Part shown: positions 1-64,000 of the stretch, in pieces | How positions within the stretch are numbered: the first letter of the stretch is position 1 | Layout: each line of letters opens with the position of its first letter | Origin: an uncultured Pseudomonadales bacterium | GTDB lineage: Bacteria; Pseudomonadota; Gammaproteobacteria; Pseudomonadales; Azotimanducaceae | NCBI GenBank assembly: GCA_958296405.1 | Contig: OY282519.1 | Location: forward strand, 2,836,132 to 2,900,131 | Length of the DNA stretch: 64,000 nt | Direction: 5' to 3' | Translations under genes and position numbers: made by a program | The notes under the pieces: generated by a model | The model's database searches: none | Told to the model about the DNA's origin: nothing | The model's input: the letters and a program-made list of their open reading frames with translations, nothing else

Positions 1-197
1 GGTACATGGCCCACTACGGGGCGGGTGGGGCGGGCGCGTGCTAGGATGCCGCGGCATGCACAACATGGCCCGCTACCGCAGCGTGGCGGTGTGGTGCATT
101 GTGGAGCTTGGGGTGGCTGCCGAACGGCTGGGGAGTATATGAGCGTCTTGCATTCCCAACCGCCTCAGCGACTTGGCACCCACTTAGGGATTGCCCC

Positions 198-227
198 TTG
201 GGTTGCGCCGCGACATCGTTTTATATA
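198..227 (+). promoter_or_regulatory. Candidate sigma70 promoter of the methyltransferase–helicase–AlkB operon
   Basis: A TTGGGT box at 198–203 and a TATATA box at 222–227 are separated by 18 bp. The second box lies in a short AT-rich patch that stands out in GC-rich sequence. It is about 40 bp upstream of the proposed GTG start at 267. The first 266 bases hold no gene I can support. The assignment rests on consensus match only. Confidence 0.4.
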
Positions 228-266
228 CAGTGCTTCGAGTGTTGTGGGATATGGGAGTGCTCTCCG

Positions 267-1088
267 GTGGCGGTAGAATTGCCCCAGTGGCTAGAGGACC
301 TGCGCCGCGCCGAGGTTGTTGATCGAGTTCGGAACGATCCGCGGTCTGGATCGGGCAGGTTCTTTGGCTTGAGCGGGCACACGGCAATGAATGCCATAGG
401 GTGGGGACAAGCACCGTTCGATGAACCTTGGGGCGATCTTTCTCCTGAAGATCGCGCCTTGCTCTACGCCTACTTCAACCAGAAGGGGCATTTGGAGGAG
501 CTTACAGAGGCATTTCGCCAGATGTTTCCGAATCGAACGCCTGACGATCTCATTGTAATCGACGTGGGATGCGGTCCCTGCACTGGCGGCTTGGCTTTGG
601 CCGGTGTGCTCGATCCTCCCACCTTCGACTACATCGGTTTGGACTCGTCGGTCACCATGCGCGACCTTGGCGAGCGTATGGCAGCCAGCTTGCGCCGGCT
701 CAAGGGCATGAGACGGTGCTGGGCGAGCGGACCCGCGGCCGTCGATTGGGATAGAGCACCAAGCTGGCGATCTGTGCTGGTAATCGTTTCATATCTCTTG
801 GCTAGCCCGACCTTGGATCCCGCTCAACTCGTCACGGACCTTGACAAACTCCTTGCCAAGCTAGGAAAAGGCAGGGTTTCTGTGCTTTACACCAATTCTC
901 CAAAAGCCTCCGCCAATCGGAACTTTCCGAGTTTTCAAAAGGCAATGCAGGATGCTGGCTTCGACATGCCGGCCGACGGGACTGGTGAGATTGTCGTTGA
1001 GCGATGGGAAGGCGACCAACAGCGGCATCTTCGATACGCAGTGTTCCATCGTCCTGCACAAAACCGGCTTCCGCTTGGAGGTGGCTAG
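267..1088 (+). CDS. Class I SAM-dependent methyltransferase, first gene of a three-gene operon
   Basis: Predicted 273-residue methyltransferase. The SAM-binding motif I is clear (VIDVGCGPCTGGLAL, about residues 97–111), followed by a strand with an acidic end (YIGLDSS) that would contact the ribose of SAM. The fold resembles Rsm22-like and other class I enzymes, but the substrate cannot be read from the sequence. I chose GTG at 267 because GGGAG lies 9 nt upstream. An in-frame opening back to 99 exists, but its translation (Cys/Trp-rich, no family character) looks non-coding. The stop TAG is followed directly by the ATG of the helicase gene, so the two are translationally coupled. The partner AlkB domain two genes downstream suggests a nucleic-acid substrate; that is inference. 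Confidence 0.8.
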   Translation: MAVELPQWLEDLRRAEVVDRVRNDPRSGSGRFFGLSGHTAMNAIGWGQAPFDEPWGDLSPEDRALLYAYFNQKGHLEELTEAFRQMFPNRTPDDLIVIDVGCGPCTGGLALAGVLDPPTFDYIGLDSSVTMRDLGERMAASLRRLKGMRRCWASGPAAVDWDRAPSWRSVLVIVSYLLASPTLDPAQLVTDLDKLLAKLGKGRVSVLYTNSPKASANRNFPSFQKAMQDAGFDMPADGTGEIVVERWEGDQQRHLRYAVFHRPAQNRLPLGGG

Positions 1089-2231
1089 ATGCGGTTGCCA
1101 ACTTGGGAAGATCTTGAGAGCGTGGACGAGCAACTCGATGTGCTCGAGTGGCCATTGGACGAGGCGCTCTTCGTTGCGGGCCCTCCGGGATCGGGCAAGA
1201 CCGTCCTTGCTGTGCGAAGAGCCCAGATGGTTGCCGAAAGCGAACCAGATGCCGTCATGTTGACGTACAACCGTATGCTTCGCCGGCTGATGAAACTGCT
1301 AAGCGAACAGAGCAGGATGGCGCAGGCCGATGAAACCCCTGCCTTTCCCGGGTCTATAGCGACGGTGCAGAGCTATGTATGGCGTGACTACTTGGAAAGA
1401 ACGAGAAGCAAACCGCCAACGTCGCCGGACGACCCGTTCGCCTACATCTGGAGCGAGATGCTTCACATCCTCGAACAGGGCGAGAACGCTCCGAACAGGT
1501 CTCATTTGATCGTAGACGAGGGACAGGACTTGGCCGAGGGATTCTTCGAGTACGCATCGCATTACATCTCGGAAACGATGTCCGTATTCGCGGATGATGA
1601 TCAGGCTCTTGCCAATCAACGCACGACATTGGAGCAGATCAAGCGTGCGGCCAATCTGCCCGATCCCATCATCCTTACACAGAATCATCGAAACACGCCT
1701 CAGATCGCTAGTCTAGCCGAACACTTTCATGCGGGGCGGTTGCCGGCGGCCGCGGTTCGGCGATCGTTCTCAGGGGAAGTACCGCGTCTCGTAGAGCATG
1801 CATCGCTTGACACGATAGCACATCGAGTTTCCAACTCGATGCAAACTCAGGGTGGCAGCATAGGTGTTGTCGTCGATCAGAACGAAACAGGGAAGCTTCT
1901 GCTCCACCCGCTCCGCGAGCAACTCCCACAGCATCGCGTCGAGTTCTACACGAACAGCCTTAGGAATGAAGATCAGATTAACGTGCTCGAAGATGGCGTG
2001 ACCGTACTCAACAAGGAGTCTGTGAAGGGGCAGGAGTTCGACACGGTGTTCATCCTCGAACTTCATCGTTTCCTTCCATGCACGACTGATAGCGAGAAGC
2101 GCGGCATGTACATGATGTGCAGCCGCGCACGAGACAACCTTTGGCTCATTGCGGGTCCAAACGGTCGCCTGACGAAGGGCGCTAGCGACGCGCTGCCGGG
2201 GCCTAAGATATTGGAGCCGGTAAGATGGTAG
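1089..2231 (+). CDS. Compact superfamily 1 (UvrD/Rep-like) helicase
   Basis: A 380-residue SF1A-type helicase or translocase with the canonical motifs in order. Walker A GPPGSGKT lies at about residue 31, motif Ia near MLTYNRML, and Walker B LIVDEGQDL near 140. Motif III is FADDDQAL, motif IV LTQNHRNT, motif V NKESVKGQEFD, and motif VI MMCSRARDNLWL close to the C-terminus. It is much shorter than UvrD or Rep (about 670–720 aa), so the 1B and 2B accessory domains appear to be reduced or absent. Such minimal helicases occur in defence and repair modules. The start abuts the methyltransferase stop, and its end overlaps the AlkB-fusion gene by 7 bp (2225–2231), which argues for one polycistronic unit with fixed stoichiometry. 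Confidence 0.85.
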   Translation: MRLPTWEDLESVDEQLDVLEWPLDEALFVAGPPGSGKTVLAVRRAQMVAESEPDAVMLTYNRMLRRLMKLLSEQSRMAQADETPAFPGSIATVQSYVWRDYLERTRSKPPTSPDDPFAYIWSEMLHILEQGENAPNRSHLIVDEGQDLAEGFFEYASHYISETMSVFADDDQALANQRTTLEQIKRAANLPDPIILTQNHRNTPQIASLAEHFHAGRLPAAAVRRSFSGEVPRLVEHASLDTIAHRVSNSMQTQGGSIGVVVDQNETGKLLLHPLREQLPQHRVEFYTNSLRNEDQINVLEDGVTVLNKESVKGQEFDTVFILELHRFLPCTTDSEKRGMYMMCSRARDNLWLIAGPNGRLTKGASDALPGPKILEPVRW

Positions 2232-4411
2232 AGCAAACTGAGCTGTCTTACGACGAAGGCGGCTTTCAACAACCTCGTCCTATGGAAGCTGCGTTCCCGC
2301 AGCTCAACCTGACAGTAGATCACCGCCGCTTGTTCCGCGCCTTGGGGGACGGTTGGTTGCGACCGCTGGAGGTGGGCGCAGGACAGGTGGTCGGAGTACG
2401 CCGACTCGTGCGTGAGTCAAAGCATCCAACTTCTGGACATCGGATCGCCGTACGCTTGTTCTTGGACGCAAGCAAACTGCCGGACCTAGATACGCTGGTC
2501 TCTCGGAATGGCCAATGGAAGCCGGTTCGTTTGCGTGACGTTTGCTCGGAGGACGACGCGATACACTGGTCTAGCGCTATTCCCACCTTTGCGATTTGTG
2601 CCGTTGCGGTGCCCTCAATCGAGGAAAGGGACCGCTTAATCGGTATGAGCAACGCTTTGTCAAACGTCGATCTCTCAGACATACAAGTCACTGTAGCCGA
2701 TACAGTGAATGAATACGAGTCTACCATCCCCCTTTGTGAAGCAAAAGGGCAACTTATGATACCAGTGAGACAGGACTCTATTTACGGAGCACTAACGATG
2801 GCTTTGTGGGCAGTGCCACGCATCGACCCGTGGATGGACGTGTTGCAAGCGAGTATGGCGGCCGAGCCTTCGCGCCTAGCCGAGGCAACTGACGCTGTTG
2901 ATGCGCCTTGGTGGCGAGTCCCGCCCTGGCGACCACAAGCCGATCGACAGGACACATTGGCAGATAGCCTATGGCTGGCGGCGATGGACACCTTCCAAGG
3001 CAACTGCGATGAGGAACCATCGCCGCCCCGCGGCATGCTGGTTCGCATCGCAGATCGGGCATTGCAGAACGGTGGCGCGGAGTTCAAAGATGCTATCGCT
3101 GACTGGCGGGACGCTACCGCACGGATATTTGCGACAGAAGCGACAGTGAAACTCCAAGACTGGTGGAAGAATCCGGTTGGCGTTGCGATTCAGCTAGTGC
3201 TAACGCGCCCTGAACCCGGTCGATTCAAGACTTGGTTCAAAGACATGCCCAGCCTACCCCCGGGCATTGCATGGTCGGCTGCCACGTTGTGTGGCTTGCT
3301 GAACGGCTACAGGAGACTGTCCACGGACTTTCGTGGGGGTGCTCTGCAACGAGAGCTGCTTTCCATCGAAGCATTGTCCGTTTGCTCGCCTCAAGCAGCG
3401 AAGATGCACTGGCCCAAAGGTCGCCTCAACTTGCGCTGGCGCCGAGAAGCAGCAGTTTTCGTGCTATCTCACGGAGCCCAAGACTTGGCTCGCAAGACAC
3501 GGCAGGCGCGCGGCAAATGGTATGGGGCGGACTTCGGAAAAGCCGAGGTTTGTCGTGCCGCTAGGGGCGTTGCGGAAAAGCTGAACTGGTCGTGCGTCAA
3601 GGTCTCGATCGAGGATAGGAAAATTCCAGTATCTGGTACGGGCAAACTGGAGATGAGAAGCGGTGGTCTCGAAGTTCTTGGCAAAGTGGATATCTTTGTG
3701 CCCGAGCGGGGGACTTTTGATGTCGAGACCTTCCGCCGGCTTATTGCCTTGGAGAGGGCCAATGTGCCGGCACCGCCTGAGGCCAAGGCGCTTGCCGAGT
3801 TACCCAACGATGTCATCCCAGGTCTCACCTACGAACCGGACTTCCTAGACGAGGAAGACGAACAACGCCTCGTCGAATGGATCGACAAGCAAGCGTGGAG
3901 CAGCGCACTGAGAAGGCGTGTGCAGCACTACGGCTGGCGCTACGATTACAAAGCTCGCGGGGTGGACTCGTCGATGCGCCTTGGTGAACTGCCGGCACCA
4001 CTTGCGGAGCTGGCACAGCGCCTCTACGACCGAGGGCTTGTGCCGCAGGTGCCCGATCAGGCCATCGTCAACGAGTACGAGGCAAATCAGGGCATCACCC
4101 CACACGCGGACGCCCCAAGTTTCGCCGATGGCATCGCGACGATCAGCTTGCTGGAGTCTTGGGAGATGAACTTCCACCCTCCCAGCAAGGGTGGCGGGGG
4201 CAGGATGGGCAACAAAGTGCCGCGGCTGCTCGAACGAAGGAGCGTTGCCGTCTTGCAAGGCGAGGCAAGGTGGAAGTGGAAGCACGAGATCGTCAAACGA
4301 AAGTCGGATCCATACGTTGACCGGGGCAAGCGCCGCAGGCGCGACCGCAACCGCCGCATCTCGCTGACGTTCCGGAAAGTCCGGCCGCCCGCGGGGCAGG
4401 CAAGCCGGTAG
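2225..4411 (+). CDS. Large protein with unknown N-terminal region and C-terminal ALKBH8-type AlkB dioxygenase domain
   Basis: 728 residues. The C-terminal part, about residues 530–725, is a 2-oxoglutarate/Fe(II) dioxygenase of the AlkB family. The metal ligands are visible as H627-x-D629 (GITPHADAP) and H687 (RWKWKHEI), and the 2-oxoglutarate arginines as R711 and R717 in RISLTFRKVR. From memory these segments, together with VNEYEANQGI and RRRVQHYGWRYDY, resemble human ALKBH8 more than E. coli AlkB. ALKBH8 hydroxylates tRNA wobble uridines and is itself fused to a methyltransferase, an interesting parallel with this operon. The N-terminal ~520 residues are rich in Trp and acidic residues and match nothing I recognise. 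Substrate (DNA, rRNA, tRNA or phage RNA) is unknown. Confidence 0.8.
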   Translation: MVEQTELSYDEGGFQQPRPMEAAFPQLNLTVDHRRLFRALGDGWLRPLEVGAGQVVGVRRLVRESKHPTSGHRIAVRLFLDASKLPDLDTLVSRNGQWKPVRLRDVCSEDDAIHWSSAIPTFAICAVAVPSIEERDRLIGMSNALSNVDLSDIQVTVADTVNEYESTIPLCEAKGQLMIPVRQDSIYGALTMALWAVPRIDPWMDVLQASMAAEPSRLAEATDAVDAPWWRVPPWRPQADRQDTLADSLWLAAMDTFQGNCDEEPSPPRGMLVRIADRALQNGGAEFKDAIADWRDATARIFATEATVKLQDWWKNPVGVAIQLVLTRPEPGRFKTWFKDMPSLPPGIAWSAATLCGLLNGYRRLSTDFRGGALQRELLSIEALSVCSPQAAKMHWPKGRLNLRWRREAAVFVLSHGAQDLARKTRQARGKWYGADFGKAEVCRAARGVAEKLNWSCVKVSIEDRKIPVSGTGKLEMRSGGLEVLGKVDIFVPERGTFDVETFRRLIALERANVPAPPEAKALAELPNDVIPGLTYEPDFLDEEDEQRLVEWIDKQAWSSALRRRVQHYGWRYDYKARGVDSSMRLGELPAPLAELAQRLYDRGLVPQVPDQAIVNEYEANQGITPHADAPSFADGIATISLLESWEMNFHPPSKGGGGRMGNKVPRLLERRSVAVLQGEARWKWKHEIVKRKSDPYVDRGKRRRRDRNRRISLTFRKVRPPAGQASR

Positions 4412-4596
4412 TCAGTCATCGTCGTCTCGCCAATTCCAACCGACTTGATCTCCGAAGGGTCTCTTCTTGGGGCGGCTTGGGGACAGCGGCGTTGTGGCAG
4501 GATGCGGCGGTGGCGGCCGATTGGGGGCCGCGCCCGGCGGCTCGGCCGATGGAGTGCCCATCCCGCCGGCGCCGCTATCGCGCCAATCAGGGGGTG

Positions 4597-4602
4597 TATG
4601 AT
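4597..4602 (+). promoter_or_regulatory. Candidate -10 box of the tRNA-Ser gene
   Basis: TATGAT lies 36 bp before the mature tRNA 5' end, a plausible distance for a tRNA promoter with a short leader. No good -35 box is seen 16–18 bp upstream. The rest of the interval from 4412 to 4637 shows no convincing gene. Confidence 0.35.
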
Positions 4603-4637
4603 CGAAAGCTAAGCGATGCGGATGCCAAGCGACTCCC

Positions 4638-4726
4638 GGAGGGGTGGCTGAGTGGTCTAAAGCGCTGGTCTTGAAAACCAGAGGGGTTTAACGCCCCCCA
4701 GGGTTCGAATCCCTGCCCCTCCGCCA
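4638..4726 (+). tRNA. serT: tRNA-Ser(UGA)
   Basis: An 89-nt tRNA including an encoded CCA. The acceptor stem is GGAGGGG (4638–4644) paired with CCCCTCC (4716–4722), followed by discriminator G and CCA. The anticodon stem CTGGT/ACCAG encloses the loop CTTGAAA, giving anticodon TGA at 4672–4674. The variable arm is long, as expected for serine, and the T arm reads GGGTTCGAATCCC. It decodes UCA and other UCN codons. The 3' end is a common target of tyrosine integrases, and an integrase remnant starts 183 bp downstream. Confidence 0.97.
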
Positions 4727-4909
4727 AACCACTGTTGTACGAATCCATCCGCAGTCGTCGCAGCCATCCGCAGTCTCTCTCAACACGTTGATTTTACCGG
4801 ACATATACGCCTGCTCCTGCATCGGCAGCCGTCAGATTCCGTCTGCAAGGGCATCCATCAGGCATCAATGTGATACAAGTTATGCTGCAAACAGAACGAG
4901 ACATTCCCC

Positions 4910-5281
4910 GTGGGCAATCTCACCGCGGCCAAGGTGCGCAAGGCCAAGCACTCCGGGCGCACCCGCTTCCACGAACGCATCTCCGATGGCGGCACGCTCT
5001 TCCTCCAGGTCACGCCGACCGGCGCGAAGTGCTGGGTGCAGGTCGTCCAAGTGCGCGGCGGGCGGCACACCGTGGGGCTGGGCGGATACCCGCTGACCAG
5101 CCTCCAGGAAGCGCGGGAGGCCGCCTTCGAGAACCGCAGGGCGGCGCGGCGCGGAATCCCTCCCGCCAAGCGGGGCGGGCGCAAGCCCGGCGCACCGACC
5201 TTCGAGGAAGCGGCGGCCGAGGTGCGGGCCACGCAGGCGAACGGCTCGGCTACCTGCGGGACGCCGAGGCGTTCACACTGA
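4910..5281 (+). pseudogene. Truncated P4-type tyrosine integrase (N-terminal arm-binding part only)
   Basis: The 123-residue reading frame opens with GTG. It matches the N-terminal DUF4102-like arm-type DNA-binding domain of P4-family integrases, with GGTLFLQVTPTGAKCWVQ and a TVGLGGYPL strand, reaching TFEEAAAEV where the core-binding domain normally starts. After that the sequence turns into about 18 unrelated residues and a stop. The core-binding and catalytic domains (R…H-x-x-R…Y) are missing. Its position and direction just after the tRNA-Ser gene are standard for an island integrase. It is most likely the scar of a decayed or excised integrative element. No second copy of the tRNA 3' end was seen nearby. 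Confidence 0.8.
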
Positions 5282-5305
5282 CGATTAAAAGAGAGGGTTA
5301 ATGGT

Positions 5306-6523
5306 ATGGATTTCATGAAGATGATCGCCGATTGGGGGCGGGTCGTGGCGCGTTCGGTGTTGGTGTTCCACGTCGTGTGTGCCGCAACGGGGCTGGCCAC
5401 ACTGCTCGGCGTGATCTCGGTGCCCTACATCCTGGAGCCGGCGCCGAGCGGTGCTGCGCTCGCCACGGCCGCGTTCACGGGGTTGCTCTGCCTGGTGGCA
5501 CTCTGTGCGCTCGGCGGTGGCGTGCGCTACGCGGTCTACGGCGACTTCAGGCTGCTGCCGAGCCGCAGTTTCCGGGCCTACTTCTCCGGAGACGACGACG
5601 GCACTGAATCCTCGGCGTATGTGCCCCCGCCACTTCCCAAGCGCACCCAGCGCGCAAGCGACGACGACCTGATCGACCAGGCGGGTGAGCTCATGCTGAC
5701 CAATCCGGCCACATTCATGGATCTCTTCGATCGGCTGCAGGGACGGCAATGCACGCCCCCGGGTGAGATTGCCGAGGAGCTCGCGCCCCGGATTCGCGAG
5801 CTCGGCCTCGAGGCCAACTGCAAAGAGCTCTGGGAGCAGGGCTACACCGTCCTCGAAGATGTCGCTTCGCCCGAGTTCTTGCAGGAGCTGCGCGCCGCGG
5901 CAAAAGAGAACGCTGTGCATGTTCTGCCGAAACACCCGGCCTTCGCCCAGGCGGCGCTCAACGACAAACTGATGGCCATCGCCGAGTTCTCGGTCGGAGC
6001 CGGCTTCCTCCTGAGCAACATGGCCACCAGCATTAAGCGCAAGGGCGATCCGGACCTCAGGATCCACGCCGACCAGACTTGGATGCCCGCCCCCTTCCCG
6101 GAACACAACCTCATGCTGACGGCGTGTTGGGCCCTGGACGACTACACCGCCGAATCCGGGGCGACGACCGTCGTTCCGGGGAGTGCAGCACTGCGGCGAT
6201 ATCCCACCCATGAGGAGATCAAATCGACGCCGAGCGAACCGATACTCTGCAAGGCGGGTTCGATCACACTGTGGGATGGCCGGGTCTGGCACGGCAATGG
6301 CCCCCGCACCATCGATGGCGCGCGCAGGGTTCTTCACATCACCTACAACCGTCTGTACACGCGGCAGATGGAGACCTATCCCCGATCGGTCGAGGATGAG
6401 CTGGTCGAAAAATACGGCGAGCCGATGGCCCAGCTGATGGGTCGCTACGACTATCTGGCCAAGCCCGCGGGCAAAGAAGACTATCGCGGCTTTATGCGCG
6501 CGGTCGCCTACGCGCGCCGCTAA
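5306..6523 (+). CDS. Membrane-anchored phytanoyl-CoA dioxygenase (PhyH) family protein
   Basis: 405 residues. The first ~80 form two hydrophobic helices (about 17–40 and 48–72), followed by a charged linker to about residue 120. The rest is a PhyH-type Fe(II)/2-oxoglutarate oxygenase. The ligands H254-x-D256 (RIHADQT) and distal H329 (VWHGNG) are present, and the 2-oxoglutarate arginine probably lies in ARRVLHITYNR. Family members hydroxylate lipids, amino acids or secondary metabolites; the substrate here is unknown. GAGAGGG lies 8 nt before the ATG at 5306. It begins 24 bp after the integrase remnant, so it may be cargo of the decayed island. The N-terminal membrane anchor is unusual for this family. 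Confidence 0.82.
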   Translation: MDFMKMIADWGRVVARSVLVFHVVCAATGLATLLGVISVPYILEPAPSGAALATAAFTGLLCLVALCALGGGVRYAVYGDFRLLPSRSFRAYFSGDDDGTESSAYVPPPLPKRTQRASDDDLIDQAGELMLTNPATFMDLFDRLQGRQCTPPGEIAEELAPRIRELGLEANCKELWEQGYTVLEDVASPEFLQELRAAAKENAVHVLPKHPAFAQAALNDKLMAIAEFSVGAGFLLSNMATSIKRKGDPDLRIHADQTWMPAPFPEHNLMLTACWALDDYTAESGATTVVPGSAALRRYPTHEEIKSTPSEPILCKAGSITLWDGRVWHGNGPRTIDGARRVLHITYNRLYTRQMETYPRSVEDELVEKYGEPMAQLMGRYDYLAKPAGKEDYRGFMRAVAYARR

Positions 6524-6712
6524 AGCGTCGACGCGGCGTCCGCCGTCCGCCACGCCGTTGAATCCATCCTGCGCCAAGGGTTTCACAGCCTCAAGGAGCG
6601 GCCCCACCTCTACGAGCGGATGGCGGACAAAGCGAAGGCAGCCGAGCCAACGCGGCATCAAGATCCGACGCTTGTGTTATCGTCCACTTGGCGCGATTGC
6701 CGACTAGGGGAG

Positions 6713-6925
6713 ATGATGCAACTCACGGCAGTGTTAGTGCCCGCCCCGGAAGGAGGATTCGTGGCAACGAATCCTGAAACCGGCACGACGACACAAGGCG
6801 AGACCGTTGAAGGGGCATTGGCCAACCTGCGGGAAGCGACGGAACTCTATCTGGAAGAGTCGCCAGTGGAATCATATGGGCGGCCGCTGGTGACGACGAT
6901 CGAAGTTCGCTCCCGTGCCGCCTAG
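6713..6925 (+). CDS. Orphan HicB-like antitoxin-family protein
   Basis: A 70-residue protein with the partial RNase-H-like fold of HicB antitoxins: a first strand LTAVLVPAPEGGFVA, the turn NPETGTTTQGETVEGALANL, and a helix ending EATELYLEE. I start it at the first of two adjacent ATG codons. A longer in-frame opening to 6620 encodes a segment without family character. Neither flank encodes an adjacent HicA toxin, so it is either a solitary regulator or a leftover of a toxin–antitoxin pair. The 189 bp before it hold nothing recognised. Confidence 0.65.
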   Translation: MMQLTAVLVPAPEGGFVATNPETGTTTQGETVEGALANLREATELYLEESPVESYGRPLVTTIEVRSRAA

Positions 6926-7073
6926 CCTGCCGCATGCATCCGGCCGTCGAACATGTCGTGCTCTTTAGGTGCTCGGATTCGTCGTGTCTCGTCAACGAGG
7001 TAGCCATACTGTGATGCGTCGCGGTTCGTTGTGCTGCCTCTAACTCCGCCTGTGCCGTTCAATCTCTTTTAAC

Positions 7074-7940
7074 TTAGCAGCCTGTTCGGCTATCCGTTCG
7101 GCTTCCTGTGCAGCCTGTTCGCCGATCCGTTGGGTTAGTTCGGCTTCCCGTTTTGCCAATCGGTTTTTTGCGATAGCGCTCTGTAAGTCCGCGTTCCTTA
7201 TCTGCTTGTGCCCAAGGTGTGCAAACGGCGGCAGTTTCTTGATTCTGTTGGAGCGGTGCGCCTTCGTAGCGGTATCGCTGGCCACGGGGAGATACGGCAA
7301 CGACCCCGTTGTGTCGATACTCGTGCATATCGCCTGCGGGGACGTTCAGCGGTCGTCCATGCGAAGACAGAACCGCGTACTCCCAGCCGTCGATTCGGAA
7401 CAGGTGTGCGGACTCCGACACGAGCCCCGTCATGCCCATCACCTTGACGAATCCCTCGGTCACGTCCGAAAGGGCCGATCGGGCCAGCGCGTCTCGGTCG
7501 CCATCAAACAGAGTCCACGTGCTCGACCCGGCGTCGATCATCGTTTCGATGGTGCGGATGTCCGGTTCAAAATCGCTCCAAATGGAAGCGAACGCATCGA
7601 TCGTGGCGATCACCGGCCCGGCGAATTCATGGCTTCCGGGATTCACGGCATTGCGGACCCTAAACCTGAGCTGGTCGCCGACTCGGTGCAGAGTGAAGAC
7701 CTGTTCCGTTCCGGTGTCTCGAAAACAGACGAGAGCAACGCCATCGGTGCCGGGCGTGGCCTCATCCGCGTCGTACGACAGCGTGGCATCCTCGCTTGAC
7801 TGGGCGCGGACGGTCGGCACTGCGGCGAGGAACGCTGCCGCTACGAGCGTGGTCGCGCGGCACACAGCCGCAAGGGGCCTTACGGCGGACACCCGGAATG
7901 GCGCGCACGTCGCGATCAGTGGGGCTCGATTCGTTGTCAA
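7074..7940 (-). CDS. Putative secreted protein of unknown function, possibly frameshifted at its C-terminus
   Basis: As read, 288 residues starting at TTG (7940), which overlaps the stop of the upstream gene. A GTG at 7892 would give a cleaner Sec signal peptide (about 30 residues ending TVRAQ). The middle part is a mixed beta-rich domain with no family I recognise. The last ~35 residues are an odd Arg/Thr/Gly/Cys-rich stretch. In another frame the same bases encode a regular coiled coil (…EAERIAEQAAKLKEIERH) to a stop at 7040. This suggests a one-base frameshift near 7190–7210, either real or a sequencing error. It pairs with the gene upstream (7937–8770) as a two-gene secreted unit. Confidence 0.55.
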   Translation of the reverse strand: MTTNRAPLIATCAPFRVSAVRPLAAVCRATTLVAAAFLAAVPTVRAQSSEDATLSYDADEATPGTDGVALVCFRDTGTEQVFTLHRVGDQLRFRVRNAVNPGSHEFAGPVIATIDAFASIWSDFEPDIRTIETMIDAGSSTWTLFDGDRDALARSALSDVTEGFVKVMGMTGLVSESAHLFRIDGWEYAVLSSHGRPLNVPAGDMHEYRHNGVVAVSPRGQRYRYEGAPLQQNQETAAVCTPWAQADKERGLTERYRKKPIGKTGSRTNPTDRRTGCTGSRTDSRTGC

Positions 7941-8770
7941 TTCTCGTCCACTCGCAGAAACCCCATGCGCAGGTGCTCGACCGCACCCGTCTGGACGACG
8001 AGAGACCCGCCTTCCAACGTCTGGCGATCGAGCACCAAGGTCGTGCGGCCGTACAACTCGTCGGAGAAGGGATCGTCGTCCCAGACCGCAATGACCACTT
8101 CGTCGCCCGGATGGACGTTGATGACGGGAACGCCCGCGAATCTGACCGACTTACCCGACGTGGTTATCGTGCTGCTCGACCCGGCGAGCTGCGAGCGCAT
8201 CGCCGATGCCGTCGTTCGGAGTTGCGCGATCTGCGTCCGCAGAGCGGAAATCAGACCTTCAAGCTCCTGCATGCGCTGCAGCTCGTCGTCGGTCAACGGG
8301 GCGTGCCACTCGAGCAGTTGGAGTTCAGGGCACTTCGCGCAACTGGCGCAGGTCCGGAAGTCGAGGCCCTCCGGGCAATCGGTGCAGATCTTGCTTGACT
8401 CGGTGCAGAATCCGCTTACATCAAGGCGCAGAGCGTCGAGACGTTCCCGCTGCTCGAAGGTCAACGCCGGACCGGAACCCGCACGCCTCTCCAACGCGCC
8501 GTGCGCGCCGACGAGTGTATTTTGTCGGCTTCGCAGTTCGCGTTGCCGGCGGTTCGAGGCATCGAGTCGCGCCTCCAACTCCGCATCGAGCCGCTTGACC
8601 CGCACGACCAAATCCGGCCTGGGTTCGTCTTGGTTTACATGGTGGCTGACCCTCATGTCCGAGAAGGACAGCGCGTACGTCGCGGCGACCGCGTCCTCTA
8701 CTGCATTGGCGTCGCAGGGGAGACCGGCGACCGCGAGGGCCAGATACAGCGAACTCACCGAACGGACCAT
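7937..8770 (-). CDS. Putative secreted coiled-coil/Cys-cluster protein of unknown function
   Basis: About 277 residues from the ATG at 8770, chosen because it starts directly at a 23-residue signal peptide (…LALAVAGLPCDANA). GTG at 8845 and ATG at 8818 are in-frame alternatives. A charged coiled-coil region follows (about 45–100), then a cysteine cluster with spacing like CTESSKICTDC…CASCAKC, a second helical segment (TDDELQRMQELEGLISAL), and a C-terminal beta-rich domain (about 185–277) containing VWDDDPFSDELYGRTTL. That stretch recalls a C2-like strand pair, but this is tentative. No family is recognised. The stop overlaps the start of 7074–7940, so the two are co-translated. Confidence 0.6.
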   Translation of the reverse strand: MVRSVSSLYLALAVAGLPCDANAVEDAVAATYALSFSDMRVSHHVNQDEPRPDLVVRVKRLDAELEARLDASNRRQRELRSRQNTLVGAHGALERRAGSGPALTFEQRERLDALRLDVSGFCTESSKICTDCPEGLDFRTCASCAKCPELQLLEWHAPLTDDELQRMQELEGLISALRTQIAQLRTTASAMRSQLAGSSSTITTSGKSVRFAGVPVINVHPGDEVVIAVWDDDPFSDELYGRTTLVLDRQTLEGGSLVVQTGAVEHLRMGFLRVDEN

Positions 8771-9008
8771 TTTCGAAGACACTGCCGTGCTGCCGCGCTG
8801 AATCCGGTTGCGGACCATACCATGCCGGCTCAACACGTTCCGCACTGCGGATCAGACAGCCTCCTGAGCTACAAGGTGCTCGTTCGAGGTCCGGCTTCGG
8901 GAAGCCGCGCCCGACTCCGCCGGTGGCGCGGTCGGGTAACATGGCTGCGATGCAGCCGTTGCCGCCATATGTCCCGTCAGACGCGATGCCGAGAGCGAAA
9001 CAAGACGA

Positions 9009-9431
9009 GTGAATACCCACGAGCGTCTGGCCGATGGCGAAACGGCCAAGGGTGGCTCCGACCGCGGCTTTGGCGTCGTCTTCGCAGTCGTGTTCTTCGC
9101 CATCGGCCTGTTCCCGCTGCTGAACGGCGGGCCGCCTCGCGCCTGGGCATTGGGCGCCGCGGCGGCGTTGCTGGCGGCAGCGTTCGTCCGGCCGGCGCTG
9201 CTGGCGCCGTTCAATCGGGTCTGGTTCAAGTTCGGCTTGCTGCTGCAGCGCGTGGTCAATCCGCTCGTGATGGCGGTGATCTACTTCGCCGTGGTCACCC
9301 CAACGGGCCTCATCATGCGCGCGCTGGGCAAAGATGCGCTGCGCCTCAAACACGATCCGGATGCGCAGAGCTACTGGATCCATCGAGACCCGCCGGGGCC
9401 GGGGCGCGAATCGATGCAGAACCAGTTCTAA
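9009..9431 (+). CDS. SxtJ-family small membrane protein
   Basis: 140 residues starting at GTG. There are three hydrophobic segments: about 21–39, 46–62 and 82–103. The pattern (RPALLAPFNRVWFKFGLLL, then PLVMAVIYF and a C-terminal LKHDPDAQSYWIHRD) is typical of SxtJ-like proteins encoded next to carbamoyltransferases. Its biochemical role is not established. The carbamoyltransferase follows within 35 bp. The small DUF5989 protein that often lies between them in such cassettes is not visible here. Confidence 0.8.
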   Translation: MNTHERLADGETAKGGSDRGFGVVFAVVFFAIGLFPLLNGGPPRAWALGAAAALLAAAFVRPALLAPFNRVWFKFGLLLQRVVNPLVMAVIYFAVVTPTGLIMRALGKDALRLKHDPDAQSYWIHRDPPGPGRESMQNQF

Positions 9432-9465
9432 AGATGATCCACGCCATCTTCTGAGCCCTTCCAAA

Positions 9466-11394
9466 GTGGTGCGCATCCTCGGCCTCTCGGCCTTCTATCA
9501 CGACAGCGCCGCGGCCTTGGTGGAGGGTGGGCGGATCGTCGCCGCCGCCCAGGAGGAGCGCTTCACGCGCAGGAAGCACGATTCGGACTATCCCGCCAAC
9601 GCCATCGCCTGCTGCTTGGAGCAGGGCGGCGTCACCCTTGACCAGATAGACCGGGTGGCGTTCTACGACAAGCCGTTTCTCAAGTTCGAGCGGCTGCTCG
9701 AAACCTACGTCGCGCTGGCGCCGCGCGGCTTCCGTTCCTTCCGCATGGCGGCGCCGGTGTGGATCAAGGAGAAGCTGTTTCAGAAGGGCTTGCTGCGCCG
9801 CAAGCTGCAGGCACTCGCCCCGGACGTGGACTGGGAGGCCAAGCTGCTGTTCGCCGAGCATCATCAATCCCATGCCGCGAGCGCGTTCTATCCGTCACCA
9901 TTCCGCAAGGCGGTGGTGTTGACCATGGACGGGGTCGGTGAGTGGGCCACCACCTCCGTCGCCATCGGCGATGGCGATGACTTGGAGATGGCGCGGGAGA
10001 TCCACTTCCCACATTCCTTGGGGTTGCTCTACTCGGCTTTCACCTACTACGCCGGCTTCAAGGTAAACTCCGGCGAATACAAGCTGATGGGCTTGGCGCC
10101 CTACGGCGAGCCGAAGCACGCGCAGACCATTCTCGAGCACTTGATCGACCTGAAGCCGGACGGCACGTTCCGCCTCAACCTCGACTATTTCAACTACTGC
10201 ACCGGATTGACGATGACCAACGGCAAGTTCGACGCGCTGTTCGGCGGCGCGCCGCGCGAGCCGGACGAGCCGCTGACGCAGCGGCACATGGACCTGGCTG
10301 CCTCGGCGCAATTCGTGATCGAGGCAGCGGTGCTGCGGCTGACCCGCTCGCTGCGGGCGGAAACCGGCATCCCCAATCTTTGTCTCGCCGGCGGCGTTGC
10401 GCTGAACTGCGTCGCCAACGGCAAGGTGCTGCGCGACGGCCGGTTCGATGACATCTGGATCCAGCCGGCGGCGGGTGACGCCGGGGGCGCATTGGGGGCC
10501 GCGTTGACGGCGAGCCATCGCCTGTTCGGCGAACCGCGTCCTTCCATTTCTTTGGGTGGCAGCGGAGCGAGCGCTCACCCGCGTGGCCGCGAAACGGAGC
10601 GCGAAACTGGCAATGAACCCGCCCCGCCGCCTCCCTCTCGCATGACGGACGCCATGCGCGGCGCTTTGCTCGGCCCCGGCTTCCGCCTCGACGAGATTCG
10701 TGCCACGCTCGATGCTGCCGGCGCGCGCTACGAGACGCTTGCGGACGACGCGCTGATCGACGCCGCGACCGAGGCATTGGCCGCCGGCGATGCAGTCGGC
10801 TGGTTCCAAGGCCGCATGGAGTTCGGCCCGCGCGCGCTCGGCAACCGGTCGATCTTGGGGGACGCCCGTTCGCCGACCATGCAGAAGACGCTCAACCTCA
10901 AGGTGAAGCGCCGCGAGTCGTTTCGTCCGTTCGCGCCGAGCGTGCTGCGCGAAGACGTTGCGGACTGGTTCGCGCTCGACCGCGACAGCCCGTACATGCT
11001 GTTGGTGGCGGACGTGAGCGCCGGGCGGCGCCGGCCGCTGGCCGAAGCGCACGATGCATCGTCCGGCATCGACCGGCTGAACGCGCCGCGTTCAGACATC
11101 CCGGCCGTCACCCATGTGGACTACTCTGCCCGCGTGCAGACCGTGGACCGTGAAACCAACCCTCGCTACCACGCGCTGCTGGCAGCCTTCAAGGCCAAGA
11201 CGGGCTGCCCGGTGATCGTGAACACCAGCTTCAACGTGCGTGGCGAACCCATCGTCTGCACCCCAGCGGACGCCTTCCGCTGTTTCATGGGCACAGACTT
11301 GGACTGCCTCGCCATCGGCAACTGTTTCCTGCGCAAGGCGGAACAGGATGCAGCGCTCGAGCACGAGCACGAAGGTTCATTCGAGCCGGACTGA
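9466..11394 (+). CDS. Carbamoyltransferase, NodU/CmcH/TobZ family
   Basis: About 642 residues from GTG at 9466 (a second GTG follows at 9469). The family begins with ILGLSAFYHDSAAAL, which fixes the start. These enzymes make carbamoyl-adenylate from carbamoyl phosphate and ATP and carbamoylate a sugar or natural product. Visible hallmarks are EHHQSHAASAF, GEYKLMGLAPYG, the nucleotide-binding CLAGGVALNCVANGK in the Kae1-like domain, GRMEFGPRALGNRSIL, and RPFAPSVL. A Pro/Gly/Arg-rich stretch of about 35 residues (roughly 10530–10645) between the two domains looks like an inserted low-complexity linker. Neighbours SxtJ and an SGNH hydrolase form a recurrent cassette, probably decorating a surface glycan. 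Confidence 0.9.
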   Translation: MVRILGLSAFYHDSAAALVEGGRIVAAAQEERFTRRKHDSDYPANAIACCLEQGGVTLDQIDRVAFYDKPFLKFERLLETYVALAPRGFRSFRMAAPVWIKEKLFQKGLLRRKLQALAPDVDWEAKLLFAEHHQSHAASAFYPSPFRKAVVLTMDGVGEWATTSVAIGDGDDLEMAREIHFPHSLGLLYSAFTYYAGFKVNSGEYKLMGLAPYGEPKHAQTILEHLIDLKPDGTFRLNLDYFNYCTGLTMTNGKFDALFGGAPREPDEPLTQRHMDLAASAQFVIEAAVLRLTRSLRAETGIPNLCLAGGVALNCVANGKVLRDGRFDDIWIQPAAGDAGGALGAALTASHRLFGEPRPSISLGGSGASAHPRGRETERETGNEPAPPPPSRMTDAMRGALLGPGFRLDEIRATLDAAGARYETLADDALIDAATEALAAGDAVGWFQGRMEFGPRALGNRSILGDARSPTMQKTLNLKVKRRESFRPFAPSVLREDVADWFALDRDSPYMLLVADVSAGRRRPLAEAHDASSGIDRLNAPRSDIPAVTHVDYSARVQTVDRETNPRYHALLAAFKAKTGCPVIVNTSFNVRGEPIVCTPADAFRCFMGTDLDCLAIGNCFLRKAEQDAALEHEHEGSFEPD

Positions 11395-11435
11395 CGGGCG
11401 GGCGATCGCATGAAGACGCGCAGGAATGGCGAGGT

Positions 11436-13133
11436 GTGCAGCCAACTCGCTACTACAGGGGAACAACACCGGGCCACCGCGAGAACGCACCCGTGAAGCC
11501 ACAATTTCCCGTTCCAGAGCGCGTCCGCCGCGCACTGCGGCTGATCGGCTGGAACGCGCTGATTCTCTTTGCGGGCTTGGCTCTGATTGGAGTGGCAGGC
11601 GAAGCGTATTGGCGGCTGCGAGTGCCCTTCGCGGAGCACCATCATCCCAGCACTTGGTCTCCAACCGTTGGGCGGGGGTACCCGCCCAACGTCGCGGTGC
11701 GCCATACGAACTACCTTGATTTCTGGGTCGAATCGCGAACCAACGCCTTGGGCTTCCTAGACCGCGAACCCATCGGCATAGAGCGGGCCGCGGCAAGCTG
11801 CCACGTCGCCATGCTCGGCGATTCCTTTGTGGAGGCGCGCCAAGTTCCCATCGCCGACAAGTTTCACGTTCGGCTGGAGGAACTCGCCGCTCAGGAGCTG
11901 GGTCATCTGGACGTCACGACCTCGGCGTTCGGCATCAGCGACATCGGGCAAGTCAACCAACTGGCGTACTACGACGAGTTCGCCCGGCATTTCCGCCCCG
12001 CTTTGGTGGTGCTCGTCTTCGTCCCCAACGACTTCAAGAATAATTCGCCACTCCTGCAGGCGTTGAGCAGGAAAAACGATCCGGACGGGCTCAGGGAGGT
12101 TTCCGCGACGCGAGGCGCGGATGGGACCATCACGCTGCGGCCGCCCCATCCCGGCGCCCGATTGGCCGGGCTGCCTCCTCGGCGCGCCGCGTACGACAGG
12201 ATCGGCGTGTCTGTCTTCGAGAGATGGCTGTATCACAAATACGATGCTCTCGCCCCGCGGACACCCAATTCCCAACTGATTACTGCGGTGGATTTGCTGA
12301 GCCGGCGCTCTCCCCGCTACGCCGCGTTGCTCGATGGGTTTTCAACGGCGCGGTGGTACACCGAGGACACGTTCCTCGTGGCGCAGGATCTGCCCGCATC
12401 CCACGAAGACGCGCTGGACTTCACGGCCTTCGCGTTTGATCAGTTCAGGGAGCGCACGGAGCGCGACGGCGCCGCGTTGGTGATTCTGTCCATCCATGCG
12501 ATGCGCACCTTGGGCGACGCTGGATTCGACCGTTTGGTCGCCCTTGCCGAGCAGCGCGGCATTCCTGTCATCGACCAATACGACCACATGCTCCGCCAAG
12601 GCGCCGATTGGAGGGATGCGAAGTGGGCGCACGACTCGCACTGGAACGCGGCCGGCCATCAGTGGGCGGCGGAAGCCTTGCTCGAGTACCTAAAGCGGAA
12701 TCAGGACCTCTGCACGATGCGGAAGCCCCCGGCCGCGCCGCTGCGTCCTGCTTGGCTGGCGGACTACGAATCCATCGCGTCAGGCGAGCCGGCGGCGCGC
12801 TCCGTCTTCGACGTCCATCTTCGCGGGAACGCGGTGAGCTACCTCAAGTCGCCGTGCAGCGTGGCGGATGTGCAAGCGCCGTTTCTCCTGCACGTTTTCC
12901 CGGAAGACGTGGAGAACCTGCCGCCCCACCGCCGGCGGCACGGCTTCGACAATCTAGACTTCCACTACCATGGGCTGCTCGCTCTGGCCTTTGGCGGCAA
13001 GTGCATTGCAAGCCGCACGCTGCCCGACTATCCGATCGCCCGCATCAGAACCGGGCAGTTCACGCCCGACGACGGCCATGCTTGGGTGACTGAGTTCGCC
13101 GTTAGCGCCGTGGACGACGAACACAGTCAATGA
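11436..13133 (+). CDS. Membrane-anchored SGNH/GDSL-like hydrolase
   Basis: 565 residues if it starts at GTG 11436; GTG 11493 (19 codons later) is equally plausible. One N-terminal transmembrane helix (ALILFAGLALIGVAGEAYW) is followed by a long SGNH domain. Block I is AMLGDSFVEA with the nucleophile Ser, block III is VFVPNDFKNN, and block V is HDSHWNAAGHQW with the Asp and His of the triad. Such proteins after SxtJ-like and carbamoyltransferase genes probably add or remove acyl groups on exported polysaccharide. The catalytic domain would face the periplasm. The gene lies 41 bp after the carbamoyltransferase stop, in the same operon. The ~115 residues after block V are unassigned. Confidence 0.8.
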   Translation: MQPTRYYRGTTPGHRENAPVKPQFPVPERVRRALRLIGWNALILFAGLALIGVAGEAYWRLRVPFAEHHHPSTWSPTVGRGYPPNVAVRHTNYLDFWVESRTNALGFLDREPIGIERAAASCHVAMLGDSFVEARQVPIADKFHVRLEELAAQELGHLDVTTSAFGISDIGQVNQLAYYDEFARHFRPALVVLVFVPNDFKNNSPLLQALSRKNDPDGLREVSATRGADGTITLRPPHPGARLAGLPPRRAAYDRIGVSVFERWLYHKYDALAPRTPNSQLITAVDLLSRRSPRYAALLDGFSTARWYTEDTFLVAQDLPASHEDALDFTAFAFDQFRERTERDGAALVILSIHAMRTLGDAGFDRLVALAEQRGIPVIDQYDHMLRQGADWRDAKWAHDSHWNAAGHQWAAEALLEYLKRNQDLCTMRKPPAAPLRPAWLADYESIASGEPAARSVFDVHLRGNAVSYLKSPCSVADVQAPFLLHVFPEDVENLPPHRRRHGFDNLDFHYHGLLALAFGGKCIASRTLPDYPIARIRTGQFTPDDGHAWVTEFAVSAVDDEHSQ

Positions 13134-13292
13134 CCGCGCCTAGTGCCGGCGGCAGCCAGCGCCTCGGCGATGGGATGGAGGCAGTGCTCGCGCACACGCT
13201 CCGCAACAAGTCGAAGCCGCCCACGCCAAGAGCGATTTGTTCGCCAAGCGGCGCGAGTTGATGGGCTCGTGAGCCGCCTATGTCCCCTGAGC

Positions 13293-13317
13293 GCTCGCGA
13301 TGGGCACGCTCGCGAGC
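13293..13317. terminator. Possible terminator hairpin between convergent genes
   Basis: A perfect 8-bp stem, GCTCGCGA/TCGCGAGC, with a 9-nt loop lies between the convergent SGNH hydrolase and adhesin A genes. There is no T tract on either side, so it may stop transcription weakly, or only with Rho. The rest of 13134–13401 shows nothing else. Confidence 0.35.
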
Positions 13318-13401
13318 CTTCAGCGATTCAGCGCGCCATCCCGGTTCAGCCGGTGCCACCCGCGTCGGCCTCGCCCGCCAAGCAACCGAGCTTCAGCGGC
13401 C

Positions 13402-16400
13402 TCAAAGCGGCGGCGCCGCCGGGGCCGCGCCCATAAAGCCGTTGCCGAACTTCAGCAAGACGCCATGCTCGGGCGGCTCGCCCCAGCGCTCCCGGCGGTC
13501 CAGCTCCAGGCTCCAGTCCAGCCGCCCGCCCGTCATCCCGCCGCCCAAGCGCCAGCTCCTGCTCCCCGGGCCATCCTCCTCCAGCCCCCCGTACAGCCTC
13601 AGCAAGCTCGGCCCGCGCGTCTCGAACCCATAGCCCAGCTCCATCCGCAGCCGGCCCGGACGCCAGCCGCCGCGGCCAGCCCGCTCCGCCTGGCCGCCCA
13701 GGCCCGCGCCCAGCAGCCGCTCGCTGCGCCACATGTTCTCCACCCCGCTCGACGCCTCCCCCCAAACCGGCGACAGCGACAGCGACGCGCCAACCCCCTC
13801 CTCGCCCGGATCCAACGCCACCGACACGCTCGCCCCCCATTCCTCGAACGCGCTCTCCGCGTGACCAAGCAGGCGACGCCCGCGCGCCTCGACCCCCAAG
13901 CCCCAGGCCGCATGGCGGTACGCCAGGCCGCCGCCCAGCTCCGCGCCCATCCCCGCGTCCGCGTCGCCGCCGTCCCAGCGCCCGCCGAACTCCAAGCTCA
14001 GCTCCAGGCTCTGACGCGCCGACGGCTGCCAGCCGCGCCTCCCCTCCACCATCACGCGCAGGCGGCGCGCGTCCGCGTCCACGTCCGGCATCGCCGCCGC
14101 GCCGCCGAGCGTCGGCGACCCCTCCATGCCCACCGCGAAGGCGTCACCCTTCAACGCCAGCGCCAGCCCCCGCCACGGCGCCAGCTCCCCGCGCCCGCCC
14201 AGCGCCGCCATCCGCATCGACGTGTCCGACTCCGACCGACCGAACCGGTCCGTCAGCACCGCCTTCCCCCAGCCGATTCCCAGCAGCGCCCACAGCGACG
14301 CCCGCTCGCCCACCGACCAGTGCCCATAGGGCAGCGCGCTGCTCAGGTCCACGTCCACCCGGCCCCCTTCCAGCCCAGACGCCGACCCCCGGTAGCCCAG
14401 CTCCCCGACGCTGTGCGACAGCGCCACCCCCAGCAGCGGGCCGCCCTCGGACAGCCGCGCGTCCGCGCCCAGGTAGCCCGTGTCCACCTCCCCGTCCAAC
14501 GACAGCCCCGCGCCGGAACCGCTGCTGAACCGGCTCCTCGAACCCCGGCCCCACAATGTCCAGCGCCCGCCGTCTCCAGCGTCCTCGCCCTTCGCGCCAA
14601 GGCGCGACTCGAAGGCGGCCTGGGACAGGAGCTCGCCCAGCGGCGAACGCTCGGCGCCGGCAGCGCCGCCGGGCAAGCCCGCCGCGGCGGAATCGCCCGG
14701 GGGAAGGCCCCGCCCCGCGCCCGGAGCCCCGAACGCCCCGGCCGCTCCGCCGCCGGGCCTCCAGCCCGCCCCGCCGCCGACCCGCGGCGGCGCGCCCAGC
14801 GCGTCCAGCTCCCCAGCCCAGGGAGCAGTCGCCGCGGGCGCCGCGGCGCCGGGACGGAACCGCTGCCCGATGGCGTCCACCGCCTCCGTCGCCACCGTCC
14901 GCCCGAACGCCGCCAAGGACCATTGCAGCGCCTCGCCGCGCAGCCGCGCCAAGTCGTCGTCAACGATCCGGCCCGCCGCCGCCGCGTCGCCCAACTCGGC
15001 ATGGCCGGCGCTGACCAGCCTCACCGTGAACGCCTCCTCGCCCTCCGCCGCGCCGTCGTCCACTGTCTGGACGGCGATCGCCGCCGCGTCTTGTCCCGCC
15101 GCGATCGTCAACTCCCCGCGCCCGCCCGCAGGCGGCGCGTAGTCGGACGGCGCCACGGCCGTGCCGTCGGCCGTCCGCCAAACCACCAGCAGCGACCCGC
15201 CCTCCGGCACCGGCTTCGACAGCGTGACCCCGAACTCGGCGGGTTCGCCCTCCACCGCTTGGGCGTCCGCGATCGACGCCACCACCGGGCCGGTCACCTC
15301 GATCGTGAAGCTCAGCGCCGCCACGTCCCCGTCACCGTCCGTGGCCATCAGGCTGTATTCGGTCGCCGCCTGCGCCCGCGTCGGCGTCCCCGACAGCTCC
15401 CGCGTCGCCGCGTCGAAACTCAGCCCGGCGGGCAGCGCCGGCGCCAGCGCGTAGGTCAGCGCGCCGTTGCCGCCCGTCGCCGCCGGCAGCGTCAACGCCG
15501 GAATCGGCCAGTTCTGGATCCACGACTGGTCCGGCACCGCCGCGCCGCCGAAGCTCGGCGTCAGGTCGACGTCGTCGTCGATGATCGTGCCGACGCCGCG
15601 CGCCGTCCCCAGAACGGCGTTCGCCGGGCGGCTCAGGACCGCCACCACCGTCTCGTCCGCCTCGGCCAGGACGTCGCCCGTGACCGACACCGTGAACGAC
15701 TTGCTCGTCTCCCCAGCCGCGAAGGCCAGCGTCCCGCCCGCGATCGCCGCGTAGTCCGTCCCCGACATGGCCGTGCCAGTCCCGGCGTCGGCGTAGTCCA
15801 CCGTCACCCGCCGGCCACTCGCCGCGCTCAACGTGGCCGTGAACGTCAGGTCCGCCGAGCCGCCGTCCCCCTCCGCCACGCTCGGCGAGTCGATCGACAG
15901 CGTCGGCGCCGCGTCGTCGTCCGTGATCGTCCCCGTCCCCGTCGTCGTTGAGATCGTCGCGTTCGTCGGGCTGCTCAGGGCTGCCACGACGGTCTCGTCC
16001 GCCTCGTCCAGGACGTCGCCCGTCACCGACGCCGTGAACGACTTGCTCGTCTCCCCCGCCGCGAAGGCCAGCGTCCCGCCGGCGACCGCCGCGTAGTCCG
16101 TCCCCGGCGTGGCCGTGCCGCTCCCGGCGTCGGCCCAGTCCACCGTCACTTGCTTCCCGCTCGCCGCGCTCAGGGTGACCGTGAACGTCATGTCCGTCGC
16201 GCCGCCGTCCCCCTCCGCCACGCTCGGCGAGTCGATCGACAGCGACGGCGCCGCGTCGTCGTCCACGATCGTCCCCGTCCCAGTCGCCGTCGAGACCGTC
16301 GCGTTCCCGGCTTTGCTCAGCGACGCCACCACCGTCTCGTCCGCCTCGTCCAGGACGTCGCCCGTCACCGACACCGTGAACGACTTGCTCGTCTCCCCCG

Positions 16401-19400
16401 CCGCGAAGGTCAGCGTCCCGCCGGCAATCGCTGCGTAGTCCGTCCCCGACGTGGCCGTGCCAGTTCCGGCGTCGGCCCAGTCCACCTTCACCTGCTGGGC
16501 GCTCGCCGGGCTCAGGGTCACCGTGAAGGTCAGGTCCGTCGCGCCGCTGTCCCCCTCCGCCACGCGCGGCGAGTCGATCGACAGCGACGGCGCACCGATG
16601 TCACCGTCGTCGATGCCACCGTCGTCGTCCGTGATCGTCCCCGTCCCCGTGCCGGTTCCAATCGTCGCGTTGGCAGGGTTGCTCAGCGACACCGCCACCG
16701 TCTCGTTCGGTTCCGCGGCGGTGTCCCCCGTCACCGACACCGTGATCCTCTGGGCCGTCGTCCCCGCGGGGAAGGTCAGTGTGCCGCCGGTGATGGCCGT
16801 GTAGTCCGTCCCCGACGTGGCTGTGCCAGTCCCGGCGTCGGCCCAGTCCACCGTCACCTGCTGGGCGCTCGCCGGGCTCAGGGTCACCGTGAACGTCAGG
16901 TCCGTCGAGCCGCCGTCGCCCTCCGCCACGCGCGGCGAGTCGATCGACAGCGTCGGCGCCGCGCCGTCGTCGTCCGTGATCGTCCCCGTCCCCGTCCCCG
17001 TTCCAATCGTCGCATTGGCAGGGTTGCTCAGCGACACCGCCACCGTCTCGTTCGGTTCCGCGGCGGTGTCCCCCGTCACCGACACCGTGATCGTCTGGCT
17101 CGTCGTCCCCGCGGGGAAGGTCAGCGTGCCGCCGGTGATGGCCGTGTAGTCCGTCCCCGACGTGGCCGTGCCAGTCCCGGCGTCGGCCCAGTCCACCGTC
17201 ACCTGCTGGGCGCTCGCCGGGCTCAGCGACACCGTGAACGTCATGTCCACAGAACCACTGTCGCCTTCCGCCACGGTCGGCGAGTCAATCGACAGCGTCG
17301 GCGTCTCGTCGTCCGTGATCGTCAGCGTCACGTCGGGCGGCGCGTTGGTCACGCTGTCGGAGGCGGTTCCCGAAACGGTCACCGCCTTGTCCGCCGCATC
17401 AATCGCGTTGTCCACCGCGGTGAGCGTCACCGTCCCTGTGCTCGTCGTGGTGTTCGCCGCGAAGGTCAGCGTCATCCCGCTCCGCGTGAAGTCGCCCGCC
17501 ACCGCGGGGGCCACCGCCGCCGCCGACACTGTGATCGTCACCGCGTCGGACCACTGCCGGTCGAGCGTCGCGCTCACCGTCGCAACCCCGCCGTTCTCCG
17601 AAATCGACGGCGGCGTGAGGACCAGCGTCGCACTCGGAGGCGTTATAAGAGGAACCCACTCGACCATGCCAACGTTGTTCCCGGCAGGGCTGTTGAAGTT
17701 TCTCCACCTAAGTCTGATGACGACCCCGCCGTTGTCGATCATGGCTTGGGTCGGAATGAAATTCGTCAACCTCAAATCTTGGCGATCGGGAAAACCAGAC
17801 GCACTATAGTCCTTGAGTAACTGACACGAGGTGGACGGGAGCGGCGGAGTCACCCGCGTCCAGGGACAAGCGTCAATCGCGGCGTTAGCCCAGAGCATGC
17901 TTCCTCCGGTGATTGTGACTGTCTGCCGAAGCGTCAGCTTGCCTATGGCGCTCGTCGTGGTCACATCATGAGTCCAGACGCCGCCCGGCGTCCATCTGGC
18001 TCCCGGCGCCACATCGTCGTTTGTGATCGTCCCCGTGCCGGTCGCCGTCGAGATCGTCGCGTTCGTCGGGCTGCTCAGGGTCACCACGACGGTCTCGTCC
18101 ACCTCGACGGTCGCGTCGCCCGTCACCGCCACGGTGAAGGTCTGGCTGGTCGTCCCCACCGGGAAGGTCAGCGTGCCGCCGGTGATCGCCGTGTAGTCCG
18201 TCCCCGACGTGGCCGTGCCGCCCGTCCCTTCTGCCCAAGCCACCGTCACCTGCTGGGCGCTCGCCGCGCTCAACGTCACCGTGAACGTCAGGTTCGTCGA
18301 GCCGCTGTTCCCCTCCCTCACGGTCGGCGAGTCGATCGACACCGCCGGCCCGTCGTCGTCCGTGATCGTCCCCGTGCCGGCGCCCGCCGCGATCGTCGCG
18401 TTCGTCGGGCTGCTCAGGGTCACCACGACGGTCTCGTTCGCCTCGTCGGTCGCGTCGCCCGTCACCGCCACGGTGAAGGTCTGGCTGGTCGCCCCCGCCG
18501 CGAAGGTCAGCGTGCCGGCGGTGATCGCCGTGTAGTCCGTCCCCGACGTGGCCGTGCCGGTGCCGGCGTCCGCGTAGTCCACCGTCACCTGCTGGGCGCT
18601 CGTCGCGCTCAACGTCACCGTGAACGTCAGGTTCGTCGAGCCGCTGTCACCCTCGGCCACGGTCGGCGAGTCGATCGACAGCGTCGACCCGTCGTCGTTC
18701 GTGATCGTCCCCGTGCCGTTCGCCGTCGAAATGGTCGCGTTCGTCGGGCTGCTCAGGGTCACCACGACGGTCTCGTTCGCCTCGTTGGTCGCGTCGCCCG
18801 TCACCGCCACGTTGAAGGTCTGGCTGGTCGTCCCCACCGGGAAGGTCAGCGTGCCGCCGGTGATCGCCGTGTAGTCGGTTCCGGATGTGGCCGTGCCGGT
18901 CCCGGCGTCCGCGTAGGCCACAGTCACCTGCTGGGCGCTCGCCGCGCTCAAGCTCACCGTGAACGTCAGGTTCGTCGAGCCGCTGTCGCCCTCCGCCACG
19001 CTCGGCGAGTCGATCGACACCGCCGGCCCGTCGTCGTCCGTGATCGTCCCCGTGCCGGCGCCCGCCGCGATCGTCGCGTTCGTCGAACTGCTCAGGGTCA
19101 CCACGATGGTCTCGTTCGCCTCGTCGGTCGTGTCGCCCGTCACCGCCACGTTGAAGGTCTGGCTGGTCGTCCCCGCCGGGAAGGTCAACGTGGCGTCCGT
19201 GATCGCCGTGTAGTCCGTCCCCGACGTGGCCGTGCCGGTGCCGGCGTCGGCGTAGGCCACCGTCACCTGCCGGACGCTCGCCGCGCTCAAGCTCACCGTG
19301 AACGTCAGGTTCGTCGAGCCGCTGTCGCCCTCCGTCACGCTCGGCGAGTCGATTGACACCGTCGGCCCGTCGTCGGTCGTGATCGTCCCCGTGCCGTTCG

Positions 19401-22400
19401 CCGTCGAAATGGTCGCGTTCGTCGGGCTGCTCAGGGTCACCACGACGGTCTCGTCCGCCTCGTCGGTCGCGTCGCCCGTCACCGCCACGTTGAAGGTCTG
19501 GCTGGTCGTCCCCACCGGGAAGGTCAGCGTGCCGCCGGTGATCGCCGTGTAGTCCGTCCCGGACGTGGCCGTGCCGGTGCCGGCGTCCGCGTAGTCCACC
19601 GTCACCTGCTGGACGCTCGCCGCGCTCAACGTCACCGTGAACGTCAGGTTCGTCGAGCCGCTGTCGCCCTCCGTCACGCTCGGCGAGTTGATCGACACCG
19701 CCGGCCCGTCGTCGTCCGTGATCGTCCCCGTGCCGGTGCCCGTCGCGATCGTCGCGTTCGTCGGGTCGCTCAGGGTCACCGCGACGGTCTCGTCCACCTC
19801 GTCGGTCGTGTCACCCGTCACCGCCACGTTGAAGGTCTGGCTGGTTGTCCCCGCCGGGAAGGTCAATGTGCCGCCGGTGATGGCCGTGTAGTCCGTCCCG
19901 GAAGTCGCGGTGCCACCCGTCCCTGCCCCCCAGTCCACCGTCACCTGCTGGACGCTCGCCGCGCTCAACGTCGCCGTGAACGTCAGGTTCGTCGAACCGC
20001 TGTCCCCCTCCGCCACGCTCGGCGAGTCAACCGACAGCGTCGGCCCGTCGTCGTCCGTGATCGTCCCCGTGCTGTTCGCTGTCGGAACCGTCACATTCGT
20101 CGCGCCGCTCAGGGTCACCACGATGGTCTCGTTCAACTCGTCGGTCGCATCGCCGGTCACCGCCACGTTGAAGGTCTGGCTGGTCGTCCCCGCCGGGAAG
20201 GTCAGCGTCCCGGCGGTGATGGCCGTGTAGTCGGTCCCGGAGGTGGCCGAGCCGCTCCCGTCGTCCGCGTAGTCCACCGTCACCTGCCGGCCGCTCGCCG
20301 CGCTCAACGTCGCCGTGAACGTCAGGTTCGTCGAACCGCTGTCCCCCTCGGCCACGCTCGGCGAGTTGATCGAGAGCGTCGGCGTCGCATCGTCGTCCGT
20401 GATCGTTCCCGTGCCGGTGCCCGCCGTACTGGATATGGTCGCGTTCGTCGGGTTGCTCAACGTCAACACCACCGTCTCGTTCGCCTCGTCCAGCGCATCA
20501 CCCGTCACCGCCACGTTGAAGGTCTGGCTGGTCGTCCCCGCCGCGAAGGTCAGCGTTGCGCCGGTGATGGCCGTGTAATCGGTCCCGGAAGTCGCGGTGC
20601 CGCCCGTCCCCTCGGCCCAGGCCACCGTCACCTGCTGGGCGCTCGCCGGACTCAACGTCACCGTGAACGTCAGGTCGGTCGAGCCGCTGTTCCCCTCCGA
20701 CACGCTCGGCGAGTTGATCGACAGCGACGGCGCGCCGTCGTCGTCCGTCAGGCTGATCGTGGCCGAGTTCACCGTCAGGTCGCCTGAGGCGCCGCTCACC
20801 GTGATCGTCTCGTCGGTCTCGTCCGCCGTGTCGACAGTCGGCGTCAGCGTGAACGTCCCGGTCTGGCTCGCCGCGCCCGCCGCAATCGTGATGTCGAAGT
20901 CCGCCACCGCCGTGAAGTCCACCGCCGTCGCCTCGCCGCTGCCCGCCACGCTCACCGTCACCGTCGTGGCCGCGGCGAACCGGGTCGTGCCGTCCACCGT
21001 GGCGGTCACCGTGATCAGGGTCGCCCCGTCGCCCTCGCCCACGCTGCTCTCATCCACCGTCAAGGTGATCGAGGGCTCCGCATCGTCGTCGGTGATGGTT
21101 CCCGTGCCGGTGCCCGCCGCCGTACTTGATATGGTCGCGTTCGCGGGGCTGCTCAGGGTCACCACGACGGTCTCGTCCGACTCGTCCAGGACGTCGCCCA
21201 ACACCGCCACGGTGAAGGTCTGGCTGGTCGTCCCCGCCGCGAAGGTCAGCATCGCGCCGGTGATCGCCGTGTAGTCGGTTCCGGACGTGGCCGTGCCGCC
21301 CGTCCCTTCTGCCCAGGCCACCGTCACCTGCTGGCCGCTCGCCGCGCTCAACGTCACCGTGAACGTCAGGTCCGTCGAGCCGCTGTCACCCTCGGTCACG
21401 CTCGGCGAGTTGATCGACAGCGTCGGCTCACCATCGTCGTCGGTGATCGTCCCCGTGCCGGTACCCGTCGTAGCGGATACGGTCGCGTTCGTCGCGCCGC
21501 TCAGCGATACCAACACCGTCTCGTTCGCCTCGTCCAGCGCATCGCCCAGCACTGACACGTTGAAGGTCTGGCTGGTCGCCCCCACCGCGAAGGTCAGCGT
21601 CGCGCCGGTGATGGCCGTGTAGTCGGTCCCCGACGTGGCCGTGCCGGTCGTGGCGTCGGCGTAGGCCACCGTCACCTGCTGGACGCTCGCCGCGCTCAAG
21701 GTCACCGTGAACGTCAGGTCCGTCGAGCCGCTGTCGCCCTCCGCCACGCTCGGCGAGTTGATCGACACCGTCGGCCCGTCGTCGTCCGTGATCGTCCCCG
21801 TGCCGGTCGCCGTCGAAATGGTCGCGTTCGTCGGACTGCTCAGGGTCACCACGACGGTCTCGTCCGCCTCGTCGGTCGCGTCGCCCGTCACCGCCACGTT
21901 GAAGGTCTGGCTGGTCGCCCCCACCGCGAAGGTCAGCGTCCCGGCGGTGATCGCCGTGTAGTCCGTCCCCGACGTGGCCGTGCCGGTCGTGGCGTCGGCG
22001 TAGCCCACCGTCACCTGCTGGGCGCTCGCCGCGCTCAAGGTCACCGTGAACGTCAGGTTTGTCGAGCCGCTGTTCCCCTCCGTCACGCTCGGCGAGTCGA
22101 TCGACAGCGCCGGCCCGTCGTCGTCCGTGATCGTCCCCGTGCCGGTCGCTGTCGAAATGGTCGCGTTCGTCGGGCTGCTCAGGGCTGCCACGACGGTCTC
22201 GTTCGCCTCGTCGGTCGCGTCGCCCAGCACTGACACGTTGAAGGTCTGGCTGGTCGTCCCCGCCGGGAAGGTCAGCGTCGCGCCGGTGATCGTCGTGTAG
22301 TCGGTCCCCGACGTGGCCGTGCCGGTCCCGGCGTCCGCGTAGGCCACCGTCACCGGCTGGACGCTCGCCGCGCTCAGCGTCGCCGTGAAGGTCAGGTTCG

Positions 22401-25400
22401 TCGAGCCGCTGTTCCCCTCCGCCACGCTCGGCGAGTCGATCGACAGCGTCGGCCCGTCGTCGTCCGTGATCGTCCCCGTGCCGGTGCCCGTCGCGATCGT
22501 CGCGTTCGTCGGGCTGCTCAGGGTCACCACGACGGTCTCGTTCGTCTCGTCGGTCGTATCGCCGGTCACCGCCACGCTGAAGGTCTGGCTGGTTGTCCCC
22601 GCCGCGAAGGTCAGCGTCCCGCCCGTGATCGTCGTGTAATCGGTCCCGGAAGTCGCGGTGCCGCCCGTCCCCTCGGCCCAGGCCACCGTCACCTGCCGGA
22701 CGCTCGCCGCGCTCAGCGTCACCGTGAACGTCAGGTTCGTCGAGCCGCTGTCCCCTTCCGTCACGCTCGGCGAGTCGATCGACAGCGTCGGCGCGTCGTC
22801 GTTCGTGATCGTCCCCGTGCCGTTCGCCGTCGAAATGGTCGCGTTCGTCGGGCTGCTCAGGGTCACCACGACGGTCTCGTCCGCCTCGTCGGTCGTATCG
22901 CCGGTCACCGCCACGTTGAAGGTCTGGCTGGTCGTCCCCGCCGCGAAGGTCAGCGTGCCGCCGGTGATCGCCGTGTAGTCCGTCCCGGACGTGGCCGTGC
23001 CGGTCCCGGCGTCGGCGTAGGCCACCGTCACCGGCTGGACGCTCGCCGCGCTCAACGTCGCCGTGAACGTCAGGTTCGTCGAGCCGCTGTCGCCCTCCGC
23101 CACGCTCGGCGAGTCGATCGACACCGTCGGCCCGTCGTCGTCCGTGATCGTCCCCGTGCCGGTCGCCGTCGCGATCGTCGCGTTCGTCGGGTTGCTCAGG
23201 GACACCACGACGGTCTCGTCCGCCTCGTCGGTCGCGTCGCCGGTCACCGCCACGTTGAAGGTCTGGCTGGTCGTCCCCGCCGCGAAGGTCAGCGTGCCGG
23301 CGGTGATCGCCGTGTAGTCCGTCCCGGACGTGGCTGTGCCGGTCGTGGCGTCGGCGTAGGCCACCGTCACCTGCCGGACGCTCGCCGCGCTCAGCGTCGC
23401 CGTGAACGTCATGTTCGTCGTGCCGCTGTCCCCCTCGGTCACGGTCGGCGAGTCGATCGACACCGTCGGCCCGTCGTCGCTCGTGATCGTCCCCGTGCCG
23501 GTCGCCGTCGCGATCGTCGCGTTCGTTGGGCTGCTCAGGGTCACCACGATGGTCTCGTTCGTCTCGTCGGTCGTGTCGCCCGTCACCGCCACGTTGAAGG
23601 TCTGGCTGGTCGTCCCCGCCGCGAAGGTCAGCGTCCCACCGGTGATCGCCGTGTAGTCGGTCCCGGACGTGGCCGTGCCGGTCCCGGCGTCGGCCCAGGT
23701 CACTGTCACCGGCTGGGCGCTCGCCGCGCTCAACGTCACCGTGAAGGTCAGGTTCGTCGAACCGCTGTCGCCCTCGGTCACGCTCGGCGAGTCGATCGAT
23801 ATCGTCGGCCCGTCGTCGTCCGTGATCGTCCCCGTGCCGGTCGCCGTCGCGATCGTCGCGTTCGTCGGGTTGCTCAGGGTCACCACGACGGTCTCGTTCG
23901 TCTCGTCGGTCGTGTCGACGGTCACCGCCACGGTGAAGGTCTGGCTGGTCGTCCCCACCGCGAAGGTCAGAGCGCCGGCGGTGATGGCTGTATAGTCGGT
24001 CCCGGACGTGGCTGTGCCGGTCCCGGCGTCCGCGTAGTCCACCGTCACCTGCTGGGCGCTCGCCGCGCTCAACGTCGCCGTGAACGTCAGGGTCGTCGCG
24101 CCGCTGTTCCCCTCGGTCACGCTCGGCGAGTCAATCGACACCGTCGGCCCGTCGTCGTCCGTGATCGTCCCCGTGCCGGTACCCGTCGCGATCGTCGCGT
24201 TCGTCGCGCCGCTCAGGGTCACCGCGACGGTTTCGTTCGCCTCGTCGGTCGTGTCGCCGGTCACTGACACGTCAAAGGTCTGGCTGGTCGTTCCCGCCGG
24301 GAAGGTCAGCGTACCGCCGGTGATCGCCGTGTAGTCGGTCCCGGACGTGGCTGTGCCGGTCCCGGCGTCGGCGTAGGCCACCGTCACCTGCCGGCCGCTC
24401 GCCGCGCTCAAGGTCACCGTGAACGTCAGGGTCGCCGTGCCGCTGTTCCCCTCCGTTACGCTCGGTGAGTTGATCGACAGCGTCGGCGTCGCATCGTCGT
24501 CCGTGATCGTCCCCGTGCCGGTACCCGCGGTATCGGATATGGCCGCGTTCGTCGGGTTGCTCAGGGGCACCACCACCGTCTCGTTCGCCTCGTCCAGCGT
24601 GTCGCCCGTTACCGCCACGTTGAAGGTCTGGCTGGTCGTCCCCGCCGCGAAGGTCAGCGTACCGGCGGTGAGCGCCGTGTAGTCCGTCCCCGACGTGGCC
24701 GTGCCGTTCGTCACGTTCGTGTCGTCCACGGCGTCGGCGTAGGCCACCGTCACCTGCTGGGCGCTCGCCGGACTCAACGTCACCGTGAACGTCAGGTTGG
24801 TCGAGCCGCTGTTCCCCTCCGTCACGCTCGGCGAGTTGATTGACAGCCTCGGCTCGCCGTCGTCGTCCGTCAGCGTGATCGTCGCCGAGTTCACCGTCAG
24901 GCCGGGCGAAGCGCCGCTCACCGTGATCGTCTCGTCGGTCTCGTCCGCCGTGTCGACCGTCGGCGTCAGCGTGAACGTCCCGGTCTGGCTCGCCGCGCCC
25001 GCCGCAATCGTAATGTCAAAATCCGTCACCGCCGCGAAATCCACCGCCGACGCCGTGCCACTGCCCGCCACGCTCACGGTCACCGTCGTGGCCCCGGCGA
25101 ATCGGATCGTGCCGTCCACTGTGGCCGTCACCGTGATCGTGGTGGCCCCGTCGCCCTCGGCCACGCTGCTGTCATCCACCGTCAACGTGATCTCGGGCGC
25201 ATCCTCGTCGTCGGTGATGGTTCCCGTCCCGCTCGCCGTCGCGATCGTCGCGTTCGCCGCGCTGCTCAGGGTCACTACGACGGTCTCGTCCGGCTCGACC
25301 AGGATGTCGCCCGTCACCGCCACGTTGAAGGTCTGGCTGGTCGTCCCCGCCGTGAAGGTCAGCGTGCCGCCGGTGATCGCCGTGTAGTCCGTCCCCGACG

Positions 25401-25692
25401 TGGCCGTGCCGGTCCCGGCGTCGGCGTAGGCTACCGTCACCTGCTGGCCGCTTGCCGCGCTCAGCGTCGCAGTGAACGTCAGGTTCGTCGAACCGCTGTC
25501 CCCCTCCGTCACGCTCGGTGAGTCGATCGACAGCGTCGGCGCGTCGTCGTTGTCCGTGATCGTGCCCGTGCCGGTCGCCGTCGAGATCGTCGCGCCCGCC
25601 GCGCCGCTCAGGGTCACCACGATGGTTTCGTTCGCCTCGTCGATCGTGTCGCCCGTCACCGCCACGTCGAAGGTCTGGCTGGTCGTCCCCAC
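13402..25692 (-). CDS. Adhesin A, C-terminal 3/4: Calx-beta repeats, Ig-like domain and autotransporter beta-barrel
   Basis: 4,096 residues in this frame. It has no proper start: it opens in mid-repeat right after the 26-G tract, and the upstream part of the same gene is the frame 30124→25172. There are about 29 Calx-beta repeats of ~113 aa. Each runs from SIDSPSVTEGDSG through TSGTDYTAI and TTSQTF to GTGTITDDD, the Asp triplet being a typical Ca2+ ligand cluster. A non-repeat segment lies at about residues 2560–2690. Near 3370–3470 is an Ig-like domain (AGLSFDAATRELSGTP), then one diverged Calx-beta unit. The last ~390 residues are a transmembrane beta-barrel of autotransporter type with alternating amphipathic strands. 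Predicted role: giant surface adhesin displayed by its own barrel. Confidence 0.8.
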   Translation of the reverse strand: MGTTSQTFDVAVTGDTIDEANETIVVTLSGAAGATISTATGTGTITDNDDAPTLSIDSPSVTEGDSGSTNLTFTATLSAASGQQVTVAYADAGTGTATSGTDYTAITGGTLTFTAGTTSQTFNVAVTGDILVEPDETVVVTLSSAANATIATASGTGTITDDEDAPEITLTVDDSSVAEGDGATTITVTATVDGTIRFAGATTVTVSVAGSGTASAVDFAAVTDFDITIAAGAASQTGTFTLTPTVDTADETDETITVSGASPGLTVNSATITLTDDDGEPRLSINSPSVTEGNSGSTNLTFTVTLSPASAQQVTVAYADAVDDTNVTNGTATSGTDYTALTAGTLTFAAGTTSQTFNVAVTGDTLDEANETVVVPLSNPTNAAISDTAGTGTGTITDDDATPTLSINSPSVTEGNSGTATLTFTVTLSAASGRQVTVAYADAGTGTATSGTDYTAITGGTLTFPAGTTSQTFDVSVTGDTTDEANETVAVTLSGATNATIATGTGTGTITDDDGPTVSIDSPSVTEGNSGATTLTFTATLSAASAQQVTVDYADAGTGTATSGTDYTAITAGALTFAVGTTSQTFTVAVTVDTTDETNETVVVTLSNPTNATIATATGTGTITDDDGPTISIDSPSVTEGDSGSTNLTFTVTLSAASAQPVTVTWADAGTGTATSGTDYTAITGGTLTFAAGTTSQTFNVAVTGDTTDETNETIVVTLSSPTNATIATATGTGTITSDDGPTVSIDSPTVTEGDSGTTNMTFTATLSAASVRQVTVAYADATTGTATSGTDYTAITAGTLTFAAGTTSQTFNVAVTGDATDEADETVVVSLSNPTNATIATATGTGTITDDDGPTVSIDSPSVAEGDSGSTNLTFTATLSAASVQPVTVAYADAGTGTATSGTDYTAITGGTLTFAAGTTSQTFNVAVTGDTTDEADETVVVTLSSPTNATISTANGTGTITNDDAPTLSIDSPSVTEGDSGSTNLTFTVTLSAASVRQVTVAWAEGTGGTATSGTDYTTITGGTLTFAAGTTSQTFSVAVTGDTTDETNETVVVTLSSPTNATIATGTGTGTITDDDGPTLSIDSPSVAEGNSGSTNLTFTATLSAASVQPVTVAYADAGTGTATSGTDYTTITGATLTFPAGTTSQTFNVSVLGDATDEANETVVAALSSPTNATISTATGTGTITDDDGPALSIDSPSVTEGNSGSTNLTFTVTLSAASAQQVTVGYADATTGTATSGTDYTAITAGTLTFAVGATSQTFNVAVTGDATDEADETVVVTLSSPTNATISTATGTGTITDDDGPTVSINSPSVAEGDSGSTDLTFTVTLSAASVQQVTVAYADATTGTATSGTDYTAITGATLTFAVGATSQTFNVSVLGDALDEANETVLVSLSGATNATVSATTGTGTGTITDDDGEPTLSINSPSVTEGDSGSTDLTFTVTLSAASGQQVTVAWAEGTGGTATSGTDYTAITGAMLTFAAGTTSQTFTVAVLGDVLDESDETVVVTLSSPANATISSTAAGTGTGTITDDDAEPSITLTVDESSVGEGDGATLITVTATVDGTTRFAAATTVTVSVAGSGEATAVDFTAVADFDITIAAGAASQTGTFTLTPTVDTADETDETITVSGASGDLTVNSATISLTDDDGAPSLSINSPSVSEGNSGSTDLTFTVTLSPASAQQVTVAWAEGTGGTATSGTDYTAITGATLTFAAGTTSQTFNVAVTGDALDEANETVVLTLSNPTNATISSTAGTGTGTITDDDATPTLSINSPSVAEGDSGSTNLTFTATLSAASGRQVTVDYADDGSGSATSGTDYTAITAGTLTFPAGTTSQTFNVAVTGDATDELNETIVVTLSGATNVTVPTANSTGTITDDDGPTLSVDSPSVAEGDSGSTNLTFTATLSAASVQQVTVDWGAGTGGTATSGTDYTAITGGTLTFPAGTTSQTFNVAVTGDTTDEVDETVAVTLSDPTNATIATGTGTGTITDDDGPAVSINSPSVTEGDSGSTNLTFTVTLSAASVQQVTVDYADAGTGTATSGTDYTAITGGTLTFPVGTTSQTFNVAVTGDATDEADETVVVTLSSPTNATISTANGTGTITTDDGPTVSIDSPSVTEGDSGSTNLTFTVSLSAASVRQVTVAYADAGTGTATSGTDYTAITDATLTFPAGTTSQTFNVAVTGDTTDEANETIVVTLSSSTNATIAAGAGTGTITDDDGPAVSIDSPSVAEGDSGSTNLTFTVSLSAASAQQVTVAYADAGTGTATSGTDYTAITGGTLTFPVGTTSQTFNVAVTGDATNEANETVVVTLSSPTNATISTANGTGTITNDDGSTLSIDSPTVAEGDSGSTNLTFTVTLSATSAQQVTVDYADAGTGTATSGTDYTAITAGTLTFAAGATSQTFTVAVTGDATDEANETVVVTLSSPTNATIAAGAGTGTITDDDGPAVSIDSPTVREGNSGSTNLTFTVTLSAASAQQVTVAWAEGTGGTATSGTDYTAITGGTLTFPVGTTSQTFTVAVTGDATVEVDETVVVTLSSPTNATISTATGTGTITNDDVAPGARWTPGGVWTHDVTTTSAIGKLTLRQTVTITGGSMLWANAAIDACPWTRVTPPLPSTSCQLLKDYSASGFPDRQDLRLTNFIPTQAMIDNGGVVIRLRWRNFNSPAGNNVGMVEWVPLITPPSATLVLTPPSISENGGVATVSATLDRQWSDAVTITVSAAAVAPAVAGDFTRSGMTLTFAANTTTSTGTVTLTAVDNAIDAADKAVTVSGTASDSVTNAPPDVTLTITDDETPTLSIDSPTVAEGDSGSVDMTFTVSLSPASAQQVTVDWADAGTGTATSGTDYTAITGGTLTFPAGTTSQTITVSVTGDTAAEPNETVAVSLSNPANATIGTGTGTGTITDDDGAAPTLSIDSPRVAEGDGGSTDLTFTVTLSPASAQQVTVDWADAGTGTATSGTDYTAITGGTLTFPAGTTAQRITVSVTGDTAAEPNETVAVSLSNPANATIGTGTGTGTITDDDGGIDDGDIGAPSLSIDSPRVAEGDSGATDLTFTVTLSPASAQQVKVDWADAGTGTATSGTDYAAIAGGTLTFAAGETSKSFTVSVTGDVLDEADETVVASLSKAGNATVSTATGTGTIVDDDAAPSLSIDSPSVAEGDGGATDMTFTVTLSAASGKQVTVDWADAGSGTATPGTDYAAVAGGTLAFAAGETSKSFTASVTGDVLDEADETVVAALSSPTNATISTTTGTGTITDDDAAPTLSIDSPSVAEGDGGSADLTFTATLSAASGRRVTVDYADAGTGTAMSGTDYAAIAGGTLAFAAGETSKSFTVSVTGDVLAEADETVVAVLSRPANAVLGTARGVGTIIDDDVDLTPSFGGAAVPDQSWIQNWPIPALTLPAATGGNGALTYALAPALPAGLSFDAATRELSGTPTRAQAATEYSLMATDGDGDVAALSFTIEVTGPVVASIADAQAVEGEPAEFGVTLSKPVPEGGSLLVVWRTADGTAVAPSDYAPPAGGRGELTIAAGQDAAAIAVQTVDDGAAEGEEAFTVRLVSAGHAELGDAAAAGRIVDDDLARLRGEALQWSLAAFGRTVATEAVDAIGQRFRPGAAAPAATAPWAGELDALGAPPRVGGGAGWRPGGGAAGAFGAPGAGRGLPPGDSAAAGLPGGAAGAERSPLGELLSQAAFESRLGAKGEDAGDGGRWTLWGRGSRSRFSSGSGAGLSLDGEVDTGYLGADARLSEGGPLLGVALSHSVGELGYRGSASGLEGGRVDVDLSSALPYGHWSVGERASLWALLGIGWGKAVLTDRFGRSESDTSMRMAALGGRGELAPWRGLALALKGDAFAVGMEGSPTLGGAAAMPDVDADARRLRVMVEGRRGWQPSARQSLELSLEFGGRWDGGDADAGMGAELGGGLAYRHAAWGLGVEARGRRLLGHAESAFEEWGASVSVALDPGEEGVGASLSLSPVWGEASSGVENMWRSERLLGAGLGGQAERAGRGGWRPGRLRMELGYGFETRGPSLLRLYGGLEEDGPGSRSWRLGGGMTGGRLDWSLELDRRERWGEPPEHGVLLKFGNGFMGAAPAAPPL
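17640..18010 (-). other. Non-repeat insert within the adhesin A repeat array
   Basis: About 120 codons interrupt the repeats. The segment begins near GARWTPGGVWTHDVTTTS and includes two cysteines (ACPWTRV, STSCQLL) and an aromatic stretch ending MVEWVPLITPP. Calx-beta units lie on both sides. Its local base composition is less GC-rich than the repeats. It may be a ligand-binding module held out on the repeat stalk; the function is unknown. Confidence 0.6.
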
Positions 25693-28600
25693 CGGGAAGG
25701 TCAGCGTGCCGGTGGGGGGGGGGGGGGGGGGGGGGGGGGAGCGCCGTGTAGTCGGTGCCGGACGTGGCCGTGCCGGTGCCGGCGTCGGCGTAGGCTACCG
25801 TCACCTCCCGGATGGTCGCCGCGCTCAGGCTCACCGTGAACGTCAGGTTCGTCGTGCCGCTGTCACCCTCCGTCACGGTCGGCGAGTTGATCGACAGCGT
25901 CGCCCCGTCGTCGTTCGTGATCGTCCCCGTGCCGGTCGCCGTCGCGATGGTTGCGGCCGGCGCGTTGCTCAGGGCTATCACGATGGTCTCGTTCTCCTCG
26001 TCGGTCGTGTCGCCGGTCACCGACACGTCGAAGGTCTGGCTGGTCGTCCCCGCCGCGAAGGTCAGGGTGCCGCCCGCGATGGCCGTGTAGTCGGTCCCGG
26101 ACGTGGCCGTGCCGGTGCCGGCGTCGGCGTAGTCCACCGTCACCTGCCGGACGCTCGCCGCGCTCAGGCTCACCGTGAACGTCAGGGTCGCCGTGCCGCT
26201 GTCACCCTCCGTCACGCTCGGCGAGTCGATCGACACCATCGGCCCGTCGTCGTTCGTGATCGTCCCCGTGCCGGTGGCCGTCGAGATCGTTGCGTTCGTC
26301 GCGCCGCTCAGGGTCACCACGACGGTCTCACCCACCTCGTCGGTCGTATCGCCCGTCACCGCGACGTTGAAGGTCTGGCTGGTCGTCCCCGCCATGAAGG
26401 TCAGCGTCCCACCGGTGATCGCCGTGTAGTCGGTCCCGGACGTGGCCGTGCCGGTCCCGGCGTCGGCGTAGGCCACCGTCACCTCCTGGACGCTCGCCGC
26501 GCTCAACGTCGCCGTGAACGTCAGGTTGGTCGAACCGCTGTTACCCTCCGCCACGCTCGGTGAGTTGATCGACACTGTCGGCCCGTCGTCGTCCGTGATC
26601 GTCGCTGTGCCGGTCGCCGTCGCGATCGTCGCGTTCGCCGCGTTGCTCAGGGTCACCACGATGGTCTCGTTCGTCTCGTCGGTCGTGTCGCCGGTCACTT
26701 CTACCGTGAAGGACTGGGTGGTCGACCCCGCCGAGAAGATCACCGTGCTACTGGTGATCGCTCCGTAGTCGGTCCCGGACGTGGCCGTGCCGGTCCCGGC
26801 GTCGGCGTAGTCCACCGTCACCTGCTGGCCGCTCGCCGCGCTCAACCTCACCGTCCACTGCAGGTTCTCCGCGCCGCTGTCACCCTCCGTCACGGTCGGC
26901 GAGTTGATCGACACCGTCGGCGGATCGTCGTCGTCCTCGATCGTCCCCGTGCCGGTCGTCGTCGCGAGCGTCGCGTTCGTCGGGTTGCTCAGGGTTATCA
27001 CGATGGTTTCGGCCTCCTCGTCCAAGGTGTCGTCCAACACCTCTACCGAGAAAGCAAAGCGTAAAAACCCCGCTTGGATGGTCACCTCGCTGCTTGGGAT
27101 AGCCGTGTAGTCGGTCCCCGACGTGGCCGTGCCGGTCCCGGCGTCGGCGTAGTCCAACGTTACATCCTTGCCGCTCAACGCGCTCAACGTCACCGTGAAA
27201 CTCAGGAAATCATCGTCGGCGTCTTCCTCCGAGAAGCTCGGCGCGTCAATCGATATCGTCGGCGGATCGTCGTCGTCGGTGATCGTCCCCGTGCCGCTCG
27301 CCGTCGCGATCGTCGCATTCGTCGCACCGCTCAGGGTGATGATCACCGTCTCGTCGTACTCGTCCAGCGCATCGCCCAGCACCGATACGTCGAAGGTCTG
27401 GCTGGTCGTCCCCGCCGCGAAGGTCAGCGTGCCGGCGCTGATCGCCGTGTAGTCCCTGTCCGTGTCGGTCGCCGTGCCGGACGTGGCCGTGCCGGTCTCG
27501 GCGTCGGCGTAGCCCACCGTCACCTGCTGGCCGCTCGCCGCGCTCAACGTCACCGTGAACGTCAGGCTCTTCGTGCCGCTGTCCCCCTCCGTCACGCTCG
27601 GCGAGTTGATCGACAGCGTCGTCCCGTCGTCGTTGTCCGTCAGGCTGATCGTGGCCGACTTCACCGCCAGGCTGCCTGAGACGCCACTCACCGTCACCGT
27701 CTCGTTGGCCTGGTCGAGCGCGTCGTTCGTCGGCGTCAGCGTGAACGTCCCGGTACCGCTCGCCGCGTTCGCCGGGATCGTAATGTCGAAGGATGACACC
27801 GCCGCGAAGTCCACCACCCCCGCCCCGCCGCTGCCGGCCACGCTCACCGTCACCGTCGTGGACGAGGAAAACCGCAGCTCGCCGTCCACCGTGGCCGTCA
27901 CCGTGATCGTGGTCGCCCCGTCGCCCTCGCCCACGCTGCTGTCATCCACCGTCAACGTGAGCGATGGCTCGTCGTCGTCCGTGATCGTCCCCGTGCCGGT
28001 ACCCGCCGTACTTGATATGACCGCGTTCGACGGGCGGCCAAGGAGCACCACGACGGTCTCGTTCAACTCGTCGATCGTGTCGCCTATCACCGCCACGTTG
28101 AAGGTCTGGCTGGTCGTCCCCGGCGGGAAGTTCAGCCGGCCGGCGCTGATCGCCGTGTAGTCCGTCCCGGACGTGGCCGTGCCGCCCCTGCCGGCGAGCC
28201 TGCCGTCGGCGTAGTTCACCGTCACCTGCCGGGTACTGGCCGGGGTCAACGTCACCTCGAACGTCAGGTTCTTCGTGCCGCTGTCCCCCTCCGTCACGCT
28301 CGGCGAGTTGATCGACAGCGTCGGCGTCGCGTCGTTGTCCGTGATCGTCCCCGTGCCGGTCGCGGTCGCGATCGTCGCGCCTGTCGCGCCGCTCAGGGTC
28401 ACCACGACGGTCTCATTCGACTCGTCGATCGTGTCGCCCGTCACCGCTACGTTGAAGGTCTTGCTGGTATCCCCCGCCGCGAAGGTCAGTGTGCCGCCGG
28501 TGATCGCCGTGTAGTCGGTCCCGGACGTGGCCGTGCCGGTCCCGGCGTCGGCGTAGGTCACCGTCACCTGGCCAGTACTGGCCGGACTCAGGGTCACCGT

Positions 28601-30124
28601 GAACGTCAGGTTCGTCGAGCCGCTGTCGCCCTCCGTCACGCTTGGCGAGTTGATCGACAGCGCCGGCGCGCCGTCGTCGTCGATGATCGTCCCCGTGCCG
28701 GCGACCGTCGCGAGCGTCGCGTTCACCGCGTTGCTGATGAAGACCAGGACGGTCTCGTTCGACTCGTCGGTCGTGTCGCCCGTCACCGACACGTCGAAGG
28801 TCTGGCTGGTCGTCTCCGCCGGGAAGGTCAGCGTCCCGCCGGTGATGACCGCGTAGTCCGTCCCGGACGTGGCCGTGCCGCCGCCCGCCGCCCGCGCCCA
28901 GTTCACCGTCACCTGCTGGCCGCTTGCCGCGCTCAAGGTCACCGTGAACGTCAGGTTCTTCGAGCCGCTGTTGCCCTCGGTCACGCTCGGCGAGTCGACC
29001 GACAGCGACGGCGTCGCGTCGTCATCCGTCAAGGTGATCGTGGCTGAATTCACCGTCAGGCTGCCCAAGGCGCCACTCACCGTCACCGTCTCGTTCGTCT
29101 CGTCCAGCGCATCGGCCGTCGGCGTCAGCGTGAAGCTTCCGGTACCGCTCGCCGCCCCTGCCGCAATCTCGATGTCGAAGTCCGACACCGCCGCGAAGTC
29201 CACCGCCCCCGCCGCGCCGCTGCCCGCCACGCTTACCGTCACCGTCCTGTCTGCGGCGAACCGCGTCGTGCCATCCAGCGTGGCGGTCACCGTGATCGTG
29301 GTCGCCCCGTCGCTCTCGCCCACGCTGGTGTCATCCACCGTCAAGTTGATCGAGGGCGTCGCATCGTCGTCGGTGATCGTCCCGGTGCCGGTCGCTGTCG
29401 CGATCGTCGCGTTCATTGCGTTGCTCAGCTTCAACACGAGGGTCTCGTCGTCCTCGTCGAAGATGTCGCCCCTCACCCGCAACCCTAATCTCTCCCTGGT
29501 ACTCCCCGGATGGAAGGTAATCGTGCCGGTGCCGGGGTTTACGTAATCCACATCCACAGTGGCCGTGCTGGTCGCATCAACCGCCCAGCTCACCCTCACC
29601 GTCTGGCTGCTCGCCTCGCTCATCTGTACTGTGTACGTCAGTTGCGCTACGCCGCTGTTCCCCTCCGTCACGCTCGGCGAGTCGATCGATATCGTCGGCC
29701 CGTCGTCGTTCGTGATCGTCCCCGTGCCGGTCGCCGTCGAGATGGTCGCGTTCGTTGCGTTGCTCAGGGTCACCACGACGGTCTCGTTCGCCTCGTTGGT
29801 CGTGTCGCCCGTCACCGATACGTTGAAGGTCTGGCTGGTCGTCCCCGCCGCGAAGGTCAGCGTGCCGCCGGTGATCGTCGTGTAGTCCGTCCCGGACGTG
29901 GCCGTGCCGGTCGTGGCGTCGGCGTAGGCCACTGTCACCTGCTGGCTGCTCGCCGGGCTCAAGGTCACCGTGAACGTCAGGGTCGGCGTGTCGCCGGCAG
30001 CGCCCTCGGTCACGCTCGGCGAGTTGATCGACAGCGTCTGCGCGGCGGCCTCGGGCGCGGCGGCGAAGGCAAGGAGCAGCAAGGGGACAAGGCAGAGGCG
30101 CCGGCCGGCGATCCACCGCTTCAT
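25172..30124 (-). CDS. Adhesin A, N-terminal part: signal peptide and ~13 Calx-beta repeats, ending in a frameshift at a poly-C tract
   Basis: Start ATG at 30124: GGAGG lies 5 nt upstream and a signal peptide follows at once (MKRWIAGRRLCLVPLLLLAF…EAAAQ). A frame extension back to 30292 runs through the poly-C tract and is probably untranslated. About 13 Calx-beta repeats follow. The thirteenth reads DYTAL, then eight prolines from the C tract (25714–25739), then an out-of-frame Arg/His/Asp-rich tail ending at 25172. The true continuation is the frame 25692→13402. A tract of 25 or 28 would join them; 26 does not. As read, the product would be a secreted fragment of about 1,650 aa without the barrel. 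The N-terminus is closely similar to that of adhesin B, indicating paralogy. Confidence 0.75.
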   Translation of the reverse strand: MKRWIAGRRLCLVPLLLLAFAAAPEAAAQTLSINSPSVTEGAAGDTPTLTFTVTLSPASSQQVTVAYADATTGTATSGTDYTTITGGTLTFAAGTTSQTFNVSVTGDTTNEANETVVVTLSNATNATISTATGTGTITNDDGPTISIDSPSVTEGNSGVAQLTYTVQMSEASSQTVRVSWAVDATSTATVDVDYVNPGTGTITFHPGSTRERLGLRVRGDIFDEDDETLVLKLSNAMNATIATATGTGTITDDDATPSINLTVDDTSVGESDGATTITVTATLDGTTRFAADRTVTVSVAGSGAAGAVDFAAVSDFDIEIAAGAASGTGSFTLTPTADALDETNETVTVSGALGSLTVNSATITLTDDDATPSLSVDSPSVTEGNSGSKNLTFTVTLSAASGQQVTVNWARAAGGGTATSGTDYAVITGGTLTFPAETTSQTFDVSVTGDTTDESNETVLVFISNAVNATLATVAGTGTIIDDDGAPALSINSPSVTEGDSGSTNLTFTVTLSPASTGQVTVTYADAGTGTATSGTDYTAITGGTLTFAAGDTSKTFNVAVTGDTIDESNETVVVTLSGATGATIATATGTGTITDNDATPTLSINSPSVTEGDSGTKNLTFEVTLTPASTRQVTVNYADGRLAGRGGTATSGTDYTAISAGRLNFPPGTTSQTFNVAVIGDTIDELNETVVVLLGRPSNAVISSTAGTGTGTITDDDEPSLTLTVDDSSVGEGDGATTITVTATVDGELRFSSSTTVTVSVAGSGGAGVVDFAAVSSFDITIPANAASGTGTFTLTPTNDALDQANETVTVSGVSGSLAVKSATISLTDNDDGTTLSINSPSVTEGDSGTKSLTFTVTLSAASGQQVTVGYADAETGTATSGTATDTDRDYTAISAGTLTFAAGTTSQTFDVSVLGDALDEYDETVIITLSGATNATIATASGTGTITDDDDPPTISIDAPSFSEEDADDDFLSFTVTLSALSGKDVTLDYADAGTGTATSGTDYTAIPSSEVTIQAGFLRFAFSVEVLDDTLDEEAETIVITLSNPTNATLATTTGTGTIEDDDDPPTVSINSPTVTEGDSGAENLQWTVRLSAASGQQVTVDYADAGTGTATSGTDYGAITSSTVIFSAGSTTQSFTVEVTGDTTDETNETIVVTLSNAANATIATATGTATITDDDGPTVSINSPSVAEGNSGSTNLTFTATLSAASVQEVTVAYADAGTGTATSGTDYTAITGGTLTFMAGTTSQTFNVAVTGDTTDEVGETVVVTLSGATNATISTATGTGTITNDDGPMVSIDSPSVTEGDSGTATLTFTVSLSAASVRQVTVDYADAGTGTATSGTDYTAIAGGTLTFAAGTTSQTFDVSVTGDTTDEENETIVIALSNAPAATIATATGTGTITNDDGATLSINSPTVTEGDSGTTNLTFTVSLSAATIREVTVAYADAGTGTATSGTDYTALPPPPPPPPHRHADLPGGDDQPDLRRGGDGRHDRRGERNHRGDPERRGGRDDLDGDRHGHDHGQRRRADAVDRLTERDGGGQRFDEPDVHCDAERGKRPAGDGSLRRRRDRHGHVGDGLHGDHRRHADLHGGDDQPDLQRGGDGRHPGRAGRDRRSDPEQRGERDDRDGERDGNHHRRRGCARDHVDGG
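25714..25739. repeat. 26-bp poly-G tract inside adhesin A (coding-strand poly-C)
   Basis: An uninterrupted run of 26 G between T25713 and A25740. On the coding strand the codons read ACG GCG CT(C…)ACC GGC ACG. The frames on the two sides join only when the tract length leaves remainder 1 on division by 3 (25 or 28), so 26 is the frame-off state. It replaces the ATC-ACC-GGC codons that other repeats carry at this point. It could be a slipped-strand phase-variation switch or a homopolymer sequencing error. Confidence 0.85.
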
Positions 30125-30129
30125 GCCAA

Positions 30130-30134
30130 CCTCC
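30130..30134 (-). promoter_or_regulatory. Ribosome binding site of adhesin A
   Basis: GGAGG on the minus strand, 5 nt before the ATG at 30124. It decides the start in favour of the signal-peptide methionine rather than the in-frame upstream codon at 30292. Confidence 0.7.
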
Positions 30135-30203
30135 GGGTCATCGTGCCGCGGTCGCCCTCCGACGCACTCTGTGCGCTGATGGAAATCGACGGACCCAGTG
30201 TCT

Positions 30204-30224
30204 GGGGGGGGGGGGGGGGGGGGG
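30204..30224. repeat. 21-bp poly-G tract upstream of adhesin A
   Basis: A run of 21 G (C on the adhesin strand) lies 80–100 bp before the adhesin A start, in the 200-bp gap between adhesin B and adhesin A. I could not place convincing -35 and -10 boxes around it. It lies in either the promoter region or the 5' leader. At this length it also leaves an upstream ATG (30292) in frame with the adhesin start. Confidence 0.85.
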
Positions 30225-30325
30225 AGGCATCGCTTCACAAACGCTAAACACGACTTACGCCCATCCCCCCTCATGTTGCCAAAAGAACTCATTTGCCTTT
30301 GATTCGGCGATTCGGCGCAGACGCC

Positions 30326-33300
30326 CTAGTCGAGCGGCAGCGCGCTGCGCCAGCCGCCGCGGCGGGGCGGCCAGTGGAAATCTACCTGAACCTCGAAGCG
30401 GATGGTCGTCGTGAGGCCGTTGGCGTCGGTCGCCGTGGCCTCCACCAACACGGTTCCTTCCTCGCCTGGCTGCGGTTCCACCACCAGCGTCCCAGCCACG
30501 ATCCGAACCGTCGCCACCGCCGGATCCGACGACGACGCCTGCCACGTCAGTTCGCCATCGGCTTCCCCCGGCACCGCCAGCGACGCCAACTGCAGCCGCA
30601 GCGTGTCACCGAACAGCGCCGCCGGCGCCGGCGGCGTCAGCGCCCGAGGCGCGCGCGCGAACAGCGTCAGCGGCGCTCCTGCCACCAGATCGAAGCCCCG
30701 CCAGCACGGGCCGCCCTGGCACCGCCGCGCTGGCAGGTTCGGCACGGACACGGAAACCACCGCAAACTCGTCGTCCGGCCGCACGACCAGTCGGCTGCCG
30801 ACAGTCTCGCCCGCCGGCACCAAGGTCTCCGCCGTCGCCGTGCGATTCGAGAACGTTCCGTCCTGCGCCGACAAGCCCAGCGCCAACTCGAACGGCGCGC
30901 CGGTAGGCACGCTCGCCTGGATCCGCGCCGGCGGCGGCGCCCACGGTTCGGCATCCACCCGCTCCAACGCCACCGTGAGCGGGAACGGCGCACCCGGATT
31001 GCCGTCCAGACGCAGCAGCCGCAGTGACGACAGCCCGACGAACGCCCCGTCCGGCAGTGCCTGCAGCGCGTTGTCAGAGAGGTCTAGATCGCGCAGCCGC
31101 GGCAGAATCCGCAGCGCCGAGCGCGGAAACGCCGACAGCGCGTTGTCGCCGAGCAGCAGACGCTCCAGCTCGGGAACGTCCGTTACGACCTCCGCCGCCA
31201 GCCCCGCCAGTGCATTGCCGCGCAGATCCAGTGTCCGCAGCGCAGCCAAGCCGCTCAGATCCCCTGCCGCCAGCATCGCCGCCGGTTCGGGGCCATCGAG
31301 TGCCAGCGTTTGAATTCGCGCTAGATCCGCTGGCGCCGGCCGCTCGCAGCCGCCGCCGACCGCGGCCGCGGTCAGCAGCGCGTCGCGCACCGCCGGCGTC
31401 CGGTCGCACACCCCTTCCAGAACCGCCACCGGAATCCGCGAGCGCCGCAGCGCCGCCGAGCGGGCATGCGGCTGCCTCAGTTCGAGTTCCACCACGAACC
31501 ACTCCCGCGCGGGCTCTGCATCCGCGTCGTCCGCAATGGGGATCGCGATCGTCGCGCAGCGTTCCCCGGCCGGGATCGTCGCCTCGCCGGACGCGCCGCC
31601 GTGTTCGCCGGCATCCGCGTCCGCCGTCGCCCGGTCGCGGTCTGCGACGGCCCGCCAGCGCACCGTCTCGCCGGACGCCGTCGCCGCGGACAGTTCCGCC
31701 ATCACCGTCGCCACGCCGCCCTCCGGCGCCTCTGCCGGGCCGGTTTGACACGAGCGCGGCAGCACTTCCGCGCGCAGTACCGCCTGCGCCGACAGCGTCC
31801 CTGGGTCTATCGCAATCAGGGCGATCTCCGCGAGCCCGGCCCGCAGTCCCTCCACTCGCAGCACCGAACCCGATACGGTTGCCGACGCCACACCGGGCGC
31901 GGCGGACACCGCCGAGTAAGACAGCACATCCCCGTCTGGATCGAAGAACAAGCGCGAGAGCAGAATCTCCGCGGCAGCGCCGATTTGCAGCTCAATGTCC
32001 TCTGGCAACTCCACGACCTGCGGCGCCCGGTTGCCACCGACGACGTTCGTCGGCGTCGCCGACGCTGCATCCGACGGCTCGCCCGGATCGCCGCCCTTCA
32101 TGCCCAGCACCCGCACCATGTACTCGGCGCCAGTCGCCAAGCCACTGATCCGCGCCGACGTCGCCGCCGCCGGCAGCGCCATCTGCCGCGACGCACTCCA
32201 CGCTTGGCCGGCGCGCCGCCACTGCACCACATAGCCCTGCGCTGAGGCCGACGGGTTCCAGCGCACCGTCAGGCTCGTGGGCCCAGCCGTCGCCGCCGAC
32301 ACCCCCGTTGGCGCCGGCACCGCGTCCGCGTCCGACAGCCGCACTGCGTACGCCGCCGACACCCCGTCGTAGCCGCCGCCGGCCGCCGAATGCAGCAGCG
32401 TTGCGTCCTCTGTCGCCGCGTCGGCGTCCGCCACGGCGCGAGCCGACGCCATCCGCGCCACATTCCAGTTGGTCGCGTCGAACGTCAGCGAAGCCTGGTC
32501 ACCGGGGGCGCCGACATCGGCGTCGAACTCAAGCCCCGCGTCATTGCTCGACAGCGTCACCGTCACTGTGCCCGAAGGCTGCGCCGTCAGCACCAGCGCG
32601 TACGTTGCCGTCGCTTCCGCGCCGCCGCCCTCGGACAGCGACAGCCCGACCGCCGGCATGAAGGCGAAGCCCGGCGCGTCGTCGTCTTCCACCGTCACCG
32701 CCAGCGCCGGCGCCGACGAGACCCCGGCGTAGCCGGACACCGCATGCGACACCGAGAGCGTCTCGTCGGCTGCGTTGTCGTCGGAACCAACCGCTGCCGA
32801 CACCACCTGCTCGACGTTCCAATTCTGCGTCGTGAACGTCAGCGTCCGCGTCAGCGGCGTCGCATCGGCGTCCACCTCCAGCGCCGCGTCCGAGCTCGTC
32901 GCCGTCACCTCCACGTCGCCGGCCGGCTGCGTGTTCAGCCGTATTCGGTAGGTGCCGCTCGCGCCTTCGCGCAACGTCAGCCGCGGTGGTTCGATGCGCA
33001 CCCCTGCCGCCTGCGCATCCCGCACTGCCACCGCCACCGAGTTCGCCGCGGTCGTGCCATAGCCCGCCCCGGAGACCGCGTGCGAGATGGTTGCCGAACC
33101 ATCCGTCGAGTCCGTGTCAGTGACGCCGCGGGCTTGGAACGTCTGCGGCTGGTTCCAGTTCGATGCGGTGAACGTCAGCGACGCCGGCGAGACCGTCGCC
33201 GCCGTCGTGTCCGAACTCGTCGCGGCCACGACCACGGCGCCGCCGACCGGCGCCGTCGCGAGCATTACCGCGTACGCGGCCGTCGACCCTTCGTTCACGG

Positions 33301-36300
33301 TCAACGCCGTCGGCTCGACCAGCACCCCGCGCGTGTCATCATCCGCCACCGCAAACGAAATCGCTGCTGCGGACACGCCGCCATAATCCGCGCCGGACGC
33401 GGAGTGGCGCAGCATCGCCGTGCCGTCTGCCGCGTCGGCATCCGGCAGCCCACGCACGACCGCGGTGCGCGCCGCGTTCCAGTTCATGGCGTCGAAGCGC
33501 AGCGACGGCTGCTCGCCGGCCTGCGCATCGTTCAGGTCCACGGAGACGCCGCCGCTCGCCGCAACAATCACCGTCACTGCGCCCGTCGGCTCGGTTGCCA
33601 GACGCACCGAATACGTCGCCGTGCCGTCCTCGTCCACGCCCGACGCCGTCAGCGTGGACGCCAGCACCATGATGGCCGGCTCGTCGTCGTCAGTCGTCTG
33701 CGCGACTAGCTCTGCCGTCAGGTTTTCGTAGTCGCCACCGGTCGCCGCATGCGTGATCGTCACCCGCTCGTCCGAGGCGTCGTCGTCCTCGGCTGCCGTC
33801 GCCGTCACTGTCTGCGGCGACGACCAGTTCGTCGTCGTGAACGCCAGCGTCCGCGTCTGCGGCGTTGAATCCGTGTCCACCAACACCGCCCGGTCGCCGC
33901 TCGTGATCACGACCGACACCGCCGCAGTCGGCTGCGTCGCCAGACGCACCGAATAACTCTGCGCATTGTCCCCGTGCCCAGACTGCTCGTTCAGCGCCAG
34001 CGGGCCGGGGTCGGCCACAGTCAGCGTCGCCGGGTTGACGTCGATCACGATGGCCGGCGTGTCGTCGTCGTCCACCGTCACCGCCACGCTCGGCCGCGCT
34101 CCAATGGCCAGCCCCGTGTACTCAGCCGCGCCCATCGCCGTGTGGCTCAGCGTCAGCATCTCATTTGTCGCGTCGTCGTCCGCGACCGCGGTCACCTGCA
34201 CCGCTTGGTTCGTGGCCCAGTTCGTCGGCGTGAACGTCAGCGTGCTCTGGTCGCCGGTCGTGTCATCGTCTGTGTCCACAGTGACCGCGGCCGTCACGCC
34301 GCCTACCGTCACCGTCACGTTGGCGCTCGGCTCCGTGTTCAGGCGCACTTGGTAGCTGGCGCTGCTCTCCTCATCGACCATCAGCGCGTTGGCGCTCAAA
34401 AGCAGGCTCGGGCCGTCGTCGTCCGTCGCCGTCACCACGATCTCCACCGCCGTCACGCCGCTGTCGTAGTCCACGCCGGACGCGTTGTGCGTGAGCGTGA
34501 CGACCTCATGGATGCCGTTCGCATCCGACGCGGCGCGCACTGTCACGGTCTGCGCCACGTCCCAATTCGTCGGCGTGAACGTCAGCGTCGGCGAGTTCGT
34601 CGTGATGCCGTCGCGGGCGCCCGTGATCGTCACCGTCACGTTCCCGCCCACCGGCTGGGCAGTCAGTGTCGCTGTGTACGTGGCGCTGTCGTTCTCCGGC
34701 ACCGTCAACGTCGAGGCGCTCAGCGTGATGGCGCGGGTCTCGTCGTCGTCCACCGTGGCGGTGAGGCTCGCCGTAATGCCGGTGTATTCGCTCGGCGTCG
34801 CGGTGCTTGTGGCCGCCGCCAGCGCCGCGGATTCATCGGCGGCGTCGGCGTCGTTGACGGCCCGTGCGGTGACGGTCTGCGCCGTCTCCCAAGTGGTGGA
34901 GGTGAAGGTCAGGGTGTTCTGCACGCCATTCGCGTTGTCGCCGTCGGTGTCGTCGATGGACACCGCGCCCACGTCGGCGCTGGTCAGGGTGACTGTGACG
35001 GTTTGCGTCGGCTCCGTGGCGAGCCGCACCGAGTAGGTCTTCGCGGCATCCGTGGCATGGCCCTCGGTGAGCGTCAGCGGGCCGGCGTCCGCCACGTTGG
35101 TCGTGGATGGGTTTGCGTCGATCACCACCGCCGGAGTCTCGTCGTCGTCCACCGTCGCCGTCAGGCTCGCCGAATCGCCCGTGTACTCGCTGGCCGAGGG
35201 CGTGCTGGCCACATGCGTCACTGCCACGCTCTCGTCCACGCCGTCGTCGTCCTGCGCCGCCGTCAGCGTCACCGTCTGCGCGATGCTCCAGTTCAACTCC
35301 GTGAACGTCAGCGTGTTCTGAATGCCCGGCGTGCCGCTGACCGTATCGCCCACCGTCACTGCGTCGGCGTCGGCGCTCGTGATCGTCACCGTCACCGTTT
35401 GCGTCGGCAGCGTCTTCAGCCGTATCGAATAACTCTTCGAATTCGCCGAGTCTGTGGACAGTTCGTTCAGCGCGAGGGGGCCCGGGTCGACGCCGGGCGT
35501 CGTCGGCGCTGCGTCGATGCGCATCAGCGACGCCCCGCCGTCTTCGCTCACGATCGTCCCCACCCCGGTCGCCGTTGCGAGCGTCGCGTTCGTCGGGTTG
35601 CTCAGCGTCAGCCGCACCGTCTCGTCCGGCTCCACCGCCGTGTCGCCGGTCACCGACACCGTGATGGTTGCCGACGTGGCGCCCACCGCGAATGTCAGCG
35701 TCCCCGGCGAGACCGGCGCGTAGTCAGCCCCGCTGGTCGCCGTCCCCGGGTTCGTGCTGTCCACCGCGTAGTCCACTGTCACTTGCCTGCCGCTGGCCGC
35801 GGACAACGTCACGTTGAACGTCATGTTCGTAGAGCCGGCGTTCCCCTCCGCCACGCTCGCCGAACTGATCGACAGCGACGGCGTCGCGTCGTCGTCCGTC
35901 AACGTGATCGTGGCCGAGTTCACCGTCAGGCTGCCTGACGTCCCGCTCACCGTGATCGTCTCGTCGGTCTCGTCCACCACGTCGGCCGTCGGCGTCAGCG
36001 TGAAGGTGCCGGTCTGGCTCGCCGCCTCCGCCGCGATCTCGATGTTGAAGTCCGACACCGCCGCGAAGTCCACCACCCCCGCCGTGTCGCTGTCCGACAC
36101 GCTCACGGTCACCGTCGTGGCGGCGGCGAACCGGGTCGTGCCGTCCACCGTGGCGGTCACGGTGATCGTGGTGGCGCCATCGGCCTCGCCCACGCTGTCG
36201 TCGTCCACCGTCAGCGTGATCGCGGTCGGGGCGGCGTCGTCGTCCGTCAGCGTGATCGTGGCCGAGTTCACCGTCAGGCCGCTTGACGACCCGCTCACCG

Positions 36301-39300
36301 TGATCGTCTCGTCGGTCTCGTCCACCACGTCGGCCGTCGGCGTCAGCGTGAAGGTGCCGGTCTGGCTCGCCGCCCCCGCCGCGATCTCGATGTCGAAGTC
36401 CGACACCGCCGCGAAGTCCACCGCCGACGCCGTGCCGGCCCCCGCCACGCTCACGGTCACCGTCGTGGCGGCGGCGAACCGGGTCGTGCCGTCCACCGTG
36501 GCGGTCACAGTGATCGTGGTGGCCCCGTCGCCTTCGGCCACGCTGTTGTCGTTCACCGTCAGCGTGATCGCGGTCGGCGCCGCGTCGTCGTCCGTCAACG
36601 TGATCGTGGCCGAGTTCACCGTCAGGCTGCCTGACGAACCGCTCACCGTGATCGTCTCGTCGGTCTCGTCCACCACGTCGGCCGTCGGCGTCAGCGTGAA
36701 GGTGCCGGTCTGGTTCGCCGCCCCCGTCGCGATCTCGATGTTGAAGTCCGACACCGCCGCGAAGTCCACCACCCCCGCCGTGCCGCTGCCCGCCACGCTC
36801 ACGGTCACCGTCGTGGCGGCGTCGAACCGGGTCGTGCCGTCCACCGTGGCGGTCACAGTGATCGTGGTGGCGCCATCGCCCTCGCCCACGCTGTTGTCGT
36901 CCACCGTCAGCGTGATCGCGGTCGGCGCCGCGTCGTTGTCCGTGATCGTCCCCGTGCCGCTCGCCGTCGAGATGGTCGCGTTCGTCGGAGTGCTCAAGGT
37001 CACCGCGACGGTTTCGTTCGACTCGGCCAGGACGTCGCCCGTCACCGCCACGTCGAAGGTCTGGCTGGTCGTCCCCGCCGTGAAGGTCAGCGTCCCGGCG
37101 GTGATCGCCGTGTAGTCCGTCCCGGACGTGGCCGTGCCGGTGCCGGCGTCGGCGTAGGCCACCGTCACCTGCAGGCCGCTCGCGGCGCTCAACGTCACCG
37201 TGAACGTCAGGTTCGTCGAGCCGCTGTCGCCTTCCGTCACGCTCGGCGAGTTGACCGACAGCGTCGGCGCATCGTCGTCGTCCGTGATCGTGCCCGTGCC
37301 GCTGGCCGTCGCGATCGTCGCGTTCGTCGGGGTGCTCAACGTCACCACGACGGTCTCGTTCGCCTCGTCCAGCGCGTCGCCCGTCACCGCCACGTTGAAG
37401 GTCTGGCTGGTCGTCCCCGCCGTGAAGGTCAGCGTGCCGCCGGTGATGGCCGTGTAGTCCGTCCCCGACCCGGTGGCCGTGCCGGTGCCGGCGTCGGCGT
37501 AGGCCACCGTCACCTGCCGGCCGCTCGCCGCGCTCAACGTCACCGTGAACGTCAGGTTCGTCGAGCCGCTGTCGCCCTCCGTCACGCTCGGCGAGTTGAT
37601 CGACAGCGTCGGCGCGTCGTCGTCGTCCGTGATCGTCCCCGTGCCGCTCGCCGTCGAAATCGTCGCGTTCGTCGGGGTGCTCAACGTCACCACGACGGTC
37701 TCGTTCGCCTCGTCCAGCGCGTCGCCGGTCACCGCCACGTTGAAGGTCTGGCTGGTCGTCCCCGCCGCGAAGGTCAGCGTGCCGCCGGTGATGACTGTGT
37801 AGTCCGTCCCGGACGTCGCCGTGCCGCCCGTCCCTTCCGCCCAGGCCACCGTCACCTGCTGGCCGCTCGCCGCGCTCAGCGTCGCCGTGAACGTCAGGTT
37901 CGTCGAGCCGCTGTCCCCTTCCGTCACGCTCGGCGAGTTGACCGACAGCGACGGCGTCGCGTCGTCGTCCGTCAGGCTGATCGTCGCCGAGTTCACCGTC
38001 AGGCTGCCCGAGGCGCCGCTCACCGTCACCGTCTCGTCCGCCTCGTCCAGCGCATCGTCCGTCGGCGTCAGCGTGAACGTCCCGGTCTGGCTCGCCGCCC
38101 CCGCCGCGATCTCGATGTTGAAGCCGGCCACCGATGCGAAGTCCACCGCCGTCGCCGTCCCCGTCCCCGCCACGCTCACCCCCACGGTCCTGGCCGCGGC
38201 GAACCGGGTTGTGCCGTCCACCGTGGCGGTCACAGTGATCGTGGTGGCCCCGTCGTCCTCGGCCACGCTGCTGTCGTCCACCGTCAACGTGATCGCGGTC
38301 GGCGCCGCGTCGTTGTCCGTGATCGTCCCCGTGCCGTTCGCCGTCGCGATCGTCGCGTTCGTCGGGCTGCTCAGGGTCACCACGACGGTCTCGTTCGACT
38401 CGGCCAGGACATCGCCCGTCACCGCCACGTCGAAGGTCTGGCTGGTCGTCCCCGCCGTGAAGGTCAGCGTGCCGCCGGTGATGGCCGTGTAGTCCGTCCC
38501 CGACGTGGCCGTGCCGCCCGTCCCTTCCGCCCAGGCCACCGTCACCTGCTGGCCGCTCGCCGCGCTCAGCGTCACCGTGAACGTCAGGTTCGCCGTGCCG
38601 CTGTCGCCCTCGGTCACGCTCGGTGAGTTGACCGACAGCGACGGCGTCGCGTCGTCGTCCGTGATCGTCCCCGTGCCGCTCGCCGTCGAAATCGTCGCGT
38701 TCGTCGGCGTGCTCAGGGTCACCACGACGGTCTCGTTCGCCTCGTCCAGCGCATCGCCCGTCACCGCCACGTTGAAGGTCTGGCTCGTCGTCCCCGCCGT
38801 GAAGGTCAGCGTCCCGCCGGTGATCGCCGTGTAGTCCGTCCCCGACGTGGCCGTGCCCGTCCCGGCGTCGGCCCAGGCCACCGTCACCTGCTGGCCGCTC
38901 GCCGCGCTCAGCGTCGCCGTGAACGTCAGGTTCGTCGAGCCGGTGTTCCCCTCGGCCACGCTCGGTGAGTTGACCGACAGCGACGGCGCATCGTCGTTGT
39001 CCGTGATCGTCCCCGTGCCGCTCGCCGTCGAAATCGTCGCGTTCGTCGGCGTGCTCAACGTCACCACGACGGTCTCGTTCGCCTCGTCCAGCGCGTCGCC
39101 CAGCACCGCCACGTCGAAGGTCTGGCTGGTCGTCCCCGCCGCGAAGGTCAGCGTGCCGCCGGTGATCGCCGTGTAGTCCGTCCCCGACGTGGCCGTGCCC
39201 GTCCCGGCGTCCGCATAGGCCACCGTCACTTGCTGGCCGCTCGCCGCGCTCAGCGTCGCCGTGAACGTCAGGTTCGCCGTGCCGCTGTCGCCCTCCGTCA

Positions 39301-42300
39301 CGCTCGGCGAGTTGACCGACAGCGTCGGCGCATCGTCGTTGTCTGTGATCGTCCCCGTGCCGGTCGCCGTCGAAATGGTCGCGTTCGTCGGGCTGCTCAA
39401 CGTCACCACGACGGTCTCGTTCGCCTCGTCCAGCGCATCGCCCAACACCGCCACGTCGAAGGTCTGGCTGGTCGTCCCCGCCGTGAAGGTCAGCGTGCCG
39501 CCGGTGATCGCCGTGTAGTCCGTCCCGGACGTGGCCGTGCCGCCCGTCCCTTCCGCCCAAGCCACCGTCACCTGCTGGCCGCTCGCCGCGCTCAGCGTCG
39601 CCGTGAACGTCAGGTTCGTCGAGCCGCTGTCGCCCTCCGTCACGCTCGGCGAGTTGACCGACAGCGACGGCGCGCCGTCGTCGTCCGTGATCGTCCCCGT
39701 CCCGCTCGCCGTCGAAATGGTCGCGTTCGTTGGGCTGCTCAGGGTCACCGCGACGGTTTCATTCGTCTCGTTCAGCGCATCGCCCAGCACCGCCACGTTG
39801 AAGGTCTTGCTGGTGTCCCCCGCCGCGAAGGTCAGCGTGCCGCCGGTGATCGCCGTGTAGTCCGTCCCGGAAGTCGCGGTGCCGCCCGTCCCTTCCGCCC
39901 AGGCCACCGTCACTTGCCGGCCGCTCGCCGCGTTCAGCGTCACCGTGAACGTCAGGTTCGTCGAGCCGCTGTTCCCCTCCGTCACGCTCGGCGAGTTGAC
40001 CGACAGCGACGGCGTCGCGTCGTTGTCCGTGATCGTCCCCGTGCCGCTGGCCGTCGCGATCGTCGCGTTCGTCGGCGTGCTCAACGTCACCACGACGGTC
40101 TCGTTCGCCTCGTCCAGCGCGTCGCCCAGCACCGCAACGTCGAAGGTCTGGCTGGTCGTCCCTGCCGCGAAGGTCAGCGTCCCGGCGGTGATCGCCGTGT
40201 AGTCCGTCCCCGACGTGGCCGTGCCGGTCGTGGCGTCGGCGTAGGCCACCGTCACCTGCTGGCCGCTCGCCGCGCTCAGCGTCGCCGTGAACGTCAGGGC
40301 TGCCGAACCGCTGTCCCCTTCCGTCACGCTCGGCGAGTCGATCGACAGCGACGGCGCGCCGTCGTCGTCCGTCAGGCTGATCGTCGCCGAGTTCACCGTC
40401 AGGCTGCCCGAGGCGCCGCTCACCGTCACCGTCTCGTCCGCCTCGTCCAGCGCATCGTCCGTCGGCGTCAGCGTGAACGTTCCGGTGCCGCTCTCCGCCC
40501 CCGCCGCGATCGTGATGTCGAAGTCCGACACCGCCGCGAAGTCCACCGCCGTCGCCGTGCCGCTGCCCGCCACGCTCACCGTCACCGTCGTGGCCGCGCC
40601 GAACCGCGTCGCGCCGTCCACCGTCGCCGTCACCGTGATCGTCGTCGCCCCGTCGTCCTCGGCCACGCTGCCGTCGTCCACCGTCAACGTGATCGATGGC
40701 GTCGCGTCGTTGTCCGTGATCGTCCCCGTGCCGTTCGCCGTCGATATGGTCGCGTTCGTCGGCGTGCTCAGGGTCACCACCACGGTCTCGTTCGCCTCGT
40801 CCAGCGTGTCGCCCAGCACCGCCACGTCGAAGGTCTGGCTGGTCGTCCCCGCCGTGAAGGTCAGCGTGCCGCCGGTGATCGCCGTGTAGTCCGTTCCCGA
40901 CGTGGCCGTGCCGCCCGTCCCTTCCGCCCAGGCCACCGTCACCTGCTGGCCGCTGGCCGCGCTCAGCGTCGCCGTGAACGTCAGGTTCGTTGAGCCGCTG
41001 TCACCCTCCGTCACGCTCGGCGAGTTGACCGACAGCGTCGGCGCATCGTCGTCGTCCGTGATCGTCCCCGTGCCGTTCGCCGTCGAAATCGTCGCGTTCG
41101 TCGGCGTGCTCAGGGTCACCACCACGGTCTCGTTCGCCTCGTCCAGCGCGTCGCCCGTCACCGCCACGTCGAAGGTCTGGCTGGTCGTCCCCGCCGCGAA
41201 GGTCAGCGTCCCGCCGGTGATGGCCGTGTAGTCCGTCCCCGACGTGGCCGTGCCGCCCGTCCCTTCCGCCCAGGCCACCGTCACCTGCTGGCCGCTGGCC
41301 GCGCTCAGCGTCGCCGTGAACGTCAGGTTCGCCGTGCCGCTGTCGCCCTCCGCCACGCTCGGCGAGTCGACCGACAGCGACGGCGCGTCGTCGTTGTCCG
41401 TGATCGTCCCCGTGCCGGTCGCCGTTGAAATGGTCGCGTTCGTCGGCGTGCTCAGGGTCACCACCACCGTCTCGTTCGCCTCGTCCAGCGCGTCGCCCAG
41501 CACCGCCACGTCGAAGGTCTGGCTGGTCGTCCCCGCCGTGAAGGTCAGCGTGCCGCCGGTGATCGCCGTGTAGTCCGTCCCCGACGTGGCCGTGCCGCCC
41601 GTCCCTTCCGCCCAAGCCACCGTCACTTGCTGGCCGCTCGCCGCGCTCAACGTCACCGTGAACGTCAGGTTCGTCGAGCCGCTGTCCCCTTCCGTCACGC
41701 TCGGCGAGTTGACCGACAGCGTCGGTGCGCCGTCGTCGTCCGTGATCGTCCCCGTGCCGTTCGCCGTCGAAATGGTCGCGTTCGTCGGGCTGCTCAGGGT
41801 CACCGCGACGGTTTCATTCGTCTCGTTCAGCGCGTCGCCCGTCACCGCCACGTCGAAGGTCTGGCTGGTCGTCCCCGCCGTGAAGGTCAGCGTGCCGGCG
41901 GTGATGGCCGTGTAATCCGTCCCCGACGTGGCCGTGCCGGTCCCGGCGTCGGCGTAGGCCACAGTCACCTGCTGGCCGCTCGCCGCGCTCAGCGTCGCCG
42001 TGAACGTCAGGTTCGTCGTGCCGGTGTTCCCCTCCGTCACGCTCGGCGAGTTGATCGACAGCGACGGCGCGCCGTCGTCGTCCGTGATCGTCCCCGTCCC
42101 GCTCGCCGTCGAGATCGTCGCGTTCGTCGGCGTGCTCAACGTCACCACGACGGTCTCGTTCGCCTCGTCCAGCGCGTCGCCCGTCACCGCCACGTCGAAG
42201 GTCTGGCTGGTGTCCCCCGCCGCGAAGGTCAGCGTGCCCGCGGTGATCGCCGTGTAGTCCGTCCCCGACGTGGCCGTGCCCGTCCCGCCATCAGCGTAGG

Positions 42301-45300
42301 CCACCGTCACCTGCTGGCCGCTCGCCGCGCTCAGCGTCGCCGTGAACGTCAGGGTCGCCGAACCGCTGTCCCCTTCCGTCACGCTCGGCGAGTCGACCGA
42401 CAGCGACGGCATCGCGTCGTCGTCCGTCAGGCTGATCGTCGCCGAGTTCACCGTCAGGCTGCCCGAGGCGCCGCTCACCGTCACCGTCTCGTCCGCCTCG
42501 TCCAGCGCATCGTCCGTCGGCGTCAGCGTGAAGGTTTCGTCCTCGCTCTCCGCCCCCGCCGCGATCGTGATGTCGAAGTCCGACACCGCCGTGAAGTCCA
42601 CCGCCGTCGCCGCGCCGCTGCCCGCCACGCTCACCGTCACCGTCGTGGCCGCGCCGAACCGCGTCGCGCCGTCCACCGTCGCCGTCACCGTGATCGTCGT
42701 CGCCCCGTCGTCCTCGGCCACGCTGCTGTCATCCACCGTCAACGTGATCGATGGCGTCGCGTCGTTGTCCGTGATCGTCCCCGTGCCGGTCGCCGTCGAA
42801 ATCGTCGCGTTCGTCGGCGTGCTCAGGGTCACCACCACCGTCTCGTTCGCCTCGTCCAGCGCGTCGCCCAGCACCGCCACGTCGAAGGTCTGGCTGGTCG
42901 TCCCCGCCGTGAAGGTCAGCGTCCCGCCGGTGATCGCCGTGTAGTCCGTCCCCGACGTGGCCGTGCCGCCCGTCCCTTCCGCCCAGGCCACCGTCACTTG
43001 CTGGCCGCTCGCCGCGCTCAGCGTCGCCGTGAACGTCAGGTTCGTCGAGCCGCTGTCGCCCTCCGCCACGCTCGGCGAGTTGACCGACAGCGTCGGCGCG
43101 TCGTCGTCGTCCGTGATCGTCCCCGTGCCGTTCGCCGTCGAAATCGTCGCGTTCGTCGGCGTGCTCAGGGTCACCACCACCGTCTCGTTCGCCTCGTCCA
43201 GCGCGTCGCCCGTCACCGCCACGTCGAAGGTCTGGCTGGTCGTCCCCGCCGTGAAGGTCAGCGTCCCGCCAGTGATGGCCGTGTAGTCGGTCCCCGACGT
43301 GGCCGTGCCGCCCGTCCCTTCCGCCCAGGCCACCGTCACCTGCTGGCCGCTGGCCGCGCTCAGCGTCGCCGTGAACGTCAGGTTCGCCGTGCCGCTGTCG
43401 CCCTCCGCCACGCTCGGCGAGTCGACCGACAGCGTCGGCGCATCGTCGTTGTCCGTGATCGTCCCCGTGCCGGTACCCGTCGAAATGGTCGCGTTCGTTG
43501 GGCTGCTCAGGGTCACCACCACGGTCTCGTTCGCCTCGTCCAGCGCGTCGCCCAGCACCGCCACGTCGAAGGTCTGGCTGGTCGTCCCCGCCGTGAAGGT
43601 CAGCGTGCCGCCCGCGATCGCCGTGTAGTCCGTCCCCGACGTGGCGGTGCCGGTCCCGGCGTCCGCGTAGGCCACCGTCACCTGCTGGCCGCTCGCCGCG
43701 CTCAGCGTCGCCGTGAAAGTCAGGTTCGTCGAGCCGCTGTCGCCCTCCGTCACGCTTGGCGAGTTGATCGACAGCGTCGGCGCGCCGTCGTCGTCCGTGA
43801 TCGTCCCCGTGCCGCTCGCCGTCGAAATGGTCGCGTTCGTCGGGCTGCTCAGGGTCACCACGACGGTTTCATTCGTCTCGTCCAGCGCATCGCCCGTCAC
43901 CGCCACGTTGAAGGTCTGGCTCGTCGTCCCCGCCGCGAAGGTCAGCGTGCCGCCGGTGATCGCCGTGTAGTCCGTCCCGGAAGTCGCGGTGCCGCCCGTC
44001 CCTTCCGCCCAGGCCACCGTCACTTGCTGGCCGCTTGCCGGACTCAACGTCACCGTGAAGGTCAGGTTCGTCGAGCCGCTGTTCCCTTCGGCCACGCTCG
44101 GCGAGTCGATCGACAGCGTCGGCGCGCCGTCGTCGTCCGTGATCGTCCCCGTGCCGTTCGCCGTCGAAATGGTCGCGTTCGTCGGGCTGCTCAGGGTCAC
44201 CGCGACGGTTTCATTCGTCTCGTTCAGCGCGTCGCCCGTCACCGCCACGTCGAAGGTCTGGCTGGTCGTCCCCGCCGTGAAGGTCAGCGTCCCGGCGGTG
44301 ATCGCCGTGTAGTCCGTCCCCGACGTGGCCGTGCCGGTCCCGGCGTCGGCGTAGGCCACCGTCACCTGCTGGCCGCTCGCCGCGCTCAGCGTCGCCGTGA
44401 ACGTCAGGTTCGCCGTGCCGCTGTCGCCCTCCGTCACGCTCGGCGAGTTGATCGACAGCGTCGGCGTCGCGTCGTTGTCCGTGATCGTCCCCGTGCCGCT
44501 CGCCGTCGAAATCGTCGCGTTCGTCGGCGTGCTCAACGTCACCACGACGGTCTCGTTCGCCTCGTCCAGCGCGTCGCCCAGCACCGCCACGTCGAAGGTC
44601 TGGCTCGTCGTCCCCGCCGTGAAGGTCAGCGTGCCGGCGGTGATGGCCGTGTAGTCCGTCCCGGACGTGGCCGTGCCCGTCCCGGCGTCGGCGTAGGCCA
44701 CCGTCACCTGCCGGCCGCTCGCCGCGCTCAGCGTCGCCGTGAACGTCAGGTTCGCCGTGCCGCTGTCGCCCTCCGTCACGCTCGGCGAGTTGATCGACAC
44801 CGTCGGCGTCGCGTCGTTGTCCGTGATCGTCCCCGTCCCGCTCGCCGTCGCGATCGTCGCGTTCGTCGGCGTGCTCAGGGTCACCACGACCGTCTCGTTC
44901 GCCTCGTCCAGCGTGTCGCCGGTCACCGCCACGTTGAAGGTCTGGCTCGTCGTCCGCGCCGCGAAGGTCAGCGTGCCGGCGGTGATGGCCGTGTAGTCCG
45001 TCCCGGACGTGGCCGTGCCCGTCCCGGCGTCGGCGTAGGCCACCGTCACCTGCTGGCTGCTCGCCGCGCTCAGCGTCACCGTGAACGTCAGGTTCGCCGT
45101 GCCGCTGTCGCCCTCCGTCACGCTCGGCGAGTTGATCGACAGCGACGGCGTCGCGTCGTTGTCCGTGATCGTCCCCGTCCCGCTCGCCGTCGCGATCGTC
45201 GCGTTCGTCGGCGTGCTCAACGTCACCACCACGGTCTCGTTCGCCTCGTCCAGCGCGTCGCCCGTCACCGCCACGTCGAAGGTCTGGCTCGTCGTCCCCG

Positions 45301-47365
45301 CCGCGAAGGTCAGCGTGCCGGCGGTGATGGCCGTGTAGTCCGTCCCGGACGTGGCCGTGCCCGTCCCGGCGTCGGCGTAGGCCACCGTCACCGGCTGGAC
45401 GCTCGCCGCGCTCAGCGTCACCGTGAACGTCAGGTTCGCCGTGCCGCTGTCGCCCTCCGTCACGCTCGGCGAGTTGATCGACAGCGACGGCGTTGTGGCG
45501 TCGTCGTCCGTGATCGTGCCCGTGCCGGTGGCCGTCGAGATCGTCGCATTCACCGCGTCGCTCAGGGTCACCACGACGGTCTCACTCGACTCGACGTCGG
45601 TGTCGCCCGTCACCGCCACGTTGAAGGTCTGGCTGGTCGTCCCCGCCGCGAAGGTCAGCGTCCCGCCGGTGATGGCCGTGTAGTCCGTCCCCGACGTGGC
45701 GGTGCCGCCGGTCCCCTCAGCCCAGTCCACCGTCACCTGCCGGCCGCTCGCCGCGCTCAACGTCACCGTGAACGTCAGGTTCGTCGAACCGCTGTCCCCC
45801 TCCGTCACGCTTGGCGAGTTGATTGACAGCGTCGGCGTGGGGTCGTCATCGGTGATCGTCAGCGTTTGATTGGAAGGCTGCGCCACTCCTGCGCTGTTCG
45901 AAGCCGAGCCGGACACGGTGACGCTCTTGTCTGGTTCGTCGAGGGCGTTGTTCACGGCGGTGACCGTCACCGTGCCGGTGCTCGTCGTCGCGCCCGCCGC
46001 GATCGTCAGCCTCCGCGCCGCGCTCAGGGTGAAGTCGGAAGCGTCCGTGTCCGTCCCCGCCGCCGCCGACACCGTGATTGTGGTGGCTGCGGTCGAAGCC
46101 CGGTCCAGCGTCGCCGTCACCGTGGCCGCCCCGCCGTTCTCCGAGACCGACGACGACGACAGCGACAACGACACGGCCGGCCTGTCGTCGTCCGTGATCG
46201 TCCCCGTGCCGGTACCCGTCGCGATCGTCGCGTTCACCACGATGCCCAACGTCACCACGATGGTTTCGTCCTCCTCCTCGTCGGCGTCGCCCGTCACCGA
46301 CACCGTGAATGACTTGCTGGTTTCCCCCGCGGTGTCCCCCGTCTCGCCGGCGAATCTCAGAAACCCGCCTGTGAACGCTGTGTAGTCCGTCCCGGACGTG
46401 GCCGACCCGGTACCTGCGTCCCTATACTGCACCACTATCCCCTGCTTGCTCGCCGCGCTCAGGGTGATCGTGAACGTCATGTCCGTCGAGCCGCTGTCCC
46501 CCTCCGTCACGCTCGGCGAACTGATCGACACCGTCGGCTGCGGGTCGTCGTCGGTCAACATAATCTGGGCCGAGTTCACCGTCAGAGTGCCCGACGTCCC
46601 GCTCACCGTGATCGTCCGCTCAAACTCGTCCGTCATATCGTTGGTCGGCGTCAGCGTGAAGGTTCCGGTGCCGCTCGCCGCGCCGGCGGCGATAGAGATG
46701 TCGAAGTCCGACACCGCCGCGAAGTCCACCGCCTGCGCATTGGGGACGCCATCCACACTTACGGTCACCGTCGTGGCCGAACCGAACCGGGTCGTGCCGT
46801 CCACCGTGGCCGTCACCGTGATCGTGGTCGCCCCGTCGTCCTCGGCCACGCTGGTGTCGTCCACCGACAGCGTGATCGACGTCGGGGTGGCGTCGTCGTC
46901 CGTGATCGTCCCCGTAGCGCTCGTCGCGCTGGAGGCTAACGTGGCGCTGACCGGATCGCTCAGGGTCAGAATGATCGTCTCGTTCGGTTCGTCGATGACG
47001 TCACCGTTCACCGTGACATCGATGGTCGTCGTGGACTCTCCGGTGGCGAAAGTCGCTACCGCATAGTCCACGTTATTGATGTCCGTATCGGTCGTTGTGA
47101 GCGCCACATAATCTGTGCCCGAAGCCGCCGTCCCGGTGCCGGAGTCCCGATAACGGACACTCTCCTTTCCCTCGGGGGATGCACTGTCCAGCGTCAGCGT
47201 GAACGTCAGGGTCACCGTGCCGCTGTTCCCCTCCGTCACGCTCGGCGAGCTGACGGAAATTGCCGGGGTCTGCGCGGCGGCATCGGGCGCGGCGACGACG
47301 GCCAAGGCGAGAAGAAGCAAGGGGACGAGGCAGGAGCGCGGACGGCAGGCAATCCACCGGCTCAT
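30326..47365 (-). CDS. Adhesin B: giant Calx-beta repeat protein with Fn3 and leucine-rich-repeat C-terminal region
   Basis: About 5,679 residues from ATG 47365, at the signal peptide MSRWIACRPRSCLVPLLLLA…DAAAQ; a GTG at 47404 is in frame. Roughly 34 Calx-beta repeats of 114 aa extend to about residue 3,940. Nine repeats of a second kind (~100–120 aa, core LTV-E-TATYSVRL-TEPT-VTV) follow to about 5,015. Next come an Fn3 domain (SLTVRWNPSASAQGYVVQW), a cadherin/Ig-like segment (FFDPDGDVLSYSAV), one diverged Calx-like unit, a short LRR block (LRTLDLRGNAL, LRDLDLSDNAL) and a beta-rich C-terminus. No beta-barrel, LPXTG motif or RTX block is seen, so its export and anchoring are unclear. Probable Ca2+-dependent adhesin. 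It shares N-terminus and repeats with adhesin A downstream. Confidence 0.85.
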   Translation of the reverse strand: MSRWIACRPRSCLVPLLLLALAVVAAPDAAAQTPAISVSSPSVTEGNSGTVTLTFTLTLDSASPEGKESVRYRDSGTGTAASGTDYVALTTTDTDINNVDYAVATFATGESTTTIDVTVNGDVIDEPNETIILTLSDPVSATLASSATSATGTITDDDATPTSITLSVDDTSVAEDDGATTITVTATVDGTTRFGSATTVTVSVDGVPNAQAVDFAAVSDFDISIAAGAASGTGTFTLTPTNDMTDEFERTITVSGTSGTLTVNSAQIMLTDDDPQPTVSISSPSVTEGDSGSTDMTFTITLSAASKQGIVVQYRDAGTGSATSGTDYTAFTGGFLRFAGETGDTAGETSKSFTVSVTGDADEEEDETIVVTLGIVVNATIATGTGTGTITDDDRPAVSLSLSSSSVSENGGAATVTATLDRASTAATTITVSAAAGTDTDASDFTLSAARRLTIAAGATTSTGTVTVTAVNNALDEPDKSVTVSGSASNSAGVAQPSNQTLTITDDDPTPTLSINSPSVTEGDSGSTNLTFTVTLSAASGRQVTVDWAEGTGGTATSGTDYTAITGGTLTFAAGTTSQTFNVAVTGDTDVESSETVVVTLSDAVNATISTATGTGTITDDDATTPSLSINSPSVTEGDSGTANLTFTVTLSAASVQPVTVAYADAGTGTATSGTDYTAITAGTLTFAAGTTSQTFDVAVTGDALDEANETVVVTLSTPTNATIATASGTGTITDNDATPSLSINSPSVTEGDSGTANLTFTVTLSAASSQQVTVAYADAGTGTATSGTDYTAITAGTLTFAARTTSQTFNVAVTGDTLDEANETVVVTLSTPTNATIATASGTGTITDNDATPTVSINSPSVTEGDSGTANLTFTATLSAASGRQVTVAYADAGTGTATSGTDYTAITAGTLTFTAGTTSQTFDVAVLGDALDEANETVVVTLSTPTNATISTASGTGTITDNDATPTLSINSPSVTEGDSGTANLTFTATLSAASGQQVTVAYADAGTGTATSGTDYTAITAGTLTFTAGTTSQTFDVAVTGDALNETNETVAVTLSSPTNATISTANGTGTITDDDGAPTLSIDSPSVAEGNSGSTNLTFTVTLSPASGQQVTVAWAEGTGGTATSGTDYTAITGGTLTFAAGTTSQTFNVAVTGDALDETNETVVVTLSSPTNATISTASGTGTITDDDGAPTLSINSPSVTEGDSGSTNLTFTATLSAASGQQVTVAYADAGTGTATSGTDYTAIAGGTLTFTAGTTSQTFDVAVLGDALDEANETVVVTLSSPTNATISTGTGTGTITDNDDAPTLSVDSPSVAEGDSGTANLTFTATLSAASGQQVTVAWAEGTGGTATSGTDYTAITGGTLTFTAGTTSQTFDVAVTGDALDEANETVVVTLSTPTNATISTANGTGTITDDDDAPTLSVNSPSVAEGDSGSTNLTFTATLSAASGQQVTVAWAEGTGGTATSGTDYTAITGGTLTFTAGTTSQTFDVAVLGDALDEANETVVVTLSTPTNATISTATGTGTITDNDATPSITLTVDDSSVAEDDGATTITVTATVDGATRFGAATTVTVSVAGSGAATAVDFTAVSDFDITIAAGAESEDETFTLTPTDDALDEADETVTVSGASGSLTVNSATISLTDDDAMPSLSVDSPSVTEGDSGSATLTFTATLSAASGQQVTVAYADGGTGTATSGTDYTAITAGTLTFAAGDTSQTFDVAVTGDALDEANETVVVTLSTPTNATISTASGTGTITDDDGAPSLSINSPSVTEGNTGTTNLTFTATLSAASGQQVTVAYADAGTGTATSGTDYTAITAGTLTFTAGTTSQTFDVAVTGDALNETNETVAVTLSSPTNATISTANGTGTITDDDGAPTLSVNSPSVTEGDSGSTNLTFTVTLSAASGQQVTVAWAEGTGGTATSGTDYTAITGGTLTFTAGTTSQTFDVAVLGDALDEANETVVVTLSTPTNATISTATGTGTITDNDDAPSLSVDSPSVAEGDSGTANLTFTATLSAASGQQVTVAWAEGTGGTATSGTDYTAITGGTLTFAAGTTSQTFDVAVTGDALDEANETVVVTLSTPTNATISTANGTGTITDDDDAPTLSVNSPSVTEGDSGSTNLTFTATLSAASGQQVTVAWAEGTGGTATSGTDYTAITGGTLTFTAGTTSQTFDVAVLGDTLDEANETVVVTLSTPTNATISTANGTGTITDNDATPSITLTVDDGSVAEDDGATTITVTATVDGATRFGAATTVTVSVAGSGTATAVDFAAVSDFDITIAAGAESGTGTFTLTPTDDALDEADETVTVSGASGSLTVNSATISLTDDDGAPSLSIDSPSVTEGDSGSAALTFTATLSAASGQQVTVAYADATTGTATSGTDYTAITAGTLTFAAGTTSQTFDVAVLGDALDEANETVVVTLSTPTNATIATASGTGTITDNDATPSLSVNSPSVTEGNSGSTNLTFTVTLNAASGRQVTVAWAEGTGGTATSGTDYTAITGGTLTFAAGDTSKTFNVAVLGDALNETNETVAVTLSSPTNATISTASGTGTITDDDGAPSLSVNSPSVTEGDSGSTNLTFTATLSAASGQQVTVAWAEGTGGTATSGTDYTAITGGTLTFTAGTTSQTFDVAVLGDALDEANETVVVTLSSPTNATISTATGTGTITDNDDAPTLSVNSPSVTEGDSGTANLTFTATLSAASGQQVTVAYADAGTGTATSGTDYTAITGGTLTFAAGTTSQTFDVAVLGDALDEANETVVVTLSTPTNATISTASGTGTITDNDDAPSLSVNSPSVAEGNTGSTNLTFTATLSAASGQQVTVAWADAGTGTATSGTDYTAITGGTLTFTAGTTSQTFNVAVTGDALDEANETVVVTLSTPTNATISTASGTGTITDDDATPSLSVNSPSVTEGDSGTANLTFTVTLSAASGQQVTVAWAEGTGGTATSGTDYTAITGGTLTFTAGTTSQTFDVAVTGDVLAESNETVVVTLSSPTNATIATANGTGTITDNDAAPTAITLTVDDSSVAEDDGATTITVTATVDGTTRFAAARTVGVSVAGTGTATAVDFASVAGFNIEIAAGAASQTGTFTLTPTDDALDEADETVTVSGASGSLTVNSATISLTDDDATPSLSVNSPSVTEGDSGSTNLTFTATLSAASGQQVTVAWAEGTGGTATSGTDYTVITGGTLTFAAGTTSQTFNVAVTGDALDEANETVVVTLSTPTNATISTASGTGTITDDDDAPTLSINSPSVTEGDSGSTNLTFTVTLSAASGRQVTVAYADAGTGTATGSGTDYTAITGGTLTFTAGTTSQTFNVAVTGDALDEANETVVVTLSTPTNATIATASGTGTITDDDDAPTLSVNSPSVTEGDSGSTNLTFTVTLSAASGLQVTVAYADAGTGTATSGTDYTAITAGTLTFTAGTTSQTFDVAVTGDVLAESNETVAVTLSTPTNATISTASGTGTITDNDAAPTAITLTVDDNSVGEGDGATTITVTATVDGTTRFDAATTVTVSVAGSGTAGVVDFAAVSDFNIEIATGAANQTGTFTLTPTADVVDETDETITVSGSSGSLTVNSATITLTDDDAAPTAITLTVNDNSVAEGDGATTITVTATVDGTTRFAAATTVTVSVAGAGTASAVDFAAVSDFDIEIAAGAASQTGTFTLTPTADVVDETDETITVSGSSSGLTVNSATITLTDDDAAPTAITLTVDDDSVGEADGATTITVTATVDGTTRFAAATTVTVSVSDSDTAGVVDFAAVSDFNIEIAAEAASQTGTFTLTPTADVVDETDETITVSGTSGSLTVNSATITLTDDDATPSLSISSASVAEGNAGSTNMTFNVTLSAASGRQVTVDYAVDSTNPGTATSGADYAPVSPGTLTFAVGATSATITVSVTGDTAVEPDETVRLTLSNPTNATLATATGVGTIVSEDGGASLMRIDAAPTTPGVDPGPLALNELSTDSANSKSYSIRLKTLPTQTVTVTITSADADAVTVGDTVSGTPGIQNTLTFTELNWSIAQTVTLTAAQDDDGVDESVAVTHVASTPSASEYTGDSASLTATVDDDETPAVVIDANPSTTNVADAGPLTLTEGHATDAAKTYSVRLATEPTQTVTVTLTSADVGAVSIDDTDGDNANGVQNTLTFTSTTWETAQTVTARAVNDADAADESAALAAATSTATPSEYTGITASLTATVDDDETRAITLSASTLTVPENDSATYTATLTAQPVGGNVTVTITGARDGITTNSPTLTFTPTNWDVAQTVTVRAASDANGIHEVVTLTHNASGVDYDSGVTAVEIVVTATDDDGPSLLLSANALMVDEESSASYQVRLNTEPSANVTVTVGGVTAAVTVDTDDDTTGDQSTLTFTPTNWATNQAVQVTAVADDDATNEMLTLSHTAMGAAEYTGLAIGARPSVAVTVDDDDTPAIVIDVNPATLTVADPGPLALNEQSGHGDNAQSYSVRLATQPTAAVSVVITSGDRAVLVDTDSTPQTRTLAFTTTNWSSPQTVTATAAEDDDASDERVTITHAATGGDYENLTAELVAQTTDDDEPAIMVLASTLTASGVDEDGTATYSVRLATEPTGAVTVIVAASGGVSVDLNDAQAGEQPSLRFDAMNWNAARTAVVRGLPDADAADGTAMLRHSASGADYGGVSAAAISFAVADDDTRGVLVEPTALTVNEGSTAAYAVMLATAPVGGAVVVAATSSDTTAATVSPASLTFTASNWNQPQTFQARGVTDTDSTDGSATISHAVSGAGYGTTAANSVAVAVRDAQAAGVRIEPPRLTLREGASGTYRIRLNTQPAGDVEVTATSSDAALEVDADATPLTRTLTFTTQNWNVEQVVSAAVGSDDNAADETLSVSHAVSGYAGVSSAPALAVTVEDDDAPGFAFMPAVGLSLSEGGGAEATATYALVLTAQPSGTVTVTLSSNDAGLEFDADVGAPGDQASLTFDATNWNVARMASARAVADADAATEDATLLHSAAGGGYDGVSAAYAVRLSDADAVPAPTGVSAATAGPTSLTVRWNPSASAQGYVVQWRRAGQAWSASRQMALPAAATSARISGLATGAEYMVRVLGMKGGDPGEPSDAASATPTNVVGGNRAPQVVELPEDIELQIGAAAEILLSRLFFDPDGDVLSYSAVSAAPGVASATVSGSVLRVEGLRAGLAEIALIAIDPGTLSAQAVLRAEVLPRSCQTGPAEAPEGGVATVMAELSAATASGETVRWRAVADRDRATADADAGEHGGASGEATIPAGERCATIAIPIADDADAEPAREWFVVELELRQPHARSAALRRSRIPVAVLEGVCDRTPAVRDALLTAAAVGGGCERPAPADLARIQTLALDGPEPAAMLAAGDLSGLAALRTLDLRGNALAGLAAEVVTDVPELERLLLGDNALSAFPRSALRILPRLRDLDLSDNALQALPDGAFVGLSSLRLLRLDGNPGAPFPLTVALERVDAEPWAPPPARIQASVPTGAPFELALGLSAQDGTFSNRTATAETLVPAGETVGSRLVVRPDDEFAVVSVSVPNLPARRCQGGPCWRGFDLVAGAPLTLFARAPRALTPPAPAALFGDTLRLQLASLAVPGEADGELTWQASSSDPAVATVRIVAGTLVVEPQPGEEGTVLVEATATDANGLTTTIRFEVQVDFHWPPRRGGWRSALPLD
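35540..47260 (-). repeat. Calx-beta tandem repeat array of adhesin B (~342-bp period)
   Basis: About 34 units with a dominant 342-bp period (114 codons), for example the series near 40902, 41244 and 41586. Several units are almost identical over most of their length. Variant units (core DDSSVAEDDGATTITV) recur at irregular intervals, and three follow one another at about 36000–36950. A different repeat class fills 32310–35540. Confidence 0.85.
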
Positions 47366-47405
47366 GCCGTTGAAGCTAGAAGCGGGCAGGCAAAGAAGTG
47401 GCACG

Positions 47406-47666
47406 TCAGACCCCTAAGCTACGCTGACCCGCCCATACGATGCTGGCAGCAAGCGTTCTTATCCCCGACATATAGCGAACGCGCAAAAGACCCCCCAGCC
47501 CAGCGCGACAGGGTTCTAAGCCTAGCACACTGGCAACAGCCCGTGCGATGTCCAAGCCATTGCGCTCGTTGCGCGCTGTCAGGATCGCATCGCGCAGACG
47601 GGCGACGACACTCTCCGAAACGCCCATCTTGCTCTTTCGGGGGGGGGGGGGGGCTGCCATGCTCAT
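47406..47666 (-). CDS. Possible leader ORF with poly-proline tract, upstream of adhesin B
   Basis: An 86-residue frame starting at ATG 47666, 5 nt after the stop of the inositol-phosphate synthase gene, with a second ATG two codons later. It reads MSMAAPPPPRKSK, where the prolines come from the 15-C tract, then a helical stretch (VSESVVARLRDAILTARNERNG). It ends at 47406, one base before a GTG in frame with adhesin B and 40 bp before that gene's ATG. No family is recognised. The spacing would allow translational coupling controlled by tract length. It may equally be untranslated leader; a purely chance frame is possible. Confidence 0.35.
   Translation of the reverse strand: MSMAAPPPPRKSKMGVSESVVARLRDAILTARNERNGLDIARAVASVLGLEPCRAGLGGLLRVRYMSGIRTLAASIVWAGQRSLGV
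47639..47653. repeat. 15-bp poly-G tract between inositol-phosphate synthase and adhesin B
   Basis: A run of 15 G, about 275 bp before the adhesin B start and 19 bp after the stop of the preceding gene. It is the third poly-G tract of the locus, again in a position that could alter adhesin expression. At 15 it keeps the leader frame open; 14 or 16 would close or change it. Confidence 0.8.
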
Positions 47667-47671
47667 CCTGC

Positions 47672-48790
47672 TCAGTCCGCCTCGGCGGCGACGTTGCCAC
47701 ATTCCGCGACAGGCTCGCCGATGAAGGCGCCCAGCGCGTTGCGCGCTTCGTCGTCGCGCATCTGGCAGGGCGGGCTCTTCATGTAGTAGGCGCTCGGCGC
47801 TTCCAGCGGCCCAGCGACGCCCCGTTCCAGCCCCACCTTAGCGCAGCGCAGCGCGTCGATGACCACGCCGGCGCTGTTCGGCGAATCCTGCACGGACAGG
47901 CGCAGTTCCAGCTCCAGCGGCGCATCGCCAAAGCCACGGCCTTCCATGCGGATGAACGCCACTTTGTTGTCGCCTTGCCACGGCACGTAATCCGATGGGC
48001 CGATGTGGATGTCCTGGCTCTTCAGCCGCTCGTCCAGCTGGCTCTGCACAGATTCAGTTTTGGAGTGCTTCTTGGATTGCAGGCGGCTGCGTTCCAGCAT
48101 GTTGAGGAAATCTGTGTTGCCGCCGGTGTTGAGTTGATAGGTGCGGTCCAGCTCCACGCCGCGATCTGCGAACAGCCTCGCCAAGGCGCGGTGAACAATG
48201 GTGGCGCCGACTTGGCTCTTGATGTCGTCGCCGACGATGGGCAGCCCGGCGCTGCGAAAGCGCGCGGCCCACTCGCGGTCTGACGCGAGGAACACCGGCA
48301 CGCAGTTCACCATCGCAAGCCCCGCCTCAAGGCATGCCTTGGCATAGTGCCGCACCGCGCTCTCGGAACCCACCGGCAAGTAGCAGACGAGCACTTCGGC
48401 GCCGGCATCCCGCAAGGCGCGCGCCACATCCACCGGCGGCGCGTCGGCTGGGCGGAAGGCATCCGCCTCGCCATAGTCCGACATGTGGCTGGCGATGCCG
48501 TCCAGCGTCGGGGCCATCTGCACGGTGACGCCGCTGGTGGCCAACGTCGGTTGGAAGACGCGGGCGCAATTGGGGGCGGCGAACACCGCCTCTTCAAGGG
48601 ATCGGCCCACCTTGCGGGCGTCCACGTCGAACGCCGCCACGATCTCGATGTCGCCGGGCCGCCAGCCGCAGATGCTCTCGCGCATGAGGCCCACGGGCTG
48701 CTCATTGCGGCGCCGATAGAACTCGATGCCCTGCACGAGGGAGCTCGCGCAATTGCCGACGCCGGCGATGGCGACCTTGATCTTCTTCAT
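47672..48790 (-). CDS. ino1: Myo-inositol-1-phosphate synthase (inositol-3-phosphate synthase)
   Basis: 372 residues, the length usual for the short archaeal/actinobacterial class. It converts glucose 6-phosphate to 1L-myo-inositol 1-phosphate using NAD+. The Rossmann motif is VAIAGVGNCASSLVQG at residues 6–21, and the active-site region includes GDDIKSQVGATIVH and NTGGNTDFLNML. The ATG at 48790 directly opens the MKKIKVAIAG start. The product could feed inositol phospholipids, compatible solutes or glycoconjugates. The gene is divergent from tusD, and its transcript could run on into the adhesin B leader because no terminator is seen. Confidence 0.92.
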   Translation of the reverse strand: MKKIKVAIAGVGNCASSLVQGIEFYRRRNEQPVGLMRESICGWRPGDIEIVAAFDVDARKVGRSLEEAVFAAPNCARVFQPTLATSGVTVQMAPTLDGIASHMSDYGEADAFRPADAPPVDVARALRDAGAEVLVCYLPVGSESAVRHYAKACLEAGLAMVNCVPVFLASDREWAARFRSAGLPIVGDDIKSQVGATIVHRALARLFADRGVELDRTYQLNTGGNTDFLNMLERSRLQSKKHSKTESVQSQLDERLKSQDIHIGPSDYVPWQGDNKVAFIRMEGRGFGDAPLELELRLSVQDSPNSAGVVIDALRCAKVGLERGVAGPLEAPSAYYMKSPPCQMRDDEARNALGAFIGEPVAECGNVAAEAD

Positions 48791-48885
48791 CGCGCGCGTT
48801 GATTCATCGGCCGCACTGCCCTCCGCTGCTCCGCGCCGCCGTGGCGCCCACGGCTTGCGGGGCCTGTTGGGAAACGGCTCGAAAG

Positions 48886-48915
48886 TTCCCCGTCGCGACA
48901 ATGGCGCATTATGAT
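48886..48915 (+). promoter_or_regulatory. Candidate promoter of tusDCBE
   Basis: TATGAT at 48910–48915 lies 43 bp before the tusD ATG, with a weak TTCCCC box 18 bp upstream. It lies in the 168-bp gap between the divergent ino1 and tusD genes. Confidence 0.35.
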
Positions 48916-48958
48916 GGATAAGGGCTTCGATTGTGAACATCCTGTTCGGACTGCGACG

Positions 48959-49351
48959 ATGCGGTTTTCCTTGCTGATTCAAGGCGACCCGTGGACGACG
49001 GACGCGCCGGCCGCGGCGTTGAAGTTCGCGCGCGCCGCGGTGGCCGCCGGCCACGCGGTGCGGCGCGCCTTCTTCCACGGCGATGCGGCAAGCATCGCCA
49101 ACCGCGGCGCGATGCCGCCGCAGGACGAAGAGAACGTCGCCGCGGCTTGGGTTGAATTCGCCGCCCGCCACGACATTCCGTTGACTGCCTGCATCGCTTC
49201 GGCGGCGCGGCGCGGCGTCGTCAGCGCTGAGGCCGCCGAGCGGCTGGGCTTGGCCGGCGCCACCGTGCGAGACGGCTTCGAGTTGGGGGGCTTGGGGCAG
49301 ATGATCGAAGCGATGGAGGGCGCGGAGCGCACGGTGACGTTCGGTGCGTAG
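48959..49351 (+). CDS. tusD: Sulfurtransferase subunit TusD
   Basis: 130 residues of the DsrE/TusD family. TusD receives persulfide sulfur from TusA within the TusBCD complex and passes it to TusE for 2-thiolation of tRNA wobble uridine by MnmA. The start ATG is fixed by the family opening MRFSLLIQGDPW. The catalytic cysteine lies in IPLTACIASAARRGV. The gene overlaps tusC by 8 bp, and the order D-C-B-E is the usual one in gammaproteobacteria. Cytoplasmic. Confidence 0.9.
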   Translation: MRFSLLIQGDPWTTDAPAAALKFARAAVAAGHAVRRAFFHGDAASIANRGAMPPQDEENVAAAWVEFAARHDIPLTACIASAARRGVVSAEAAERLGLAGATVRDGFELGGLGQMIEAMEGAERTVTFGA

Positions 49352-49694
49352 CGTCCTTTACATCGTCCGCAAGGCACCGGGCGTCGCCGCCAATGAACGC
49401 ATCGACATGATGCTCGTGTCGGGCGTTTTCGAGCAGCCGGCGAGCGTGCTGTTCATGGACGACGGCGCCCTGCAGCTGAACGCCCGCCAAGACGCTGCGC
49501 TGGTTGGCCGCAAAGACACGGCGCGCGCCTTGGCGGCCCTCGACGCCTATGGGGTGGGGCCGCTCTACGCGCACCGAGCGAGCTTGGCCGCGCACCACGT
49601 CGCCGTCGCTGACGTGGCCGTGCCGGTCACCGTGGTGGACGATGCGGGGCTGCCGGCGCTGTTGCAGGCAGCGCAAGTGGTGGTGACGGACTGA
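49344..49694 (+). CDS. tusC: Sulfur relay subunit TusC
   Basis: 116 residues, DsrF/TusC family, starting at GTG inside the end of tusD. It shows the family opening (VLYIVRKAPGVAANERIDMML) and the VLFMDDGALQL strand-turn-helix. TusC is a structural partner in the (TusBCD)2 heterohexamer and has no catalytic cysteine; none is seen here. A 3-bp gap separates it from tusB. Confidence 0.88.
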   Translation: MRSVLYIVRKAPGVAANERIDMMLVSGVFEQPASVLFMDDGALQLNARQDAALVGRKDTARALAALDAYGVGPLYAHRASLAAHHVAVADVAVPVTVVDDAGLPALLQAAQVVVTD

Positions 49695-49697
49695 TCC

Positions 49698-49964
49698 GTG
49701 TCCGCGCTGCACCTCGTCTGCGCCACCGCCGCGCTGGATAGCTGCTTGCGGGCGGCGGCGCCCGGCGACGCCGTGCTGCTCATGGGCAATGGCGCCCATG
49801 CCGGCGCGGATGCGCGGCTTGCAGCGCTCACGCTGCCCGTGGCCGTCCTCGCGGAGGATGCGGCGAGCCGCGGCGTGGCGGCGGCAGCGCCGATCAAGCC
49901 AGTGACCTATGAGGATTTTGTAGCTCTCGTTGTGGAGCATGACGTGAGCGTCACATGGACTTAG
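49698..49964 (+). CDS. tusB: Sulfur relay subunit TusB
   Basis: 88 residues, DsrH/TusB family, GTG start 3 bp after tusC. Family signs are the LHLV opening, the central PGDAVLLMGNGAH, and the C-terminal ITYEDFVALV-type segment (VTYEDFVALVVEHDVSVTW). It is the third member of the TusBCD hexamer. This subunit is the least conserved, so position supports the call as much as sequence does. Confidence 0.85.
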   Translation: MSALHLVCATAALDSCLRAAAPGDAVLLMGNGAHAGADARLAALTLPVAVLAEDAASRGVAAAAPIKPVTYEDFVALVVEHDVSVTWT

Positions 49965-49967
49965 CCG

Positions 49968-50294
49968 ATGCCCACGCCCACCGCCGCCACTGAAATCGAT
50001 GCCGATGGCTACCTGACGGATCTCTCCTGTTGGACGCCAAGCTTGGCCGGCGCGCTCGCCGGCCGCGCCGGCATCGAACTCGGCGCGCAGCACTGGCACC
50101 TCATTCGCCTCGCCCGGGATTTCTACGCGAAAACCGGCGTGTCGCCGGCGATGCGGCCGCTCGTGAAACTGGCGCGGGAACGGCACGGCGCCGAGTTGGG
50201 TTCAAGCATCGCGCTCATGCAATTGTTCCCCGGCAACCCGGCAAAGGAGATCGCCCGCATCGGCGGCTTGCCGAAGCCGACGAATTGCCTGTAG
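49968..50294 (+). CDS. tusE: Sulfur relay protein TusE (DsrC family)
   Basis: 108 residues. The conserved C-terminal arm PAKEIARIGGLPKPTNCL carries the penultimate cysteine that accepts sulfur from TusD. The second arm cysteine of true DsrC, about 10 residues earlier, is absent, so this is TusE for tRNA thiolation rather than a sulfate-reduction or sulfur-oxidation DsrC. It is the last gene of the operon, convergent with cysG 24 bp away, with no clear terminator between them. Confidence 0.92.
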   Translation: MPTPTAATEIDADGYLTDLSCWTPSLAGALAGRAGIELGAQHWHLIRLARDFYAKTGVSPAMRPLVKLARERHGAELGSSIALMQLFPGNPAKEIARIGGLPKPTNCL

Positions 50295-50318
50295 CGCCGT
50301 CGCGGCTGGGGCGAGCGG

Positions 50319-51737
50319 TCAGCGGGCGTTGGCGAGGCGTTCGCGCAGCGCCACCACCGGGCCGACGATGGTGGTCGTGGGCCCGGGCAAGCGCTTTTGC
50401 CGCACTTGCTCGGCAATGGCCGCGATGGGCGCCACCACCACCGCTTGATCCGGCAACGTGCCGCGCGAAATGGTGGCCGCCGGCGTGGCCGCGTCCATGC
50501 CGTGCTCGATGAGCCGCTGCGCCAGTTGCGCAAGGCCGCCAAGACCCATGTACACCACCAGCGTTTGGCCGGGGCGCGCGAGTTCCGGCCAATCCAGGTT
50601 CACCACGTTGTCCTTGAGGTGGCCAGTGACGAAGCGCACGGACTGTGCTAAGTCGCGGTGCGTCAGCGGAATGCCGGCGTAGGCCGCGCAACCCAAGCCG
50701 GCGGTGACGCCGGGGATCACCTCAAAATGGATGCCGAGGTCGCTGAGCGTCTCGATCTCCTCGCCGCCGCGGCCGAAGATGAATGGGTCGCCACCCTTCA
50801 GCCGCGCCACGCGCTGGCCGGCGCGGGCGTCCTTCAGCAGCATGGCGTTGATCTCGGCTTGGCGGGCGCTGTGAAACGCGCGCCGCTTGCCGACGTAGAT
50901 GCGCTCGGCGTCGCGCCGGCAACGCGCCAGAACGGCCGGGGACACCAAGTTGTCGTAATACACCACATCCGCCCGCTGCAGCGCGCCCAATGCCTTGAGG
51001 GTGAGCAGGTCCGGATCGCCCGGGCCGGCCCCCACCAGCGAGACGAAGCCTTGCGCTTGCCCGCCTGCGGCGAGCCGCTCGAGACTCGCTTGCGCCGCGG
51101 CGTCCTCGCCTCGCGCCGCCAACTCCGCCGCCGGGCCATCGAGGGCGCGCCGCCAGAAGTGGCGCCGCGCCAAGGCGTCCGGCAACGCCGCGTTGAAGAC
51201 GCGCCGATGGCGACGGATGAAGTCTGCGATGCGCCCGATGCCGGCTGGCAAGATCGCCTCGATGCGCTCGCGCAGGTGCATGGCGAGGGCCGGCGAGGCG
51301 CCGCCCGTGCCGATGGCGACCGTGACGCTGCCCCGTTCCACCACGCTCGGAAATGTCGCGGTGCAAAGCGCAGTGTCGTCCACGGTGTTCACCAGCACCG
51401 CCCGGGCACGGCAAGCCTCGAAGACCTGGCGGTTCACGGCGCGCTCGCCGGTGGCGGCGATCACCAATAGCTGCCCGTCCGCGTCCGCTTCTTGGAACGC
51501 CCGCTTGGTCGCCCGCACCCGCTGCACCGCCGCCAAGCGCTGCACAACGGGGTGGAGTTCGGGCGCCACCACCGTCACGTCCGCGTGAGCCTTGAGCAGC
51601 GCGTCGATCTTGCGCGCGGCGACGGCGCCGGCGCCGACGACGAGGCAGGGTTGGTCGGCAAGCCGCAAGAAGAGCGGCAGTGGTTGCGGCGCGGAGTCGC
51701 CGTGAGCGCCCCCGGCGTCAGCAGCCGAGGTGCTCAT
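50319..51737 (-). CDS. cysG: Siroheme synthase CysG (trifunctional)
   Basis: 472 residues. The N-terminal part (about 20–220) is the precorrin-2 dehydrogenase/sirohydrochlorin ferrochelatase module, with NAD motif [13 protein letters not shown] and [11 protein letters not shown]. The C-terminal part (about 228–472) is uroporphyrinogen-III C-methyltransferase, with [32 protein letters not shown] and YMGLGGL. It makes siroheme for assimilatory sulfite or nitrite reductase. Length and domain order match E. coli CysG. It lies 57 bp after serS on the same strand, as in Pseudomonas. Confidence 0.95.
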
Positions 51738-51794
51738 GGCGCCCTGTTTGGCAAGGCTGGCACGATGCCGCCGGCGCGGCCCAGGAGCGGCGCA

Positions 51795-53078
51795 TCAGCC
51801 GCCGCGCGCAAGCTCCAGCCTTGATGCACCGCCCATGTAGGGCCGCAGCGCGGTGGGAATGGCCACTTGCCGCTCGCCATCTTGGTAGTTCTCCAACACG
51901 GCGATGAGCGCCCGACCGACCGCGAGGCCAGACCCATTCAGCGTGTGAACCAAGTGCGGGCGGCCGCTGGCTTGGTCTCGGTAGCGCGCCATCATGCGCC
52001 GCGCTTGGAAATCGAGAAAGTTGCTGCACGAGGAAATCTCCCGGTACTGGCTTTGGCCCGGCAGCCACACCTCAAGGTCGATGGTCTTCGCCGCGGCAAA
52101 GCCGAGGTCGCCGCCGCACAGCGCTACGACGCGGTACGGCAATTCGAGGCGTTGCAGGATGGCTTCCGCGTGGCCGGTGAGCGCGTCCAATGCCTGCCAA
52201 GACTGCCCCGGCTCGACGATTTGCACCAGTTCCACCTTCTCGAACTGATGTTGGCGGAAGATGCCCCGCGTGTCCTTGCCGTAGCTGCCGACTTCGCGGC
52301 GAAAGCACGGCGTGTGCGCCACATAGCGCCGCGGCAGCTCTGCCGCATCCAGGATTTCGCCCCGCACCAAGTTGGTCACCGGCGTTTCCGCGGTGGGAAT
52401 GAGGTAGTAGCGCTCGTCGCCGGCCACCGCGAACTGCTCGTCCTCGAACTTCGGCAACTGGCCGGTGCCCTTGAGCGATTCAGCGTTCACGAGGTAGGGA
52501 ACGTACACCTCCTCGTAGCCATGCTCTTGGGTGTGAATGTCCAGCATGAACTGCGTCAGCGCCCGATGCAGGCGCGCCACCGCGCCGGCGAGCACCACGA
52601 AGCGCGAGCCGGCGATCTTCACGGCCGCCTCGGAGTCGAGCGCAGCCCCGGCAAGGTCCACATGGTCTTTGGGCTGAAAGTCGAACGCCGGGCGCTCCCC
52701 CCAAGTGCGAAGCTCCACGTTGTCGCGCTCATCGGCGCCCGGCGGCACCGACGCGTCCGGCAGGTTCGGCACCGCATCGAGAAAGCCGTCGAGTTCCGCC
52801 TGCACCGCGGTGAACTGTTGGCGGGCGGTTTCAAGGCGCCGGCCCAAGTCTCCCACCTCGGCGATCAACGGCGCGATGTCCGCGCCGCTCGCCTTGGCGC
52901 GGCCGATGGCCTTGGAGCGGGCGTTGCGCTCCGCCTGCAGCGCTTCGGTCTGCTCCTGCCGGCGTCGGCGCGCGGCCTCCAGCGCCGCGAACCGCTCTAG
53001 GTCGAAGTGGAAGTTGCGCACCTTGAGGGCGTCCCGCACGGCGGCGGGGTCGCGGCGCAATTGGTTGCGGTCGAGCAC
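51795..53078 (-). CDS. serS: Seryl-tRNA synthetase
   Basis: 427 residues, class II aminoacyl-tRNA synthetase that charges tRNA-Ser. The N-terminal coiled-coil arm (about 25–100, rich in Arg/Glu/Ala) contacts the long variable arm of tRNA-Ser. Class II motifs are seen: motif 2 as [21 protein letters not shown] and motif 3 in [22 protein letters not shown] at 53078 is the start, since the family opens with MLD; longer in-frame extensions overlap crcB. One base separates it from the crcB stop. Confidence 0.95.
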
Positions 53079-53079
53079 C

Positions 53080-53448
53080 TCAGCCACCGCCCAAGCGCAG
53101 CCCAGCCCAAGCGGCCGCGACGCAGACGGCGACGCTGGCGAAGACATATGCCAGCGCGGGCAGCCATTTGGCGTCCTGCAGCAACACGACGGTTTCGAGC
53201 GAGAACGCCGAGAATGTGGTGAAGGCGCCCAACACGCCCACCACCAAGAAGGGCTGTGCGAACGCGAAGCGCTCCCGCTGGCCGGCGGCGCCAATCAGCA
53301 GGCCGATGGCGAGGGAGCCGGCGACATTGACCACCAAGGTGCCCCACGGGAATTGCAGGCCGCCGCGGTCGGCGAGGTACATCGCCAAGTAGCGGCCCAT
53401 GGCGCCGACAGCGCCGCCGGCGGCGATCCAGCAGAGGGTTTTGATCAC
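53080..53448 (-). CDS. crcB: Fluoride ion channel CrcB (Fluc)
   Basis: 122 residues with four transmembrane helices, which form a dual-topology dimer exporting F-. Diagnostic segments are [11 protein letters not shown] near the N-terminus, [11 protein letters not shown] with the conserved Asn, and [15 protein letters not shown] with the Phe-box residues. No fluoride riboswitch is recognised before it. It lies between rarA and serS and is probably co-transcribed with both. Confidence 0.92.
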
Positions 53449-53472
53449 GGCGGCTTGTCGGCGTTGCGAGGG

Positions 53473-54780
53473 TCAGCCCGGCGGCCGCTTGTCCGCGGCG
53501 GCGCGGTCCTTGGCTCTTAGTGTAGCCAATCTGCGGGCGATTTTGCCTTCCAAGCCCCGTTCCGTCGGGCGATAGAAGGCGATGTCTTCCATTTCGTCCG
53601 GGAGGTAGCGTTCCCCGGCGGCATAGGCGTCGGCCTCGGTGTGGGCGTAGCGATAGCCTTCGCCATGCCCCAAGGACTGCATCAGGCGCGTGGGTGCGTT
53701 CTTGAACCGCGCTGGCACCGCATAGCTCGGATGGGCGCGCACGAACTCCTGCGCAGCGCCGAACGCCGCATAGACGGCGTTGCTCTTGGGCACGCAAGCG
53801 AGATAGGCAACGGCTTGCGCGATGGCGAGCTCGCCTTCGGGTGAGCCCAAGCGGTGGTAGGCGTCCCAAGCGTCTAGGGCGAGCTGCAGGCTGCGTGGGT
53901 CTGCCAAGCCTACGTCCTCGCTGGCGATGCGCACCACACGCCGCGCGATGTAGAGCGGGTCGCAGCCGCCATCGAGCATCCGCGCCAGCCAGTACAGGGC
54001 GGCGTCCGGCGCACTGCCGCGCACCGCCTTGTGCAGAGCGGAAATCTGATCGTAGAAGGCGTCGCCGCCCTTGTCGAAGCGGCGGTGCCGTTGGCCCGTG
54101 GCATCCACCACATGCTGCAGGCGGATCGTGCCCTCGGCCAGTTGCGCGGCGATTTCCAAGGCGTTCAAGAGGCGCCGCGCATCGCCGTCTGCGTTCGCAA
54201 TCAACTGCTCTTGGGCGTCCGCGTTGATCGCCATGCCAGGCAGCTCGCGCTGCAGCGCCCGCTCAACCAGTTGCTGAAGTTCCTCGTCGCCAAGCGGACG
54301 CAACACGTAGACGCGGGTGCGCGACAACAGCGCCACATTCACCTCGAACGATGGATTCTCCGTGGTGGCGCCGACGAAGACGACGGTGCCCCGCTCCACA
54401 TGGGGCAGGAAGGCGTCCTGCTGCGCCTTGTTGAAGCGATGCGCCTCGTCGACGAAGAGCACGGTGGGGACGTCGGGATGCGCCTCGGCGTCCGCGATGG
54501 CGGCGCGCACATCGCGCACCCCGGCAAGCACCGCCGAGAGGCTCGCCCAACGCGCGCCGGCGGCGTCGGCAAGAATCTTGGCGAGCGTCGTCTTGCCGGT
54601 GCCCGGCGGCCCCCACAGGATCATCGAAGCAACGCGGCGGGTGGCCGCAAGGCGGGCGAGCGGACGCTCGGGCCCCAACAGATGCCGTTGGCCGACGAAC
54701 TCCGCGAGCGTCGTCGGGCGCAGGCGCGCCGCCAACGGGGCGTCAGCTGGGAGCGGGGCTGACGGGCTGGCCGATGACAT
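53473..54780 (-). CDS. rarA: Replication-associated recombination protein RarA (MgsA family AAA+ ATPase)
   Basis: 435 residues, close to the E. coli length (447). It is a clamp-loader-like AAA+ ATPase acting at stalled forks and at gaps in SSB-coated DNA. Walker A is GPPGTGKTT (about 56–64), Walker B VLFVDEAHR, sensor 1 GATTENPSF; the C-terminal tetramerisation region contains FYDQISALHKAVRGS and GGCDPLYIARR. Its 5' end overlaps lolA by 38 bp, as commonly seen for lolA–rarA. Confidence 0.95.
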   Translation of the reverse strand: MSSASPSAPLPADAPLAARLRPTTLAEFVGQRHLLGPERPLARLAATRRVASMILWGPPGTGKTTLAKILADAAGARWASLSAVLAGVRDVRAAIADAEAHPDVPTVLFVDEAHRFNKAQQDAFLPHVERGTVVFVGATTENPSFEVNVALLSRTRVYVLRPLGDEELQQLVERALQRELPGMAINADAQEQLIANADGDARRLLNALEIAAQLAEGTIRLQHVVDATGQRHRRFDKGGDAFYDQISALHKAVRGSAPDAALYWLARMLDGGCDPLYIARRVVRIASEDVGLADPRSLQLALDAWDAYHRLGSPEGELAIAQAVAYLACVPKSNAVYAAFGAAQEFVRAHPSYAVPARFKNAPTRLMQSLGHGEGYRYAHTEADAYAAGERYLPDEMEDIAFYRPTERGLEGKIARRLATLRAKDRAAADKRPPG

Positions 54781-55405
54781 CGACGCCTTCGGGAATCTCG
54801 AAACGAAACGTGGCGGGGGGCAACTCGGGATTCAGCACGGCATCGCTGAAGGTGATGCGCGTCGCTTGGTCGAGATGGTCGAGGATGTCGAGGCGCTTGA
54901 GCAGGCCATCCGCGAACTCAAGGCGGATGCTCCGGTACAGCGAGCGCTCGTCGGTGGGTGTCAGCGCGAACGCCAAGGCATCACCGTCACCCGCCTCTTG
55001 CGCCACGCCGAAGTGACGCGCCAGCGCCGCCGGGCCTTGCATCAGCACCTGCGCCGGCGAATCGCGGAACACTTCCTGGGCGGCTTGAATGGTCACTTGC
55101 GCGAGTTCCGCGTCGAAGACGTACAGGTTGACGCCGTCCGCCACCAAGAGCTGCGGGTGCGGCGGCAAAGACTCCCAGCGGAAGCGTCCTGGGCGTTCCA
55201 GGTGGATGGTGCCGGCGCTCGCCTCAAGGAGACGCCCAGCCGTGCCGACCACCACTTGCTCGAAGTGCGCGGTGTAGCTTTGCATGGCGTCCAGCAGCGT
55301 GTTCAGCCGGCCGGCGTCATCCGCGCCCGCTTGGCAGCAGCCGACGAGCGCTGCCGCGATGCCGGCGCGCCGCCAGCGGTCAGTGGCGCGACGCCAGCAC
55401 TTCAC
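54743..55405 (-). CDS. lolA: Outer-membrane lipoprotein carrier LolA
   Basis: 220 residues with a signal peptide of about 28 (…GIAAALVGCCQAGA). LolA carries lipoproteins across the periplasm from LolCDE to LolB. Visible features are the opening LLDAMQSYTAHFEQ, the GTIHLERPGRFRWE hairpin and LVADGVNLYVFDAELAQV. It starts at GTG, overlaps the end of ftsK by 26 bp and the start of rarA by 38 bp. This marks the organism as Gram-negative with an outer membrane, in line with the autotransporter barrel of adhesin A. Confidence 0.92.
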   Translation of the reverse strand: MKCWRRATDRWRRAGIAAALVGCCQAGADDAGRLNTLLDAMQSYTAHFEQVVVGTAGRLLEASAGTIHLERPGRFRWESLPPHPQLLVADGVNLYVFDAELAQVTIQAAQEVFRDSPAQVLMQGPAALARHFGVAQEAGDGDALAFALTPTDERSLYRSIRLEFADGLLKRLDILDHLDQATRITFSDAVLNPELPPATFRFEIPEGVDVIGQPVSPAPS

Positions 55406-57665
55406 GGTTGCCGCTCACGTCCACCGCGCTCACAACGCCAGCCTCCTCCATCGCTTCCACCAAGCGGGCCGCGCGTTGATAGCCGACGCGGAGTTTGCGC
55501 TGCACAGACGAGATGGACACGCGCCCAGCGTTCAGCACAAAGTCCACGGCCTCATCGTAAAGCGGATCTGATTGCTCCGCGTCGCGGCCGTCGCTCAAGT
55601 CCAACGTGCCCGGCACATCCGTCGCGGCGCCGGTGGCCAACAGCCCCTGGATGTAGTCCGGCTCTGCCCGTTGGCGCCAATCCGCCACCACGCCATGCAC
55701 CTCGTTTTCATCCACAAAGGCGCCATGCACCCGCGTCGGCACGCTGGTGCCGGGCGGCAGGTAGAGCATGTCGCCATGCCCCAACAGCTGCTCGGCGCCG
55801 CCCTGGTCCAACACCACCCGCGAGTTCAACGCGCTGGACACCTGAAAGCTGATGCGGCTTGGAATGTTGGACTTGATGAGGCCGGTGATCACGTCCACGG
55901 AAGGGCGTTGCGTGGCGAGCACCAAGTGGATGCCCGCCGCCCGCGCCTTCTGGGCGATGCGGGCGATGAGCTGATCGACCTTCTTGCCGACCACCATCAT
56001 CAAGTCTGCAAACTCGTCGATGACCACCAAGATGAGCGGCAACCGCTCCAACGCCGGCGCATCGACGCCGTTGGGCGCCAGCGGATCCTCGATGGGCTCG
56101 CCGCGCTTTGCGGCCTCGTCCATCTTGCGGTTGAAGCCCTCCAAGTTGCGCACGCCCAAAGCCGCCATCAGGCGGTAGCGGCGCTCCATCTCACCCACGC
56201 ACCAGTTGAGCGCGGCGGCGGCGTCCTTCATGTCCGTCACCACGGGCGTCAAGAGGTGCGGGATGTCCGCGTACACCGCGAGCTCCAACATCTTCGGGTC
56301 TACCAAGATGAGGCGCAGTTCCGCCGGCGACGCCTTGTAGAGCATGGAGATGAGCATGGCATTCACGCCGACGGACTTGCCGGAGCCGGTGGTGCCGGCG
56401 ATGAGCAGGTGCGGCATGCGCGCGATGTCCGCGAGCACCGGCTCGCCGGCGATGTCCTTGCCCAACGCCATCGTCAACGGTGAAGTGGCTTCGCGGAAGG
56501 CGCGGGAATCCAAAATCTCGTGCAGCCGCACCATGGCGCGGCGTTCGTTGGGAATCTCGATGCCCACCACGGATTTGCCGGGGATGACGTCCACGATGCG
56601 TACGCTGACGACCGTAAGTTCCCGTGCCAAATCCTTCGCCAAATTATTGATTTTGCTTACTTTGACACCAGGTGCCGGCTGCATCTCGAAGCGCGTCACC
56701 ACCGGCCCCGGCACCACCGAGGTGACTTCCGCGGCCACGCCGAAGTCCTGCAGCCGCTCCTCCAAGGACCGCGCCATGTCTTGCAGGGATTCATCCGAGA
56801 AGCCGCCTTGGGCGATCTTCGCCGGGCGTTCGAGGAGGCCCAAATCCGGCAGCGCGGCCACCTCGGTGGGGCGTTCGATTTGCTGCTTGGCGCGGCGACG
56901 CGCCGGGGGGGTGTCCGCTGTTGGCGTGGCCGCGGGCCTTGCTTGAGGTTTGGATGGCGTTCGCCGGGGCGCCGGCGCCATGTCCACGGACACTTCGGCG
57001 CGCACCCTGCGCGACTCTCTCGGCTTTGGCCAAGCGGCCCGCACCGCACGGGCCGCCAAGGCCCAGCCGCGCTGCAACCCCTTGCCCAATGCTTCGCACA
57101 TGTCCAGCCACGGCCAGCCAAGCGCCGCCGGCGCGCTCACCAGCAGCACGGCGATGGCCACCAATGTGATGCCGGGCCAATGCAGCGCCGGCAAGCTGAG
57201 CGTCACCAGCGAAGCGCCCAAGGCGCCGCCGGGGCCGGCGTTCGCCGGCAGATCGAGGCCGGGGCCCTTGGCCACATGCAGGTCCGCCAAGACACAAGCG
57301 GCGATGGCGATGCCCAAACAGCCGAACGCACGGGCGCCGACCAACGGCCAAGACCAAGGCGGCGTGGCGGCGAACCATGTTCGCAACGCGGCGAACACGA
57401 GCCCGAGCGGCAACAGGTAGGCCGCCCAGCCGAACACCAAGAGCGTGATGTCCGCCACCCAAGCGCCGCTCAAGCCCACCAAGTTGGAGGCTGTGGCGTT
57501 TGGGTCTGCGAAGGTGACCGCGGGATCGCTCGGCGAATAGGAGGCGATGGCTAGGAAGGCGTAGAGGGCCAAGGCCGCCAAAACGACCAAGGCGATTTGG
57601 CGAATGGGCAGAAACGAGCCCGACGAGGCGGCCAACGTAGCTCCGGCGCAGCGCGTGGCTGCCAT
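55380..57665 (-). CDS. ftsK: DNA translocase FtsK
   Basis: 761 residues from ATG 57665. Four or five N-terminal transmembrane helices (to about 190) anchor it at the septum. A short Pro/Arg/Ala-rich linker (about 220–300) leads to the motor (about 300–680), with Walker A AGTTGSGKSVGVN and Walker B LILVVIDEFADLM, and the RPSVDVITGLIKSNIP segment. The C-terminal winged-helix gamma domain (SVQRKLRVGYQRAARLVEAM) would read KOPS and activate XerCD at dif. The linker is much shorter than in E. coli FtsK (1,329 aa). An open frame extends upstream to 58136, but it lies across the divergent genes and looks non-coding. Confidence 0.95.
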   Translation of the reverse strand: MAATRCAGATLAASSGSFLPIRQIALVVLAALALYAFLAIASYSPSDPAVTFADPNATASNLVGLSGAWVADITLLVFGWAAYLLPLGLVFAALRTWFAATPPWSWPLVGARAFGCLGIAIAACVLADLHVAKGPGLDLPANAGPGGALGASLVTLSLPALHWPGITLVAIAVLLVSAPAALGWPWLDMCEALGKGLQRGWALAARAVRAAWPKPRESRRVRAEVSVDMAPAPRRTPSKPQARPAATPTADTPPARRRAKQQIERPTEVAALPDLGLLERPAKIAQGGFSDESLQDMARSLEERLQDFGVAAEVTSVVPGPVVTRFEMQPAPGVKVSKINNLAKDLARELTVVSVRIVDVIPGKSVVGIEIPNERRAMVRLHEILDSRAFREATSPLTMALGKDIAGEPVLADIARMPHLLIAGTTGSGKSVGVNAMLISMLYKASPAELRLILVDPKMLELAVYADIPHLLTPVVTDMKDAAAALNWCVGEMERRYRLMAALGVRNLEGFNRKMDEAAKRGEPIEDPLAPNGVDAPALERLPLILVVIDEFADLMMVVGKKVDQLIARIAQKARAAGIHLVLATQRPSVDVITGLIKSNIPSRISFQVSSALNSRVVLDQGGAEQLLGHGDMLYLPPGTSVPTRVHGAFVDENEVHGVVADWRQRAEPDYIQGLLATGAATDVPGTLDLSDGRDAEQSDPLYDEAVDFVLNAGRVSISSVQRKLRVGYQRAARLVEAMEEAGVVSAVDVSGNREVLASRH

Positions 57666-57717
57666 TGTACCCGCCTTGGGGCTGCCTGATGCCGATTCGC
57701 AAGGGGCCGCGAGCAGC

Positions 57718-57746
57718 TTTGGCGCGCGCGGCGCATGGCTTATGAT
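57718..57746 (+). promoter_or_regulatory. Candidate promoter for the PA4642-like–trxB–aat–ate–infA run
   Basis: TTTGGC at 57718–57723 and TATGAT at 57741–57746 with a 17-bp spacer, in the short gap between divergent ftsK and the next gene. Predicted transcription would begin some 18 bp before the ATG at 57771. Confidence 0.5.
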
Positions 57747-57770
57747 GGCGCGTTTTGCGATCCACCCCGC

Positions 57771-59695
<1,925 letters not shown>

Positions 59696-59703
<8 letters not shown>

Positions 59704-60484
59704 CGGCGCCGGCGCTGGCCGGTTCGTCCAGCGGCGCTTCCTGCTGACACCGGACCATCCGTGCGGCTATCTCGCGGGCCGTCAAGCGCGAACGCTGTTC
59801 CTGCATCCCGACGAACCACATGGCAGCGCCGAATACCAAGCGTTGGCAGTGGCCGGGTTCCGGCGCGCCGGCGAGCACCTCTACCGGCCCCGCTGCGCCG
59901 GCTGCCAGGCATGCGTGCCGGCGCGGGTGCCGGTGGAGCGCTTCGTCCTCAAGCGCCGCTTCCGGCGGGTGCTCGCCCGCAACGAAGATGTGTCTGTGCG
60001 GGTGGAGCCAGCCGGGTTCGACGAGGCACGTTATGACCTCTACGAACGCTACATCGCGGTGCGCCATGCCGAGGGTGACATGCATCCCGCGAGCCCTGAG
60101 CAGTTCCGCTCGTTCTTGGACGGCGCGGCATGGAGCGGATCCTTCTTCCTGTGCGGCTACCTCGATGGGGCGCTGGTGGTCGTGGCGGCGACGGACGCGA
60201 TGGCAGCCGGGCTCTCCGCCATCTTCACGTTCTTCGAGCCGCGCTTGGAAGCGCGCAGCCTCGGCGTGTACGCCGTGCTGCGGCAAATCGAGGAATGTCG
60301 CCGCCGCGGGCTGACGCACCTCTACCTTGGCTATTGGATTGCGGAGGCCGCGAAAATGCGCTACAAAGCAGACTATCGCCCGATTGAACTGCTCACCAAC
60401 CGCGGTTGGGTGGAGGCGGATCAGGCTTGGCTCGCGCGCCCGATGCCACGCGCCCCGATGCCAAGGGAACGGATGACGCTTTAG
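59696..60484 (+). CDS. bpt: Aspartate/glutamate leucyltransferase (Ate/Bpt family)
   Basis: 262 residues from ATG 59696. In bacteria this family (Bpt) adds Leu to proteins with N-terminal Asp or Glu; it is homologous to eukaryotic Ate1 arginyltransferase. The N-terminal cysteine motif [18 protein letters not shown] is intact, and the C-terminal GNAT-like part has [27 protein letters not shown] and [13 protein letters not shown]. Substrate preference for Leu is inferred from the bacterial family. It lies between aat and infA, so both N-degron transferases are co-expressed. Confidence 0.92.
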
Positions 60485-60491
60485 GGAACGG

Positions 60492-60710
60492 ATGCCGAAA
60501 GAAGAACAGATCGAGATGCAGGGCACGGTGATCGACACCCTGCCCAACACCACGTTCCGCGTGGAGTTGGAAAACGGCCATGTGGTGACCACCCACATCT
60601 CCGGCAAGATGCGCAAGAACTACATTCGCATCCTGACGGGCGACAAGGTGAAGGTGGAACTCACGCCCTACGACCTCACCAAGGGGCGCATCACCTTCCG
60701 CGAACGCTGA
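60492..60710 (+). CDS. infA: Translation initiation factor IF-1
   Basis: 72 residues, exactly the family length. A single S1/OB-fold domain that binds the ribosomal A site during initiation. The segments [39 protein letters not shown] and RITFRER are diagnostic. It follows bpt by 7 bp. Confidence 0.98.
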
Positions 60711-60768
60711 TCCGCGGCAAGCCGCCGCTTCCTTCCCCCTGCCCTATCCGCCGCTTGTCACCTGCACC

Positions 60769-60787
60769 GCTCGCCTTTGGGGCGAGC
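60769..60787. terminator. Possible bidirectional terminator between infA and clpA
   Basis: A perfect 7-bp stem GCTCGCC/GGCGAGC with loop TTTGG lies between the convergent infA and clpA genes. No long T tract is present on either side, so the assignment rests on position and the GC-rich stem. Confidence 0.4.
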
Positions 60788-60803
60788 CCGTCAAGGGACT
60801 GCT

Positions 60804-63065
60804 TCAGGCTGGATGGCCTTCGAGGGCTTCCACGGCGAGATCGTCTTCCTCCACGGTGACGCGCACCACGCCGCCGCCATTGGCGAGGTCGCCAAACAGG
60901 ATGTCTTCCGCCAATTGGCGCTTGATCTTCTCTTGGATGAGGCGCTGCATGGGCCGAGCGCCCATCTTCTCGTCGTAGCCTTCCCGCGCCAGCCAGTTCC
61001 GCGCGGCGTCGTCCACCTCAAGTTGCACCTTCTTGGCGTCCAGTTGCGCCTGCAGCTCCACCAAGAACTTGTCCACGATGGTTTTGATCACGTCCATCGG
61101 CAGCGCGTTGAACTGCATGATGGCGTCCAGACGGTTGCGGAACTCCGGCATGAACATCTTCTTCAACGTGCCCATCGCATCGCTTGAGTGATCCTGCGGC
61201 GCAAAGCCGATCGATGCCCGCGCCGCCTCTTGGGCGCCGGCGTTGGTCGTCATGATGAGCACGGTGTTGCGGAAATCCGCATGGCGGCCGTTGTTGTCCG
61301 TGAGGGTGCCGTGGTCCATCACCTGCAACAGCAAGTTGAACACCTCTGGGTGCGCCTTCTCGATTTCATCCAAGAGGATGACGCTGTGCGGATGCTTGGT
61401 GACGGCTTCCGTCAGCAGGCCCCCTTGGTCGAAGCCGACATAGCCAGGCGGTGCGCCGATCAGCCGCGACACGGTGTGGCGCTCCATGTACTCGGACATG
61501 TCGAAGCGCAGCAACTCGACGCCCATGATGTTGGCAAGCTGGCGGCACACCTCCGTTTTGCCGACGCCGGTGGGCCCGGCGAAGAGGAAGCTGCCGATGG
61601 GCTTTTCGTCCACCTTCAGCCCAGCGCGAGACAGCTTGATGGCCGAGGCCAGCGTCTCGATGGCTTCGTCTTGGCCGAACACCACCATCTTCAACCGCGC
61701 TTCCAGGTCCCGCAGGGCTTCCTTGTCTGACGTGGTGACCTGATTCGACGGGATGCGGGCGATCTTGGCGACCACATGCTCGACGTCCGTCGCGCCGATG
61801 GACTTTTTGCGCCGGCCCGGTGTGACCAGCTGCTGCGCGGCGCCGGCCTCGTCGATGACATCGATGGCCTTGTCGGGCATGAAGCGATCCGTGATGTAGC
61901 GGCCGGCGAGCTCCGCTGCGGCGCGCAGGGCGCGGTCTGTGTAGCGGAGTTGATAGTGATCCTCAAAGCGTGTCTTTAACCCCTTGAGAATCTTGTAAGT
62001 ATCCTCGACGCTCGGCTCCACGACATCGATCTTCTGGAAGCGCCGGGACAAGGCGCGATCTTTCTCGAAGATGCCTCGGTACTCCTGATAGGTGGTGGAA
62101 CCCATGCAGCGGATGTCGCCTGAGGCGAGCAGGGGCTTCAGCAGATTGGAGGCGTCCATGACGCCGCCGGAGGCGGCGCCGGCGCCGATGATGGTGTGAA
62201 TCTCGTCGATGAAGAGAATGGCGTGCGGCGCGCGCTTCAACTCATTGAGCAGCATCTTGAAGCGTTTCTCGAAATCCCCCCGGTACTTGGTGCCGGCCAG
62301 CAGCGCACCCAAGTCCAGCGCATAAACGGCGCTCTCGCGCACCACTTCCGGCACGTCCTCATCGACAATGCGCTTCGCCAAGCCTTCCGCGATGGCCGTT
62401 TTGCCGACGCCGGATTCGCCCACCAGCAATGGATTGTTCTTGCGCCGTCGACAGAGGATCTGGATGACCCGCTCGACTTCGGCGTCCCTGCCGACCAAGG
62501 GATCCACCTTGCCGGCGCGGGCCAAATTGTTCAGGTCTGTGGCGAACGCCTCCAAGGCGCTTTGCGGACGGCTCTCGCCGCCCTCTTCCTCGCGCTCCTC
62601 GCGCGCTTCCGCGCCTTCGCCATCGGTGTCCACCTTCGAGATGCCGTGAGCGATGTAGTTCACGACGTCGATGCGCTTCACGTCCTGATGTTTCAGCAGG
62701 TTCACCGAATGCGTCTCTTGCTCGTTGAAGATGGCGACGAGCAGGTTCGCGCCCGTCACCTCCTTCCGGTTGCTGGATTGCACATGAAAGACAGCGCGGC
62801 GCAGCACCCGCTCGAAGCCCAACGTCGGCTGCGTGTCGCGATTGCTGTCTCCGGCGGGAATGAGAGGCGTGGTGCGCTCGATGTACTCCTCTAGCTCCGC
62901 TCGCAGGCGGTCGAGATCGACGCCCACCTTCTTCAGCACATCCACCGCCACGGCGTCGTCGAGCAGCGCGCGCAGCAAATGCTCGACGGTGATGAACTCG
63001 TGACGTTTCGCCTTCGCCTCCTTGAAGGCCTCGTTGATCGTCACTTGTATTTCCTTGCTGAGCAT
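60804..63065 (-). CDS. clpA: ATP-dependent Clp protease ATPase subunit ClpA
   Basis: 753 residues. A double AAA+ unfoldase that feeds ClpP. The N-domain (1–145) binds ClpS. The first Walker A is GESGVGKT and the second GPTGVGKT; sensor and box VII regions are intact. The ClpP-docking IGF tripeptide lies in [17 protein letters not shown], and the C-terminal [21 protein letters not shown] segment is typical. The ATG at 63065 is 3 bp after the clpS stop. An acidic stretch (roughly 150–165) marks the linker after the N-domain. Confidence 0.97.
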
Positions 63066-63068
63066 GGG

Positions 63069-63524
63069 TCAGTCCGTTATCTCTATCTTGGACAGGAGGG
63101 GGTGATCGTTTTCGCGCGCGTAATGGTTGACCTGCTCGGCCTTCGTCTCCGCGATGTCGCGCGGATAGATGCCAACGACGGCGCTGCCGGCAGTGTGTAC
63201 CGCGAGCATGATCTGCACGGCCTTCTCGCGTTCCATCGCGAAGAAGACCTCCAGCACATGCACCACGAACTCCATCGGCGTGTAGTCATCGTTCAAGAGC
63301 AGCACCTTGAACATGGGAGGCCGCTTGGTCGCTGGCTTCGTCTCCTCCGGCGCGATGACGACATCGCCACTCGGCAGATCGTCCGCGTCTTCGGGTTGCG
63401 CGGCGGCTTTCGGCGCACCAGAGGGCGCACCAGAGATGGGCGCGCGCCGCGCTCCCTCGCAGACCCATGCCGGCCACGCCGCACATCCGGGGCTTGTTGT
63501 CTGTGCGGTTGGCGAGAAGACCAT
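63069..63524 (-). CDS. clpS: ClpS, N-degron adaptor of ClpAP
   Basis: 151 residues from ATG 63524, chosen because GGGAG lies 8 nt upstream. The core (about 70–151) is complete: [21 protein letters not shown] with the acidic residues that bind the N-terminal amine, [20 protein letters not shown], and the C-terminal [14 protein letters not shown]. The ~65-residue N-terminal extension is longer than usual (ClpS is about 106–120 aa) and Ala/Pro-rich. The start could be further in, but no good alternative is seen. It pairs with aat and bpt nearby as one N-degron pathway. Confidence 0.9.
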
Positions 63525-63887
63525 GCAGGCACTCCCGACGCTGCGCCCAAGGCGAAGCGAACGCGGCAATCATACTTGAAATCGCCAAAGCCGGGTTGCG
63601 CGAAACCCTGCAGGGCGGCGCTGCTTGGCCGCGCGCAGGAACGCCTTTGCCGTGCTCGCCGCGGCGCGCGAAGGCGCCTTGGCGTCCTGCCGCTGGGTGG
63701 CCAGCTGCCGCTGGGTGGCCAGTCAGTGAGTCGATGCTATGATGCATGGGCGCTGGACGCTCGCCGACGATGGAGCAGCGATGCATCAGCACCGGGGCGG
63801 CGCAAGGCTACCCCGACCCGCGTGCGGTCGAGCCTTCGACAGCCAGACTTGGCCGCCCACAGCGTTGGCAAGGTGGACGTTGCCCCC
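63525..63887. other. Intergenic region between clpS and a divergent ATPase gene
   Basis: 363 bp with no convincing gene. It contains the 18-bp tandem repeat described separately and a TATGAT box at 63738–63743 that could serve the rightward ATPase gene, although that would leave a leader of about 140 nt. Confidence 0.5.
63687..63722. repeat. Perfect 18-bp tandem direct repeat
   Basis: Two exact copies of CTGCCGCTGGGTGGCCAG lie head to tail, at 63687–63704 and 63705–63722. They end 15 bp before a TATGAT box and so cover the region where a -35 element would lie. This could be a regulator-binding site or simply a duplicated segment. Confidence 0.7.
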
Positions 63888-64000
63888 ATGATTCGAAGGA
63901 TCTATATCGACAACTTCCGCTGCTTGAGCAACTTTGAGCTCGAACTTTCGGAAACGAACATCCTGCTTGGGGCCAATGGCACGGGCAAGACGTCAGTGTT
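63888..64000 (+). CDS. AAA family ATPase (RecF/OLD/SMC-like), cut off by the window edge
   Basis: Only the first ~37 codons are present. They read MIRRIYIDNFRCLSNFELEL, then a Walker A motif LLGANGTGKTSV at about 26–37. This opening is typical of ABC-type ATPases such as RecF, OLD and related defence-associated proteins, which begin with a strand carrying I-x-NFR and then the P-loop. The exact family cannot be decided from this fragment. It is divergent from clpS, and in the related Pseudomonas gene order this place is held by other genes, so it may be an insertion. Confidence 0.65.
   Translation, partial: MIRRIYIDNFRCLSNFELELSETNILLGANGTGKTSV

Follow-up and report, generated by a model that had tools for sequence, protein, structure and literature searches.

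A three-gene operon and its surroundings

Within a 64,000-nucleotide stretch of DNA from an uncultured Pseudomonadales bacterium (the window), three genes follow one another end to end on the plus strand at positions 267-4411, as confirmed from the window's open reading frames. They encode a methyltransferase, an SF1 helicase and an AlkB protein, P3 (Table 1). The methyltransferase frame runs from 99 to 1088, and homologues support a start at 267. A preliminary description of this DNA had proposed an operon with zero or negative spacing, and this is confirmed by the gap of 0 nt between methyltransferase and helicase, the overlap of 7 nt between helicase and P3, and the conservation of the catalytic motifs.

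Table 1. Coordinates of the operon, the parts of P3 and neighbouring features in the window.
Feature	Position	Strand	Remarks
Segment present in the window; 56 bp instead in same-genus genome G008	32..3813		
Class I SAM-dependent methyltransferase, 273 aa	267..1088	+	SAM motif, relation to C3a159; proposed writer
Minimal SF1 helicase, 380 aa, UvrD/HelD/GajB-like	1089..2231	+	Pfam, PADLOC, NCBIfam, motifs
P3, 728 aa: clamp-like tail, novel N-domain, middle domain, AlkB dioxygenase	2225..4411	+	
P3 N-terminal tail, residues 1-21	2225..2287	+	Low-confidence, probably disordered
QTELSY in P3 tail	2234-2251	+	Non-canonical variant of relatives' clamp-like motif
P3 N-domain, residues 30-433	2312..3523	+	No known sequence family found
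P3 middle domain, about residues 426-522	3500..3790	+	
P3 AlkB (ALKBH8-type) Fe(II)/2OG dioxygenase domain	3803..4381	+	All ligands present
tRNA-Ser(TGA), outside operon	4638..4726	+	3' end is limit of similarity to G008
Integrase N-terminal fragment, Arm-DNA-bind_3 (Pfam)	4910-5281		

The window methyltransferase gives only sub-threshold matches in Pfam (Methyltransf_25 at 0.094), and the SAM motif D-x-G-C-G-P-x-T-G-G is invariant in all 18 aligned relatives. The PADLOC model C3a159, in which we take 'C3a' to stand for CRISPR type III accessory, matches it at 7.7e-9, covering positions 58-131 of 265, and matches a cyanobacterial relative at 6.8e-125. Other matches are weak and fall in METTL17/Rsm22 and generic families, with Rsm22 matched in 7 of 18 members, the window copy not among them. 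One of these weak matches is to a mitochondrial ribosome factor, which counts against the interpretation favoured below. The methyltransferase profile picks up 19 PDB sequences at E up to 1, and ALKBH8/Trm9-type enzymes are absent from them. The second gene carries SF1 helicase signatures in Pfam, all 19 aligned helicases share its Walker A, DExQD, NHRN, KGxEF and RAR motifs without change, and PADLOC GajB models match it weakly (best 4.1e-10).

The C-terminus of P3 matches Pfam 2OG-FeII_Oxy_2 at 2.2e-14. All 19 fused proteins keep the HxD, distal H and RX5R residues unchanged, and the iron triad HxD...H with RX5R is also present in all 11 rows of a second AlkB alignment (A8). The AlkB domain is ALKBH8-like, as had been proposed, in that human ALKBH8 is its nearest solved relative by sequence and is tied with ALKBH6 as the nearest by structure. 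Across the 19 P3 proteins, Pfam (E up to 0.1) reports the oxygenase domain in every one; the only other matches are weak ones, one to CcmB and one to SAP, and RRM is absent. The SAP match (0.096) probably sits in the long middle-domain insert of the relative L039; the scan output does not name the member, and we infer this placing. The N-domain, of 404 aa, matched no Pfam family, PADLOC family or PDB sequence, and is modelled as a beta-rich part followed by an all-helical part; the VIA-align structural match list for P3 is taken up by the AlkB domain. In a tree from which L090 (read in a wrong frame) and L018 were dropped for giving no domain, and into which L028 was not entered, the fused AlkBs group as a separate clade (99/93). 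They mostly carry HxDS..SF, and free AlkBs mostly HxDC.PCF.

Similarity between the window and the same-genus genome G008 extends to position 31 and resumes at 3814, inside the AlkB gene, ending with the last tRNA base, 4726. This places the operon 5' of the tRNA boundary. The integrase-scarred tRNA gene noted earlier does adjoin the operon, and the tRNA-Ser and integrase fragment are real, but both lie downstream, and the operon is outside the island that begins beyond the tRNA boundary. Its neighbours in the window lineage include genes that are presumably imuA-imuB-dnaE2. G008 has retained an AlkB that stands alone and belongs to the clade of the fused AlkBs. In the tree, this AlkB and that of G044, a broken remnant, fall within the fused clade, so they are read as remnants; a native ancestral AlkB at the G008 locus, with the module added later, is disfavoured by the same nesting.

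Distribution, co-inheritance and mobility

A two-pattern scan of 84,980 species genomes found 25 loci, a very patchy occurrence. Helicase and P3 are both present in all 21 near-complete loci (L021-L041), and the methyltransferase in 20; in the remaining one, L035 (contig shared with L016), it is a remnant. The order is methyltransferase, helicase, P3 in 18/20, and helicase, P3, methyltransferase in both Gemmatimonadetes. Titles of the source metagenome-assembled genomes name Gammaproteobacteria, Defluviicoccus, Entotheonella, Gemmatimonadetes, Nitrospira, Synechococcus and others; we infer that G240 belongs to the phylum Cyanobacteria and G245 to the class Alphaproteobacteria. Many loci are apparently sponge-derived, taking SB06xx codes to denote sponge genomes. 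The co-occurrence in one order across distant taxa that the preliminary description looked for is thus found. Distance matrices of the three genes correlate (Mantel r 0.53-0.89, 0 of 2000 permutations each); the comparison covers the 14 loci represented in every one of the three alignments, with L025 left out as a near-duplicate.

No further flanking gene was common to more than 2 of 22 loci. With the near-duplicates L025 and L036 left out, PADLOC matches at 1e-15 in the flanks, as raw counts without background control, include AriA (3), PD-T4-4_A (2), AbiLi (1) and DrmD (1) of 111 ORFs, among 25 listed of 38 matching families. Several loci lie among housekeeping genes. In one copy of the operon (L066), the neighbouring genes encode an integrase, a DNA methylase and a conjugation coupling protein. 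On viral contigs the P3 profile finds four relatives, of which the single full-length one is on an ICE-like contig; a scan of 72,556 plasmid records gave no P3 of full length. Carriage by known phages was rejected, as 50,697 phage records gave 0 matches to the N-domain, the G008 AlkB and a cyanobacterial methyltransferase. Synechococcus, Defluviicoccus and two proteobacterial copies cluster in the tree (100/97), and broken genes occur at 6 of 23 loci, although these breaks may in part be assembly errors. To judge from these sequences, the cassette behaves as a mobile element, and its distribution across taxa implies horizontal spread with frequent loss or decay.

A clamp-like motif and simpler methyltransferase-AlkB pairs

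Residues 1-21 of P3 are modelled at pLDDT under 50, and it is in this flexible segment that a motif resembling those of beta-clamp binding proteins is found. The canonical motif given in PMC11139829 is Q-aliphatic-x-[LM]-[FL] or Q-aliphatic-x-[LM]-x-[FL]. This occurs in 4 of 23 P3 tails against 0.16 expected (0 of 5000 shuffles). A relaxed pattern, drawn up after the tails had been viewed, occurs in 15, where 1.09 were expected (no shuffle of 5000 as high), and is missing from the other 8. The 23 tails are an initial 24, minus L042 and L043 (broken or fragmentary) plus L066, and retain the near-duplicates L024/L025 and L022/L036. Control counts for the relaxed and canonical patterns are 0 and 0 of 19 helicases, 1 and 1 of 18 methyltransferase N-termini, and 7 and 1 of 205 flanking ORFs. 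The window's own copy, QTELSY, is not canonical. Such a motif suggests that the substrate is replication-fork DNA and not tRNA.

Similar starts are found in AlkB proteins outside the operon, in a comparison of nine hand-picked free AlkBs. For example, AlkBs of three cyanobacterial pair lineages carry QLELF, QLELF and QLDLF, the free relatives in G156 and on a Streptomyces plasmid carry QLGLF and QLSLGI, and the free-standing AlkB of G008 starts with QDLF. The AlkB of an R. denitrificans plasmid is without the motif; so, judged by eye, are most free alphaproteobacterial relatives and the AlkB of an alphaproteobacterial pair (L088).

In the three cyanobacterial lineages, a related methyltransferase directly precedes a free ALKBH8-type AlkB, and the operon methyltransferase profile matches that on pAQ5 with 89.7 bits. 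Among 386 cyanobacterial genomes, C3a159 matches (E up to 1e-7) and AlkB-profile matches (E up to 1e-40) occur in the same four. The Picosynechococcus pairs are plasmid-borne and lie among defence genes: pAQ5 has a reverse transcriptase, Abi and restriction genes as neighbours, and further such sites are pAQ6 and a plasmid of PCC 7003 (type III-B Cmr genes). A helicase of the operon type is absent among the neighbours tested, as is the N-domain. In these genomes, the methyltransferase-AlkB pairing recurs without the operon's helicase and N-domain.

Possible functions and likeness to known systems

At the level of sequence, the three genes are inherited together, with catalytic motifs intact in all three and a family-level clamp-like motif in the low-confidence tail of P3. 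Our leading interpretation, held with somewhat less than even confidence, is a mobile three-gene module whose target is DNA at the replication fork or behind it, and which most likely protects the cell against mobile elements. In this scheme the P3 tail would dock on the beta clamp, the SF1 motor would expose single strand, and the methyltransferase would place a mark (methyl or methyl-ester), which the AlkB domain would oxidise or remove on clamp-associated DNA. Invading DNA would then differ in state from the DNA that the host replisome makes. A narrower form, immunity by clamp-coupled erasure, is quite unlikely as specified: methyltransferase and helicase would mark or damage bases, clamp-docked AlkB would erase or convert the mark on host-replisome DNA, and DNA replicated without the host clamp would stay marked and be blocked. 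If true, it would supply the missing physiological substrate for bacterial ALKBH8-type enzymes, which PMC4051686 leaves open.

We favour defence against mobile elements over alkylation repair and over RNA modification. Clamp-tethered alkylation repair, in which the helicase gives AlkB its single strand (as ASCC3 does for ALKBH3) and the methyltransferase is auxiliary, might serve symbionts against reactive metabolites or replication-blocking adducts, and we consider it a doubtful but serious candidate. The clamp-like motif in P3 tails fits it, as do the lone AlkB retained in G008 with its QDLF start and the putative imuA-imuB-dnaE2 genes beside the operon in the window lineage, but it leaves the conserved methyltransferase unaccounted for and sits poorly with so patchy a distribution. 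Published evidence (PMC4051686) falls on both sides: the R. etli ALKBH8-type protein repairs etheno adducts in DNA, but an Agrobacterium ALKBH8-type knockout is not sensitive to MMS or CAA. In the same paper, tRNA-Gly(UCC) is unchanged in an Agrobacterium ALKBH8-type knockout. This bears on the earlier suggestion of a split ALKBH8 for tRNA wobble uridines, which is not supported; the methyltransferase has no detected Trm9-type relation, RRM was not found, and the clamp-like motif points to DNA. A broader RNA module, a helicase-assisted ALKBH8 counterpart that modifies or repairs tRNA or rRNA, meets the same objections together with the patchy, decaying and mobile distribution, and is unlikely. 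That three unrelated genes were joined by chance or in one ancestral event, with no joint function, is highly improbable. The AlkB part can persist alone (in G008, and as a broken remnant in G044), but the same genes, mostly in one order, recur in 20/21 loci in differing contexts and several phyla, and methyltransferase-AlkB pairs exist separately in cyanobacteria. Chance neighbourhood is largely refuted by this conserved set, the lack of another common flanking gene and the correlated distance matrices.

Taken together, the operon, the clamp-like motif and the repeated pairing of AlkB with a methyltransferase yield a concrete prediction, that the substrate is fork DNA carrying a mark made by the methyltransferase. 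This is testable in the cultivated Picosynechococcus PCC 7002, which has the simpler pair twice, on pAQ5 and on pAQ6. If the role is defence, the operon would add 2OG oxidation paired with methylation and tied to the replisome as defence chemistry, and we know of no catalogued defence system with this combination.

As the preliminary description had anticipated, the operon appears to be undescribed: P3 matched no PADLOC model, no NCBIfam model describes the three-gene set, and no description of it was found in the open-access literature searched. Its likeness to Gabija (GajB), RT-associated helicases and HelD is one of helicase similarity, but its helicase has only 380 aa, and a nuclease or reverse transcriptase is not conserved beside it. 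Membership of Gabija was rejected, because the GajB match is weak and the 22 loci examined have no common fourth gene that could be GajA. MADS models match weakly, in a comparison covering mad2 (2.6e-4) and mad8 (3.5e-8) alone. The pAQ5/pAQ6-type pairs share a related methyltransferase ahead of an ALKBH8-type AlkB with a clamp motif, but differ in their neighbours (a kinase-WYL protein, reverse transcriptase and Cmr genes). Free bacterial ALKBH8-type AlkBs of Rhizobium etli, Agrobacterium and Roseobacter denitrificans (PMC4051686) have the same type of catalytic domain as single genes, whereas the operon's AlkB is fused in P3. If our reading is right, human ALKBH2 with PCNA (APIM motif; PMC11139829) is likewise an AlkB held at the fork through a sliding-clamp motif, although motif, clamp and AlkB subfamily differ and the operon has a methyltransferase and operon context besides. 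Eukaryotic ALKBH8 (RRM-AlkB-ZnF-methyltransferase), an enzyme that hydroxylates mcm5U in the tRNA wobble position, shares the AlkB domain relation and the partnership of methyltransferase and AlkB. In the operon, by contrast, the methyltransferase is a separate gene, the target is probably not tRNA, and a helicase, a novel N-domain and a clamp-like tail are added.

The three genes and their distribution

The three open reading frames of zero or negative spacing claimed in the preliminary description are present in the window (see table), and Pfam bears out its helicase and AlkB-ending protein, with SF1 signatures in the second gene and a 2OG-FeII_Oxy_2 domain at the C-terminus of the third (P3). 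Its class I SAM methyltransferase also stands, though the Pfam match of the first gene is sub-threshold: a SAM motif is common to 18/18 aligned relatives.

Coordinates of the operon, its surroundings and related loci
Feature	Sequence	Position	Strand	Remark
Methyltransferase	window	267-1088	+	ORF open from 99
SF1 helicase	window	1089-2231	+	0 nt spacing to methyltransferase
P3, 728 aa	window	2225-4411	+	-7 nt spacing to helicase
tRNA-Ser, then truncated integrase	window	4638-5281		Arm-DNA-bind_3 only
Second 2OG oxygenase	window	5306-6523		PhyH family (9.8e-19), close downstream of AlkB operon
Presumed imuA, imuB, dnaE2	L011 (window genome)	1352-6940		upstream of operon
Kinase-like ATPase with WYL-like region, methyltransferase, AlkB	L062 (pAQ5)	5346-11028
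Same arrangement	L063 (pAQ6)	4882-8549
Same arrangement	L064 (cyanobacterial plasmid)	4882-8549
Methyltransferase weakly matching RT_UG35	L062	9504-10382
P3, 935 aa	L066	7920-10727		~200 aa beyond AlkB domain

The genes upstream of the operon, which we take to be a mutasome, have similar DNA at the locus of G008, a genome of the same genus.

Of 97 genomes from the window's own genus, family and order, 11 contain a match to P3. Six are near full length, the window's own included, and helicase and methyltransferase sequence is found in the same order in all five others, one being split over two frames (L013) and one a remnant (L016). A profile scan for the P3 N-domain across the genomes of 84,980 species relied on two peptide patterns and thus gives a lower bound of at least 25 loci, all titled as MAGs, several being the same contigs as in the 97-genome search (e.g. 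L024 and G002). Most titles name Gammaproteobacteria or Pseudomonadales; the remainder are Entotheonella, two Gemmatimonadetes, Nitrospira, Defluviicoccus, Halieaceae, two other proteobacteria and Synechococcus. Full P3 was found in 2/16, 1/100 (with one further AlkB-only match) and 1/5 genomes of other phyla.

Near-complete systems at 21 loci (L021-L041) all hold helicase and P3, counting those in pieces (L021, L039, L040) and one P3 cut by the contig end (L028). The methyltransferase is present in 20/21 (19 at first, L022 being added by a later search), and the order is methyltransferase, helicase, P3 in 18/20 and helicase, P3, methyltransferase in the two Gemmatimonadetes; the co-occurrence across distant taxa that the preliminary description wished to see tested is borne out. 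Two loci (L042, L043) hold partial N-domains, and at L044 and L045 no ORF matches the system's profiles. Distances of the proteins correlate between genes, and no flanking family beyond the three is common to more than 2/22 loci.

The suggested novelty is sustained in the sources searched: P3 is matched by none of the PADLOC models, all three proteins stay below the cut-offs of the NCBIfam models, and no description of the system appears among the open-access papers listed. As far as could be seen, the component families are known, and the assembled system and its N-domain are undescribed.

Methyltransferase-AlkB pairs lacking the helicase

On pAQ5, pAQ6 and a PCC 7003 plasmid of Picosynechococcus, a related methyltransferase (89.7 bits; tblastn 25%, 1e-8) lies directly 5' of a free AlkB gene. 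Neighbours on pAQ5 are a defence-type reverse transcriptase, an Abi protein and restriction genes, and on the other two plasmids Cmr genes. This methyltransferase scores 6.8e-125 against PADLOC model C3a159. On pAQ5 it also has a weak match (7.2e-5) to the N-terminal region of another PADLOC profile, RT_UG35, possibly a related domain fused to a reverse transcriptase.

Across 386 cyanobacterial genomes, matches to C3a159 (E<=1e-7) and the AlkB profile (E<=1e-40) fall in the same four, a fifth methyltransferase match being weak (E 7e-4) and beyond the threshold. The genes are adjacent in three; in the fourth they belong to the Synechococcus three-gene system (L039). C3a159 matched in 0/14 control genomes. 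Among 289 genomes of the Defluviicoccus MAG's class, 13 hold an ALKBH8-type AlkB (E<=1e-40), two fused (G245, G915) and one next to a methyltransferase gene (G898, 9.6e-9); the others show no methyltransferase-profile match in the 1.5 kb inspected, one locus being cut by the contig end.

Mobility, decay and habitat

All three genes are intact in 16/23 loci (window and L066 counted; L031 included despite one stop at the far end of its match). Six have a broken gene (L021, L025, L035, L038, L039, L040), and L028 is cut by the contig end. In G008, flanks 97.4% and 94.7% identical to the window enclose 56 bp in place of window 32-3813, and similarity stops exactly where tRNA-Ser ends, at window 4726. 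A free AlkB remains in G008, placed by the AlkB tree beside the window's AlkB in a clade of 24 rows (99/93) comprising 22 fused-type AlkBs and those of G008 and G044. Inside it Synechococcus L039, Defluviicoccus L038 and proteobacterial L037 and L041 group together (100/97), which suggests transfer between phyla. A further copy, on a 91.9 kb IMG/VR contig (L066), is accompanied by a TrwB/TraG-like coupling protein, a tyrosine integrase and a DNA methylase, and the contig resembles something like an integrative conjugative element. Three viral contigs (L067, L068, L069) carry ALKBH8-type AlkB genes, and the stretches examined show no methyltransferase related to the operon's; the L067 AlkB groups with those of the cyanobacterial pairs.

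SB06xx codes in four of the 25 titles are presumably those of sponge MAGs. In nine others the codes STY, COS, RHO, IRC, CAR and APA fit sponge species in PMC8163846, which also describes CRISPR and restriction genes as enriched in sponge symbionts. A sponge origin may thus be read from 13/25 titles, the other 12 being unplaced.

A clamp-like motif and possible function

In most loci P3 starts within or across the stop codon of the helicase gene, and its N-terminal tail often carries a beta-clamp-like motif. Forms that fit the canonical pattern, as given in PMC11139829, are QIPMPL, QIAMPL, QLPMGF and QIPMDF, found in 4/23 tails (near-duplicate loci retained) vs 0.16 in shuffles (0/5000 as high). 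Variants include QPPLPL, QGSLPL, QMVLPM, QTNFDF, QTAFPF and QTKELF; the window's QTELSY is non-canonical. A relaxed pattern, drafted post hoc with the tails already viewed, is found in 15/23 tails vs 1.09 in shuffles (0/5000) and absent from 8/23. In the control sets, relaxed and canonical matches respectively number 0 and 0 in 19 helicases, 1 and 1 in 18 methyltransferases, and 7 and 1 in 205 flanking ORFs. The AlkBs of the cyanobacterial pairs have QLELF, QLELF and QLDLF, and the canonical pattern occurs in 5/9 hand-picked free AlkBs, two of the five near-identical. By eye, the motif was not seen in most free alphaproteobacterial AlkBs, the L088 pair AlkB or the three viral AlkBs.

The known bacterial proteins with clamp motifs serve to replicate or repair DNA or to control these processes, and the likely substrate of the operon therefore shifts from RNA to DNA. 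Knockout of an ALKBH8-type gene in Agrobacterium is reported to have left tRNA-Gly(UCC) and sensitivity to MMS and CAA unchanged, in a study whose available part leaves the substrate open (PMC4051686). The regular partnership of methyltransferase and AlkB oxygenase suggests that one acts on the other's product. Between housekeeping repair and defence, we tentatively favour a putative defence role, because distribution is patchy, with transfer, decay and the company of defence genes at some loci. A functional parallel may be human ALKBH2, a dioxygenase held on PCNA via an APIM motif (named in PMC11139829).
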